From Cliona cf. orientalis (taxonomy: Eukaryota > Porifera > Demospongiae > Clionaida > Clionaidae): a stretch of DNA of 64,000 nucleotides. The DNA is taken from positions 5,887,000 through 5,950,999 of the forward strand of contig OZ005691.1 in NCBI GenBank assembly GCA_963930775.1. Reading direction: 5' to 3'. A program made the translations under genes and the position numbers. Positions 1 through 64,000 of this stretch are shown here, one piece after another (positions within the stretch are counted from its first letter, which is position 1; every line of letters begins with the position of its first letter). The notes under the pieces are model-generated. The model did no database searches. It had not been told where the DNA came from and saw nothing but the letters and a program-made list of their open reading frames with translations.

Positions 1-1754
1 ATTTGCATTATCTCAGGTCCTGGGCACTACCCGCACTTACATGTATACCATGTGTCTAAAATTTGTACATGGAATCAAAGTACAATAATAATAATATGGT
101 GCTATCACCATAATAATTATAGCAACTTTATCTCGATGGATGTCACCTGGCCCGTTTTAAACATGCTCACATCTTTTGTGACCTTTTCATCATCTACAAT
201 TATTTTCTGCATTACAAAACTTCTATGGATACACAATAATTATTACTAATATTATAGTGTTATGCTATTATAGATATGCAACATTCATGATAATTTGGAC
301 CCAAAAGTTATAAGGTGCACATAGATGTCAGATATATTATCATAATAATTATCATACTGGAATATACACAGCCTTGCATACAACTTTAATGTCACCACCC
401 ACTTAGATTGAATTAGGTACATGCACACACACTTCAAGACTGTGCAAAGGTCACTACACCAATGCACAGACATCTGGTCCCAAATCACTGGTCACTGCAA
501 TAATACTTATGGCATAATTATGATTACTGATAAGCTACTATAATATCTCACATCTTGGTACTGCTGTTTACTTGTGGTGTGGGTTCATACTTGACATCTC
601 TACAGCACTTCTGAGGGCGATAAGATAGCTTATTTCACATGCTTGAAGAAATCTTAATTTTACCTAATACACTCACTGACAGACTACTGGTGAGTGGCAA
701 ACTTAATGCTCATAGGTGGATCAAAATAGCCTCTTACTTAGTCTATTCTAATCTATCTTGTTATGCTAATGTACATGTGATAAGAATTATGTGCATGATA
801 ATAATTATGATACTCTTTGTGTAAACTGAGCAATTTATGTGCCAACTTAAATGAACTTCACTTCTCTTGCTGTACACATAATAATAAGCCAGTTGCATGT
901 GCAATCTGAGAACAGGAATGTGCACAGCCTTAATTGTGCACCAATGCATGCCTTACATAAAATTGAATACATGCACACTTCAGGAAATAGGACAAGTGAA
1001 GTGGGCACAGCAGCAATTGAGATTTCTGGTCCTAAATGACTAGTACTGTACAGGTCACTTGTACTGCACTTGTGGCATGAGGCTTTGGCCACTACTCACA
1101 TTATGGGCCTGCTGTTCACATGTGGTGTGGCTTCTTCGCTTATCTCTGCAGCACTTTTGAGATTGGATGTCTAAGAAGGAGATAAGATCCACCCAATAAA
1201 TGAACACCAGCCCAACCCACACTGTAGTGAAGGGATATTGTAAGCCAGATCAATATCATGGCCTTTAATATGCATTAGACTATCATGGACTGCTTGTGTA
1301 TCCTGTAAACTGCATCATGCAGAACAAAAATTTAATTGCTAGGCTACTGCCAGCAAAGTGCAGTAAAGACAACACTAATACTAGCAAGTACCTGTAATGC
1401 ATCCAGAAACAACAGTACAATTTCATGCTCTTCCCGATATTAAATTTTACACTGTCACTTGCTTTTATACAAGCACTGTGATAACTCTGGTACACTGACA
1501 AATGGATGTAATGTATGGCAGGACCCTTGACTTGTGTACTATCATCAATTTACTGCCAAGTAATCACATGGTGGTCACCAACACCACACATACACACTTC
1601 ATTGAGTGATGCACGTGGGTGTAAAGGTAGGAATTGGAATTCATGATACTGACGACCATTTACCAACTTCTCGCGATTGGTAATGGTCGTCAGTCCTTGA
1701 CGCCCATTACCAGTTTGCACGTTGACAGCAAATACACCACTGATACATGACAAG
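1..1754. other. Intergenic region with a diverged local duplication
   Basis: No coding exon is recognisable. The segments near 360-640 and 895-1195 resemble each other: both have the motif order 'acatgcacac..ttca', 'tctggtcc..aaat', 'ctgctgtt.ac.tgtggtg' and 'tctc..cagcacttttgag', so they are an old local duplication. Around 1648-1696 a short inverted repeat (actgacgaccatttacca against tggtaatggtcgtcagt) could form a hairpin just upstream of the CEP20 start. Small ORFs here are not preserved between the two copies and are treated as chance. Confidence 0.5.
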
Positions 1755-3672
1755 ATGCAGTCCAATGCGCAGGATTTGAAATCAGGTAGGTGGATCATTG
1801 ATCATACTGCTGTAATCTCATGCCTTCTCAATTCGTTCAGCCTTGAGGGATGTTCTTGAGAGTCGTGGGGTGATGGGAGACTTGCGGGCCAAAATGAGAA
1901 CAGAGGTGTTTCGTGCTCTAGATGATGAGGTAAACTGACACTATACTTTTGTTAAGATACGTAACTTGATATGGCACAGGGAGCTGGATGCTGGTGGCTA
2001 TATTGTGTGCCATGCATGGAAGGGGTATATTATGTGGTCCGCTATGTATATACGTACCCTGTACTTCCATTTGCGATGGCAATCAAAATTTTTGACACCA
2101 AAATTTGCTCTTGATCACTTGATTCTGCTTTGAAGCATCCCAGGATCTCTTGATAAATTTTACACTTGATCATTCGACATTTGGAATGTTCAGTAGAGCT
2201 AATGAACCTCTTGTTGTGTATACTAAATGCGTATGATGCATTTGCAGTCAAGTTTGTGCTAAACTGTGAAGACATACTCGTGACGTGCACACTGTGCAAA
2301 GTGCCCAGCCCCCTTCTCACACGTGCATGAAGGGGGCTGGGTTCAAGATCTCGAGACTAGCTATAGACACAATATAGTTGACAGTGAAATATATACACGT
2401 ATGCTATAACTCGATGTTGTATTGGTCTATACATGGTGGTATGAAATTTTCATTTTGATCGTAATATTTTGGCCTAAATTCTATCTTGATCCTTTGATTG
2501 ACGCTTGCCAGTGTGCTTGATCCTTTGATTTCGCTTTGATCGCCGTCACAGATGGAAGTACAGGGCATATTGCTGTGGCCACCCCTTGCCATGCATCGAG
2601 GTTGGTATTTTGTATGTAAACCACTTCTGCCAAGAACTCATTAATTGGGATAATCAGATACTCTCTATGTAAATGACAAAGGGATATAAATAGATCTGTA
2701 AACACATGAGCAGTCGGTGTGGACCAGAGGGATAAAATCACGTCTATCCTTAAGTATTATCAGCTGCACCTTTTATTGAATCAAGCTTAAGTGCTGTAGT
2801 ATTTTGTCATTAACGAAAAATTATTATGCTAATTTTTGTCCTCATTTTTCCACCAATTTTTTTCTGAAAACAAAGGTAGCTGGGCTTGGCGAAGTTTTTA
2901 TGCTTGAGTGCATGTATGGCAGCTACCTCCACTCTCTACCGCCCCTATTCTTCAGGGTTAGCGCGATCATAAACTAAGCAAAATGACCAGTACAATAGGT
3001 GCAGTCAGAAGGTGCCTGAAATAGTCTCAATAATCGACTTCAGTGCGCATGAATTGGGTTTTGGAAATTAATGAAGTGTGCATATAGCCAATTAATATTA
3101 TACTTTATACCTGTGTTGTTGCAGGGCAGTGCTAAACCAGAGTTGTGTCGAGAGAATTTACTGCTGAATGAACTGATCAGAGAATACCTCACCTTCAATG
3201 ACTACAAATACACATCCTCTGTCCTCTTAACAGGTACAGCTGAAATAATAATAATTATTAACCCTCGGCATACATGTGCTGGAAGGAATATTGTGTTAAC
3301 CTTAAATTTTTGCGTGTGTATCTATATAGCATTCATTCAATGCATGCAGAGTCTGGACAACCTCAGGAGCCATTAGAGCGATCGTTCTTGCTTAAAGAGC
3401 TAAACCTTCACCCAGACACTGACGATAAAGTGTAAGACTAGATGAAACTTTATTAGATCCTAGAACAATACTATTACTGTTCTGTATGTACATACACGAA
3501 TAGTCCCCTTCTGTATCACATTCTAACGATGATGATGAGGACTCCTCCAGAGCTGCATCATCGTGCTGAGGGGGATAAACCGAGTTCCAGCCATTCCACT
3601 AGTGCACCACAAGTAACAGTACGTAACAAATGCACTATTGAAGAACCAAGTATCTCAAATAGTTCATGTTAG
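1755..3672 (+). CDS. CEP20: CEP20 (FOPNL/FOR20) centrosomal LisH protein, five exons
   Basis: Exons 1755-1785, 1841-1929, 3125-3233, 3350-3431 and 3504-3672 join in phase to 160 codons (159 residues; human CEP20 has 174). All introns are GT-AG and the first is only 55 bp. The product carries the family signature: an N-terminal helix with LRAKMRTEVFRALDDE (about residues 25-40), then the LisH-containing block ENLLLNELIREYL followed by KYTSSVLL, then ESGQP, and PLLYHIL near residue 105. CEP20 is a centriolar satellite/basal-body protein needed for cilium assembly. The last exon reads through to a TAG after a Ser-rich tail; an internal donor at 3613 is possible but unnecessary. Possible poly(A) signals AATAAA lie at 3862 and 3866. 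The start is the only ATG in phase that gives the usual MxxxxxLK leader. Confidence 0.9.
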
Positions 3673-3861
3673 AATTTATGACCTTGCTTATTCTCTCTAC
3701 TTCCTGTCCACTTTATCCGATTTTATTATTAATGAAAAATGAAATGAAACCCTGGATTCTAATTAGAGTGCGTTTGCCATAGTCTCGGTGCAATGTACGC
3801 CCACACAATCCAGTTCAACCTACTGAGTCAGCAAAAACAATATTACAATATTATGATAAAC

Positions 3862-3871
3862 AATAAATAAA
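3862..3871 (+). terminator. Possible poly(A) signal of CEP20
   Basis: Two overlapping AATAAA hexamers lie about 190 bp after the CEP20 stop codon, a reasonable 3'-UTR length for such a compact gene. Confidence 0.4.
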
Positions 3872-3991
3872 ATTAATGTACATTCTGTGAAATCGTGACC
3901 ATCCTCCCCTGGGCATAATCTTAAGAGCATAGTAAATCTTGTTATAATAATTTTATTATATTACTGATTGCAATATCACACCAGATGACTA

Positions 3992-4048
3992 TTATTAACC
4001 CTCGGCGCATGCGCGAGGGTTACGGTAGTCGTTCTGTGTGTGTGTGTG

Positions 4049-4079
<31 letters not shown>

Positions 4080-4652
4080 TACCATGCTAACTGCTACATA
4101 CCTCGTCTGCGAGTCCAAATTGCGATGTTATAAGGTTCTTTATGGCGTTCCAAACTCATGATTTGTGTGGATTTCGTAGAGAACGCTTTGTTCGCTAGTT
4201 TTGGAGTCATTTGCTGATTCTAAGCTTCTCCGATCTCGGCCAGCTAACTTTTCGTATAAATAGAACGCTGGGTGTGTCGCACTATATACGGCATAGGCCT
4301 AATAGTTATACGCATGCGCAAGAGTTACGAAGGCGGGGTCAGGGGCATATGGATGAGATGTATTAAGTTGGCAAAAATAGCAACCAGCAGCGTTGAGCTG
4401 GTTGGCTGAGTGTACTAAGGCTGGTGCTGGTGGAGAGGTGGTCATGGGTTCGAATCCCGCTTGATCTTTGAATTTTTTTTTTTTTTTTTTCTTCCACTTT
4501 CGAAAATTTTCTAAGCTTTTTTGGTGGGCTAGTTTACCGGTACTCAAAGCACTAACTTTTAGACACAGCCTAATATTATACAATCATCTTTATAACTACC
4601 TGCGTAGTATAATGTCATTACTATAAATCTGACAGCGCCGAGGGTTTAGCAC
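3992..4652 (+). mobile_element. AACCCTCGGC-terminated element, copy 1 (with tRNA-like SINE inside)
   Basis: It starts with taaccctcggcgcatgcgcg and ends with gcgccgagggttta, a short terminal inverted repeat. After the start come a (TG)n/(TCTG)n microsatellite (4034-4080) and about 230 bp shared with copies at 5709 and, inverted, at 43285-43912. The last 80 bp (cctgcgtagtataatgtcat..) are shared with the inverted copy only. The middle is private to this copy and contains a tRNA-derived segment. No transposase is encoded, so it is a non-autonomous element or a composite of repeats. Confidence 0.65.
4388..4494 (+). repeat. tRNA-derived SINE-like segment
   Basis: An A-box-like ggctgagtgtactaaggc (compare GGCCGAGTGGTTAAGGC of serine/leucine tRNAs) is followed about 35 bp later by a perfect B box, GGTTCGAATCC. 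The tail is a run of 19 or more T. The acceptor stem does not pair, so this is not a functional tRNA; it fits a class-II-tRNA-derived SINE that inserted in, or was captured by, the surrounding element. Confidence 0.55.
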
Positions 4653-5013
4653 CAGTGGTGTTCATTAATTTTTGTATGAGAACCATAAGAGCCCATATGC
4701 CAAATAAGGTGCTCCTGATAACCATGTAGCCACACATACAGATGAGAGTAGTATTGTCCCTTGGCCCTTTCAGCATAATAGTATATACATGTAGCGGACT
4801 CCACACGTTTTCAGACCTGGTATATACCCAAAACTCGATATTTTTTTGTTAATGATAAAATTAATGCAAGTGACAGATGGGGCAAACTGATTGCTTGATC
4901 CTTTTATAATACGTGCAGGGAAATTAATTGCCTAAAATGAATGTACATGTACTACACTATAATATAATACTAAAGCGGGAATTTTGTGAGGGTCCAATTT
5001 TAGTTTTAGTAGA

Positions 5014-5208
5014 TATCGTATTTCAGTCCTTCTAATTATTCGGCACCCTTTACCGAATGGTTGAAAATAGGTTGTCAGGCATACATGTATATTATGCTAT
5101 ACATGGGAATAAAATTTGCATGCAGATGGAATATTGAATACGTTAACCTCTAAGATTACAGAGTAATACTATTATTTTCATGCTGAATTTTTTATAATAA
5201 ATACAGTA
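5014..5208. mobile_element. Diverged copy of the TTCTTCTAAAAATTCGGC inverted-repeat family
   Basis: The internal sequence ccttctaattattcggcacc and the end 'catgctgaatttttt.ataa' match the well-preserved element at 8056-8264. A relic occurs at the equivalent place in duplication copy B (11720-11830), so this insertion predates the segmental duplication. Confidence 0.55.
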
Positions 5209-5708
5209 ATTACAAACAAATTGTCTAAATTAGTACATAAGGGGTGTGATAATATGCAGCAGAAAAACCTAACCTGAAGATTAAGGGTAAAGGTTGGCTA
5301 TCTGTACGTTTGTTGCTATAATTATGATATTACCATACTCGCTCTAATTATCCAAATGGCCAAAAAATTAATAATTATTAATATTGTCATTCAGCATTAA
5401 ATAGAATGTATATAAATTTAACCAATGGCTTTTCAAGTGTAAAATAGAGTGGATCCAGTGAAAGAAATGGAGAAAGCACTAGCAAAGAAGAAACAGCAGT
5501 CGATGTCCAACTATAGGTTTATCGTCATCAGCTCTAGAGCTCCATTGTCACTGCATGTGCTCTGAGCGATAGCAAAATGATCGCCGTCTGTGTATATCTG
5601 TGCTGTCTGGTAGCCAAACTCTTTGATGAATGTGGAAGAGTTATCTTGAGTGCTGTACTGTGTAGCCATTTGGTTGATTAGAGCGGGTGAGAAAATAAGA
5701 AATTGTAT

Positions 5709-6677
5709 TATTAACCCTCGGCGCATGCGCCGCAGGGTTACTGTAGTTGTTCTGTGTGTCATTCTGTCTGTCTGTTACCACGCTAGCTGCTACATACCTC
5801 GTTTGCGAGTCCAATTTGCGGTGTTATAAGGTTCCTTATGACGTTCCAAACGCATGTTTTGTGTGGATTTCGCCGAAAACTCTTTGTTCACCAGTTTTGG
5901 CGTCATTTGCTGATTCTAAGCTTCTTGGCTTTTCCAGGCTTCCGCTGGTATGCCTCTACGTATAAATAGAATATTGTGTGTCATGCGCTATATACGGTAA
6001 GTTTCTAATCCTCAGTGCATGCATGCGCAGTAGGATAATTGTTGATGCTCAGTCACCGCCGCCTTCTTCGCTCGCTGGCGGAGCTTTCGATGGATCCGGG
6101 ATGAAGCTGACGACTAGTCTGTGTGCCAGCCCCTTTCTCTTCTTGTGAAGGGGCTGGCATCCAGACTAGCCGACGACAGTGGTGGCTTCCTTTCAACTCA
6201 AAGAGTAAGTAGCTATACTTGTAGTAGATGACTAGCTCATCACTGATTGGAGCACTGTGGCAGCGCTGATTTGGCCGGCAAGACAGTTATTTGCTTGCAT
6301 ATGGTCATTGTCCTCAAGGACTCCTGGAGGCTGGAAGCTGACTTGATGCATGTAGGCAATGCCATGAGTGTGTGGGCGAGACAGGAAAGTTATAGCTACT
6401 TACACAGCAGTGTTATTCCTCGGTGCGTTGCATGACATTAGCTGCATAAGCAGGAGATGACAATACAATGTTGCATATAGAAAAGGATAAAGGACCCACT
6501 GCATGAGGGCTGGGGGTGAGGCTGACTCAAGGTTTATAATGGCTCACAGCAGCAACAACCTTGATGTACTCACAGTGTAGCTATCGAATTCGGTCCCAGC
6601 CCTTTAGCTACCCCCTTTTCTGCATGCAACTGTTGAACCATAATATAGCTAATGCCATGCAACGCGCCGAGGGTTTA
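5709..6677 (+). mobile_element. AACCCTCGGC-terminated element, copy 2
   Basis: Begins attaaccctcggcgcatgcg and ends acgcgccgagggttta. The first 280 bp match copies 1 and 3; the remaining 690 bp are private and include a foldback (gccagcccc..ggggctggc, 6124-6159). The surrounding duplication copy B lacks this block: sequence near 5330 continues directly into sequence like 6770 at about 11910. The block therefore inserted in copy A or was lost cleanly from copy B. Small ORFs inside are not conserved in the other copies. Confidence 0.6.
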
Positions 6678-6992
6678 GTGCTCGAGAGAGCTCTAGTTTA
6701 AACTTGCCATTCAGGCTATTAGAATGTTTGAATATAATTAAAGAAAGTACGATATTATAGTGGTATAGTTTTATAGCTGAATTTAATGCTAAATTAATGT
6801 GCTAGATACTAGACTACATGCTTTTTGTTTTAGTTCTATTTGATACATAGCTATACTAGCTATTGTGTTTTGTAAAGAGCTAATCATTCAAATTAATAAA
6901 CTTGTCTGTTAATACACTTCAGTTCTCTTGTCAGTGATAGTTTGTATCAGGTGTACATGTCCAACGATAAACATTCATTTTGAATCACTGCT
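6678..6992. other. Downstream flank of the first secreted-protein gene
   Basis: AT-rich sequence shared with 11920-12135 in duplication copy B (for example gtgctagatactagactaca). It would hold the 3' UTR of the minus-strand gene at 6993. Nothing else is visible. Confidence 0.4.
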
Positions 6993-7628
6993 TCATCCAA
7001 CTTGTATGGGCAGCTTGGCTTGATCTGTGAAACAAAAAGTAAGCATGGCTCTCCTCCTATAGTTATAAAAGATGATATACTTACAGGATGTTTCAATAAT
7101 ATTATTATTATTTGACAGCGTCATACCTTGAATAAGATGATCACAAATCACAATTGGTATTCTGTGGGCTATCCGGACATGGCAGATAGTCCAGTCAGCT
7201 GAATTTATTTCTGAAGTCCAATCCCATAGATCCTGATTTTCCTTTTGCTTTTTGCTTTCAGGCCAATCTAAATCAGCAATATCCCTCGGACATTCCTTCA
7301 ACTCGTAGGGCTTCTTAAGACATCCAACTGGTACTACTCGATAGCAGTATCCACTCTCTTTGGTATTATAGAGGTATTGCATGCATGCATGGCCAGCTTT
7401 GACTTAATGTACTATAGTGGGAAATATATTATACTTAGTCTGGTTAAGTTTACCTCTAGAATATTGTCTGTCCCAAAATGTCACAAGGATTGATGTTCCC
7501 TTTGGTGATTTGATCACGTGATCGACTCTTCGGTCAAGCCGCAAGGTAGGGTCTGAAGTTGCTTTTCCCTCTCTTTCCAGACAAAATATAAGTGTAATTA
7601 CAAGCCAAATTATAGCGATTCTCTCCAT
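6993..7628 (-). CDS. Small secreted cysteine-containing protein, duplicate 1
   Basis: Three exons on the minus strand: 7628-7454, 7357-7127 and 7024-6993, all phase-1 GT-AG junctions, joining to 145 codons plus stop. Residues 1-24 form a signal peptide (MERIAIIWLVITLIFCLERE..). The mature part has five cysteines (GYCYR, VGCLKK, KECPRD, TICHV, VICDH), a basic SPKGTSILVTFW stretch, and an acidic tryptophan-rich middle (DLDWPESKK, DLWDWTSE). The product is probably exported. I do not recognise the family and assign no function. The ATG at 7626-7628 is used because an in-frame GTG just before it is not a eukaryotic start. The second copy at 12136 keeps the same exon lengths (175, 231, 32), strong evidence that the model is right. 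Confidence 0.75.
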
Positions 7629-8055
7629 CACAGCGGGCCTGGATTGTTGACTTTGTCGTTTGGTCCAATTTACAAAGATTTTTGCTGCAGATGTGCTAGG
7701 CTAAGCTTATCTAGAGTTTCAAGTTGTAGACAATTTGTTATTGTGCATTTACTGACAATTTGCCTCGTTGTAGTTGTGGCATGGTAATACACGCCTGTCA
7801 TACCTTCCCAAGGTTCTTATAATAGAGTAATAATTGTCATTAGAGTATACTATGCTTAAGTTAATAATAAATACTTTATTACAAATTTGGATTGTGGAGT
7901 TTGCAAAAATTGACTCCAAGTGTCGCAAAAAGCTGGAAGAATTTTAAAGTCAGTGTATGTTTTATCATGATGATGGGAATGTGTATTAGTTACTGTGTGA
8001 GCTTGAGATGGCAACAATGGCAGTATGGCCCAAGAGAAGACTGTATTGTATAATA

Positions 8056-8264
8056 CCATATTTCTTCTAAAAATTCGGCCCTTCTAATTATTCGGCACCC
8101 TTTACCGAATGATTGAAAATAGTCTCTAATTTTTGCAAAGGTCGTCATGCGTATATGCTATAAACGGGAATGGAATGCGCACGCAGACAGAATGCTGAAT
8201 ATTAACCTCTAAAAATTCGGCGAAACTAAATTATTTTCATGCTGAATTTTTAGAAGAAATATGG
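8056..8264. mobile_element. MITE with TTCTTCTAAAAATTCGGC inverted repeats and TA target site
   Basis: Near-perfect terminal inverted repeats of about 24 bp (ccatatttcttctaaaaat.. against ..atttttagaagaaatatgg) flanked by TA on both sides (8054-8055, 8265-8266), the pattern of Tc1/mariner-type MITEs. Internal sequence is non-coding. The corresponding site in duplication copy B (near 13170) reads straight through, so it inserted after the duplication. Confidence 0.75.
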
Positions 8265-10301
8265 TATTACCAGGAGTACATTACAACTTTGTTGTATATA
8301 GCAGTGTTTCTGCTACTATACTTAAAAAGGGGCGCCCTGCCCTGTTTGTGAGTGGCTAGGCTGGTTTGCAATAATGCTGACAGCTGCAACAGTGGTTTGC
8401 ACTGTGGTAGTAGCTCCCAAGTGTTGTGGGTATCTTTGGCTTCCCACAATCAGCTCAGAGACACACTACCAGTGGTTGAGATGTGGTACACAGCACATGC
8501 ACACATAGTAGACTGTGCATACACAGTGACTATCCTAGTGCACATTGCATAAGCCTGTAAAGCAAATCATTCCCTCTTCATGGCCAATATAATATCCATA
8601 ATAATATTCAATGATAGTAATGTTAACACTCAACCACCCTGTTTGAATTCAGTCCTAGAGGAAACACTGTATGTTGGGCCTATCTACATATACCACTAAC
8701 TACCTGAATCTATATGCATGAACACTACAATTTTTGATTGATCAGCTGATACCGATATAGCCAAAAATTTTTGCTGGATGAAAATTTCACCAACCCCACC
8801 ATTATAGAAATAATTTCGTGATGAAATAAAGTTTTACCGGTTGCGGTAAATCTGCTATGCAATGATTAATACTACAGGTTCCGAGATAATTTTTTTTGGC
8901 TAATAGGAGGAGGGTACAGAGAGAAACATGCACATAATTTTGTTGAAGGTGTGAGGCTGATCCTGCTTCACATCTCACTTTGTGCGTGTATGTATGTCTG
9001 TCAATCATACTCTAGAATATTCATTTTCTGTATGTGGCGTACACTACATATACATGTATGTATTGGCTATATAATGTTATGTAGGTTCGATGCATGAGGA
9101 ATTTACTACATACAGATTCGTAACCCTAGTATAATACAACCATCAAGCCTCCATGATTATTATGCATTGTCAAGTATGTTATAGTTCTGCATTGTCCAGA
9201 TGGTACTGATGAGATTATGGTGTTAGTAAAAGGTTGAACAATTTGCATAATTGTTTTAGTGATACAACATAAGTGAACATGTTTTTGGTACCAGTGATTA
9301 AGATTTATGCTTAGAAACACGTTCGTACTATATCCCATCTTCACAATTGCATATAATATTATAGAACTATATTAATCTGCTCACATAATATAGTTATTAT
9401 TGTGGTGAAACTTTTGGTCACACGATATAGAGATCTTCACATTCCATTGATGAGAAAGTACATTTCTTTACCTACTAGCACAGCCGTGTGCAAAGCACAT
9501 GCCTGCTAAAAGTGACCAATAGAAACATACTATTTATGAGGGTGTATCTATTCACTGGACTGGACCACTAGACTGAACTACTGGACTCACCTTTGACCCC
9601 AAAATATTGTAATTTTGCACTGATTGGCAGTCCTAGAATGCTATCACATCCCTTCTCCGGTCGAGAAAACACAGATTTTGTGCCTGCTTGCTCTAAATCA
9701 GATCAGGCATTCATTCGTGACCTTGATCAGTCAACCTGCCATATGCTAGATTGAATAGGGGAATTCCACCCAGAGTACGAGCTCGCCAAAGAAAGCAAAC
9801 TGAGAAAATCGCTGTATATCTTCGATAGTCTATGATCTCTTCCACGCTAGGCTCGAATTCTGGGTCCCAACAATCTTTCCAACATACGAGCTAAACATTT
9901 TGAAGCAGTATTGATAGCAATTACATCATTAGTTTCATCATAGGTTTTCATCATCATTTCATCATCAACTACATCACAATTACCTCCTAGGTTAGCCGAA
10001 TTTTTTTGTTGATTGGGACTCGGGATGTAATATGACCCATATGTACTGACCCACCACACTGTAGAGTTTGTCAGTTTCATTTCATTTTCACAAGGAAGAT
10101 TATGACTAGAAACCAGCCCTTGCCAGGCTGCTACAAAATTGATGTGTGCAAAGATGTCACATAATCATTATTTTTTTCCTACTTTATATGGGTAAACACG
10201 TACATATAAATAGAACACTTTGTTAATACTGTGCTCTCCATCATGGTGTGGATAAAAAAGACAAACTTGAAAGATTAAATTTTGTTATCCAAATCATAAT
10301 A

Positions 10302-10460
10302 CCGTGTTTATGCTAATAGAACCCAAGCTAAAAAAGCAATTTCGATTTATAACTTTCATGTGATTTTCTGGTAAGGTCGTCTTAATCTCCATTAAGATAC
10401 ATGCATTATGAAAATTCCTAGAACGTGAATAGATCTTTCGTTATGTTAGCATAAACACGG
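10302..10460. mobile_element. MITE with ccgtgtttatgctaa inverted repeats and TA target site
   Basis: Ends ccgtgtttatgctaa and ttagcataaacacgg are exact inverted repeats, flanked by TA (10300-10301, 10461-10462). The 159-bp body is non-coding. In duplication copy B the corresponding sequence (ttatccaaac..attattttag, about 15727) has no insert, so filled and empty sites can be compared. Confidence 0.7.
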
Positions 10461-11719
10461 TATCATTTTAGTAGTCATGGCATAATTGTATAAGGGAGTG
10501 TACAATAATATCTATTGCACTCGGGCATTGTTCAAATGCTCCAGACTGAGTATGCCCTACTTGCAATAAGTAAGTTTTCATAGAGTTTTTCTCATTTATT
10601 GGCAAAGAAGACAAAATCTGTAATAATAATATTATGAAAGTGTTTACCCTCTCCATCACATTGTGGTCAGCCAAATGCATTTTACTATAGTAAAGCCCTC
10701 CATCATACTATCCTACTATTATGTAGTACAAGTACAGCAAATACCAATAATTACTACAATGCTTGTGCTTGGGCATTCTGTTTAAGCAAGCCACCTCCTT
10801 ACATCATGCGGCAGGTTTTTAAAGTCTTTAATGTGTGATGATGCCTCAATTCATAAAGCTCAATATTATTACACCGTCCTGGCTACTGCAACAGTTTTAT
10901 TGATCTACTGCAGCAATATTTAGTTTATCCAATTGGGAGTAGCCTTCCAATACTTGGCACTGACCATGAGCCATACGACCCGGCCCTTATCCAAATCCTA
11001 AAATGTTAAACCTTTTACTGATTATCATAAGTAACTACATATATACTATAATCTCATTAACGTGACATGATCTGGGTCACATAATTATTCATTCATGCAT
11101 GTATGGACCTTGCATTAATCCATAATATGTTTGGCATATATAGGAGGGATATGATATTAAATTTTATGCTATACTGGTACAGTGTGATGTATATATAGCC
11201 ATATCCAAACCTATTCCTTTAGCTTCGAAACACATTACTATATAAAAAATAGAATGCTCTGGGCAATGTATACAATGCATGAAATTGCGTTATAAAGTGG
11301 AATCAAAGTCACAGTGTACTATATCAGTAGTTAGGCATACTCTTAAACAGTAACTCTTACGATACCTATATCACTGACTGCATCGTCACTCCAGATAACT
11401 ATTAATTTTTATCTGCTGGCCACATAAAAAAATTATCCCTATGGTAGACGAGAGCAGTATTATCCCTTGGCCCTTTCAGCACAAAGTATTATAGCAGCCT
11501 CCATGCATGCCTTCAGACCTAGTGCCCTAAGCTCCAGATCTAGCAAGTTTTTTTATCAAGATAAATTAATTTTAATGATAACATGCATTGCCAAGGGACA
11601 AATGCATGGTAAACTGATTGCTTGATCCTTTTGCAATAATATGTGCAGGGAATAAAAATTTCCTGAAATGAATATACTACAATATTATAATATAATACTA
11701 AAATCAATTATTTTTAGAC

Positions 11720-11830
11720 ACCGTATTTCTAAAGAATTGATCATTCGGCACTTTTATAGGATGTAAATTCGATGAAGCTCAAGCAATACTAATATTTTCT
11801 TACCGAATTTTAGAAGAAATATTATTGGTA
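11720..11830. mobile_element. Relic of the TTCGGC inverted-repeat MITE in copy B
   Basis: Keeps the ends 'ccgtatttct' and 'gaattttagaagaaat' and the word attcggca, but is shortened to about 110 bp. It lies at the same place relative to the duplicated flanks as the copy at 5014-5208. Confidence 0.45.
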
Positions 11831-12135
11831 TTTAATCACGAATTACCGGCAAATTGTATAATTATGGGTGGTAGTGTGCAGCAGAAAAATTAATGGTTAT
11901 CTTCAATGTTTGTCGCTATAATAGCTGAATTCATGTTTACCATGCTAATGTGCTAGATACTAGACTACATACTTTTATTTCTGTTCAGTTTGATACATAC
12001 TATCTATACTATCTACTAGCTACAGTGTTGTGTAAAGAGCAATTTGTCTGTAAATACACTTCAGTTCCCTTGTCAATGATAGTTTTGCATCAGGTGTCCA
12101 ACGGTAAACTGTAACATTCATTTGTTATCACTGCT

Positions 12136-12756
12136 TCATCCAAGTTGTATGGGCAGCTTGGCTTGATCTGTGAAGCAAAAAGTAAGCATGGCTCTCCTCC
12201 TGTAGTTGCAAAAGACAATATACTTACAGGACGTTTCATTAAGATTAAAATTTGACAGTATCATACCTTGAATAAGATGATCACAAATCACAATTGGTAT
12301 TCTGTGGGCTATCTGGACATGGCAGATAGTCCAATCAGCCGAATTTATTTCTGAAGTCCAATCCCATAGGTCCTGATCTTCCTTTTGCTTTTTGCTTTCA
12401 GGCCAATCTAAATCAGCAATATCCCTCGGACATTCCTTCAACTCGTAGGGCTTCTTAAGACATCCAACTGGTACTGCTCGATAGCAGTATCCACTTCCTT
12501 TGGTGTTACACACAAGTATTACATGCATGGCAATTTTTAATGTACTATGAGAATTTAATTATACTTAGTCTGGTTGCTTACCTCCAGCATATAGTTTGTT
12601 CCAAAATGTCACGAGGATTGATGTTCCTTTTGGAGATTTGACCACATGATCGCCTCTGCTATAAAGCCTCAAGGTAGGATCTGAAGTTGCTTGTCCCTCT
12701 CTTTCCAGACAAATTATAAGTGTAATTACAAGCCAAATTATAGCGATTCTCTCCAT
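12136..12756 (-). CDS. Small secreted cysteine-containing protein, duplicate 2
   Basis: Exons 12756-12582, 12497-12267 and 12167-12136, identical in length and phase to the gene at 6993-7628; 145 residues. The signal peptide (MERIAIIWLVITLIICLERE..) and all five mature cysteines are kept. Differences cluster in the segment before the second exon (LYSRGDHVVKSPKG, FWNKLYAGG), while the CLKKPYELKECPRDIADLDW region is unchanged. No frameshift or stop is seen, so both copies are probably functional. Family not recognised; a secreted ligand, inhibitor or matrix component are all possible and cannot be told apart from sequence. Confidence 0.75.
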
Positions 12757-13241
12757 CACAGCGGGGTTGTTAACTTTGTCGTTTGGTCCAATTTACAAAG
12801 ATTTTTGCTGCAGATGTGCTAGCTTATCTAGAGTTTCAAGTTGTAGACAATTTGTTTTTATGCATTTACTGACAATTTACCTCATTGTAGTTATGACATA
12901 GTAATACACGCCTGTCATACCTTCCCAAAGTTTTTAATGATACCCTACGATAGAGTAATAATTGTCATTATGAGTATACTGCTTACTTTAAATGCGGATT
13001 GTAGAGTTTACAAGAAATCATTGGCTACAAAATTGACGTCACAAAAAGCAAGAAAATATTTTGAGTCAGTACATGTTTCATCATGATGGTGGGAATGTGT
13101 ATAGAGTTATTGCGTGGGCTTGAGTGATCATGCCAACAATGGCAGTATATGGCACGAGAGGAGACAGTGTAATTACTAATTTAATTTGTGTTGTATGGAG
13201 GTTGGCCTATCCAGTGTTCTTCCTAAGGCATGTGGCCCAAC

Positions 13242-13313
13242 TAGCCTCGTCCCCAGGCCACTCCCACGTTACCGGTATAATGAAAACATGGGAGTGGCCT
13301 GGGGACGAGGCTA
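13242..13313. repeat. 72-bp foldback (tagcctcgtccccaggcc)
   Basis: Arms of about 25 bp (tagcctcgtccccaggccac.. and its complement) surround a 17-bp loop. A half copy lies near 19050. It interrupts duplication copy B only. Confidence 0.6.
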
Positions 13314-13489
13314 TAGGCTCAACAATCCTTCAATACAGAACTCTCTTTGATGTGGGGAATGGGATAACCCCAAACCTTTGTTGTGGTCACAGACTCCACC
13401 CATACTATGCCCTCTTGTCATGCCTTGAATTTTATTTTGGCCAGTTGCAGTGAATTTGCTATACAATGATTATTAAAGTGAAGTGACAT

Positions 13490-13618
13490 CGTTCTCAGTT
13501 GCTCTGCATGAATAAACGAAGATTCTTTTTGGATAACTTAACTGTTTGGTAAAACTTGCCGACGTTTCAACTAGATGCTCTAGTCATCCTCAGGGCAAAA
13601 GTGAAGCGAGGTACGAAA
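13490..13618. mobile_element. Penelope-like element tail fragment
   Basis: Contains 'cgacgtttcaactagatgctctagtcatcctcagggcaaaa', here described only by its key words (gacgtttc, agatgctctagtcatcctca). The same block recurs at 58795-58920, immediately before a GIY-YIG endonuclease fragment, so both are probably pieces of one Penelope-like retroelement family. Non-coding here. Confidence 0.45.
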
Positions 13619-13619
13619 A

Positions 13620-13740
13620 GGGTGGTGCTCTTATAGGCGGGGGCAACCACACTAGCGCTAATCGCGCCAGTGCTCCACCCTCTGCACCCAGCCGCATGGG
13701 CGCGTGAGCGAAGTAGCCACGCCTATAAGAGCACCACCCT
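13620..13740. repeat. 121-bp foldback with perfect 20-bp arms
   Basis: gggtggtgctcttataggcg at the left is exactly complementary to the right end (cgcctataagagcaccaccc). The loop is GC-rich. Likely a small MITE inserted in the Penelope-like fragment. Confidence 0.6.
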
Positions 13741-16700
13741 GTGTATGGCTGATCCTGCTTCACATCTCACTTTGCGCGTGTACGTATGTCTGTCGATTAT
13801 GCTCTGGAATATTACGTGCGCTATATGACATGTACTGGCTCTAGGTTCGATGCACAAGCTATGGCATTTACTACGTACGGATTCATAACCCTAGTGTAAT
13901 ACAACCATCAAACCTCCATATTTGTGTTACTATTCTACATTGATAGCATGACATTGTGTTATCCAGATGGAGGTTATGGTGTTAGTAAAAGGCTTATAAT
14001 GGATGAACAATTTATATAATTGTTTTAGTGATACAACGTAAGTGAACATGTTTTGGTACCAATGAATAAGGTTTGTGCTTAGAAACACGTTTGCATCCCA
14101 TCTTCACAATCACATAAAACTATATATTAATCTGCTCACATAATAATAATAATTATTATTGTGGTGAGATTTTTGGTCATGCACACGATAGAAATGAGGC
14201 GACTTCACATATATTCCACTGATGAGAAAGTACATTCGTGCAATGTGTGGCTGTAGTAGAACTAGTGTATACTATGTACTTGGAGCAATTATTGCTGTCA
14301 CTATCATAGCAGGTACATGATGCTAGGTGAAGCACTAATTGAGTTTCCAGTCACTACACTGTCTGACGCAGTTAGCTACTATGCTACACGTGCTAATGCC
14401 GTCTATATCCACATTATCCATAGGTAGTACAACATTATGATGAGACTACAGCAATCAGTAGTTTACAGACACTACTCGTGACATCAAGTTTCCGAAATGC
14501 TGTAGGTAGCATGCAGTTCACCACTCCTCTCCCTTATCTACTCCTGATTATAGACATCTGAGTGTGTGACTACACTTAATTATAATAATTATTGTTCAAA
14601 TATATATTATGCCGGTATAGGCTTCTGTCAACGTTTCCTGTGAATTGTCAGGGTTGTAGACCATACCCATGCATTAGGTTTGGTAAACTCCCATCCATAC
14701 CACACTGATTGATTTGATGTGTGAGAAATGTATACCATTTAATACAGCTTCAATTACACACTGCTTAGAAGTAATAATAATAATATTATGCCATCCTAAG
14801 GGGCAATAATATTATTATGCTGTTGGTACATAATAATAATAATAATAATAATAATAATATAGGTATTTAGAGCACATACCCTATGCACAAATTGCATCTG
14901 TGTCGATCTGCAGAGCAGCACATGCATCAGAGCTGCTGTAGTACACATGTGCTTGTTGACGACCTTTACCGACTAGCACAGTTAATTATTGTGTGCAAAG
15001 CAGTGGCCAATGTAAACAGTAAACATACTATTGATTTTGTGACACTCGTCGGCAATGCCAAATGATTTGAAGCTATGTAGTTTATTGCCAAATTCATTGT
15101 AGTTACGAGTCACTTAGATGCCCATATAGATATTGTTATTTTGCTATACTTAGGACAATGACGACAATACATGTACAGGTATATAAACAGTATGGATTAC
15201 TTTACCCCTTGCATAATATTATTATGTGTGCAGGATACTATTCATTCAGAGTAGAGCACTGCTACATGCATGCATGTAATATAATTTTTAATAGGCTATA
15301 CTGAATTTTGTTTACGCTCTCCACCACATTGTGATTGGTAAAACGACCCTGGTATGTACTGCTACAGGCCTACAATCCTGATAATTTTGACCAAAAAAGG
15401 GTTACTAATGTTACTATACAGTGCAAGTAATATATCGAAATTGAAAAAGATCCTTATCTTTACATTATAGATAATATTGTTGGAATAAATTCCTGGGAAC
15501 CAGCCCTTACTGGCTATTATGATGTGTGCATGCAATTCCTACTTTGTACCAGTAAATACGTAAATGAGCACACACTATATAATAATATTATTATATGCTC
15601 CTAACCTACCTCCTCGAGATGCCTATGATTTCAGTATGCAAATGTTTGTGTTTCCTACTTAGTATACAGTTAGTCTTCCTCATGAAAATGAAATAAACAA
15701 GACAAACTTGGAATTTTTGTTATCCAAACAATAATATTATTTTAGCAGTGGTGGCATGTGTTAGCAATATATCTATTGCACTCAGCATTAATTTTTATTA
15801 TGAGCAAGCCATGGCACTAGAATAATATATGTTCAAACGCTCCTGACTGAGTATACCTACATGCAAGTCCTAAAGTTCATCCATTATAAGCCTTTTAAGT
15901 ACTTATGTTTAGCATCACAATACTGTAATAACAGGGTGCTCCAGGTGATGTATTTGTAACACTGAGATATAATACCATAGTGATTTTATCATTATTATAT
16001 TAACAACCTTTGAAGTTAGGGCTAGGCTAGGATACAAGTTTCCATGACAATCAGACCATGTACTGCACACAGGTGTGTCAATACTATGGAGACACCTTTA
16101 GGTAATTGCCATGGTGCATGTACAAATTAATTAATAATAACATTAGAGTAATATCCACTGGCTATTTATGATTCATGCAGGGTCATTATACGCCCTTGTT
16201 AATTACATTCCTACTGCAGGAAATGCCCATGGGTGCTTAAACATAAATTTTGACCCGCATGGGCATTTAAATTATCTGGGATAAAACTTCCATATGTTAT
16301 ATATATAGAAGCTGCTACATTGATCCCAGTACACGCATGGTGCTTACCCGGAAGTGGGCGCTTGCATGCCCGGGACACTATTATATTATGGTACTTCCTG
16401 GAACAAAAGCTATTATATATAGCAGTGTAAGAAAATACAGCCCTGAAATGATAGGAATGTAAGTACATGTAGATATAAAGCTCGATCCATTTGTGCTATA
16501 ATGTGCCACCATGGCAGACGTGTATAAAATTTGTACTGCCTTGGGAATGATTTTCTGCAGGCTACTTGACTATAGAGTATATAGACTGTATGTGGTTATC
16601 ATACTTTTAGGTGTCATACATTATTCCGAAAAAAGTAATACTGATTTTTTATCCGCAGAAAACGTGAGAATTTGCTCCATATGCAAATTTTCCACTAATA

Positions 16701-16987
16701 CAGTATACTAGCTTCCATGGTGTGGCTATTTTTAGTCAATACTTGGTATAAAAATAGCAACAGAATTAAATGCTACGCTACATGTAGCTATTATTATACA
16801 ACAAAGAAGAAATTGCTGAATAGTTTGACACAGGCTTGGCTATAAGTAGCACCTTGTTCTCAATCATAAAAGATTCTTCTGTCATCTTTGTATCCTTGAT
16901 TGCTTCTTAGATACACTGAGGGTGTTTGCTTTCTTCACTCATGATCGATTATTGATCAAATAGTAAAATATTGCATGGCTCAACCTA

Positions 16988-17284
16988 GAGGGAGAGGGAG
17001 AAAAAGAGGGAGGGTGAGCAAGAGGGAGAGAGAGGGAGACAAAGAGGGAGGCTGAGTGAGAGGGAGAGAGAGACAGGGAGAAAAAGAGGGAGGATGAGTG
17101 AGAGAGAGGGAGAGAGAGGGAGGGTGAGTGAGAAGGAGAGAGAGAGAGGGAGAAAAAGAGGGAGGGTGAGTGAGAGGGAGAGGGAGAGGGAGAGGGAGAA
17201 AAAGAGGGAGGGTGAGTGAGAGGGAGAGGGAGAGAGAGAGGAAGATAGAGAGCTAGAAGGGGGGGAGAGGGAGAGATAGAGAGG
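16988..17284. repeat. GA-rich minisatellite
   Basis: About 300 bp of purine-only repeats (gagggagag, aaaaagagggagggtgag and variants) with an irregular 50-70 bp higher-order period. It creates long Ser/Pro/Leu-rich ORFs on the minus strand that are not genes. Confidence 0.85.
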
Positions 17285-18010
17285 ATGATAGTTTGTACAT
17301 AAAGTCTCAGAGTGTTCAAGCTTGAGATCTACAGGCAGCTCGAGCACATAATGTGTGTACCTACATATACATGTACATTATGAACATGTACTTAATTAAA
17401 AGCCACAGCTGGGACATAATTACTCTCTCAATTTTAAATCTCTGCTGATCATGTGGTTGTATAGCTGTAGAATCATAGGAGCAGGCAGCTGATTCAAAAG
17501 TGGCAGAAAGAAGTTAGTGGAGTTGAATGTTAATAATAATATTATGATCTACTATATACAAGAAAGAGACCATTCTGGGGGGAAGGTACATGGTATAGTA
17601 GTATCCAGAATCCTAACTAAAATGTTGGAGTAATAGCTAAGATTATTATTATAACCCAACGTACATTGTATGTTAATTTGTTTGTAGTATAATATAGTGT
17701 TACATATGCATGTAGCATTTTATATGAATGTAATTAATCCACTCTTCATTAATAATTGCTATATATTATGTACTGATACAAATGAAAGTTTGATTGTCAT
17801 ACTACCATGAGTGTATTAGGAAGAGTATGTAGCTGTATGTTAGTATTGCGCTTATGTAGTGTGATGGTGGCGTCACAGCACATATATAGTAGATACCAGA
17901 CAAATACTGTACAAGTACATAATTTCTGAAAACTGTATGGCCACAAGCGTATGAATAATACTATAGGGTATTATAGTCCCTTGGTGGGGTAGCTCTGACC
18001 TGGTCTTACA

Positions 18011-18040
18011 TGCCAGCCCCTCCTATGCAAAGGGGCTGGT
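18011..18040. repeat. GCCAGCCCC foldback family (three copies)
   Basis: tgccagcccctcc..ggggctggt. Similar foldbacks are at 2303-2340 (gcccagccccc..gggggctggg) and 6124-6159 (tgccagccccttt..ggggctggc), each followed within 30 bp by 'agactagc' or 'agattagc'. Short dispersed hairpins of one family. Confidence 0.5.
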
Positions 18041-19277
18041 GCGCAAGATTAGCTCTGACCAGACACTAGTACTGTGCAGCATATGTACTCCTGCAACCAC
18101 ACATGGATTCTGCGTAGCTATGGTTAGGCTGGCACATGTAGGATCACACCACTATTTCACAGCGTATAGCTTGCATGCTCACCCACGCAGTTATGTACTC
18201 TTCCTAATACACCAATACAGGCAGGAGTTACATGTAGGATGTGTTAGTCGTACCCTGCATGGCTGTTGCTATGTATTGCTATCTAGTGTCAGTATATTCA
18301 TAGCCTGATACGCACCAAAGGTGAGCTTGGAGGTATTGTCAGTTTATTCTCCCCAGCTCCGTCAAGCATAATAATGTTATTATTACTATGGTTGAAAGAT
18401 CAAAGTAAACTTGTGGTTAAAATAAACCACATCAAAGGAAATATGGGCACACAGGGTATTGCAGCACCAGACCATTCTAACACACTTTAGGGAGGATCTT
18501 GCTTAATAGATAGTTGTATAATTCCTATAGCCTGTCCAACTATCTATATAATATAATAATCTCTGATCTGGATTTGACATCACAGCTAATTAGTGTTTCA
18601 CCAAAGAGAGCAGGTTGCATTTTGATACAAAAACGCATGCCAGATTGAAGAGTCACTGCACAAGTATAATGCAATAATTAGATGCTAATAGCCTGCAGAT
18701 TTTATCCTTTGTTGCAAAAAAAATTAATGATAGCAAATTGGTAGTAACGGTTTTGAGTGCACGTTATTTTTTCCCGTTGAAATTGGCGTTTCTGTTTTTC
18801 TCCTGGCAAAATTTCTGGCTATAATATTATGGTATTATAGTATTATAGAGAGTAGACCGTATCGTAGTCATCCCCTATCAAGATGGAATTCAAGCTATTC
18901 ATAAAACCACTTTGGAATCATAATTAATTTTTATTAGTACTGCATTCATGGCCATATCAAGAGCTAGCAGTCATGCACAAAGTAATTGAGGGGTGTAATA
19001 GTATTACTACATGTAATCATGTTAGAGACTGATATCAGTCAGCTGGCATGAGTCAGCCTCGTTCCCAGGCCATCCCATATTTTCAATGTGACACATAAAC
19101 TGAAAACACCAGATGGTCTGGTGATTGCCATATGGACTGCTGCTGCTCCACACTGTGAGCCTAGCCTCCAAGATCTTGCCATGTATCTACACTGGGCAGT
19201 CATGATACAAAGAATTAGAAGTGGCTATTGTTTTGTTTATGTATACAGCTACATACATGTGTACAATGCATGTCTAT

Positions 19278-19410
19278 CATAGAGTCAGTAGACTCTATAA
19301 GTAGGGATGGCACGGATATGCCATATATGTAATACAAAACAAAAACGTTAATAACTCAAAACAACTTGAATTTTAACTTTCATATTCGTGATCTATGCCA
19401 GAATATCACT
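19278..19410. repeat. Dispersed repeat, also at 62972-63085
   Basis: Both places read atagagtc.gtagactctata followed by agtagggatggc.cggatatgcc and an A-rich tail with 'aactcaaaa' or 'tctcaaaa'. Same orientation, non-coding. Confidence 0.55.
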
Positions 19411-20296
19411 TCCAATACTATCAACCACTACTATTCCAGATCTCTTGCTGATCAGTGAAAAGAGCAGCTACACATGCATTCATTCGATCATGCTGTTGCA
19501 ATCATAGTGGCCTGGTGCAATTAGATTCTTCTGAGATAATTAGTCAATCCCCATAACAATGGTATCCTGTCCAGGTACATGACAGTCGAGTCCAACTTAA
19601 CGCCAGTAACATGTTTGTGTCATTCTGAATACATGACAGTATCATTCATGGGCATCTGTGATTCTACACTGGTACATACCTGAACTCCTGAATCTTGTGA
19701 TACTATTGATTTAATAGAAAAGCAAGCATAGGGATGCATAGTACTTTGATGTGATTATCCCTACAAATCTTGTTTGTGTATTTTTTGGTCCTATCATCCC
19801 TACTTCATCCTTTAATTTTTAATTCTTTTTTATACTTGTAGTATACTAGCTGAATCGATACTAGAGTATAAATAATATTATGGCAACAACTCCCGGTATC
19901 ATGTCTGCTCAATGGCCGACTTCTTTGAGCCATACGTAACTCAACAATGTCATGTGTGACCACCTATATATGAGATAGGTTTTTTTTTATCTGTACACTT
20001 ATTGTAGAGCACTGTACTGTTACAGTGGTGCAGTATCATAATATCTCTCTGTGTTTGTGCCTTTGCATACATACATACATACATGTAGGTACATGTACTG
20101 ACACAAGTAATTATTATTCACTACTACATTAAATTTTGTAGAAAACATTTTGGACATTTTCATGATGAAAGGTTTTACTCCATACTAGTACTACCGGTAC
20201 CATCTTCGCTTTTATTATGTATAATAATAGCAGGTCCCATTACTATGGTATGTATAATAGTATACATACCAGTAGCTATAATGATTAGTATAATAT

Positions 20297-20443
20297 CACA
20301 CACTTCCGAGAACAATTAGGGCAGTAATCAGTACTCCTGGCATGTATGAGTAATAGCACGAACGATAGCAAGTGCTATTTGGCTATACGAGTACACATAA
20401 GAGTACTGTTGCTGCCCTAATTATACGAGGATTAAAGTGTGTG
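20297..20443. repeat. 147-bp foldback
   Basis: Ends cacacacttccgag..aattagggcag and ctgccctaatta..gaggattaaagtgtgtg are imperfect inverted repeats of about 30 bp; central part non-coding. Probable MITE. Confidence 0.55.
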
Positions 20444-20934
20444 ATTATTGATTATAGTATAGAATTTTTTCCCTAGGCTATTAATAGCAGGAGTACTGAT
20501 TACAGAGTGAGAGTACAAATACAGCTGTAATTATTCCTATGGGAGTAATGCATTGTGACTGTAATCATTATTATTACTAGTAATTATTAGGTTATCACTT
20601 GTGGTTTAGCAAATGAATGATATTTGCATCTTACCACCCCACTGTAATTATCATCATTGAGAAGTTTAACAAGTGCATCAGATATTATAGTTATTCAAAG
20701 TGCAATGAGATAAAACAGCATGCTACATAATGATAGCACACTGTTCTGTGTCAGAAATTAAATAATAAATATTTAAATATGTATAATATTATAGCATGCT
20801 ACGTAATAGTGATACGACAATATTCCGTGTCAAAATGTAACAATTAATGTATTGTAAATAAATAATCTTATGTGTACACACTACAATAGAATAAGTGTAA
20901 ATATTCCACTCTCCGGTAATTAATAGTATTATGA

Positions 20935-22269
20935 CTACTCCTTGTGTTTCGGATTAATCCCCATGATATTCAAATAGCCAAAATGCAGGAGCAGGGCGTC
21001 CCAGACTGTGGGCTGCGAGTTGTAGTTTAGCCCAAACTCAGCACAGGTCTGCTTCACGATGGGCGTTATGTAAGGATAGTAGGTTTGCAACACGCCCGGG
21101 AAAAGATGGTGGGCTATCTGATGGTTGACAGTTCCTGTGATCATGGACCAAAACCAGCTGTTAGTGGCGAAATCTACGGTAGTAGCAACCTGCATTTCAG
21201 CCCACGGTGTTTCGTATTTTTTCTCCTTAGTTGGCCATTCAACCATGGAATTAACGTGCGTTATTTGACTAATGAAAGCCTGCCATAAACCTGTTACGAT
21301 ATCGGCTATCAGATTCAATACAAGGACAGAAGTAAGTGAAAAGAAGAAACACGGCACAATGAGCCGTATAAGGAAGTGAAGGAATTTCTCTCCTAGAAAC
21401 ATCAAGAATTGAAAAGTGGTGAGTGGATTTATTCTGATGGTAGCCTTCTTCATCACATAGAAGGTGTGGAAATCCTCAAGCTTCATTTTGTACACCAGCA
21501 AAGGGTACACTATGGGCATGTATAGATGCTGGATACGATACGTTGGAAACCACGATTGAAGTGGCTTGATTCGGCGGACGTCGGGCCCCTTTGGTGCTGT
21601 ATGGATATCTGGATCAACGCCATCAATATTGGTAAACATATGATGGCCGTACGTATGTTGATATCGCCAAGATAGAGATGAATAGCCAGTAATACTGCCG
21701 GAACAAAAGAAGCACCATGTCCAGACCCACGGCTTATGTGTGATTGCGTAATGGTTACCGTCATGACCGACTGTCATGGCAACAAGGGCGGTAAATAAGC
21801 CCGAAACCATGGCTACTATCACTGACATCAGTGGCGCTGCACCGTAAAGAGCCAAACAAACATACCACAAAAAGATGGAAAGAAAGCAGAACAAGGCGTA
21901 TCGAAAAAAGGTGACCACGTCCACTTTGGGATCGAGCCCATTCGACTTGAAAAAATTGGACACCCTATGATTCAGCGTTTGATAAAATTTCCCATCTTCC
22001 GGGATGAACGTGGGCATCTCATCACTAATCAAATCTCCAACATACTTGCATCTTTTCTCGATGAGGTCAGCAATATGCGGCTTATGGTAGCTATGAAACA
22101 ACTGCGTCATATCACGACCTGCAGCAAGCATTATCTGTTCTTGCCCACCGGGGTGTTTCTCGACAAAGCCGGTGATGTCATAGACCTTCCCTTTGTATGC
22201 TACATGTGCGTTGTGGGGCTGGTTCAGCTTGATCAACTCCTGCCAAGTAAACTGTTTCTTCCCTTCCAT
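20935..22269 (-). CDS. Cytochrome b5-fused front-end fatty-acid desaturase
   Basis: A single 444-codon exon. Residues 1-80 are a cytochrome b5 domain with HPGG (39-42) and a second candidate heme histidine at 59 or 62. The rest is a membrane desaturase with three histidine boxes: HDGNH (169-173), HTYGHH (205-210) and QIAHH (384-388). The glutamine in the third box marks front-end (delta-5/6/8 type) desaturases, which act on acyl chains in the ER membrane using electrons from the b5 domain. Hydrophobic segments lie at about 124-165, 183-200, 290-330 and 368-380. Demosponges make delta-5,9 long-chain acids, so a delta-5 or related activity is plausible, but regiospecificity cannot be read. A good acceptor (tttcattag) ends one base before the ATG, so a 5' non-coding exon is likely. 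No frameshift is present. Confidence 0.93.
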   Translation of the reverse strand: MEGKKQFTWQELIKLNQPHNAHVAYKGKVYDITGFVEKHPGGQEQIMLAAGRDMTQLFHSYHKPHIADLIEKRCKYVGDLISDEMPTFIPEDGKFYQTLNHRVSNFFKSNGLDPKVDVVTFFRYALFCFLSIFLWYVCLALYGAAPLMSVIVAMVSGLFTALVAMTVGHDGNHYAITHKPWVWTWCFFCSGSITGYSSLSWRYQHTYGHHMFTNIDGVDPDIHTAPKGPDVRRIKPLQSWFPTYRIQHLYMPIVYPLLVYKMKLEDFHTFYVMKKATIRINPLTTFQFLMFLGEKFLHFLIRLIVPCFFFSLTSVLVLNLIADIVTGLWQAFISQITHVNSMVEWPTKEKKYETPWAEMQVATTVDFATNSWFWSMITGTVNHQIAHHLFPGVLQTYYPYITPIVKQTCAEFGLNYNSQPTVWDALLLHFGYLNIMGINPKHKE

Positions 22270-25131
22270 CCTAATGAAAAAAAAATAATTACTAATGGAA
22301 TCAGCATTATTAGTATAGTCCGCTTCTTACATGTGCACTATTATACACATCTTCAGCTAATTGTACGCATGCACCACAAATGATATATTAAGTACTGTAT
22401 ACGTATATGCACACGCCACAGCAGGAAAGTAGCCAAGGCAGTGATGAAGATAATTAGCTATGAAAGTTGGTACGAAATCAGCAACGACAATTTTAAGGCA
22501 ATACTGCCCCTACATGGGACAAGAAGAATTAACTGTTAAGTTGGATGGGTAAAATATTCAGGTACTAAGGTAACCTTCATGTGACCATGAATACACTAAT
22601 TTATCACACTTTATGGCATCTCCACGGCACATTCATTACTACGATGACACATTATCCATATCATATAGTCTTTTAAGGGTATCATGGGAGCTACAGTTAC
22701 AGCTAAAGTGATGCTCTGAAGTATGGGTGTTCTAGTCATTAGACCACTTAGCTGAGTCTGGTGGCCAGCCAGGTATAATACACATTCTTATTAAGGAGCC
22801 TCGATCTCTAATGAATTGAATGTACCACCTATGTCCAGAGTCCTAATATTCATGCTGAACTGTGCCCCATGTGGCCATCCTAATTTATTTTAGCCACGTT
22901 CTAATTACAGTGGTACCATTGACAGTAAGTACTGAAAGCCATGTTTTCCACACTTCTGCTCTAATTACGATGTGCCTACCACCTGGACCAGAACCTTAAT
23001 TTCTGTACTCTAATTAATCATTATTATGCACCATCCAGGTCAGTAATTACTTTCAGTGGAGTGTTAATTAGAACATGTATAGTAAAGGGAACTATCAACA
23101 ATAGAATTGGTGGTTACATTCTTGCTGTGTGAGTATTCAGCTTGTATGGAAAGAGTCTTCACAAATTCTTGCTATTCATAAATCACTAGTGTGATGATAC
23201 CCACACACATAGTGCCATAGTGACACATGCCTGTGAGAAGGCACATCAAAAGCTCACCAATATGTGCTATTGTTTGCTGTTAGTTGTCAAGAAATGAGTT
23301 ACTGTGTGTGTGCACATGAGGGCAGTGTACTTACAAATGAGTACAGGAGTCAAACTGCCAAAAAGTTTGTATTTAGGCCATTCTAACAATTAAGGTACTA
23401 CTGTAAGGTGTGAAAGGGCAGTTGATGTTGTTACAAATGGTGGGAACCTATATAGCTATGTAGAGGGGCATCTCACATTGAATGAGCACTATGGCTAGCT
23501 ATAGTGCCAAGTCCCCCTGTGTGCCAAGTTTGTCAAAGCATACCATAGTAAAAAAAGATACATGATACCGTAGAGATTTGGAGACACAAATACAGCACTG
23601 TGTCAAATTACCTGTCCTAAATTGATATACTACATGATTGCTGGCGCATGCACTTAAATTAATTAAGAGCCGCCATGCATGGCATAGTCTTGTACTCTGG
23701 CTGTCCAGCTGGATAAATCACACGAGGTCAAACCATGTGCCATGAGCTAGTTGAGGTCACCCTATGCTGCTCTGACCATCATGTGAGTAAAAGTTATTGA
23801 GCCTTCAAGCAAAGATAAACAGAGTATAGATAGTTGTCCATTATTGCATCATAAAAATTTAATGATTAATCCTAACTTGTCAAAAACCACTGGACCAGGT
23901 GCTGGTGTTCTTAATTGTTTTCTTTGTTGTATTTTTTTTTTTTTTTTTTGCTGAAAGAGAGCCGATTGCTTGCTTTTTATTGAGTGAGAGCCAATCACAA
24001 GTCCCACAGGCTCTTGCAAATGAGTATATGAGTGCTGAGTGGTGAATTATATTAGAGCATTAAAAACGACATTCACGCCTAGGTGGCAAGTTTTTGGGAG
24101 TATAAATTGAATTAGAAGGTGAGCCACTTCAGGCCCAGATAGCACCAGGAGTACGAGGAAAAGAGAGCTAGAGGGCCGGTAGGTACAGGATATGATACTC
24201 AACAGCCCAGAGTTTGTTCCCCCCACACACTATATTAGCATTACTAAGTGTGACCAGTTAGTATATGTTCATGCATACAGCTACCAGAGCCACTGGAGCT
24301 TGGACAACTCCTGCTTTTGGCAGTAATTACATGCATAGCAAATATTTTTGGCTAGACTAAGCAATCTAATTCACACAGCTCTACCTCCCACTCAAGAGCA
24401 AATTTCAGTGAGACTGTAACACCTGTGCCAATAGGGAGCTCCAAAACCTTATCCATCACTTTATACTTTGCACTCCTGGTGGCACATTAATTTTATTAGC
24501 TAGAGAGGTGACCTACTGTGATAAAATCACACCATTTCTGCTTATTTGCATAAAAGCCAGTAAAAGTCTATTTGTGACATTGCATGCAATCATGTTGCAG
24601 CCATTATGCACACATGCTAGCATTGTGCATGTGGTTGCCTATGTACACTGAGCCACAACTAACAGATTGTAAGTGCTTGTGGTGGATAATAGTTTACATT
24701 GGTACCATTGCGTGACAAACCACGGTCACGTTTGGTGCTGTGATTTGGAGTGGAATCTATCAATGAAATAAAACTGTACACATGTTCAGATACAATCTCA
24801 CAGGAACTATGGTAGCTACTACAGCTTATGTGATGCTCTACAGAATCTGAAACACTAGTATCTGTAGAAAGTAATTATTTAAAAACATGCATACAAAACT
24901 GATCCCATACAGATATTATATCCACACCCTTTTAAATCCTTAGTACAAACTCTATGACCCATTTGACTGAAAAAAATGGTATCTAATTTGATAAGCGACA
25001 CTGCACTCCACTACCATTCTGTGTTTCAAACTAGCAGCACATGATCGCACTTTGTGTGTGTACACTTCACAGTGAGTAGTAAAACCAGGAAGAAAAATAT
25101 GTGCTTATGCAAATTTGCACTTACATGTATA

Positions 25132-25340
25132 CCGTATAATAGCGGAAAACTTTCGAGGGAGAAACTTTCACGAATTTCGCGATTTTTCAGCCACCCGCGA
25201 AAGTTTTCTCCACGAAATTCTAGGCATGCCACACCCATTATGCGACCAGTTTTAACCATCCGCGAAAGTTTTCTCCGCGAAAAGCTCCTTTCCTACCGCT
25301 CCACGAAAGTTTTCTCCCTCAAAAATTTCCCACTATACGG
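25132..25340. mobile_element. MITE with CCGTATA ends and TA target site
   Basis: Left ccgtataatagcggaaaact and right end (complement ccgtatagtgggaaattttt) form an imperfect 40-bp inverted repeat flanked by TA. The inside repeats the motif cgcgaaagttttctcc three times. Typical Tc1/mariner-type MITE. Confidence 0.7.
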
Positions 25341-27655
25341 TAGGAAAGGTGTGCTTAACAATCCAGCTTGACAAGGACCACGAGCTCACTATACAAACAT
25401 TCCCCATGCCTCATCAACCATACCTACTCAAGCTAATCACCTGTGCACGCATCTAATCAAGCGCCACATCAGCAGCAAATCCAGCAATGGAAGCTTTGAT
25501 ATTGGCTGTATCTTAGCTTAAACAGCCTTGTCAGAAAACATAATATATTATTGTGGCCTGTGTAGACAGCCGGTGTCAAAGTGTTACTAAATTTAAGGTT
25601 CTGCCTCAATTATGTCAAATGAGAACCAAAACCAAATTTGTATCCAATAGTACCCTTTGATCACCATGAATTCAATGTGCTCAATGTACCAGATGGGTGG
25701 AGAGGAAGACAATACCCACAGCAGCACAATTAGCTGAACCATCTATTATCCTTGTACATGTAATAGAGGCTAAGCTCACACCTCACAGCTACTGTAACAT
25801 AGTTGAGGTTTTTACATAATACACCGGTATACAGCTGCAGCAGATTAGCTAATATTAAGATAATCTATAGTGTACATTCACAAGAACATGAATGACTATA
25901 GTTAGTTACAATAGACACAATGTGGTATTCATTCAATGGATCAACTATTGATGAATAGATTATACTTCTTTTACATCTGCCACTTTAGATTTAAGGCGTG
26001 GCAATACGATTTTCCAACACAAATTACGCTATCAATATGCACACGTAATTATCACTAGAGCTGTGCTTTACTCAAGCAGAAAATGCCCTATTCTTCACAA
26101 TTACAATATATTATTATGGAGTGAGCTGGTGAGACAAATAATATATATATCATTTCCTTATGCTTCCTCATATGGCCATGGGGATGTTTGTTGATTTCTA
26201 GAGCAGGAAAATAATTATTTTGTTCAAGCCTCATAATCACCAGTTAGAGTAAACAACTTGCAGTGGGGCAGGTGGATGGCTTTGGGAGTTGGGGGGTGGG
26301 GTGGGAGGACAAACATACTTGTATATAATAATTATGTGGAGCTACTGACTGTATTGCTGGAAATTATGATTGGCAGGAATGAAATTTCGTGGTTGGGTCC
26401 AAAATCACCACGATTGCAAAAATATTGGTGAAGTAAATTTGGGAGTTCATTATGGCATCACCATTATTATGAGTATGACTTATTGGCAGGTTTAATTTGG
26501 CAGTTACAAGATACCAAAAACTGCCAAATTAAAATTCCCAGCGATACAGTATGCTACAAAATCCACCAAATCCAGTGGGTGTGCCAGGGGGTATGCTCCT
26601 CCAATGTTCTAAGATCAACTCTGCATGGTGCAATTCTGAGCCAAACATATCCATCGTACTCCGAAGTCAACCACAATATTTAACCAAACATTTGTGTAGC
26701 TATATAAAATAAACCTTGCAGCTGAATTAAGGGATGATTTAGTGCCAGAGATAACTCTGGGACTATAGCCCTCCCACCCACACCCCCCCCCCCCCCCCAC
26801 CCCCAACAGAGCTGCATGCATGCATAGATTTGTTGAACCATTGGTCCTGAAAGTACGCTACAACTGAAGACGAATAACCACCATATTGAAACGTTTATTG
26901 CATGAATGAGCAGGAAGAATAAGTGCCACTCAGAGTCTCTGTTCTAGAATAGCAGCTCTACTTACAACAGCTATTCATGTTTAATTGATGTTGAATGAAG
27001 TGGAAACATGTAAGTTGGGTACAAAACTATGCAACTAGCGTAAGAAGCAGGCAGAGAGATATCTACATACACATCGCAAAGTGGGTTACATAGTCCGGCA
27101 CAGAGCTATATTATTATACTAGGCCCAAATTCATTAATAGTTTCTCATCAGCCCGCCTGCTCAAGCTACATATCACCATTCTTAATTATTGCATTCCAGT
27201 GATGCAAAGAAAGGGGCGTATCTTGTCACTTGATCCGACTTGACTTTCAAGGGAATACCTTACACCTAAAAAGGGGGATCAACTATATGGCCAGCTGCTG
27301 TCTAACAAACATGTTTCAAAGTTGGGTGGTCAGCACTCAAAGCAGTAATACTGGTAGATTTTAATTAAGTATCACAGCACTGCATGCAGTGAACCACTGC
27401 ATTTGATGGTTGTGGCCTGAGGTTTGCATTAGGCTAGCTGGTAAATACCCGGTGCCTACCCGCATCACTGTGTGTGTACCAGTGGGGAACTACCTGATGT
27501 CAATCAACGAGGGCATACATAGTCTGAAGTATCTATGCATGATCGGGGCCTTACGCACGACACAATTGCAGCGCACCAGAATATGGAACGAAGCAGAATA
27601 TTGCCATTCGGTCAAAAGATAGAGCGTATGCATGCTTAAAACGAAAACTGAACAT

Positions 27656-27850
27656 ACCTTGAAAGTCGGGCCTCGCTACAGAATCACACAGCACTCCGAA
27701 GATCGATGATGATCAAAATTCACTGTTCAACGCTGCTACAGCACTTTCAGCGGCTTTAATATTATTATGGGATATAGCTCGGTCTGGACAACACCGCGAT
27801 ATTGCCTTATTAGGCCTGTAAGCCGATACGCGCACGCGCGATCGCGCGAG
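27656..27850 (-). promoter_or_regulatory. Candidate promoter and non-coding first exon (possibly of the desaturase)
   Basis: A local CpG-rich patch in AT-rich DNA, with the 14-bp palindrome CGCGCGATCGCGCG (27835-27848). On the minus strand the transcript-like sequence ends in a strong donor, GACTTTCAAG/GTATGT (junction near 27656-27657). The next coding feature on that strand is the desaturase, whose ATG sits directly behind an acceptor, so this could be its 5' exon with a 5.4-kb intron. This is inference; an unrelated non-coding RNA or an element end is also possible. Confidence 0.3.
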
Positions 27851-28499
27851 CGTTCAAAGCATGATTACGAGAGTATACGTCATATCATAATTATCATAGT
27901 ATGCATATATGCCGGTTACACGCATGCAGTCTATAGAATTGGCAAAATCCGTCACACAGTGCCATAAATTGTGTGGCCCGACCGTGCCCTCAGCATTCAA
28001 CCCCGGCACGATCATTAATTGGATCAAGTGTATAGCTGTTTATGATTCAGTGCTAGAAAGTGACTTCAAGCATGACAATGATTGGGAAATCGGTATCATA
28101 ACTAATGTTTTTGGGACAAGAATTTATCAATGACACCCTTAGCTAGCTTACAGCAGCTGTTATGATCAATTTGCTGTCCTGATCATATTAAACTGGTATC
28201 ATCAGTTCATTATAACTGATGTCATGATCATTATTATTGATTATTCTGGCAAGCCAGTATAATATTATAGCTAAAGCTTTTAGTCACTGCATGCAAGTAC
28301 ATCATCCTGGAGGATATCTATAGCTGTCCGAGTGTAATCAAATGATCATAAGTTAAGCCACAAGGCTGTCTGTTAATTTTTTGATATCCTATGACGTCGT
28401 GGTCCCCACACATGTTCATGAGAGCAATGAAAATAACTTGACTCGGTCATTTCAATGCCATACAATTGCAAGATATTATTAATGATTATTGCTAAGACT

Positions 28500-28641
28500 T
28501 AGTATTATTATATATTGTGCATGCAGCTAGATTGTATACTCAGGCTGACCAAACTTTAAGGTAATACCCTTAGTATTATTATATATTGTGCATGCAGCTA
28601 GATTGTATACTCAGGCTGACCAAACTTTAAGGTAATACCCT
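28500..28641. repeat. Perfect 71-bp tandem duplication
   Basis: 28500-28570 and 28571-28641 are identical at every base (tagtattattatatattgtg ... aaggtaataccct). Identity in AT-rich non-coding DNA implies a very recent event. Confidence 0.9.
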
Positions 28642-30761
28642 GTTCAAACAACAATGCAAAATTACTAATCATGTTTCTGTATGATGCATGTACTATAGCT
28701 ATATACATCATAAAATTGGCCCAGTCCTCGATTGCGAGCAGCAAATTTGACATTCTGCAGCTCTCAGACTTGCTGTATACATTAAGTGAGGCACACCTGG
28801 ACTATGTATACATATTATAATATTATTATAATTATACCCCCCAAAGTTCATGAAGGCTATAACAGTTAATACGTATAATAATATTATATATAGCTATATC
28901 ACAATTCATCTTGTCATTGAGTGTTACATCACAATAGCTAGGGTAGAGGCCAAGGGTTCACAAGTTGACAATGTATATATACATTGCTGTCATGTTTTGA
29001 TCATGAGTTTATTATCTATATCTACACATTTTTGGAGGCCTCAGTATAATTTTGCACATTGTAACCCATCACTGTTTTGAAACTATATATACATGAAGCC
29101 TTATAATATATGCACTAGCTGCTGTCGGCATGTTTACAACTGGTGTAGCTATAGCTACGCACATCAACATCTTTTGGAACTAAGTCTGTTTGCATAACTT
29201 TTGCACAATAATCTCAATGTTGTGTACACTGGTCGTTATCTTTCTCAAAATAAATAATATTGCTGCTATATATAATATAAATTAATTTATATTATAGATT
29301 TCACGGTGTTCCCGAAAATTCAACTTCTCTTTGAGTTATAATATCTTTACTACTGAAATGATGCACCACTGTATAATAGCCAACATACGTAATAATATAT
29401 TTTCTATGCTACATGTACATGCAGAGTATTATGACATTGTATATCATGGTGATACCAGGCTGATTTTAGAGTCTAAAAATGACTGTGGCATTGAGGGTAT
29501 ACCAGTAACTCTAAGATCTACATTCGACACCCTACCGTAGGATGCCAATGTTTTGGCACCTATTGTGATACTATATATGGTGTACTATATATAGCACCAG
29601 GTCCTGCATGATAATAATAATTATTATGCGTCTTAAGGAATCATGGTGTTGCCATAACTACCTCTACCATCAATCCACTCCTAACATTGACATGCTTTGA
29701 ATCGCCACACCTTGCATGGGCAAAACACTCTTTCATGACACCATGCATATGATGCACAATACATGATCTTTTCCATGTAAAATTTATGGTATACATGTTA
29801 TTGTAAGTGCAATATATACACTGTCATTGTAATTACAAACACAATTATTTAATAATAATTATTATTGTGGGAGTGTCCAGCCCATCCCTAGCTATAGCTA
29901 ATATTATTATTATAATAATATAGTATACATGTAAGTAGCTATACCTGTATACTGCTCTAATTAGAACGCACCTGGAAAAAATGATTAGCATGGCCACACG
30001 GCACATTCTTATAATATTATAGAGCGCGAAAACTAGGATTCTGGCATCGGTGGCGCATTCATTTAATATAGAGAGGCACCTTAACTTCTGATTAGATTGG
30101 ATGCGGTAATTATCTTATCGAAAGAGATCAGAACATCACTGGTCTCAGGTTCCCAAGCTCCTCTAAAATTAATCCTTGGTTGGCAAAATGATTCCTTGGT
30201 CATGATGTCTTATGTGGAATTCCTTGCATGGTCATTAACGGTGTTGTAATAATATTATAGCTACCGGTATATATCTTGCATGGCAAACTCGATCCGCACC
30301 ATAATATTATTGTATGGCTTAAACCTTTACTAAGCAAATAGCAATGCAGTCATATTAAATTGACCACATTCCAGTAGCTGCATAGTTCTAGTTGTGCATA
30401 TGGTAAAAGGTCGTCAATATAGTGAACGCCACATAAATACCAGAGTCGTATGAAAATAGGGTCCCCATTTTCATAATAATCTTATTTTACGGACCCCTGG
30501 GTCCCCATTTTCCGGTAGGATTTTGGGGACCTAGCATGCACATGACTCAGCCTGTACGGTATCCATTAGCTAGCTAATTTGTAGCACAATTACTATCATG
30601 CAAGGATATTATGCTATCAGCTATAGCATAGAATGAATGCCTGATACCCATGACTTCGCTTCATGTTTCTAGCTACCGCAATAAGCAGTACGTAACAAGT
30701 GCCTGAGTATGCTCAAGAGCTAGCTACCCTAGCACAATCATAAACTCCACAAAGCACTGTA

Positions 30762-30965
30762 CAGTGGCGTACGATGTTTTTGAACAGGGGGGCTGTAAAT
30801 AAAATTGCGTGCAAAGTGTGCACAAAATTTTTTTGGATCACACGATACGCCTTCAAACCATGCCCATTATTGGCTGTAAAGTATACCTTACATCACAAAT
30901 CTGAAGATGTCAGGGCCTAGTAGAACCTAGGTTTAGGCCCAGCCCCCCTGCTTCTTACGCCAGTG
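30762..30965. mobile_element. CAGTGGCGTA MITE, copy 1 (TSD CTGTA)
   Basis: Ends cagtggcgta and tacgccagtg are inverted repeats (one mismatch), extended by aggggggct / agccccccct inside. It is flanked by exact 5-bp duplications CTGTA (30757-30761 and 30966-30970). Non-coding, 204 bp. CAGTG-type ends fit the hAT superfamily; 5-bp duplications fit its hAT5 group, or Transib. Confidence 0.8.
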
Positions 30966-31059
30966 CTGTATCACTATATTATTATTACTTTAAACTTGAG
31001 TTTGTATGAAAATAGGTCGGCTTTTCATACACAGTGCGTGCAAAGTGTTGACGACCTTT

Positions 31060-31253
31060 ACCAAACTAGAGCTACCAGCCAAACGTGTGCCACTAGCAAT
31101 ATTGACGACCTTTACTAGTCCACAATGTTCAATGTTATGCGCATGAGCAGAAAGCACAAGGCCTGTATGCGTAACGCATTGAGTGGGCACTGTCGATAGG
31201 CGTGGTTACGAAGGGTTTTGTGACGCTCGTGGACCCCATTATCCCTCGATTCG
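31060..31253 (+). repeat. Dispersed repeat, second copy at 44990-45185
   Basis: Shared words in order: agccaaacgtg..ccactagca, ttgacgaccttta, ttatgcgcatgagcagaaag, cacaaggcctgtatgc, cattgagtgggcact, tgacgctcgtgga, ccctcgattcg. The 31-kb copy is interrupted after ctcgattcg by a foldback element; the 45-kb copy continues uninterrupted. The core ttgacgacctttac also occurs at 14957 and, mutated, at 1649. Confidence 0.75.
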
Positions 31254-32072
31254 TAGTCTCGTCCCCAGACCCCACCCTCGAGGAGGAAAAGGGTCTGGTG
31301 AACTTGGGCAGAATCCTCGGGCCTGTGCTGAGGAATTTCCATGCACCAATGAGATCACAGCTCTGCTCAGTCACATGACAAGCTTACCGCAGGAATGCAA
31401 CATCACTGTATACATGTACATGTAGCTGTACAAGCTCTTCAATTTCGCTGACCAGTCAGGTTCAAGGTTTGCTTTACGATCAGATCTCATTGGCGCGTGG
31501 AAATTCCTCACAGTGGCGTAGGAAGATGTTTTTGAGCAGGGGGGCTGAAAGTAAGCAGGTGAAGACTCACTTTACGTGCGCATAGCGCGCTAAAGCTAGG
31601 GGGGTCTGAGGGCATGCTCCCCCAGGAAAATTTTGGAATTTTAGACCTGAGAGCTTTTCTAGTGCATTTTCGAGCTTGTCACATGTGAACACAGATCACA
31701 GATCAGTAGTGACTACTGATCTGTGTTCACATGTGACAATTATTGATATCTACACACCGTGGGGCTAAGATACACCACAATCATGAATAACTCAACCCTG
31801 ATTGTGGCAACAGATGAAAAAGAAAAGTGCAAACCTCAGAGGGTGAGCCCCACCCCCTGGCTTGTAAAAATTAGAGGGGCTCTGCCCCCTAAATCTTATG
31901 ACTGGGGGGGCAATTGCCCCCCCCCCCCAGCCCCCCTGGTTCTTACGCCAGTGCCTCAGCGCAGGCCCAAGGATTCTGCCTAAGTTCACCAGACCCTTTT
32001 CCTCCTTGGAGGTGGGGTCTGGGGACGAGACTAATGAGATCGTAGCTTTGGCTCAGTCATATGACAAGCTTA
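31254..32072. mobile_element. Large foldback element carrying a nested insertion
   Basis: Flanked by the direct repeat CTCGATTCG (31245-31253 and 32073-32081). The undisturbed relative at 45170 has only one copy of that word, so it behaves as a 9-bp target-site duplication. Left arm (tagtctcgtccccagacccc..) and right arm (..ggggtctggggacgagacta) are inverted repeats of about 100 bp. The right arm is split by the CAGTGGCGTA element at 31511-31953. A 40-bp unit (atgagatc..atgacaagctta) occurs both inside and at the right end. Non-coding. Confidence 0.65.
31511..31953. mobile_element. CAGTGGCGTA MITE, copy 2 (TSD CCTCA)
   Basis: Ends cagtggcgtaggaa and ttcttacgccagtg, flanked by exact 5-bp duplications CCTCA (31506-31510, 31954-31958). 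Removing it restores the right arm of the surrounding foldback. It contains a near-perfect 60-bp palindrome (31678-31737, core gtcacatgtgaacacagatc). Confidence 0.85.
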
Positions 32073-32640
32073 CTCGATTCGAAACACACAGTGTTATGGT
32101 TATCTATTTTATGCATACCCTGATTAGATCATTGCAGGAGTCACGTAAAATCTTAACCCAAGGGATAAGTCGTGTAAAATCTTTCCATGATAGGGCAATT
32201 TTCCTACTTCTACGTAAACATCTGTAGGACCCCAGGCCCTGCAGAGCTCCTTGCCACCTAGCTTTTGAAATGCTTCATGTATTTTGCAGACATGTTACGC
32301 AGCAACTTCACAACATGGCCCTTTTTCCCTGGATCAGCCCAGTTGCAGGTGCACAGCACATGCACACCAGGAACACAACCCTGCTCAAGTTGTATACAGA
32401 ACCCTTATTTTATTGTATTAATTAGATATAATGGAGGTCAAAGTTTATTGTATATGCATCTTGAGGCGTGAAATCATAGCAGGACTAGCTACCAATTTCC
32501 TTTCGACTAGAACCGCATCCTCCCCCGAAGCACTACCGGGTCATTAATAGAAGCTTGACCGTCGAGGATGCATGTGGTAAATTAAACAAAGTGAAGTCCG
32601 GTAGGTGGTGGGAGCACACACAGACAGTGTGGAGATAAGC

Positions 32641-32866
32641 CGGGAAGTCTTAATGTTCTGCGGCTACCTGCACCGTTTATGATGGCGATAAAGCGCAAGG
32701 GCTCATCCTGTGCTGCAGGCTTTAAAGCACGGCGGGTCCGAAGCGAGTAGCTCACTTTGCATTTTGGGGGATAAATCCTCTATAGCAAGTGAAAGCCTCG
32801 ATAAATCATCAGTTTAATTAGTGAGCAAGAACGTGCAGACGGTGCGGCGAGAAGTGCTAGCCGAGC
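32641..32866 (+). promoter_or_regulatory. DUOX 5' region with a 22-codon upstream ORF
   Basis: The 230 bp before the DUOX ATG are less AT-rich than the surroundings. They hold a complete short ORF at 32682-32750 (ATG GCG ATA AAG CGC ... GCG AG TAG; product MAIKRKGSSCAAGFKARRVR plus two residues, strongly basic). If transcription begins upstream of 32682 this would be a translated upstream ORF and could lower DUOX output. The transcription start is not known. Confidence 0.35.
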
Positions 32867-35800
32867 ATGAACTTCAAGACGTATAGCACTTACTTGCTAC
32901 TACTGGCATGCGCAGCCGCATGCAAGGCGCAGCGGAGCGGTACCGTTCTGGACGAAGTTCCAGGCTCCGAACTTGGACCGGTGTACATGCTGCAGAGATC
33001 CATTCAAGAAGATTTGAACCTAGCTGATCAAGACGTAATCAAGAGAGAGTTGAACGTATCTGGTATCATAAGAGCCAATGAGGAAATCTCTTATGAGTGG
33101 GAAACCTTTGACGGCTGGTACAACAATCCTGCACACCCAGAATGGGGTGGAGCTGGTAAGTTGCAATGGATGAAGCAGCACCCTGCATTAGTAGCAAAGT
33201 CTCCCAAAGGGCAGATTCCCAATTATTAAGAAAGGATATTATTTCATTGCCATGGCATCTCCATGGAATAAAAATAAAATAGCAGTAATTAATTTTTAAG
33301 GGGCAAAGCTGAAAGGGTTGGAATAAACAGTGTCTATCAATAGCGTAAAAAAGGTGCTCAGCCTAACTTCGAGGGATTTAGTATACATCTTTACACAGAT
33401 TTTGGTATGTCTGCGTGAAGCAGCTAGCTACTATAACCCGGCACTCGGAAGTAGGCCTTGACAAATTTCCTTTTTTCTGCCTATTTTGCTTTTCTTTTGT
33501 GCTCGATAGCCATTAATTTTTGCTTTCAGAGTCACCCATTTTGCTCTCTCTTTCACCGGCCCATTTTGCTTTCCAAATTTCCTTTTTTGCATACTGTACA
33601 GTAATTAAAGTGCAGGCACGGATTAGAGAATGAGTATGGTTGTATCACTATAGTTCTTTCTGCCATCGCATAGCAAATAGTACATCTCAACACACATCGG
33701 CTCTTTTCTTAATAAGTGGATGTGGAAGTGGAAGTAGATCTACATGTAGAACTAATTAGCAGGAAATGGCTAGAGCCAAGCAATCCAGAAAATTCAAAGC
33801 TCATTCTTTGCCATTTTGCTTTTTTGACAAAATTGATAGCCCATTTTGCTTGCAGAATTGCTTCTTTCTTTTGGCTACTGATTTTGCTCAAATTTTGCTA
33901 AGCAAAATTAATTTTGTCAAGGCCTACTCGGAAGTATTATAATATATTTTCTTCTTGATATAATAAGAATTCAGTTACACCAAAATGTTAGCAGTTTCAT
34001 GTTATGTAATACTAATTAGCACTACAACTAAAAATTAATTACTTGGACAATCTTCCCCTCAGATTTTCCACTCGAGAGGAGGATGCATGCTGACTATGAA
34101 GATGGAGTGTATGAGATAATCCGAGAAGAGAAACGAGGTAATGTGCTGTTGATCTCCAACATCACACAGCACGGTCTCAGTGGCTTGCAGTCGTCGAAAA
34201 GGACAGCACTCTTCACTTTCTTTGGTATGTCTGTAGATACTTATTAACTAGATGCACAGCATGCAGGGTTGGCATGCATATGATGTGTTATATGCAAGCA
34301 TTATCAGTGCATTCTTGATGCAAATTAATATCTGAGTGTATGCAAGTACTATAATAGACTAGTTAGTGTTCTGCATCAAGAATCTGATTCATTATTCTCC
34401 CAGTAGATCTCGGTATAGCTGCATTAGTTCAGTGACATTTTTAGTTTTTGTCAAGGTATTAATATTTTAGTATACATAGTCTTGCAATGCTCAAATTTTT
34501 ATGCGATAATATTATTATTATAAATTATATAATATTATTCCCTGATAAGTATGGTATTTTAAGTTACCTCTCGTAGCTACTTGTAGAACGTAAGGGGGAC
34601 AATAAAAATTACTTAGTATTAATAATTATCTTGTGAGATGAAATCTCACAAATGATTCAAACTGACATGCAGTGACAGTGCACTCTAACCACATCCAGGT
34701 CAGCAGGTTCTAGAGGAAATGGTGGATGCTCAAAGACCAGGATGCATCCCTGAGTACGAGAACATCAACATTCCAAAATGCCATCCAGTCTACGATCCAG
34801 AATGTCAATCAGAGAGAGTCATCCCTTTCCTCCGCAGCCGTTACGATTATAGCACCGGATACAACCCCAACAACCCACGCAACCAGCTAAACGAGATCAC
34901 TCCCTGGTTTGATGGTGGCCTTGTCTATGGTACGACCAAGGCATGGACCGACCGCATACGAGCATTTCAGAATGGCTACCTTGGAGTTCTTGACAAATCA
35001 AGTAGTATTGATGATCAGCCGATTTCTGACATGTTTCCACCGAGAAATGATGTAGGTTTGCCTTTTACCAATCCTTCTCCACCTGCTAATGCCACCCTTT
35101 TCCCAGTCAACCGATTCTGGGGTAAGTAGCTAAATTCCGTTTTATTATTCAATTACAAGTGTGTAATGACTATAAACAGTCCTGAATGGATAAGTCCCCA
35201 TCATAGCATTTCCCAGGTACTAGGTTGAAGAGCTACCTTTCCTGACCACATATCCTGCTGCTTGCTTTGTATTGACAAACTTGTGGTTAATGATTTCACC
35301 ATCAATGGAAGCCAACTGCATGTAGCTAGTAATTGCTTTTCAGTTCATGCAACTCTGACCTTATGACATTGTAGCCAACTGACCCAGCCATAAGAACAAT
35401 ACCTAATTAGTTCAAAAGGAGTAGAGGTACATGTAGCTAATTGTAATGCTATTGTGATATTAATTTTAATAAGGCATCTATTAGCCATCTAGCTGTACTG
35501 CTACTCCTTTCAAGAGTAGCTTCCCTAATCTATCTCATTCTGATTGTCACAAATCAAATGCATACACTGTAACTTATAAATCACCTTTGTGAAAATTATC
35601 ATCTCATGATAACATATTCCCACAGTTATTGGAAATCCACGTGGAAATGAGAACCCTTTCCTGCTCAGTATGGGCATACTGTGGTACCGTGTTCACCAGT
35701 GGTGGGCTAGGCAGCTCCATACAGATAGAGTACTTCAAAATCCAGAATTTAGTGAAGACGAGTGGCTGTTCAATCGTGCTCGACAATTCACCATCGCCAC

Positions 35801-38800
35801 CTACCAGCACATAGTCTACGACGAATGGCTGCCACTTTTCATCCCTCGAAAATTTGTCAATTTTAGCGGAAAGTCAATCCCCTATGATGAGAATCCTGGC
35901 TACAGTGCACAGTTTGGTAACACTGGATACAACCCTGCAATCAATCCTCAGGTCGCACACATCTTCCAGTCGGCTGCCATGAGATTTCTTCACACCATGG
36001 TCACTCCTGGCATCTGGAGGAGACAGCTGGACGAGTGAGTTACAAATTACTGTGATTGTAATACTAAGTGAAGATTTACATCAATTAAGTTAACAGGCTA
36101 ATGGAAGTTAATTATCATACATTTAATTTTTTAAAGCAACATTTGTGTGTATCCTACTGAGCACAAAAGTAGTGGATGTCTCACTCTCTATAGCTAACGT
36201 TTATACTCATCTATTCTGTAGCTATCTCTCCCCATATGATTTGGAGAGGGCAATAACTGACAGTTGCTGGCATAATATTATTATTTGTGTCTTTTCATCT
36301 CTGTAGAAGTGATGGTGGAGAGATCAACTGCAAATTTGGATCAACTCTATCCCCTGACTCAGAGGAACCCTCACAAAACTACACCAATTCCTTCCTCAGT
36401 AGAATCGATAATGCAACCATCACTAGCTATCCCAGCTGGAAGAGCATCGTTGAAAGATTTGGACCTGACGCTATAGCAGACAATCCAATGGCTGAAGCCA
36501 TACAGTTGCACCTTAATAGTACTCTCTACAACAGAAACGAAGCTCCAACAGATGCAAATGGAGATGAATACAACTACAAAATGGCTGCAGACCCTGCGCA
36601 CTTTGCAATTCGTACGTGTAACTCGTACTGGAACCCCCAAGTCACAATATCAGAGACTAATGTTGATCCCCTCTACCTTGGAATGTCTTCCCAGGCAACG
36701 GAACGTGAAGACACCATCATCACACCAGATCTTAGAGGAAAAGTGTTTGGGCCACTTCATTTCTCTCGTCGTGATCTCATGGCAGTCAACATGCAGAGAG
36801 CCAGGGATCACGGTCTGCCAGACTTCAACACGGCTCGAGCTGCCTATGGACTTAAGAGAATTGAAAGCTTTGACAAATTGAATCCGCTTTACGACATTGA
36901 TCCAATCATCACTAGAAACATTGAAGATCTGAGAGATGTGTACAACAATGACATTAATCGCTGTGATATCTGGGCTTGTGGTCTAGCAGAGTCCATCCCT
37001 TCTGATGTTGAAGATCCCGACCTTCAACTCAAGACTGGACCTGGAGAGCTGTTTAGTGAAGTAATCTTTGACCAGTTTATGAGAATTCGTCATGGCGACC
37101 GCTTTTGGTGGGAGAACTACAAGGAGAATGGGTAAGTAAAGGCACAATCACCTTCTCTAAACGTACTGATGTGTCTGAGAGAGAGAGAGAGGGGGGGAAG
37201 AGAGAGAGAGAGAGAGAGAGTAAGTCGGTACATGACCAAAATGTCATTATTTGCTATCCCTCGTTTGATGTTACAGACTATTTAACAAAGCTGAATTTGA
37301 AATGATCCAGAAACTTGACCTAAAGCAGCTCTTGATCCTCACCACTCACATTCGTGATGGAGACATCTCTGGCAAACCATTTGAGATAAACAATGACACT
37401 GTGTGTCCCCAACCTTTTCAACTCAGTGAACTCTACATGGACGACTGCACTGAATTGACCGAGTTTGACTACTACAACAATGGTTCTGTGTACGAGGTAC
37501 CAATCGTGTGGGGTGCCGTGTTTCTCTTCATAGCTATCAACATCATGGTCTTATTTCTCATGGCTGCCTACAATAACTACCGGAGAAATAAGATATTGGC
37601 ATCCGGACGCACTTCTCGCAGCAAAAAAATTGATGGTACTGATGTGACTAGAGGAGATGGAGAGGTGCTCGTATTCTGGGAGCTGTTTGCCGGTGATAAA
37701 AAAGAGACGCGTCAAGTCAGTTTTAAGTTCGGACCGGCCAAACGTATGAAGCTTTACATAGGTGGTAGTGTTCTACGTGAGATCGACTTGCGCAACCAGA
37801 CACAACTGATCATCCAGCGTCCCTTTGATGACGACGTGCATGTCACAATAAAAATTCCGCACGAATACGACATTGTCCTTCATTGTCAAAGCGTTCTTGA
37901 TCGCACAACCTTTATCGATAATCTCCAGTCATTCCTCACTGACATTGGAGTTGGGCACACCCTAGAGGAGCATGCCAAAAAAGACATGCTAAAAGCAGTA
38001 TACACCAAACAGGACAGACAGCGACTGCTCGAGAACTTCTTCAAGTCTGTCTTCCACGAGGGAGCAGGAGGATCAGCGATCAGCCTTGGTGAGACCCGAA
38101 GCGACATTCTTGAATGTGAGCTTACACAGGATGAGTTTGCTGATGCCATGTCTCTGAAGAAAGACTCACTCTTTGTTGAGCAAATGTTCCAGCTGATCGA
38201 TAAGGATGGAAATGGCTTCATCTCTTTCAGAGAATTTGCAGACATGATTGTCATTTTTGCTAGGGGCAACCCAGAGGACAAGATCAAGCTCATGTTCGAC
38301 ATGTATGATATTGACCGGACCGGAGAGCTTCACAAAGACGAGTTTAAGAAGATGTTGAAGGCAATGATGGAGCTAGTGAATGCAACGGTGTCTGCAAATC
38401 AGATGGATCAACTGATCAATCAAATGTTTGAATCTGCCGGCTTCCAAAACAAGCAGTCTCTCACTCTCGAGGACTTCAACATACTGCTAAGAGATCATAA
38501 GGAGGAGCTGAGTAGTGCCAGACTTAACGTGACCACATTTGATGTTCCAGACGTAGAAGTTGAAACAAAGAAGACACCAGTGGAGAGTACAAACAGTGAG
38601 GCAATTCCTGCTCGTTATCGCGCACGTGAAACAGCCCCGGCTCGTGCTCGTCGTACCATCATTCGTGCATACAACAGGACCACGAAGGGTGACCCAAGAT
38701 CAAAGGATTCGCAATCATCCGAACCTGGCCCGATCTTTGATATACCAATTCAAACAAGGTCTCAGACACAGAATGATTTTGAAAGAAAATTTGCAGTCTT

Positions 38801-40697
38801 CAAACGATGGATGGAAAACTACAGACTTCATATCTTCTACCTTATTGTGTTTGAGCTCATCGCAGTCGGTATCTTCATAGAGAGGGCCTACACCTATGCT
38901 ATTGAAAGAGAGCACATTGGTTTGAGAAAAATTATGGGTCATGGTCTCACCATCTCTCGTGGAGCTGGCTCTTCGATGATGTTTGTCTACGCTATCCTCC
39001 TTCTGACGATGGCCCGCAACTTCATTACCTACCTGAGGGAGACGATCTTCAACTACTACATCCCGTTTGATTCTTATATCACTTTCCACAAAATTGTGGC
39101 TCTAAATGGTCTCTTCTTTACCATCATGCATGCCATCGGTCACGGTTTCAACTTCTACCACATCTCCACTCAGCCTGCCGATGATTTGACTTGCCTCTTC
39201 CGTGAAGTTTTCCATCGTTCACACACGCTGCCCAAGTTCTCCTACTGGGTCTTCTTGACGATGACTGGATTTACGTCCATTCTTCTTACCTTGGTCACTG
39301 TGATCATCTTTGTCTTTGCCACTCAGTATGCCAGGCGTTACACCTTCCAGGCCTTTTGGTACACCCACCACCTTTACGTACTATTCTACCTCCTTACCTT
39401 CCTCCATGGATCTGGACGTCTTGTGCAGGACCCGCTGTTTGGTAACTATTTCTTGGGACCAGGAATCATCTACGCCATTGACTTAATGATCAGTTTCTCT
39501 CGAAGAAAACATGAGGTTGCTGTTGTCCGTGCAGACATCCTACCATCACAGGTAATCGGTATCTACTTCAAGAGGCCAATTACATTCGACTACAGAGCTG
39601 GACAGTGGCTCAAAGTTGCCAGCGCAGCACAAAATCCTGGTGAATTCCACTCCTTCACCATCTCCTCTGCTCCACATGAGGAGTACCTCAGTCTTCATAT
39701 CCGTGCCGTTGGGCCATGGACCTACAACTTCCGTGAGCACTACAACCCAGACAACCTACGTGGACAGCCCTTCCCCAAGCTCTACATTGACGGACCGTTC
39801 GGAGAAGGTCATCAGGATTGGTTCCGCTATGAAGTCGCCATTCTTGTTGGTGGTGGAATTGGTGTGACTCCTTTTGCTTCTATCTTGAAGGAGCTTGTGC
39901 ACCGATTCAACATTGGAGCCCATGTCGAGTGTAGGAAGGTAAGAATCACTGTGAGAGTCCTTGTGACACTGCTGACTGTGTCTTTCATTTACCAATGATT
40001 AATCTTAGGCTAGCCATAATAACTATACAGCTTTTCTCCAATAACTTTACTGGTGGTTTTGTTGTATTTGTTCAAGGTATTTTTCATCTGGGTGACCCGT
40101 ACCCAGAAGCAGTGGGAGTGGTTCTCTGAGATCATCAGGGATGTCGAAGATGCTGACAAAAATAACTTGGTGGAGTCACACATCTTTATCACTCAATTCT
40201 TTGATAAGTTTGACCTTCGAACCACCATGCTGGTAAGTTTGACAAATACATATGCACTCTCTCTCTTTCTCTCTTTCTCCCTTCCTTCCATCCTTCTTTC
40301 TCTCTCTCTCTCCCTCCCTCTCCCTCTCTCTCTCACTCTCATGCACACATGCACATACATGATTATAATATTATGCGTACACACACTCACACAAACCCAT
40401 ACTTATACACACAAAATCACCTTTCACCTCTCTCTTTCTCTCCAGTACATCTGTGAGCGGCACTTCCAGAAGATCTCTGGCAAGAGTTTGTTTACCGGTC
40501 TCCGTGGCATCACCCACTTCGGTCGTCCAGACTTCAACCAGTTCTTTGACAACCTCCAGGAGGAGTACATCCTTCTCCCCAAGATTGGTGTCTTCTCTTG
40601 TGGACCACCTGGAATGACAAATGGAGTCGAAGCTGCCTGTGCTGCCACCAACCGCTTTGAAGGCCCGGCTTTCATCCACCACTATGAAAATTTTTAA
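32867..40697 (+). CDS. DUOX: Dual oxidase (peroxidase-like domain, EF-hands, NADPH oxidase)
   Basis: Eight exons: 32867-33155, 34063-34224, 34699-35121, 35626-36034, 36307-37131, 37277-39938, 40077-40232, 40446-40697. They sum to exactly 1,726 codons (1,725 residues; human DUOX about 1,550) with every junction GT-AG and in phase. Order: signal peptide (1-21), animal-peroxidase-like domain (about 75-700), first TM (about 778-800), EF-hand loops [12 protein letters not shown] (1011) and [12 protein letters not shown] (1047), Arg-rich linker, then the six-TM oxidase with heme histidines 1307/1321 and 1400/1413 (spacings 14 and 13), FAD motif [14 protein letters not shown] motifs GGGIGVTPF and SCGPPGM, and C-terminal HHYENF. 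It passes electrons from NADPH to oxygen, controlled by calcium, giving extracellular hydrogen peroxide. In the peroxidase part RFLHT (His414) matches the proximal heme ligand, but the distal-His position reads FGQQVLEEM. No DUOXA gene is seen nearby. Confidence 0.95.
37172..37221. repeat. GA microsatellite in DUOX intron 5
   Basis: gagagagagagagggggggaag followed by (ag)n. A matching CT-rich tract fills intron 7 (40256-40335). Simple sequence only. Confidence 0.8.
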
Positions 40698-41166
40698 GTA
40701 GACCTGAACAGAACCGCCTACTCCATCAAAATTAATGTAGTTTCTTTGTCAGTTATAGCACTTTACTGTGCTATAACTAGAACTAGAACAGTGATAATAT
40801 TTGCAATCAGTATCTTGTAGTTATCTCCAATTCTAGATCTGTCATTATTATAATCAGTATTATGAGAGCTCTAGCTACTTTTGACGTACTTGTGCGATTG
40901 CATGCATGCAGTAGCTATAATGTGTAGCAAGCAGGGTACGTGGTAATTTCATCGTATGAAACAAAATGAAAATCACTTGAAGAGTTAAACAGTCATGGCT
41001 GATTATGATTATTTATCATTTCATGAGCTATATAGCTTATGACAATAATTCCATTGTTTTGCACTATAAATAAGTCAGTATATACCTAATATTTCACCAA
41101 TCAACTTACACTCACGATGTCATAATCAAAAAGATGAAACCACACCAATACAGCCACAAATTAAAA

Positions 41167-42131
41167 TTAATAGAGAAAATTAATGTCCACCAGCAAAATA
41201 CATATATAGGACCCAACCTTCTCAGCATAGTAGATATAGAATCCGATGACAATGGTGGCAGCTGTCCAGTTGACAAATGTGGCTATTCCACTCCCATGGC
41301 CATGTGCACTCCTCTCACTTGTAAGGGAATGAGCTCAGCAATGAGCAAAAATTTAATACAAAACCGACTGAATAGCTATAGGATCGGAGGCACTGAACAC
41401 TATGATACTTCGACAGCCTGGAGTGACGCAAGTTGTGTAATACAGCAGTGATCCAGAACAGGTGTATTGATGAATTGTGATTCGATTATACTGCTATGTA
41501 GAAGTATGTTCCTAATATTATGGTTATTCTGATGAATTCGAACATGCCTATACCACTCAGCAAAAGGAGAAATTTACTTCCTATAGTCAATATTATTGAT
41601 AATGAAAAGGTGCACTTCCACCGACCAAATATGCTGCTGTAGCTATATAGTTCGTGGATTTTCTAGATTTGCAGCTTCAGCCGAGTATGCATTTCTCACA
41701 TGAAGTCCATTATAATATTATACTTTGGCTAAAGAACAGCACAAAAGACACTATCATGACTGGTACTATGACTTCCTTCCTCTTAAATTCTTTTAAATAA
41801 TAATATTATCAGCTTGGTTTTACGAGAATGCTTACAAGCCTCCTGTATAATTATATGTACTCTGTACTTCTGGTTGTACATCAGAATGCTTCCCTTGCAG
41901 TAGAGATTGGGCACGGTATACTATGTCACAATATGCTATCAGCCATTGTGGGATGAAGACAGTGATACACACCTAGAGTGATATGATGTCAATTACAATT
42001 AGTGAGACATCGTGATAGTATACTGGCTTTAGAAGTAGCTGTACAAATATCAGCCCAATTGCTAGGGAGAGTTGAAAGAAGGAACAGAAGAATCCACGAT
42101 GCTTCGTACATGGGAGACATTTCAGCAGCAT
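41167..42131 (-). CDS. Probable four-TM membrane protein, unrecognised family
   Basis: Assembled by hand on the minus strand: 42131-42024, 41972-41836, 41779-41724, 41580-41554 (27-nt microexon) and 41282-41167. Phases agree throughout and give 147 residues. Four hydrophobic stretches appear exactly where exons join: SFFQLSLAIGLIFVQLLL, VCITVFIPQWLIAYCDIVY, EVIVPVMIVSFVLFF and FLLLLSATFVNWTAATIVIG. A possible N-glycosylation site (NYTG) lies between TM2 and TM3. The first intron would be only 51 bp, similar to the 55-bp intron in CEP20. An acceptor (gcatttcag) a few bases before the ATG suggests a 5' non-coding exon. The microexon is the weakest part. I do not recognise the family. It is head-to-head with the Roc GTPase gene, about 680 bp apart. 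Confidence 0.45.
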
Positions 42132-42812
42132 AGACCTGAAATGCACGAAAAGTTATTAATTTTTCTTAACTGGACACCTTATAACATCTTTCTACAAGGG
42201 ACACCATTCAAGTTTAAAAATATTACACTGTGTTTGCATGCATTATAAAATTAATGTCCATGAAAAAGCCTCTCTACTTGCACTCGTGGACTCTATAGCT
42301 ATATACAATAATTATTATTATAGCTATTAAATATAAACAGTAATATAATAAGTCGGCTATGTACTATTATACATGAGGAAGTATAGTACATTAAATTTTA
42401 ATTTTATCATGTATATTATTATAATTATGGAGAGTACGATCACAACGTACACCAAAAGGCTGCTAAGGAATATTTTTATAGGCAGTACGAAACTACTGTT
42501 GACCGTCTATATTGTATAGTTTCAATAAATTATATTATTATGTGCAATGTAATAATTGGTTGGCAAAATTAATACACATGATTCCTTGCTCGCGGGGTCT
42601 TTATGTGGAATTCCTTGCTCATTCACGGTGTTGTAATATAGCTACCGGTATTGATCTTGCATACTTATAGAGGTCTACCGACTCGATCTATGATTATTAT
42701 TGTTATGGTGCAGAGTTTGCTAGGGATGCGCATGCGCATGTGATCCCAATCTGCCACGCCCAAAAGGGACAAACCCAAAGCAGAGCCGAGGCTACTCAGA
42801 TTGGTACCAAAG
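42132..42812. promoter_or_regulatory. Shared upstream region of two divergent genes
   Basis: Lies between the minus-strand four-TM gene and the plus-strand Roc GTPase gene. The proximal 100 bp before the GTPase ATG are less AT-rich (catgcgcatg at 42729, cagagccgaggc) and the ATG sits in agATGGCGG. No TATA element or other site can be assigned with confidence. Confidence 0.3.
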
Positions 42813-45800
42813 ATGGCGGAGGGAGCAGGAGCACTAAAGAGAGGTAAAATCTAATCACCAATGCATGTGGCTAAATTTTAATAACTCGGATCGTCCAATC
42901 CTCTAATAGTGGGCGTGTCCGTTTGTTTAGGTAGCGCAACACATCGATATCTTCTTTAAGTTCCTTTATGCTCTCTCACCAGCCCCACCCCTGACAGTGG
43001 AAAACATTTTGAAGGCATTGGAGGGAGTGGAAGACTGGAGAGAGGTGGCCAATGGGCTTGGTACATACTGTGGTAGTAGCAGCAGCTTCAGCATAATCTA
43101 TAGCCTCAGGGATGCTGTGGAGTGGTTTCTCCAGGGACGAGGTTTCTACCAGCCCTCATGGAGGGCAGTGATCTTTGCTCTTGATGGGACAGAGGAGACT
43201 CCCATTGTCAATCGTATTAGGAACTATGGAGAACCAGTACAAGGTAGATACGCATACACACATCCAAGCAAAATGAACACCACTGGTGCCAAACCCTCGG
43301 CACTGTCAGACTTATAGTAATGATATTATACTACGCAGGTAGCTATAAAGATGATCATATATTAACAACTTCATAAATAGTGGTACACAGTGATAATTTG
43401 CAATTGAATGAGCACTTTGGACACAGCTTGACTGGAGGCATGATTTGATTTTTCAACAGACACGGACGCGTCGTCGCCAGAAAGGCCTCTGAAAATTGCA
43501 AGCTCAATAATGACACACGTTTCGCTGGACGAACCATAGGAGCATTCAATACTGTAGCTATAATACACTGTATCCATATGTCCCCTGACCCCGCCTTCGT
43601 AACCCTCGCGCATGCGTATAACTATTAGGCCTATGCCGTATACCGTATAGCGCGACACACCCGGCAGTCTATTTATACGAAAAGTTAACTGGGAGACATC
43701 AAGAAGCTTAGAATCAGCAAATGACGCCAAAACTGGTGAACAAAGTGTTTTCGGTGAAATCCACACAAATCATGCGTTTGGACCGCCATAAGGAACCTTA
43801 TAATACCGCAAATTGGACTCGCAAACGAGGTATGTAGCAGCTAGCATGGTACTGTGACAAACAGACAGACAGATCAACTACCGTAACCCTCGCGCATGCG
43901 CTGAGGGTTAAATACGCACACACACACACACCTGCATACCATGGCAAATGTGTGAACAGGCGAAGAATTCAAGTTTGCCAATTTCATCACTTGTTCTCAT
44001 AGGTGAAACTTTTATCACGCTATCAGTAATTTTTTATGATTACATAGAGGATATGGTGATCTTTACTGTTTTGGCGAGAATCTAGATAGCTACAATACGA
44101 AGGTAGCATGAGTTCACAAAAGTTATCTAATAATAAAATTTCTACGTATAAGGTAAGAGTTCAAATAGGTATACTAATATGTACCTAATAGATACCGAGT
44201 CCGAGGGATCTATGCGATTTAGAGACCCAAAGGCCGAGGCTGTAGTGTCCTGGATCTCTAAAGAGCTAGATTCCATTGGATGAGGTATCTAACTTATTCA
44301 GAATAATGTTGTAGCAACTGTAATCATGACAGCAAGAAAGTTCAAAAGGAGAGTCAAAGCTAGTTAGAACAATAACTATGAGCTAGCAACAAACCCTAGT
44401 GGTGCCTGAACAGCTCTTAGTCAGGAAATCTAAGCCCTCTCAGATTTCCAAATGATAGTTAGATATTGGTTTTGCATATGCGATTTAGAGACCCACATCT
44501 ATTTTGGTAGCAGTCACTACTGACCCGTTAACATACTAATGACCCTCTATCACCTCTAACTATCCCACACAATTTGGGGTTGAAGATTATGTTGCTATGG
44601 TAACTGCTACCAAATGTCTATAGTATTATTATACTACACTGTAGATGGCACCACAGACCACTAACTCACATTGGTTAGACACTCAGTAGATCAGATTGGC
44701 TCCCAAAACAAACTGCCTCAGAAATGTTCTCAGAGAGAACTATATAGAGCTCTATAGAGCACATACCCCGCGCGCACATTGCGCAATCTATAGATCTGCT
44801 TTTGTTGTTGCTTGGTTGCATCAAGCGCATATAGACCCCATAAGCCCCTGGTTGTATAATATTATAGGGCTCTTGGTGATATCAGCCAAAACATCACTGA
44901 ATCTCTCTCTGCACCAGATCTAGACTAGGTAAATATATTTATCTTTAACTCATTCTGATTCGATGGGGCTTTGCACTCCAGTCTGCGGATAGCCACCAGC
45001 CAAACGTGCACCACTAGCATCATTGACGACCTTTACCAGTCCATAATTATTCAATATTATGCGCATGAGCAGAAAGCACAAGGCCTGTATGCATAATGCA
45101 TTGAGTGGGCACTACGTGGTTATGAAGGCTAACAAAAATGCACTATTTGTGACGCTCGTGGACCATATCCCTCGATTCGAAGCACACTGAAGCCCGTTTT
45201 TCGCCAAAATTATGCGACTGATTCATTGTGCTTACTAGTCGCTCCGGTGCCTAGACCTTGAGATATGGCGATTTTTCTGCTAACAACTACAACGACAACG
45301 ACGACGACGACATGTGGCGATTTTTCTGCTAATAACTACAACGACAACGACAACGACGACATTACCAACCCCCTTGCTCATGCGCACGGGGTAAAAATTT
45401 TCTGGGGGAGCATGCCCCTGTTGACTCCCCTAGCTGGTGGCCATGGGCAAAAGCCCATGGGATACCAATTGTCACTGTATTATGCCATCTGCCCCGTCTC
45501 CACCCTTGTACTAACACTCTCAGATGCATCATGGGTATGACCAAATGTGGCAGCTCCATGAATCCAGTGTGCACATGCGCTATGGCACATGGACTAATTA
45601 GTGTGAGTGTGGTTTCCTAGTTTATTGTCATAGTGATCACGTGAAGGCCAGAGCTCATGGAGCCGGGGATCTAAGTAGGTTAGTATCACTGTCAGACAGT
45701 CTTAAGGTTACGGGATAGTAGCTATTCGACACGCAATTTATAAATGATTGCACACAGACAAAATTCATGTACGTTTTAATGCGGTTTAGTCGGAAACGCG

Positions 45801-48800
45801 AACGAATATCGACCATTTCCAGATGTAGACAAAGTCCAAGTTCCTGCGTCAACTTTTGAAGACAAGAGACTCGAATGAACTGACTTTGCTGTCGTTCACG
45901 ATAGTCCATCGATCGGAGCAGGGCCAGGTATAGCGCTTTTTCGAAAACTCTAAGACGATGAATTGTCAGACAAGATTTTGTCCTGGAGGGCCGCCATTAA
46001 GCGAGTCACATGGCAGCTGAGCAGTAAGTTTTTATGTTTACTTTCTGTTCGTATAACTCGACAGAGTTCAAGCGCTATACCTGGCCCTGTAGAGACTAAC
46101 TCGTAAGCTATTGTTTTGTTTGTATGTCATTACATAGAGGCTGTTTACCTTGGCAAAAACTGACGCAGGAAATTGCAAAACTTACCCGTGCTTGCAGACA
46201 GACAGTGGCAGGTTTGCTTTTCGTTTTTGTGGACTATGGGGCAGGCATCAGGAGCGCTACTTACCTGTGCCTTGACTGTGCAAAGAATGTGGACAAAAAC
46301 TGGAATATAACTGCCTCATTTATTACTCATGTGAACTTTGACCATGCTTGGGTGGAACACTATCCCGTAACCTTAACCAATCAGATAGCGATCTCAATAG
46401 CTATGTACTAAATCTTAAGGTGAGGCATCCAATTTCAACTTTGAGTTGGAGAATGCATTACCACTACAATGGTAGCTGCTGAATTTTACATACATGTTTG
46501 TATAGCCTATGTCTGTAGATCGATATTCTTAAAGTCTGTATGGATATTAATAGCTATTCTCTCCATTTCAGACCACACCTTGATAACCAACAGTGTTGCT
46601 GAAGTCATGGAATTGATGAAAAAATTGGACTCACTTGATTCGAGTTATTACATGAAAAAAATAGTCCCTCATAGCCGACTCACTGAGATCCGGGAGAGGT
46701 GCTCCACTAAGAGAGAAATAGCCAGTGAATGTGCCTCCTACTATGTCCACTGCCATCCTCAGCCTTCCTGGACACATCTTGCCAGTCAGCTGTACAGTGA
46801 GGGGGAGTTTGCTGCTGTGGAGAAATTAAAACCATTACTACCACTCAGAGGTAAGTACCAGGGGGTATATATCATATGTACCTGTGTGTTTGTATATTAT
46901 GTGCTTTGATGGCTATTGCCTAGTGCACAAAATAGGCTTGCCCATGTGTGATTAAATTATTTTTCCCGCAAGGATAATAACCTATATTGGTTTTGTCCTT
47001 TTACTGTCGTTATTATTGTTGTCCACGGCTATAATTTTAGGCATCTTAGCGAGCATAGGCGTAGGAAGATGGTAATGGTTGAGGGGGCATTGTAATATTT
47101 GCGCGCAGAGCGCGCGCAAAATTTTTGCGACCATACCCACTTTGGGTATGAACTACGCCCTTTTGGTGTTAATGACAGTGAAGAAACGAATATTAAAATC
47201 GATCAGAACAGATGTAGCTACTTTAGTACTTATTCTTGAAATTCAATATGATAATTATTTCATAGTCAGGCCTATAACAGCTAACATGTACAGGCATTGC
47301 TGTGGCTGTTGGGGCACTGGCCCCCTTCCTTGCTGGTTGGGGGGGCACGTGCCCCGGTGCCCCCCTGGTTCCTACGCCTATGGCGAGTGGTACATGAGTG
47401 TTATAAAAAAATCAGAAATAGTGATAAGGTTATGGGATAGTATTCGACGCGCAATTTATAAAATTAAGGATTGTGCATGGACACAATTCACATATTATGT
47501 TTTAATGTGGTTTAGTCGGAAATGCGAACGAACGTCGACCATTTCCAGATGTAGACTAAGTCCAAGTTCCTGTGTCAACTTTTGAAGACCAGAGACTCGA
47601 ACGAACTGACTTCGCTGTCGTTCACGATAGTCCATTGATCGGAGCAGGGCCAAGTACAGTGCTTTTTCGAAATCTCTAAGATGGTGAGTCATCAGATAAG
47701 GTTTTGTCCTGGAGGGCTGCCATTAAGCGAGTCACATAGCAGCTGAGCAGCAGGCATCAGGAGAGCTACTTACCTGTTCCTTGACTGTGCAAAGAATGTG
47801 GACAAAAACTGGAATATAACTATCTCATTTATTATTCATGTGAACTTTGACCATGCATGGGCAGAACACTATCCCGTAACCTTAAACACAAGCTTGACAA
47901 TGACCAGTAATGTAACAAGGATTATACCATGTCCACCGACCACACCTACTACAACTCCGTATATGTGTATAATGTGATGTTGGATATTGCACACAGCTAA
48001 GTATTCGTGTGATGGCTAGGCTGCACAAGTGCACACGTTGTGGTTTGCAATTAATTTTGAGATTGGATAAAATATGGATAGCAAGTAATTTAGAGTTAAA
48101 ATCACAACCTTATTGTTGTGGTATGCTATCAATACAGATCTCACTATCACAACAGAGAAACTGATGGAGCCTTTTGCAACAATAGATGATAAATATGTAG
48201 GGCTTGGTGGTGGATTACCTGCTTTGACATCGCTAGATGAACTGTTAGATCTACCAAGGTCTAAGATTGCTGAAATGGACAGGAACCTCCGTAGCCCCTC
48301 CCAGAGAAAAGAAGCGTACCTTGACCTCTATGTGACTGGCCATCCCTGCCCAAATTGGAGGCAGGTTGCTGTGGCACTCCGTGGTGTTCGTCTTCCCCAT
48401 CAGGCTGCCACAGTGGAGAGTAGTTATGTTCAAGGTACTAGGATAATGCCAATGCACCTATTGCCTGTGATAGTCATAGGATTTATGACCAAGCATAATA
48501 CAGGAACCTTCCCAGTTACATTTAATTTATTGTGTGTGCAAATTTGAAAGCTGGAGCTGACACAGTATGCCTGGGAGTGTCTGTACATTCCATATTATTC
48601 TAATTAGGATCAGTTTTGACAAGGATAAGATTTCATATACAAGCAGTACAGTGCACTGACTGCATAGTACTACAGTAATATTATTATGTACATGTACAAT
48701 GTCATGCCATAATGTAGAATACAATAATGATATACTTACAGCATTCTATTGCATAGTATTATGACATGCACCAAACGCTGCAAACAATACTTTTGCCATC

Positions 48801-51800
48801 ATCCCATGTAATTGGATGTATGGGATATAGCTACAGATTCAACTGAGAGTCATATTTGGAAGCAAGTGGCTTGCCTAATCAACTGTGACTAGAGCAGTTG
48901 CACCAAAGGTTTTAATGGCGAACTCCGTATAGATCGCCAAATTAAAAGCTTGCCAATTTACCTTAATGCACCACAGGTTTGAGAGTACTGCTTTGTTTGC
49001 GGCCATGCATTGGTCCTGTAACATGAGTTTCCTCTGTAAGCACTGCACACCATAAAAGGAACATTCCAGATATGTGTATAGTATGGTAAAGTATCGACAA
49101 TTGCTTCAAGTGCTATGTTCATTTCAAAATCAAACGCTCGCTCCACCCACATATAGCTTAGCATTTTAGAATGACGAATGGCATGCACATGCAGTAATGT
49201 CAGTATACTGTAGATCAGGATATTTTCATGATGAAATATTTCTTTTTGCATAGTCTAATATACCCGAATGTACATATTACAACATTGTATTAACTAACGT
49301 GCACAAGTGTATTTAATTTTCGTCGGGAATGATCTCAACGAAAAATTTTAACGATGAAAATTTCCCGATCTATGGTAGTACATATGAACTATTATGATGA
49401 TCTGAAGTATACACGACCTATAGCTAGCTAGCTACGTGCATATGCATGAATGTATACAGGTGCTCAGACTAGTCATACATAATATTTCCATCTTATGCAT
49501 GGATGTATACAGTGAGTGAAAGGGCACTGCACTACTTTGATGAAGCCATGAAGGAGGGAGGATCCAATTTCCGGAGTGGTAGTTCGTTCCTGATGGGGGC
49601 TGGAGGGTCTGGGAAGACCCACGTTCTTCATGCTTTCCTCAAGGAGAAACCTCCACCTGTACGACAAAGCACACAGTGTTTTAAGAATCCAGTGAGGGCA
49701 GTAGCTCAATGTAAGCTTGGCGTCAGCAAGGAGACAGCTGGTGAGACTCGCTTTACCAGGATCACCGACCAACAGTACTCTGACATGCTCTGTGGGTCAG
49801 CCAAGCATTCACAACTGTTGCATAGAGGCAAACAATTGCCACAACAATACACCAGACGACTAGAGGGAGATGAAGCAGCTCTAGCTCATATCTCAGCTGG
49901 AGATTTTAATGTCTTACCTCCAGTGCAAGACATGGAATCTGCTATCGCTGATATTACTAAGAAGTTAGAACATAGTGGATTACAGAGAGAACTTGTTGTT
50001 CGAATGCATGCTGGATCAAAAGCAGCTGGTCGACTGGATGACCAGGACTTGATCGACATGGGCGATTCTGGTGGGCAGCCAACGTATCACGAAATACTTC
50101 CAGTTTTTATCTCTAACACCATGTTTGGCATGCTTGTGGTGAAGCTCAATGAGCCTCTTGACAGTCACCCATTAGTTGAGTACTATACTAATGGGAAACC
50201 CATTGGAAAGCCTTTCAAATCTCCTTTCACACACCTACAAACCTTCCGCCACTGCATGCGAGTCCTTCAGTCGACTTGTGAAAGTGGCAAATGCCCTAAG
50301 ATTGCCTTCATAGGAACGCACAAGGATCTCGAACACCAATGCAAGGACGAGGACAGAGCAGAAAAGGAACGAAAACTGCTGAGCATCATCCCTCCAAACA
50401 TGAGGGATCATGTCCTCTTTAGCGATGCAAAATCACGGAGATTAATATTTGCCATCAATGCCAAATGCCCAGGGGATGATGATCAGGCAGTCCTTGCTGA
50501 TTTGAGATACCTCATGTTGCGTGAGCTACAGAAGATCGAATGCGTCAGAATCCCACACCGATACTTTGCTTTGGAGATGGCTTTCAACCGGTTTGCAAAG
50601 TACCAAAAGAAGGCAATACTGAGTAAGGAAGAGTGCTTCAAGGAAGCAACCAAATTCCACTTTACGAGAGAATCTTTTAAAGACGCTCTGCAATACCTCA
50701 CAGCCCATAAGCTTATCATGCATTATAGCGAGATCCTTCCAAAGGTAGTATTCATAAATTCTCAAGTCATCCTTGACAAGATCGCAGAGCTTGTAGAGCA
50801 TAGCTTAACACTGCGTGCAAAGCTGCCTACCCAGGTTCAAGCAGCTAGAAGTGTACGTGGCTGCGAAGAATTGGAATTTTGTGGTATAATAACACGAGAT
50901 ATTCTCTCACAGTTTGAATCAGGCTACATTCCAAAACTTTTTGAGGAAGATCACCTAATCTTGCTTTTCAAGCATCTTCTGATTGTTGCTGAGGTAGGTG
51001 AAGGTAAGTACCTGATGGCATGTCTCCTAGAGGAAGAAGCCATACCTCATCCCTTGTCACTCCCATCCCCTCAGGTTGTCACTTCTCTTCTCTTCTATTT
51101 TGGTCCAGATGGTCCCAAGCTTGGAGTCTACTGCTGTCTTCTTTCTACCCTTATCACAGATTCCAAATGGGAGCTTCTTATGGAGGATGGTAAGCCTGTC
51201 CAGCTATCGCGAAACCGAGCTCGCTTCAAAGTTCCAGGGAAGAACCCTGGTTTCATCGCGATAACTGATTCTTTTAGTACCTTCTTCCACGTTGAGATCA
51301 TATTTCCTTCTGATATCAGCCAAACTAAAGCACTTGAAGTGTGTGAAAAGGTCTGTCCACTGATCCACGAGACTGTTCTCACTGGAATTCGCAAAGCATC
51401 ACAGCGATTGAACTACAACAATTCGATTCCTGAGACAGCTTTTCTCTGTTCTAGTTCCAAGCACCGAGACACCCCACTGCATGCAGCTACCATTTCTAGC
51501 AGTGGCCTATTGACCTGTACCACTCACCCAGCCTCCGTATTTAGTGAAATGACTGAAGAACACAAGATCTGGTTCAGCAAAGATACACCTTTCTCATTTG
51601 ATGCAGGTATGTACTTCCATTACAATGTTTGCATCCCTAGCTCCCAGCTGTTATACATTGTATTATTATTGTCAATACCTTTACATACACAGGTGTACTT
51701 ACTATCACAGACCTTTGTAAGATTCAGAGAGCTGCATGGGATTCGAGGGATGAGTGGTATAACATCGGCTTGGAGCTCAGTATTGATCCCGAAACACTCA

Positions 51801-51970
51801 ATGTAATCAAAAGAGACAATGCTAAGACTAATGATTGTTTTAGAGAGATGCTGACCACTTGGTTGAAGATAGTCCAACCTAAACCCACTTTAGCAGTATT
51901 AGCTGAGGCCCTCCAGTCCCCCACTGTTGGATTCGAACATCTAGCAGAGCAAGTCCGAGCACTGAAATGA
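42813..51970 (+). CDS. Roc-type GTPase with three death-fold-like modules and a C-terminal death domain
   Basis: Exons 42813-42843, 42983-43243, 46572-46850, 48138-48434, 49513-51606 and 51693-51970 total exactly 1,080 codons (1,079 residues). All five introns are phase 1. Exons 2, 3 and 4 each encode one 87-99-residue helical module ending in the same pattern (PSWRAVIFAL, PSWTHLASQL, PNWRQVAVAL), i.e. death-fold-like repeats. Exon 5 begins the nucleotide-binding part: P-loop GAGGSGKT (318-325), DSGGQP (474-479) as G3, and THKD (558-561) as G4, then a COR-like region to about 985. Exon 6 is a canonical death domain (WYNIGLELSIDPETLNVIK..CFREMLTTWLK..PTLAVLAEAL..). Such proteins are expected to be cytoplasmic switch/scaffold molecules in immune or cell-death signalling; the partner is unknown. 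Introns 2 and 3 are large and full of mobile elements. Nothing is truncated. Confidence 0.85.
43285..43912 (-). mobile_element. AACCCTCGGC-terminated element, copy 3 (inverted)
   Basis: On the minus strand it starts taaccctcagcgcatgcgcg and ends cagtgccgagggttt, with both end segments matching copy 1 and a different middle. A 131-codon open frame runs through it (43371-43766, minus), but it shows no known domain and is not conserved in the other copies. It lies inside intron 2 of the Roc GTPase gene. Confidence 0.65.
45706..46372. mobile_element. TTAA-flanked element, copy 1 (piggyBac-like MITE)
   Basis: Terminal repeats ggttacgggatagt / actatcccgtaacc, flanked on both sides by TTAA (45702-45705, 46373-46376). 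Inside is a second inverted repeat (cagggccaggtatagcgctt / aagcgctatacctggccctg, about 45914-46092). Non-coding. TTAA targets point to piggyBac-type (or Kolobok) mobilisation. Confidence 0.75.
47054..47382. mobile_element. CAGTGGCGTA-family MITE, copy 3 (TSD GCGAG)
   Basis: Ends cataggcgtaggaa and ttcctacgcctatg are perfect 14-bp inverted repeats, flanked by exact 5-bp duplications GCGAG (47049-47053, 47383-47387). The 329-bp element lies in intron 3 of the Roc GTPase gene and has the internal gggggc / gccccc block of the family. Confidence 0.85.
47428..47881. mobile_element. TTAA-flanked element, copy 2 (internally deleted)
   Basis: Same ends as 45706-46372 (ggttatgggatagt / actatcccgtaacc), right flank TTAA and left flank ATAA (one change). 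It matches copy 1 along both sides but lacks about 210 bp of the middle, including one arm of the inner repeat. Also in intron 3 of the Roc GTPase gene. Confidence 0.75.
48435..49512. other. Intron 4 of the Roc GTPase gene
   Basis: 1.1 kb between the third death-fold module and the GTPase exon. It shows a small inverted pair near 49320-49375 (ttttcgtcgggaa..ttcccgatc) and otherwise nothing recognisable. Confidence 0.5.
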
Positions 51971-52132
51971 GTTTGTACTTTTATCGTTTATTTTTTGTGT
52001 GGTATATCATATTGTTTACATGAACACCTCAATCACAAATTATGTTATTAAGTATTACCAATATTTTCCTCCGCTCCAACAATTTGAATGCGTGAAGAGC
52101 CATTACTGTAAGTACTGCGAAATGAGCTCGAC

Positions 52133-52471
52133 ATGGCGGAAATGGTACAGAGTCGACAAGCATCACTGACCACTCAAATATTATGGCCTCATCCGGTTTG
52201 GATTTGGGCAAGCTCTACACTTGATAGCAGGTTAGCAATCTCATCAACAGTTGATAAACAGCAAAGGCTGGCCTGTGTTGCTCTAGTGGCTGAGAGTGAG
52301 ATTTGGAAACCTCGTAAGTGCAACCAGGACCCGAGTGGGAACCTCGCTCCGCTCAGAATTAATGAGGCGTGGGCTGCTGCAGTTCCTCATGGATTTGAGT
52401 CTAAGAGCAAGGATTCAGTGAATGTCATTGAAGTGTATGAGACAGGAGAACAAGGAGGTATTAATTTGTGA
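52133..52471 (+). CDS. Unrecognised ORF just downstream of the Roc GTPase gene
   Basis: 112 codons starting at gacATGGCGGAAATGG, a start context like that of the preceding gene, 160 bp after its stop. Hydrophobic start (WPHPVWIW) is followed by a mixed segment (LACVALVAESEIWKPRK, INEAWAAAVPHGFESK, VNVIEVYETGEQ) whose codon use looks coding. A donor-like GGAGGTATTA near the end (about 52455) suggests it could be a first exon, but no following exon was found. Family unknown; could also be a chance ORF. Confidence 0.3.
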   Translation: MAEMVQSRQASLTTQILWPHPVWIWASSTLDSRLAISSTVDKQQRLACVALVAESEIWKPRKCNQDPSGNLAPLRINEAWAAAVPHGFESKSKDSVNVIEVYETGEQGGINL

Positions 52472-52585
52472 TGATGCTGCATTTTTTGTGAAGTTGTTCT
52501 AAGTAGCTAGTCTTCCCCCTCTGCCCAAGGGGGAAGGTAGTCTCGTACCCCTCGAGCCTGGGTACGAGGCTAAAGAGAAGGCTGA

Positions 52586-52662
52586 TGCTGTGAGTGGGGA
52601 TTGAACCCACACACTCACATCTCCAGTGTGATGCTCTACCAATACTACAGAGCTGCAAGCCC
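52586..52662 (-). repeat. tRNA-like (SINE) segment, minus strand
   Basis: Reverse complement reads gctctgtagtattggtagagc (D-arm/A box), a TCACA-CTGGAGA-TGTGA anticodon arm, and GTGGG-TTCAATC-CCCAC (T-arm/B box). The acceptor ends do not pair, so it is not a working tRNA; tRNA-derived SINE or pseudogene. Confidence 0.6.
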
Positions 52663-52699
52663 TTGGGAGCAGCTGGTGGGAAGGAATTAAGGGTATACA

Positions 52700-52766
52700 A
52701 GTGCTCAATTGGTAGAACATCAAACAGGAGATGTGAGTGTGTGGGTTCAATCCCCTACACTTGAAC
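52700..52766 (+). repeat. tRNA-like (SINE) segment, plus strand
   Basis: Reads gtgctcaattggtagaacat, then caggagatgtgagtgtgtgg and ttcaatccccta, a diverged partner of the segment at 52586-52662 in opposite orientation, 40 bp away. Confidence 0.55.
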
Positions 52767-53536
52767 AAAAAAGGTATGGAGACAGACTTGTAAAATAATA
52801 CTATTATGTTTCATTCTGTAGCAGCATCACATGCATGCTCGTAACCTGAGTCTTAATTGTTTGTACACACATAGGTTTACTAATACCATTAAGCATTCTT
52901 TTTCATACTGGTACATGAATGTGGCTGATTGAGCCATAGTTGGCCAGAATCCTTAAATTTGAGGATCAATATTATCTACGTATAACAAATTTAATGCTAT
53001 CTTTATGCATGTGGGTGGCATGGCGCCTGACGTTAATTGGGTCAATATTATTATGACTGTGGATGAAACCACATCAAAATAGTCATGTACCAGACTATAC
53101 CTATCGATCACCAACCACTTCATGCCCTGGGGCCATCAAACAGCTGCAGCAATAATTAAGCCAATAATGGCATTGTTATAGCTATGTACATACATACAGC
53201 CAATGAACTTCACTATGTAGTATTGCAATAATAGTATAATAACGTTATTAATTATATGTTATGCATACCACCACCATCAGTGATGAAAGAGGTGGATTTT
53301 GAACTGAAGTTTAACAGATCAAGACGTTTTCCGAGGCTCAGTGAAATCACAATAAACCAGAAATTAAGAATGCCTTGTATGCATGCACCTATACTCCTAA
53401 AAATTAATTATGGTGCACGTGTTTGAGGGCATTCCTCAAGAAACTTGGTCCACTGAACAATTCTGGGAGCTTTTAGAAGCTTAAGGAACACAAAATTTTT
53501 TTTGTACATACATCCAAATTTAGCAGTCCTGTAACC

Positions 53537-53563
53537 GGGGGGGGGGGGGGGGGGGGGGGGGGG
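53537..53563 (+). repeat. Run of 27 G
   Basis: Uninterrupted G27 next to the 16-bp foldback gggttcgatcgaaccc. Other C-runs are at 26783-26798 and 59653-59671. Length is probably uncertain in assembly. Confidence 0.8.
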
Positions 53564-55394
53564 TTCGGGGGTTCGATCGAACCCCCCTAGCCAGGCTGTT
53601 GAGGGAGCTGCACTCAAGCTCGTATGCTGAACGTTAATGATATTCACAGTCAATCCACACACTCAGTTGCACTACTACTAGATGAGTGGTTATACTTATG
53701 TAAACTACTACATTCCACCAAATCAACACCAGACAAGTGTAGCATACTGTTTGCAGAAAATCCTGCAATATCAAAGCTAGGAAGCATGCCATCAGATGCC
53801 CCCTTGTGAAAAAATAGAACCCCCCCTAGCTCAATGTCTGGCTACGGGCCTGTTTAGTGGCTAGAAGTCTACACTGTACATGTCTGCATGACATTGTGCA
53901 TGTGTGCTTTCCTCATTCATGAAGAGTACGTAGCTAGATTAGAACAAGAGTATTAGTACACTACGTATATATAGTACACAGCACAGCAGTACATGTATAA
54001 TATAGTCAAAGAGTGACATCACAGGTGTGCAGTTAAATTATACTGGTAGCTACATGACTGTCATGTATAGTAGAGCTACGTGACTGTTTAATACTGCTGC
54101 CTAATAATACGAAGAATGTCTGTGACTAATGCAGCTGTGTTTATACATAACACCTTCTAAACTGCACCACTTATTCCACCAGAATGCTCTCCATGCATGC
54201 ACTGCCAGGCTTTTGTATAGAAGTTCAATTACTAGTCTACCTTCTACTATAGCTATTGTTGCTCTCCCCCCCAACACCATGCAGTTCTGTTCTGTAGCTA
54301 TAGGTATACACATTCCAGATACACAAATCAGCTACCCTTCATACATGCAGATGAAGGGTAGCTGATGCAGATGCAGATGGCATGATGCCAACACTTTGAG
54401 TAAATATCTCAAACCATAATCATTATACCAGCTAAAACAGTCGTACATCATATTACTTTATAGAATTAAATAGAGTCACCATGACTTACAAAAGTATTAC
54501 ACCTTCCATGCCTGCAATTGAGGATCACAAATTCCCATAATAATAATATATATAATTATATAATATAGATACATGTATAGCTGCTGGTACGTGCATGCTC
54601 ATGCTATGACCCTGACTCTTGGGATTCATGCACTGGCCTAAATCGGACTGTATATGTATGCAATGCCATAATATTATTGTAGTATTATTATATCATAACT
54701 GTGCAACCTGAGAAGGATTCCAGTTTGGCTCTCGGACTGATTAAGGCTAGCCTACCCTGAGGCATTAGTAACGTTACTCGTTTTGAGCTATTCCATAAAT
54801 TATTATAGCATCAATGTTGTGTATAGAGTCTTCTTCTTATTGGAGCTGCTATAATAATTATCATTATCAGTAGGGTCGCGGCCGAAACTAGCCTTGTACC
54901 CAATTTCAAGCTCTTAAGTTGGTAACATATTGCATGCATGTACATGTTCATGTTTTGTGCTTTCTGATTTAATAAACTTGACAAAGCATGCAGGTGGATG
55001 TGGAAAGCAATGCATAATAATATATAGCCTGCATACCACTTGAGTAGGAGGCCTGGACATTCTTTTTCTTTTCCTAAGCTGTATACTGATGTAGTGTACA
55101 TGTGGTGCTCTTAGACTAGTAGTTACTGTTACAGTAATTACTAGTTTGGCTGCTGTCAACATGCCATGGATATAAATTTGAATGAAAGGATTATAATGTT
55201 ATTATCATGCTTTGGTATGAGTTCAGCTGTTGACATTTAATATGGTCTCATGCATCTATAATCATTATACAATAATACACTAGGAGTGCATGGCCTATGT
55301 ACGTAGCTATAATATATGCATTCATATCCTTCGATCATGACTTAATTTACCGGAATATATGTAACTGTTATAATCATATTATTATAGAACAAAG

Positions 55395-55470
55395 TGTCAA
55401 CTACATTAGTGTAATCAGTCTGAAGCTATCTTTAAGATTTATGCTGCAAACTTCATGAGTAGTTTCCACC
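55395..55470 (-). promoter_or_regulatory. SECIS element candidate (selenocysteine insertion)
   Basis: On the minus strand, beginning about 35 nt after the stop codon at 55498: helix I AACUAC (55464-55459) with GUAGUU (55404-55399); core AUGA (55456-55453) opposite UGAU (55417-55414); helix II GUUUGCAGC with GCUUCAGAC (8 of 9 pairs, one G-U); unpaired AAA (55440-55438) 12 nt after the AUGA; and a small apical stem AUCU/AGAU. These are the landmarks and spacing of a eukaryotic SECIS, here type II. It serves the gene at 55498-56820, whose frame has an in-frame TGA at 55924-55926. Confidence 0.8.
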
Positions 55471-55497
55471 TTGTACAGATTCGGACGTAATACTAGT

Positions 55498-56820
55498 TCA
55501 TTCGACAGCAGGTTGGTCCTTTAAGCAAGAGAGTAGGTCATCAACGGGTGGCCTCTCATTGTATGTTGTCTGATGGAGAGCAAACAGAACTTTTCCATCA
55601 TTTTTTACTATGAAATCGCCACCCATTATCCAGAGATCGTCATCCTCATACACTAGCTCCGGAAACTTGATTCCTTTTCTCTTCCACTCACCATACGTGC
55701 ACATAGTGACCGTTGTGAGGATCTTCAATATCCTGCGCAATCCCAGCTGCCTGTACAGTGTGTGCTGAGGATCACAGTAAACAGGGCATTGATATGGATG
55801 TGCTTTCCTCCAGACCAGCCCATCTTCCCTTGTCCCATTTGATAATAAAACAACCTTACACCCAAGCCGCTCAAACTCCAGTAAGGAATTCAACACCTCT
55901 TGAGTGTGGTTGTTGCACGGAGGTCAGGCATAGTGGCGCTGGAGAAGAAATAGTGTGTAGGATGAATCGGCATACAAGCTGCTGATTGGTATCTTTTCAC
56001 CAGTGTCTACGTTGATAACCTCAGCATTCCCAGGAAAAGTTGAACCAACTATGGTCTTGTCAGTTGAGACAACCTGCAATAATATTATTTAAAATTGCAA
56101 TAAACAAACAGCTATGTATGTGCCTATGCTTTCAGTGCCTCCAAGTATACGGATTTGTCAGTATTTTACTGAATTCTGACCATAAATACTAATAAAATTT
56201 CAAAAATATTGAAAACTGGGAGAACTTAGTACATACATTGTGGCCATGGAGCCCTTTATAAAAATTATACTGAAAATGCATGCAAAATACTGAAAAATGG
56301 GAATATTTATACTGAAAGACAGGAGAACAGCTTGGAGGCACTGTACTTTAACTATTAAGCTAACCTTATCCTCTTCCTTCTGCACATCAGCATCAGCCTG
56401 GGCTGTCAACTCATTGTACTTTGATTCAGCTGCATGCAATTCATTCACGCACTTCAGTACCTCTTCATCGTCACCAAAGCTACTCCAGAGTTGTTCGATT
56501 TCCTTTCGGGTGCTTACTCCAGATTCGTCGAGCCATTTCCAGTAACCAGTCCACGTAGGTTCCATGATTTGGCGAATTCCCTTCGCGTCGGTCTGATCAG
56601 GTATGATGAAAGAAAACTGGACCCCTCCTATCTGAATAAATTCCTTTCTTCCCGCCTCCACCACCCTAGTTAGGGTAGCTACTAGCTTCTTAGTAGCGCT
56701 GATGAACTTTTCTTTCTGCAACTCCATGGGTGAGAATTTCGCTGAACTTGTATACAATGTCAAGTAGCCTCGTAGGTACCGAATAAATAGGCCTGTGAGG
56801 CATCGTGGAAATGTGCGCAT
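55498..56820 (-). CDS. AhpC/TSA-type (PRXL2/SelU-like) selenoprotein with U-x-x-C motif
   Basis: Two exons, 56820-56365 and 56073-55498, joined in phase 0; 343 residues when the TGA at 55924-55926 is read as selenocysteine. Residues 1-31 are Arg-rich without acids (MRTFPRCLTGLFIRYLRGYL..) and could be a mitochondrial presequence; an alternative start is Met32. Residues 32-152 are a helical, partly coiled-coil region I do not recognise. From about 160 comes the thioredoxin-fold domain of the PRXL2 (AhpC-TSA_2) family: VGSTFP, LLQRHYA-U-P-P-C (Sec202, Cys205), LGCKVVLLSNG, YCDPQHTLYRQLGL and IMGGDFIVKNDGKVLFALHQ. TGA sits exactly where relatives have the first Cys of CxxC; frame and similarity continue on both sides, and a SECIS follows. 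Likely a thiol/peroxide oxidoreductase. The alternative, a pseudogene with one nonsense codon, is less likely. The donor (AAG/GTTAGC) is weak. Confidence 0.88.
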
Positions 56821-57470
56821 GAGCACAATTAATTATCGCGCGGAACGCGGATATGGCGTCACTGTTACAGATAGATTCGTAGGTGATATATAGCTAGTCT
56901 TGTTTCTCCTTAAGATATCTAGTTCTTGAGAGGCATGGAGTGACTGGGAGTTCAATTGGCCATGCAAATTTTGAGCGGAGATTGATAATAAGTGTACACC
57001 TGGGTAGGGTCCAGCGTCGTATTCTGATCAATGTATGTAGCTAAATTAAAGTGGGGAATGTCTAAGACTTTGATTTTTGATATAATTTTTGCAAGGGTTT
57101 TATATACACAAGAACATCATACAATATCAGGACTACATCAAGTAGGCTGCACATGTACAAACATACACAAGGACTAGACAATAACATAATAATTTAATAG
57201 TCAAATTGTCTTGTCTTTACATAATTAATATAGTAATAATAATTATTATAATAATTATCTGATTCTCACATTCAACTCATGGATCTTTTCTATATAGTTT
57301 GCATGTAAGGAGAATATTAAATAGCTAATAAAATTTCACAATCAGAAAAGTGTTTCCGAGGCTCAGTGATAACAATTTTTGTAAGTTTACAATCTTAAAT
57401 TAATGCACATGCATGCATGCCGCTATAGCTAGCACCGAAATAGCTAAATTAATGTTAATTTTGATCCGAG
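56821..57470. other. Spacer between the selenoprotein and the 7TM pseudogene
   Basis: Upstream region of the selenoprotein gene: a short CpG-containing patch (gcgcggaacgcgg near 56838) followed by AT-rich DNA. 57320-57470 matches 60470-60616 and is the downstream flank of the duplicated receptor unit. No exon seen. Confidence 0.4.
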
Positions 57471-58484
57471 TCACTGAAAATTATTATTCAGGAGCCACGG
57501 CATTCTGGTTAGGATGTGTACACCAAATTTAAACCACATAGACTTGATGCCCTCGGTGAAAGTAGTCTGTAGCTTCTGATTCAAATAGATGAGAAGACAA
57601 GCGTACGCAAGTGTATCATATTCAACAAAGAGCTGGAAGAGAGTTGAGATATATTATAGTAGAGTGGAGATGACTCAAAGTTCTCTAGTGATATACCACC
57701 GTAAGCATTGTTTGTTGCAAGTAGCAAAATACCGAAACAAAAATTTACAACTGATATCATGATAGTCATCAATATGGGTAAGAGCAGCATCTTTCGAGTT
57801 AGGCCTTCTGGTGGGTTGATTGTTGATTTACGAAAAAGTCTGTATGAAGCAACACAAAAGATGACAACTAGAGTAAGGGAAACCGTATCGACTGCTAAAT
57901 CTCGGGATGTGTAGAGTATGATTTGACCCTGAAAGGCAGAAGAATCTGGTACAAGTATAGCTCAAAATCATCGGTGTATAATTGGCACCTCAAACTCGTA
58001 ACATTCCTGGTGCTATAGGCAAGGTCAATGGCCCACAAGGCTGGATATACCCAGACAATAACAACCGCAATTAATACCTTCCTATACATAAGTTTGTGTG
58101 AAGTACTGTTGTATTTCAGTGTGAAATTTATTCCCACAGAGAAAGCAGCAAGGTTGAGAGTGCTGACTCCAAAATGTGTCCATATAGACGTTGCTAACAT
58201 GACTGGCTCCAGTGCACAGCTACAGTAATAGGATAGACAATTAGGACAAGGAAACCGTTTAGAAGGTTGCTCAGAATACCATAGCAGCATTGGTTTCCAG
58301 TCAGGACACTGAGTGGAGATTGTAATTCCTTCTTCTTCACAAACAATGCAATGATGGTGCCATTTACAAGCAGCGATGGTACTAACAAGAAAAGTACATA
58401 AATTGGTGTGAGCACGCTGTGAACTGTTTGATGTTCCCTACTGCAAAAGTTTGCTTCATAGCTAGTGTTGTTCGAGCCTTCCAT
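57471..58484 (-). pseudogene. 7TM receptor-like gene, copy 1, with frameshifts
   Basis: Read from 58484 down: MEGSNNTSY.. with possible glycosylation, TM1 LTPIYVLFLLVPSLLVNGTI, TM2 GILSNLLNGFLVLIVYPI, TM3 GVSTLNLAAFSVGINF, TM4 VLIAVVIVWVYPALWAI, a loop with LRCQLYTDDFEL, TM5 VSLTLVVIFCVASYRLF, TM6 LLLPILMTIMISVVNFCFGI, and a TM7 remnant ending LNQKLQTTFTEGIKS. The topology is that of a GPCR but no diagnostic DRY or NPxxY is seen. Compared with the partial copies at 60617 and 61420 it has a 10-nt deletion after TM2, a 2-nt change in the loop after TM4, and a 5-nt insertion before TM7, so the frame is broken three times unless unusual introns intervene. Probably a pseudogene. Confidence 0.65.
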
Positions 58485-60616
58485 TATCAGCTTGAAACAG
58501 TTACTGCATGAATATTCTTGACCTAGCTATAATATTATGTAGCTAATGCAATAAGAATTCATAATGTAGCACCAGCTAGCACCTCTGTGCAGATCAGCTT
58601 ATTTTTGATGATGTATGTAGACACGCAAAAATAATAGGCAATTGTATTTAACACAATCATGGTAATTATTTCAAATACCTGCAATTGTCACCATCACAGT
58701 TAGCTACTACATGCCGATTATTTTATCAATAATGCAATTTTACTATGAGTACCAGCTAAATAGTATTAAATGCAGCAAGCATTTAAGTGATATTGTTCTC
58801 AGTTGCCATCCCAGTGCATGAAACAAACGAAGATTCTTAAAATTTATTTGCGGACCACTTAAAACTTGCTGACGGTAGCTAGATGCTCTAGTCATCCTCA
58901 GGGCAAAAGTAAAGCGAGGTGTGAAAATGCATGTGTGATCAATTAGTCTCGCAAGCTTGCGAGACTAGTGGTGTACCAGATCCCCTGCACACATGTGTGG
59001 TAAGGTGTACGTTGGAGAAACGCAGAGACGCCTAGAGACACAAGTCAAAGAACACAGGGATGCATGCAACAAGGGGGACACGTAGAAGTCTACCATAGCC
59101 GAGCATCAGTGGGACCATCCAGCAACACCAATTGAGTGGACTGGGACGGAACCAGGGTGCTGGAATCTTTGTTTGTTTCATAGACAATAACGTTGTGTAA
59201 GTTGACTGTGCCGACTTCCTAGCTCTTCCTCCACTAGTCAGTAAATGGGTTTGATTGATTGATTGGTCCCGGTGCTATAATATTATAGAGGGGGCATGTA
59301 TGATTTTCAAGCGGAGGAGATAGCTATAGCTAGTACGATGATTGTTGATGCAGAATCCATGTTTTGTTTACACAGTGATGAAACAGTGTGCCAGCTAGTG
59401 GCTTTGTGGTTCGAATACAAGTGTGTTGCGCTGTGTGTGGTTGAGCTACCCCACCTGCAGGAACATTATGGGAATTGTGCTATAGGAAGGAAACTGGTGT
59501 AGGCATCATGCGATAAACCTAGCTAGCCCTATAGCCCACTTACTGGATGATACCACCATAACTTCATATAGTGTATACATAGAGCTTGCTCACACAGTTA
59601 CGTATACTCTAAGTCTTTAGACTTCCCAATACATGTACACTCTTTGTCCCCACCCCCCCCCCCCCCCCCCCGTCCAACTATGACCATACACCTACATTCC
59701 GCCAAATGTAGCTACCCCCCTTCAAATATTGATATGCATGTAGCTATCACTGCAAGTGCACATGCATATGGTGCCAAATTTTGGTGCTATTTAACTCATC
59801 TCAAGCCAGCCTGGCAATCGAGATAATTATATTTCAGATCTGGATAATGCCACTTTTACTGCCCCTTCTCCACCCTTGATGAAGTGTAGTATACATTCTA
59901 TCATGCATATAGCTAATTATTGATTATTATACAGACTACAATGTCATAACACCTTGTACAAATTAATGCATAACGTACCAGTCTATAGGTCCAACATAAG
60001 GAGCATCGCCCATGGGAATTTTTTGGTGATAGTACGGTAAATTTGGTGGTTTGGTGATAATAATATTATTATTAAAAACATCAGTTACTAATTCGCACAC
60101 ATCCCATACCAATTGCAATTCTAGTAAACTCACTAATATTGCAACAACAACTAACGTGTATGCATGTAGACTACCTTCCCAGCATCACTGGCAGTGAAAA
60201 AGAAATTGGCCCGTGTGGGATTTGAACCAGTGCACACATTTGGTACTACACTGAGCTTAACCATTGACAGTAGTAATTTTATTCATAGTTTAGTGGTCAA
60301 AATCTACTACAACTCGTATCTCAAAACTGAAAGTGAAAACCAAAAATCTGAGACGATTAAATTTCTTTAATTTTGATCCACTCTACATGCTGATAACGTT
60401 TCTTATACTTTGAATGCATAACTTACATTACATTACTGTAACATTACATTAATTACATTATACGGCACTCACTCATAGCTAATAATTAAATTTCACAATC
60501 AGAAAAAATGTTTCCAAGACGCAGTGATAATAATTATTATAAGTCTAGCTACAATCTTTAGTGCAAAATTAATGCTGCTATAGCTAGCAACGAAATAATG
60601 TTAGTTTTGATCTGAG
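58485..60616. other. Region between the receptor copies
   Basis: Holds a Penelope-like fragment, a perfect 24-bp palindrome at 58944-58967 (tagtctcgcaag and its complement), a C19 run at 59653, and a degenerate tRNA-like segment on the minus strand near 60190-60262 (B box ggttcaaatcc). 60470-60616 repeats 57320-57470. No intact gene. Confidence 0.45.
58795..59166 (+). pseudogene. Penelope-like retroelement fragment with GIY-YIG endonuclease motif
   Basis: From 58996 the frame reads CGKVYVGETQRRLETQVKEH, then RDACNKGDT, a TAG stop (59083-59085), and KSTIAEHQWDHPATPIEW. This is the CxxVYIGETxRxLxxRxxEH ... SAIAEHxxxxxH pattern of GIY-YIG endonucleases at the C-terminus of Penelope-like elements. 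The block 58795-58920 before it (agatgctctagtcatcctca) recurs at 13490-13618. Stop codon and missing reverse transcriptase show it is dead. Confidence 0.7.
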
Positions 60617-61190
60617 TCACTGCAAATCATTCAGGAGCCACGGCATATTCTGGTTAGGATGTGTACACCAAAACCACGTAGACTTGATTCCCTCGGTGAA
60701 AGTAGTCTGCAGCTTCTGATTCAAATAGATAAGAAGACAAGCATACGTAAGTGCATCATATTCAAGAAAGAGCTGGAAGAGAGTTGAGATATAGAAGAGT
60801 GGAGATGACTCAAAGTTCTCTGCTGATACACCACCATGCATAACTATAGTATTACCTGTTGCTATTAGGTAGAGTATGATTTGATGCAGCTCAGCCTGAA
60901 AGGCAGAAGAATCTTGTACACGTAGCTCAAAATCATCAGTGTATAACTGACACCTCAAAGTCGTAAGATTCCTGGTGCTGTAGGCCTGGCCAATGGCCCA
61001 CAAGGCTGGACACACCCAGACAATAGCAACCACAATTAATACCTGTCTGTACGTAAGTTTTTTTGAAGTGCCGTTGTATTTCAGTGTGAAGTGTATTCCC
61101 ACAGAGAAAGCAGCAATATTGATAGTGGTGACTCCAAATTGTGTCCATAATACATGTAATATTCGGGAAGACTTGCATGGATAATAAGTA
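60617..61190 (-). pseudogene. 7TM receptor copy 2, C-terminal part
   Basis: Encodes GVTTINIAAFSVGIHF (TM3), VLIVVAIVWVCPALWAIGQA (TM4), LRCQLYTDDFELRVQD, then jumps to GGVSAENFESSPLFY and TM7 FQLFLEYDALTYACLLIYL, LNQKLQTTF, ending at 60617. TM5 and TM6 are missing by an internal in-frame deletion. The N-terminal part is not upstream on this strand but lies inverted at 61420-61773. About 3.1 kb downstream of copy 1, with shared flanks. Not a functional receptor. Confidence 0.65.
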
Positions 61191-61287
61191 AGCTACTTAC
61201 CTGTATGCAGTAACTGTGATGGTATCAGTTGTGGGTATTACCATGATAATTGCGCTAATTGCAAATAAATTTTTTTGCATGCCTACA

Positions 61288-61773
61288 TAAAATAAGCTGA
61301 TCTGCACACAGGTGCTACATTATTATATTATAATATTATAGTAAACAATTTATGGCACTAGCTACATAGCTAGGTCAAGGACATTCATGCAGTAGTAACT
61401 GTTTCAAGCTAATAAATGGAAATGGAAGGATCAAACAATACTAGCTAGCTATGAAGCAAACTTTGCAGTAGGGAACATCAAACAGTTCATCATACTTAAC
61501 AGCGTGCTCACACCAATTTATGTACTTTTCTTGCTAGTACCATCACTGCTTGTGAATGGCGCCATCATTGCATTGTTTGTGAAGAAGAAGGAATTACAAT
61601 CTCCGCTGAGTGTCCTGACTGGAAACCAATGCTGCTATGGTATTCTGAGCAACCTTCTAAACGGTTTCCTTGTCCTAATTCTCTATCCTATCATTCTTAG
61701 TCATGGTAGCTGTGCACTGGAGCCAGTCATAGTGGAAGTTATAATAATTACCAATAGTGCAAATTTGCAATAG
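61288..61773 (+). pseudogene. 7TM receptor copy 2, N-terminal part, inverted
   Basis: Plus-strand sequence almost identical to the 5' end of copy 1: MEGSNNTS at 61420, then LTPIYVLFLLVPSLLVNGAI, QSPLSVLTGNQCCYGILSNL and LNGFLVLILYPI, ending shortly after CALEPV. A stop appears right after the MEGSNNTS start (ACTAGCTAGC tag), and the original 5' flank (aataagctgatctgcacac, ctaggtcaagga.attcatgcag) precedes it. The 5' half of copy 2, with its upstream flank, has therefore been flipped relative to the 3' half at 60617-61190. Confidence 0.65.
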
Positions 61774-63200
61774 CTATATATGAATACCATCTATATAGGT
61801 AGTATTAAATACAGCAACTTCATAGATACAGTATGGACGTCGTGTAAGTTGAGGTGCTGACTTTCTAACTGGCAGCCATATGCTGTGGCCCATGCAGCTC
61901 TTAATTCCTCAGTAAACAGGGCTGCCATATAATCTTTGACAATAAAGGAACATACCCAAATCCTGAGATAATCACGGAAATCACTGCATGTACCTTATGA
62001 GAGCAGAAGGCCAAAAAATCCTATTATTCCTAATTTGCATGCATATCATGCTAATGAAGCAAAATTGATGCTCGAAAATCCTACTTAGTCTATTAGGATA
62101 AAAGCCTAATCGGCAGCACTGCATGAGTAAATGAGCTAGTTTGATTAATTTATTGGTGGTATTATACTTGAAATAATATTATCGACGGAGCCACTATAAT
62201 AATCTCTATAGTGCAACCAAGCAAGAGAGAAAAAATTCCAAAATTTTAGGCTAAGAATTGCACAGATATGCCTACTTGTTACCAGAATATGGTCACTACA
62301 ACTGTACTGCATGTTTTCATAAAACTTCAGAAAAAATGATATTTCATGATTGGTAAGAAATTAAGACTTCACATTTGAGACTTAGCAACTTCAATACAAC
62401 TGCTATCAGTCCACCAAAGTGGAGATGCTTACCGCCAATCAATTACTAATAGGAAAAAAGTTGCCTAACATAATATTTGACCCTCCGAATGGGGTTTATG
62501 GGCAATACAATGCGTTGCAGAGCCTTCATACTTATGTACAAAAAAAACAATTATTTATGTGGATGTGCATCTATGGATAGAGTGTACACCCTCACCAGAA
62601 AACCATACTCTTTAAATTTACTTCACATATTTTGGATAAAAGTGTTATCCTCTGAAGCCATAAATTACATATAATATCCCATAATTTTAATCCCATAGAG
62701 AGTTTGTATCAAACAAGTTGGGTATCAAATTTCAACCTCTAATCTTGATTTTAAAAGTTTTGCTCTCTCGCTTGGTTGCACTGTTTATCAGTCTTAGGCC
62801 AGAGCTAAAAGCCAACACCTAAGATACTCTAGTAAGGATCGAGGCTATAGGACTAAGTTTATTCAGTCCAACTGTGTTATTACCAGTATGTGTTTCATTG
62901 ATCTGGATGATGTGCCCATTTTCACGGTTTTGCATGTTAATAATTATCACTCTATGTCCACCAACACTATCATAGAGTCGGTAGACTCTATAAGTAGGGA
63001 TGGCCCGGATATGCCATACATGTAATACATTACAAATACCCAAATATCTCAAAATAGGTAATTTTGTGAAATTTCTAAGTATAAAAATCAGAATCTCCAG
63101 CAAATTATGCATCTAATAAGACCAAGATCATTCATCAAAACAATTGTACACGTCAGAACCAGATGTTCAAAAAATAGGCCATTTGTCAATCTTTCTTCTT
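61774..63200. other. AT-rich intergenic region with one long inverted-repeat element
   Basis: Contains 62211-62781, bounded by the 19-bp inverted repeats gtgcaaccaagcaagagag / ctctctcgcttggttgcac, non-coding inside; the dispersed repeat 62972-63085; and a (TTTC)n tract at 63194-63220. No exon recognised. Confidence 0.5.
62211..62781. mobile_element. 571-bp element with 19-bp inverted repeats
   Basis: Ends gtgcaaccaagcaagagag and its near-exact complement (one internal difference). The inside has no ORF above 65 codons. Target-site duplication is not clear. Probable non-autonomous DNA transposon. Confidence 0.55.
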
Positions 63201-63381
63201 TCTTTCTTTCTTTCTTTCTCATTTCCAGGGCTACCTCAAGACTGTCTGGACCACTCACCTTAAGGTACCATTAAATTGCGTGGGCGTGAGGTGGGGGATA
63301 TGACACCTAAACCACATCAAAGTCATTAGTGAGGTGCATGTTGTGTAACCACGCCCTTTTAATTGCACAGGTCTCAGGGGT

Positions 63382-63929
63382 GTGGCTGCTAGAGCCGGAA
63401 GTGTTCATTTAATATCCTCCATGGACCGGAAGCCGAGCCGGAAGGGAGGGGCCAGGCCACGCCCAAAACAGCCCCACCCTGTTCCCCAAGGACCACCATT
63501 CTCAATCAAGTGCCTACTAACCACCGGATGTCCACCGGAAGCCCACAATCAATCCCAATTAAAACACACAGCTTCCTCAAGGCCAAAACACACACAAACA
63601 CTTGGAGGCCGTTCTGCCACACCGCCCACGCAAGAGCTCACCTCATTTCCTGTGTGGGCGGAGTAACAACACGTCATCGCAACCACATCCGCTTCAAACC
63701 ATCGTCAGCTTCCGTCCAGCCGTACAGGCCCCTCGATCGCACCGCCGTACAGTGCCTCATTAACAGACATGGCCTCACCTTTGACCTCCTGCCACGCCCC
63801 CAAAGCCTCCTCGCGGGGTTCAAAGGTCACCACCGCTTCCGGGACACGCCCACCTATCGCCGAGGCCAAGTCCCAGGCGCCGATGTCCAAGCACTGGCCC
63901 GTGAAGCCACGCCCAATCGGAAGCAATAA
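63382..63929 (+). CDS. GC-rich unrecognised coding candidate at the window edge
   Basis: From about 63250 the base composition changes to clearly GC-richer DNA. Two overlapping plus-strand frames are open: 63382-63666 (MAARAGSVH..) and one ending 63929. The latter has strongly C/G-biased third positions over its last 70 codons (..RPLDRTAVQCLINRHGLTFD, LLPRPQSLLAGFKGHHRF, RRGQVPGADVQALAREAT) and ends at TAA overlapping an AATAAA (63926). This may be the last exon of a gene. The opposite strand is also open (63983-63705), so direction is uncertain. Family not recognised. Repeated ccacgccc words could instead mark a repeat element. Confidence 0.3.
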
Positions 63930-64000
63930 AACCTGCATTAACGCACACGCACACACTCCACACAGTGCCAGGAACACGCCCACATGCTTAATTAGGCCTA

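Follow-up and report, generated by a model that had tools for sequence, protein, structure and literature searches.

A probable multiplied, one-selenocysteine offshoot of the SelL family, most likely AphC-like, in the genome of the sponge Cliona cf. orientalis

We describe a two-exon, minus-strand gene of Cliona cf. orientalis that stays in frame through a single TGA codon at 55926-55924, where re-reading of the frame gives RHYA[TGA]PPCNN. We are highly confident that this is a eukaryotic selenoprotein gene in which UGA stands for selenocysteine (Sec), and that it represents a SelL-family branch with one Sec (UxxC) that has been multiplied in this genome and most likely corresponds to the AphC-like proteins. 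Evidence comes from the TGA itself and its conservation among paralogues, from selection on both sides of it, from a SECIS-like element past the stop codon and from the part of the Sec machinery that the genome was found to encode. All coordinates refer to the window, i.e., the whole 64 kb stretch of DNA that was analysed, and the features of the gene are as follows.

56728..56820, minus strand: in-frame extension upstream of exon 1, probably 5' untranslated; the nearest paralogue lacks a counterpart.
56365..56727, minus strand: exon 1, coding; N-terminal domain of 121 residues (MELQKEKF..EEDK) from ATG 56727; homologous exon in the neighbour on C3 and in the copies on C6, the domain itself also in the UxxU genes.
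56364-56074, minus strand: intron of 291 nt, phase 0, GT..AG.
56073-55498, minus strand: exon 2, coding; AhpC-TSA_2/peroxiredoxin-like domain, with stop TGA at 55500-55498.
55924..55926, minus strand: in-frame TGA, predicted Sec at residue 171, first position of U-P-P-C.
55915..55917, minus strand: TGC, partner cysteine at residue 174 of the U-P-P-C motif.
55399..55464, minus strand: SECIS-like element; helix I AACTAC/GTAGTT, quartet ATGA (55456-55453) and TGAT (55417-55414).
Upper part of the SECIS-like element, minus strand: helix II GTTTGCAGC/GCTTCAGAC, apical AAA, short stem.

The frame, the motif and the phase across the exon boundaries had been recognised in a sequence-only reading of this DNA and were confirmed when the frame was re-read. 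That reading started the protein at 56820, which gave 343 codons and placed Sec at residue 202; this start found no support and probably lies 93 nt, or 31 residues, too far upstream. The nearest paralogue is 89% identical over exon 1 from ATG 56727 onward and has no counterpart of the 31-residue extension, and an ATG is found at, or one codon before, the position matching 56727 in all five intact copies on C6. Because the nearest paralogue lacks the extension and the copies align from ATG 56727, the latter is the likelier start, and the protein probably comprises 312 residues with Sec at position 171. Exon 1 ends at 56365, where the splice junction reads GAGGATAAG followed by GTTAGC, and the C3 neighbour as well as the C6 copies have an intron at the matching position. 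Of the feature limits given previously the frame stands, and the 3' limit at 55498 does not; the feature reaches further because a SECIS-like element lies beyond it at 55463-55400. Upstream on the same strand (57471-58437, minus), open frames resemble pieces of a membrane protein. Elsewhere in the window (52586-52653, minus), a tRNA-like match scored 31.2 bits with Rfam, barely over the cut-off, and might be a tRNA or a tRNA-derived repeat.

With exon 2 as query, a search of the sponge's genome, which comprises 149 contigs and 216.8 Mb, returned 11 rows that correspond to 10 loci, as one broken copy yields two rows. The loci other than the window gene group as follows.

C3 neighbour: about 11 kb from the window gene, just beyond the window edge; 81% identical in exon 2.
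C6 paralogues: six loci in a stretch of about 13 kb; five are intact, the sixth is broken.
Distant genes on C17 and C18 (L023, L024): UxxU, with two motif TGA codons each; 34-36% identical in exon 2.

The genome thus carries seven intact UxxC copies, one broken copy and one remnant, beside two UxxU genes. The remnant on C6 (L022:5440-5535) and the broken copy (L016/L019) have both retained the SECIS-like element. At the Sec site a TGA is present in all ten loci, and the codon three positions after it encodes Cys (TGC or TGT) in eight; the two UxxU genes on C17 and C18 have a second TGA there. Between the window gene and its C3 neighbour, dN/dS (Nei-Gojobori) is 0.165 before the TGA (170 codons) and 0.167 after it (141 codons). 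The other 20 pairs of the seven intact copies gave 0.13-0.33 before and 0.13-0.43 after the TGA where the ratio was computable, with some synonymous distances saturated; four of the C6 models start one codon past their ATG in this analysis, which leaves the comparison of window gene and neighbour unaffected. Purifying selection thus acts on both sides of a retained TGA, and the region after the TGA is therefore translated and selected. An in-frame TGA with conserved and selected coding sequence on either side of it is one pattern expected of a eukaryotic selenoprotein gene, and the window gene has it.

The same data bear on two readings that dispense with Sec wholly or in part. The TGA could be a disabling change, in a pseudogene or through a sequencing error, and copies of this family do decay, as the broken copy and the remnant on C6 demonstrate. 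Yet the TGA in ten of ten loci, the equal purifying selection before and after it and the retention of the SECIS-like element make this explanation wholly improbable, and the first two of these observations likewise appear to dispose of splicing around the TGA. Somewhat less remote, though still improbable, is the proposal that translation often ends at the TGA and a short product, consisting of the N-terminal domain and the beginning of the redox domain, is made as well, with Sec insertion regulating the ratio of the two forms. Decoding of UGA as Sec is often inefficient, and the constraint before the TGA equals that after it. However, the same constraint persists beyond the TGA, and the full product is therefore selected for.

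How this codon fares in automated annotation is apparent from 23 database relatives of the exon. As the sequence-only reading had foreseen for automated gene callers, 17 of the 23 begin past the TGA; five span the site and one (P0024) is in another frame there. All five spanning proteins have W at the Sec site, which probably represents TGA as written under genetic code 4, although TGG would give the same protein letter. Use of code 4 is indicated because P0002, P0003, P0004, and P0024 show W at the stop of the window gene and read on into the 3' end. A profile search yielded 148 relatives, with 120 among the matches listed. In the 39 proteins read in all, seven span the site, with W at the first motif position in each and C (three) or W (four) at the second. 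Among the matches listed, P0004 and P0022 are 69% and about 60% identical to the window protein, respectively, and both show W..W in code-4 style. In viral contigs, 25 stretches fit a pattern and none was a relative.

The sequence-only reading did not include a SECIS element, and we add a candidate with the form ATGA .. AAA .. TGAT and a short apical stem. Rfam SECIS_1 matches at 55463-55400 over its full model length, 35 nt past the stop, with 19.6 bits, short of the model's cut-off of 35 bits and with an E-value of 2.9 in a run of all 4227 families on 3.6 kb. When the same model was run on eight paralogous loci, it was listed for three (L012, L013, and L014; 21.9 to 23.4 bits) and not for L009, L010, L015, L017, and L018. 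Across the whole genome, Rfam SECIS models gave no match at E up to 0.001, and the controls likewise gave none. A strict SECIS grammar (quartet, helices I and II, apical AA or CC) found a single match on both strands of the 64 kb window, namely this site. Shuffled sequence contained eight matches in 384 kb, or about 2.7 per 128 kb, so that the count in the window is no excess and only the position of the element is informative; when the 300 nt directly downstream of the stop were shuffled 500 times, a match arose in only 2 cases. Among the paralogues, the grammar picked up five C6 copies but not the C3 neighbour.

Comparison among copies extends these results. A covariance model built from five C6 copies, leaving out both C3 genes, recovered the window site with 47.5 bits (E 9.6e-8) and the neighbour with E 1.2e-4, E-values that are rough for models of this kind. 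The aligned SECIS cells are paired in 95.7%, versus 27-43% when slid. In the copies compared, no base pair had changed on both sides; the copies are too alike for covariation to be informative. Further indication comes from relatives whose translations over-read into the 3' end and spell out the SECIS-like element, which shuffled tails did as well in 1 of 1000 cases for P0003 and in 0 of 1000 for both P0004 and P0024. The tail of P0002 was not significant in this automatic test (184 of 1000 shuffled tails); by eye, it shares YAKWELHMKFAA with one frame of the 3' end of the C3 neighbour. P0024 ends in SVQGGNYLWSLQHKS, and the 3' end of the window gene reads SVQGGNYSWSLQHKS in frame under code 4. 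The 3' untranslated region thus holds a SECIS-like element, though its Rfam score is under the cut-off and covariation is uninformative. Another site of the window, at 41785-41862 on the minus strand, is a weak match to the SECIS models (20.4 bits, E 0.11; 19.3 bits, E 0.27) and probably due to chance; 0.27 is also the next-best E-value that the C6-only model gave in the window.

Part of the machinery for Sec incorporation is present in the genome. A tRNA-Sec scores 76.8 bits and is called tRNA-SeC(tca) by ARAGORN. On C14 (L042, around 4095497, minus strand), an in-frame TGA lies in LKG[TGA]GCKVPQEE, which we take to be the active site of SPS2, near exon pieces that match the selD profile under the cut-off. 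SepSecS exon pieces, each under the cut-off, are located on C12. These three components, i.e., tRNA-Sec, an SPS2-type TGA and SepSecS exons, make up the part of the machinery that was found. Besides the window family, an in-frame TGA interrupts a gene on C8 (L025, match at 9643484-9643723) in the motif RRFG[TGA]PFCR, which matches human PGF synthase with E 2.2e-46. With Rfam, the regions downstream of the two UxxU genes and of the C8 gene gave no SECIS, and SECIS model R1 had no match for any of the three. Folding revealed SECIS-like stems downstream of the C18 and C8 genes, and a relaxed SECIS scan of the 3 kb after the C17 gene gave no candidate.

The sequence-only reading had proposed a SelU-like selenoprotein. 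The position it gave to Sec, the first of a CxxC-type motif, is borne out by the TGA in all ten loci; assignment to SelU/PRXL2 is not. In favor of a true SelU/PRXL2 member with Sec in the PRXL2 CxxC motif, the window protein has the Pfam family AhpC-TSA_2 (along with AhpC-TSA) in common with that family, and the best match of its domain among PDB structures in Foldseek is human PGF synthase/PRXL2B. The domain adopts a thioredoxin/peroxiredoxin-like fold in which the redox residue, domain residue 50, starts a helix, and likeness to PRXL2B is confined to the fold. At the sequence level, the window domain, searched against PDB chains, did not match human prostamide/PGF synthase (PRXL2B) even with E allowed up to 10, whereas the genome's PRXL2B-like gene is a separate one, namely that on C8. 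Together with the tree, the SelL-related profile and an N-terminal domain in common with the UxxU genes, these results, in which PRXL2B served as the comparison, lead us to reject SelU/PRXL2 membership, a reading that we consider very unlikely.

Kinship with SelL has several sources of support. The UxxU genes also encode the N-terminal domain found in exon 1, as seen by tblastn (E 8e-15 to C17) and by alignment, and at 34-36% identity they are the closest relatives in this genome beyond the UxxC copies. With the NCBIfam profile SelL_rel_redox (NF040769), the window protein scores 85.7 bits, below the cut-off of 120, and the UxxU genes are likewise below it with 96.9 and 106.1 bits. In a tree of 28 rows with Cys substituted for TGA, the UxxC genes form a clade with support of 100/100 that adjoins the clades of the two UxxU genes, and bacterial rows fall outside the UxxC and UxxU clades (90/100, drawn open). 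The exact place of the PRXL2B-like (SelU3) row is unsure because its branch measures four changes per column. SelL is described as a protein of aquatic organisms that has two Sec and forms a diselenide (PMC2397514, PMC3316567). The genes on C17 and C18 are probably SelL, judging from their UxxU motif and their profile scores, and differ from the window gene in being open in one frame rather than split into two exons. The window gene, in turn, groups with SelL-type sequences in the wider sense and has their N-terminal domain, but it is not a SelL in the strict, two-Sec sense, since its motif is UPPC, the second codon is TGC and one Sec is encoded in the motif. The earlier reading thus spotted a selenoprotein correctly and filed it wrongly; the gene very probably belongs to an AphC-like/SelL branch with UxxC.

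Of 99 pattern matches in a scan of genomes for relatives in bacteria and archaea, three loci were confirmed, all bacterial and SelL-related: L036 (Chthonomonadaceae), L037 (Chloroflexi), and L038 (Thermoflexales). Their domain is 25-32% identical to that of the window gene and has a TGA at the same first position in all three, followed at the second position by Cys in two and by TGA in one. In contrast to the window gene, the bacterial reading frames showed no N-terminal domain of its kind. The locus with two in-frame TGAs (L038, ~2001-2471, RHLG[TGA]LH[TGA]RE), from a Thermoflexales (Chloroflexi-type) MAG, is a possible bacterial UxxU relative. Among the sequences read, the first position appears constantly to be Sec and the second is variable.

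Within sponges, the window gene most likely belongs to the AphC-like family of Jiang et al. 2012. AphC-like selenoproteins are described there as confined to sponges, with three in Amphimedon and others in Oscarella and Suberites (PMC3473315). Aq.AphC.like a, b, and c have a Sec-TGA, a Trx-like fold and AhpC-like similarity around the Sec, and two of the genes form a tandem; each of these has two coding exons, and their SECIS elements are homologous and of the form GUGA_AA (PMC3473315). The same paper reports no homologues of this family in other eukaryotes and enters SelL separately (PMC3473315). The window gene and its C3 neighbour likewise are a tandem pair with two coding exons and homologous SECIS-like elements; they differ in having AUGA in place of GUGA_AA, and nine traces of the family are found here versus three genes in Amphimedon. 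We infer identity with the published family from this gene structure and tandem layout. Among the titles and abstract openings listed by literature searches, none joined the sponge AphC-like family to SelL. Our analysis adds the SECIS, a likelier start, the kinship with SelL, and the copy number.

A further proposal, which we regard as tentative and somewhat doubtful, is that AphC-like proteins are a subfamily of SelL and not an invention of sponges, in which the second Sec position toggles between Cys and Sec, giving UxxC and UxxU forms among close copies. P0004 and P0022 are possible cases of UxxU inside the UxxC clade, with the caveat that the second W could be TGG. If the proposal is true, a single codon separates a selenenylsulphide (UxxC) from a diselenide (UxxU) enzyme among close copies.

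For the window gene itself we infer Sec insertion as well as the chemistry, substrate, and reductant of the product from sequence and by analogy with SelL and PRXL2B. The SECIS hairpin just past the stop would direct the ribosome to insert selenocysteine at the UGA (55926-55924), with the genome's tRNA-Sec delivering the Sec. The predicted product of 312 residues would combine the N-terminal domain with a peroxiredoxin/thioredoxin-fold domain that carries the U-P-P-C redox pair. Analogous to the UxxU diselenide of SelL and the CxxC of PRXL2B, its selenol might attack an oxidised substrate (a peroxide or a disulphide), the neighbouring Cys could resolve the intermediate as a selenenylsulphide, and a thiol reductase might then reduce the latter. 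The resulting UxxC chemistry would differ from that of SelL, which has two Sec and forms a diselenide.

The gene is a clear example of ordinary annotation cutting a gene at its active site, and it ties an apparently orphan family of sponge selenoproteins to SelL. With seven intact UxxC genes and two UxxU relatives in one genome, this sponge offers a natural system for the role of the second selenium of SelL, and the multiplication of the copies suggests a redox role that depends on selenium and is peculiar to this lineage.
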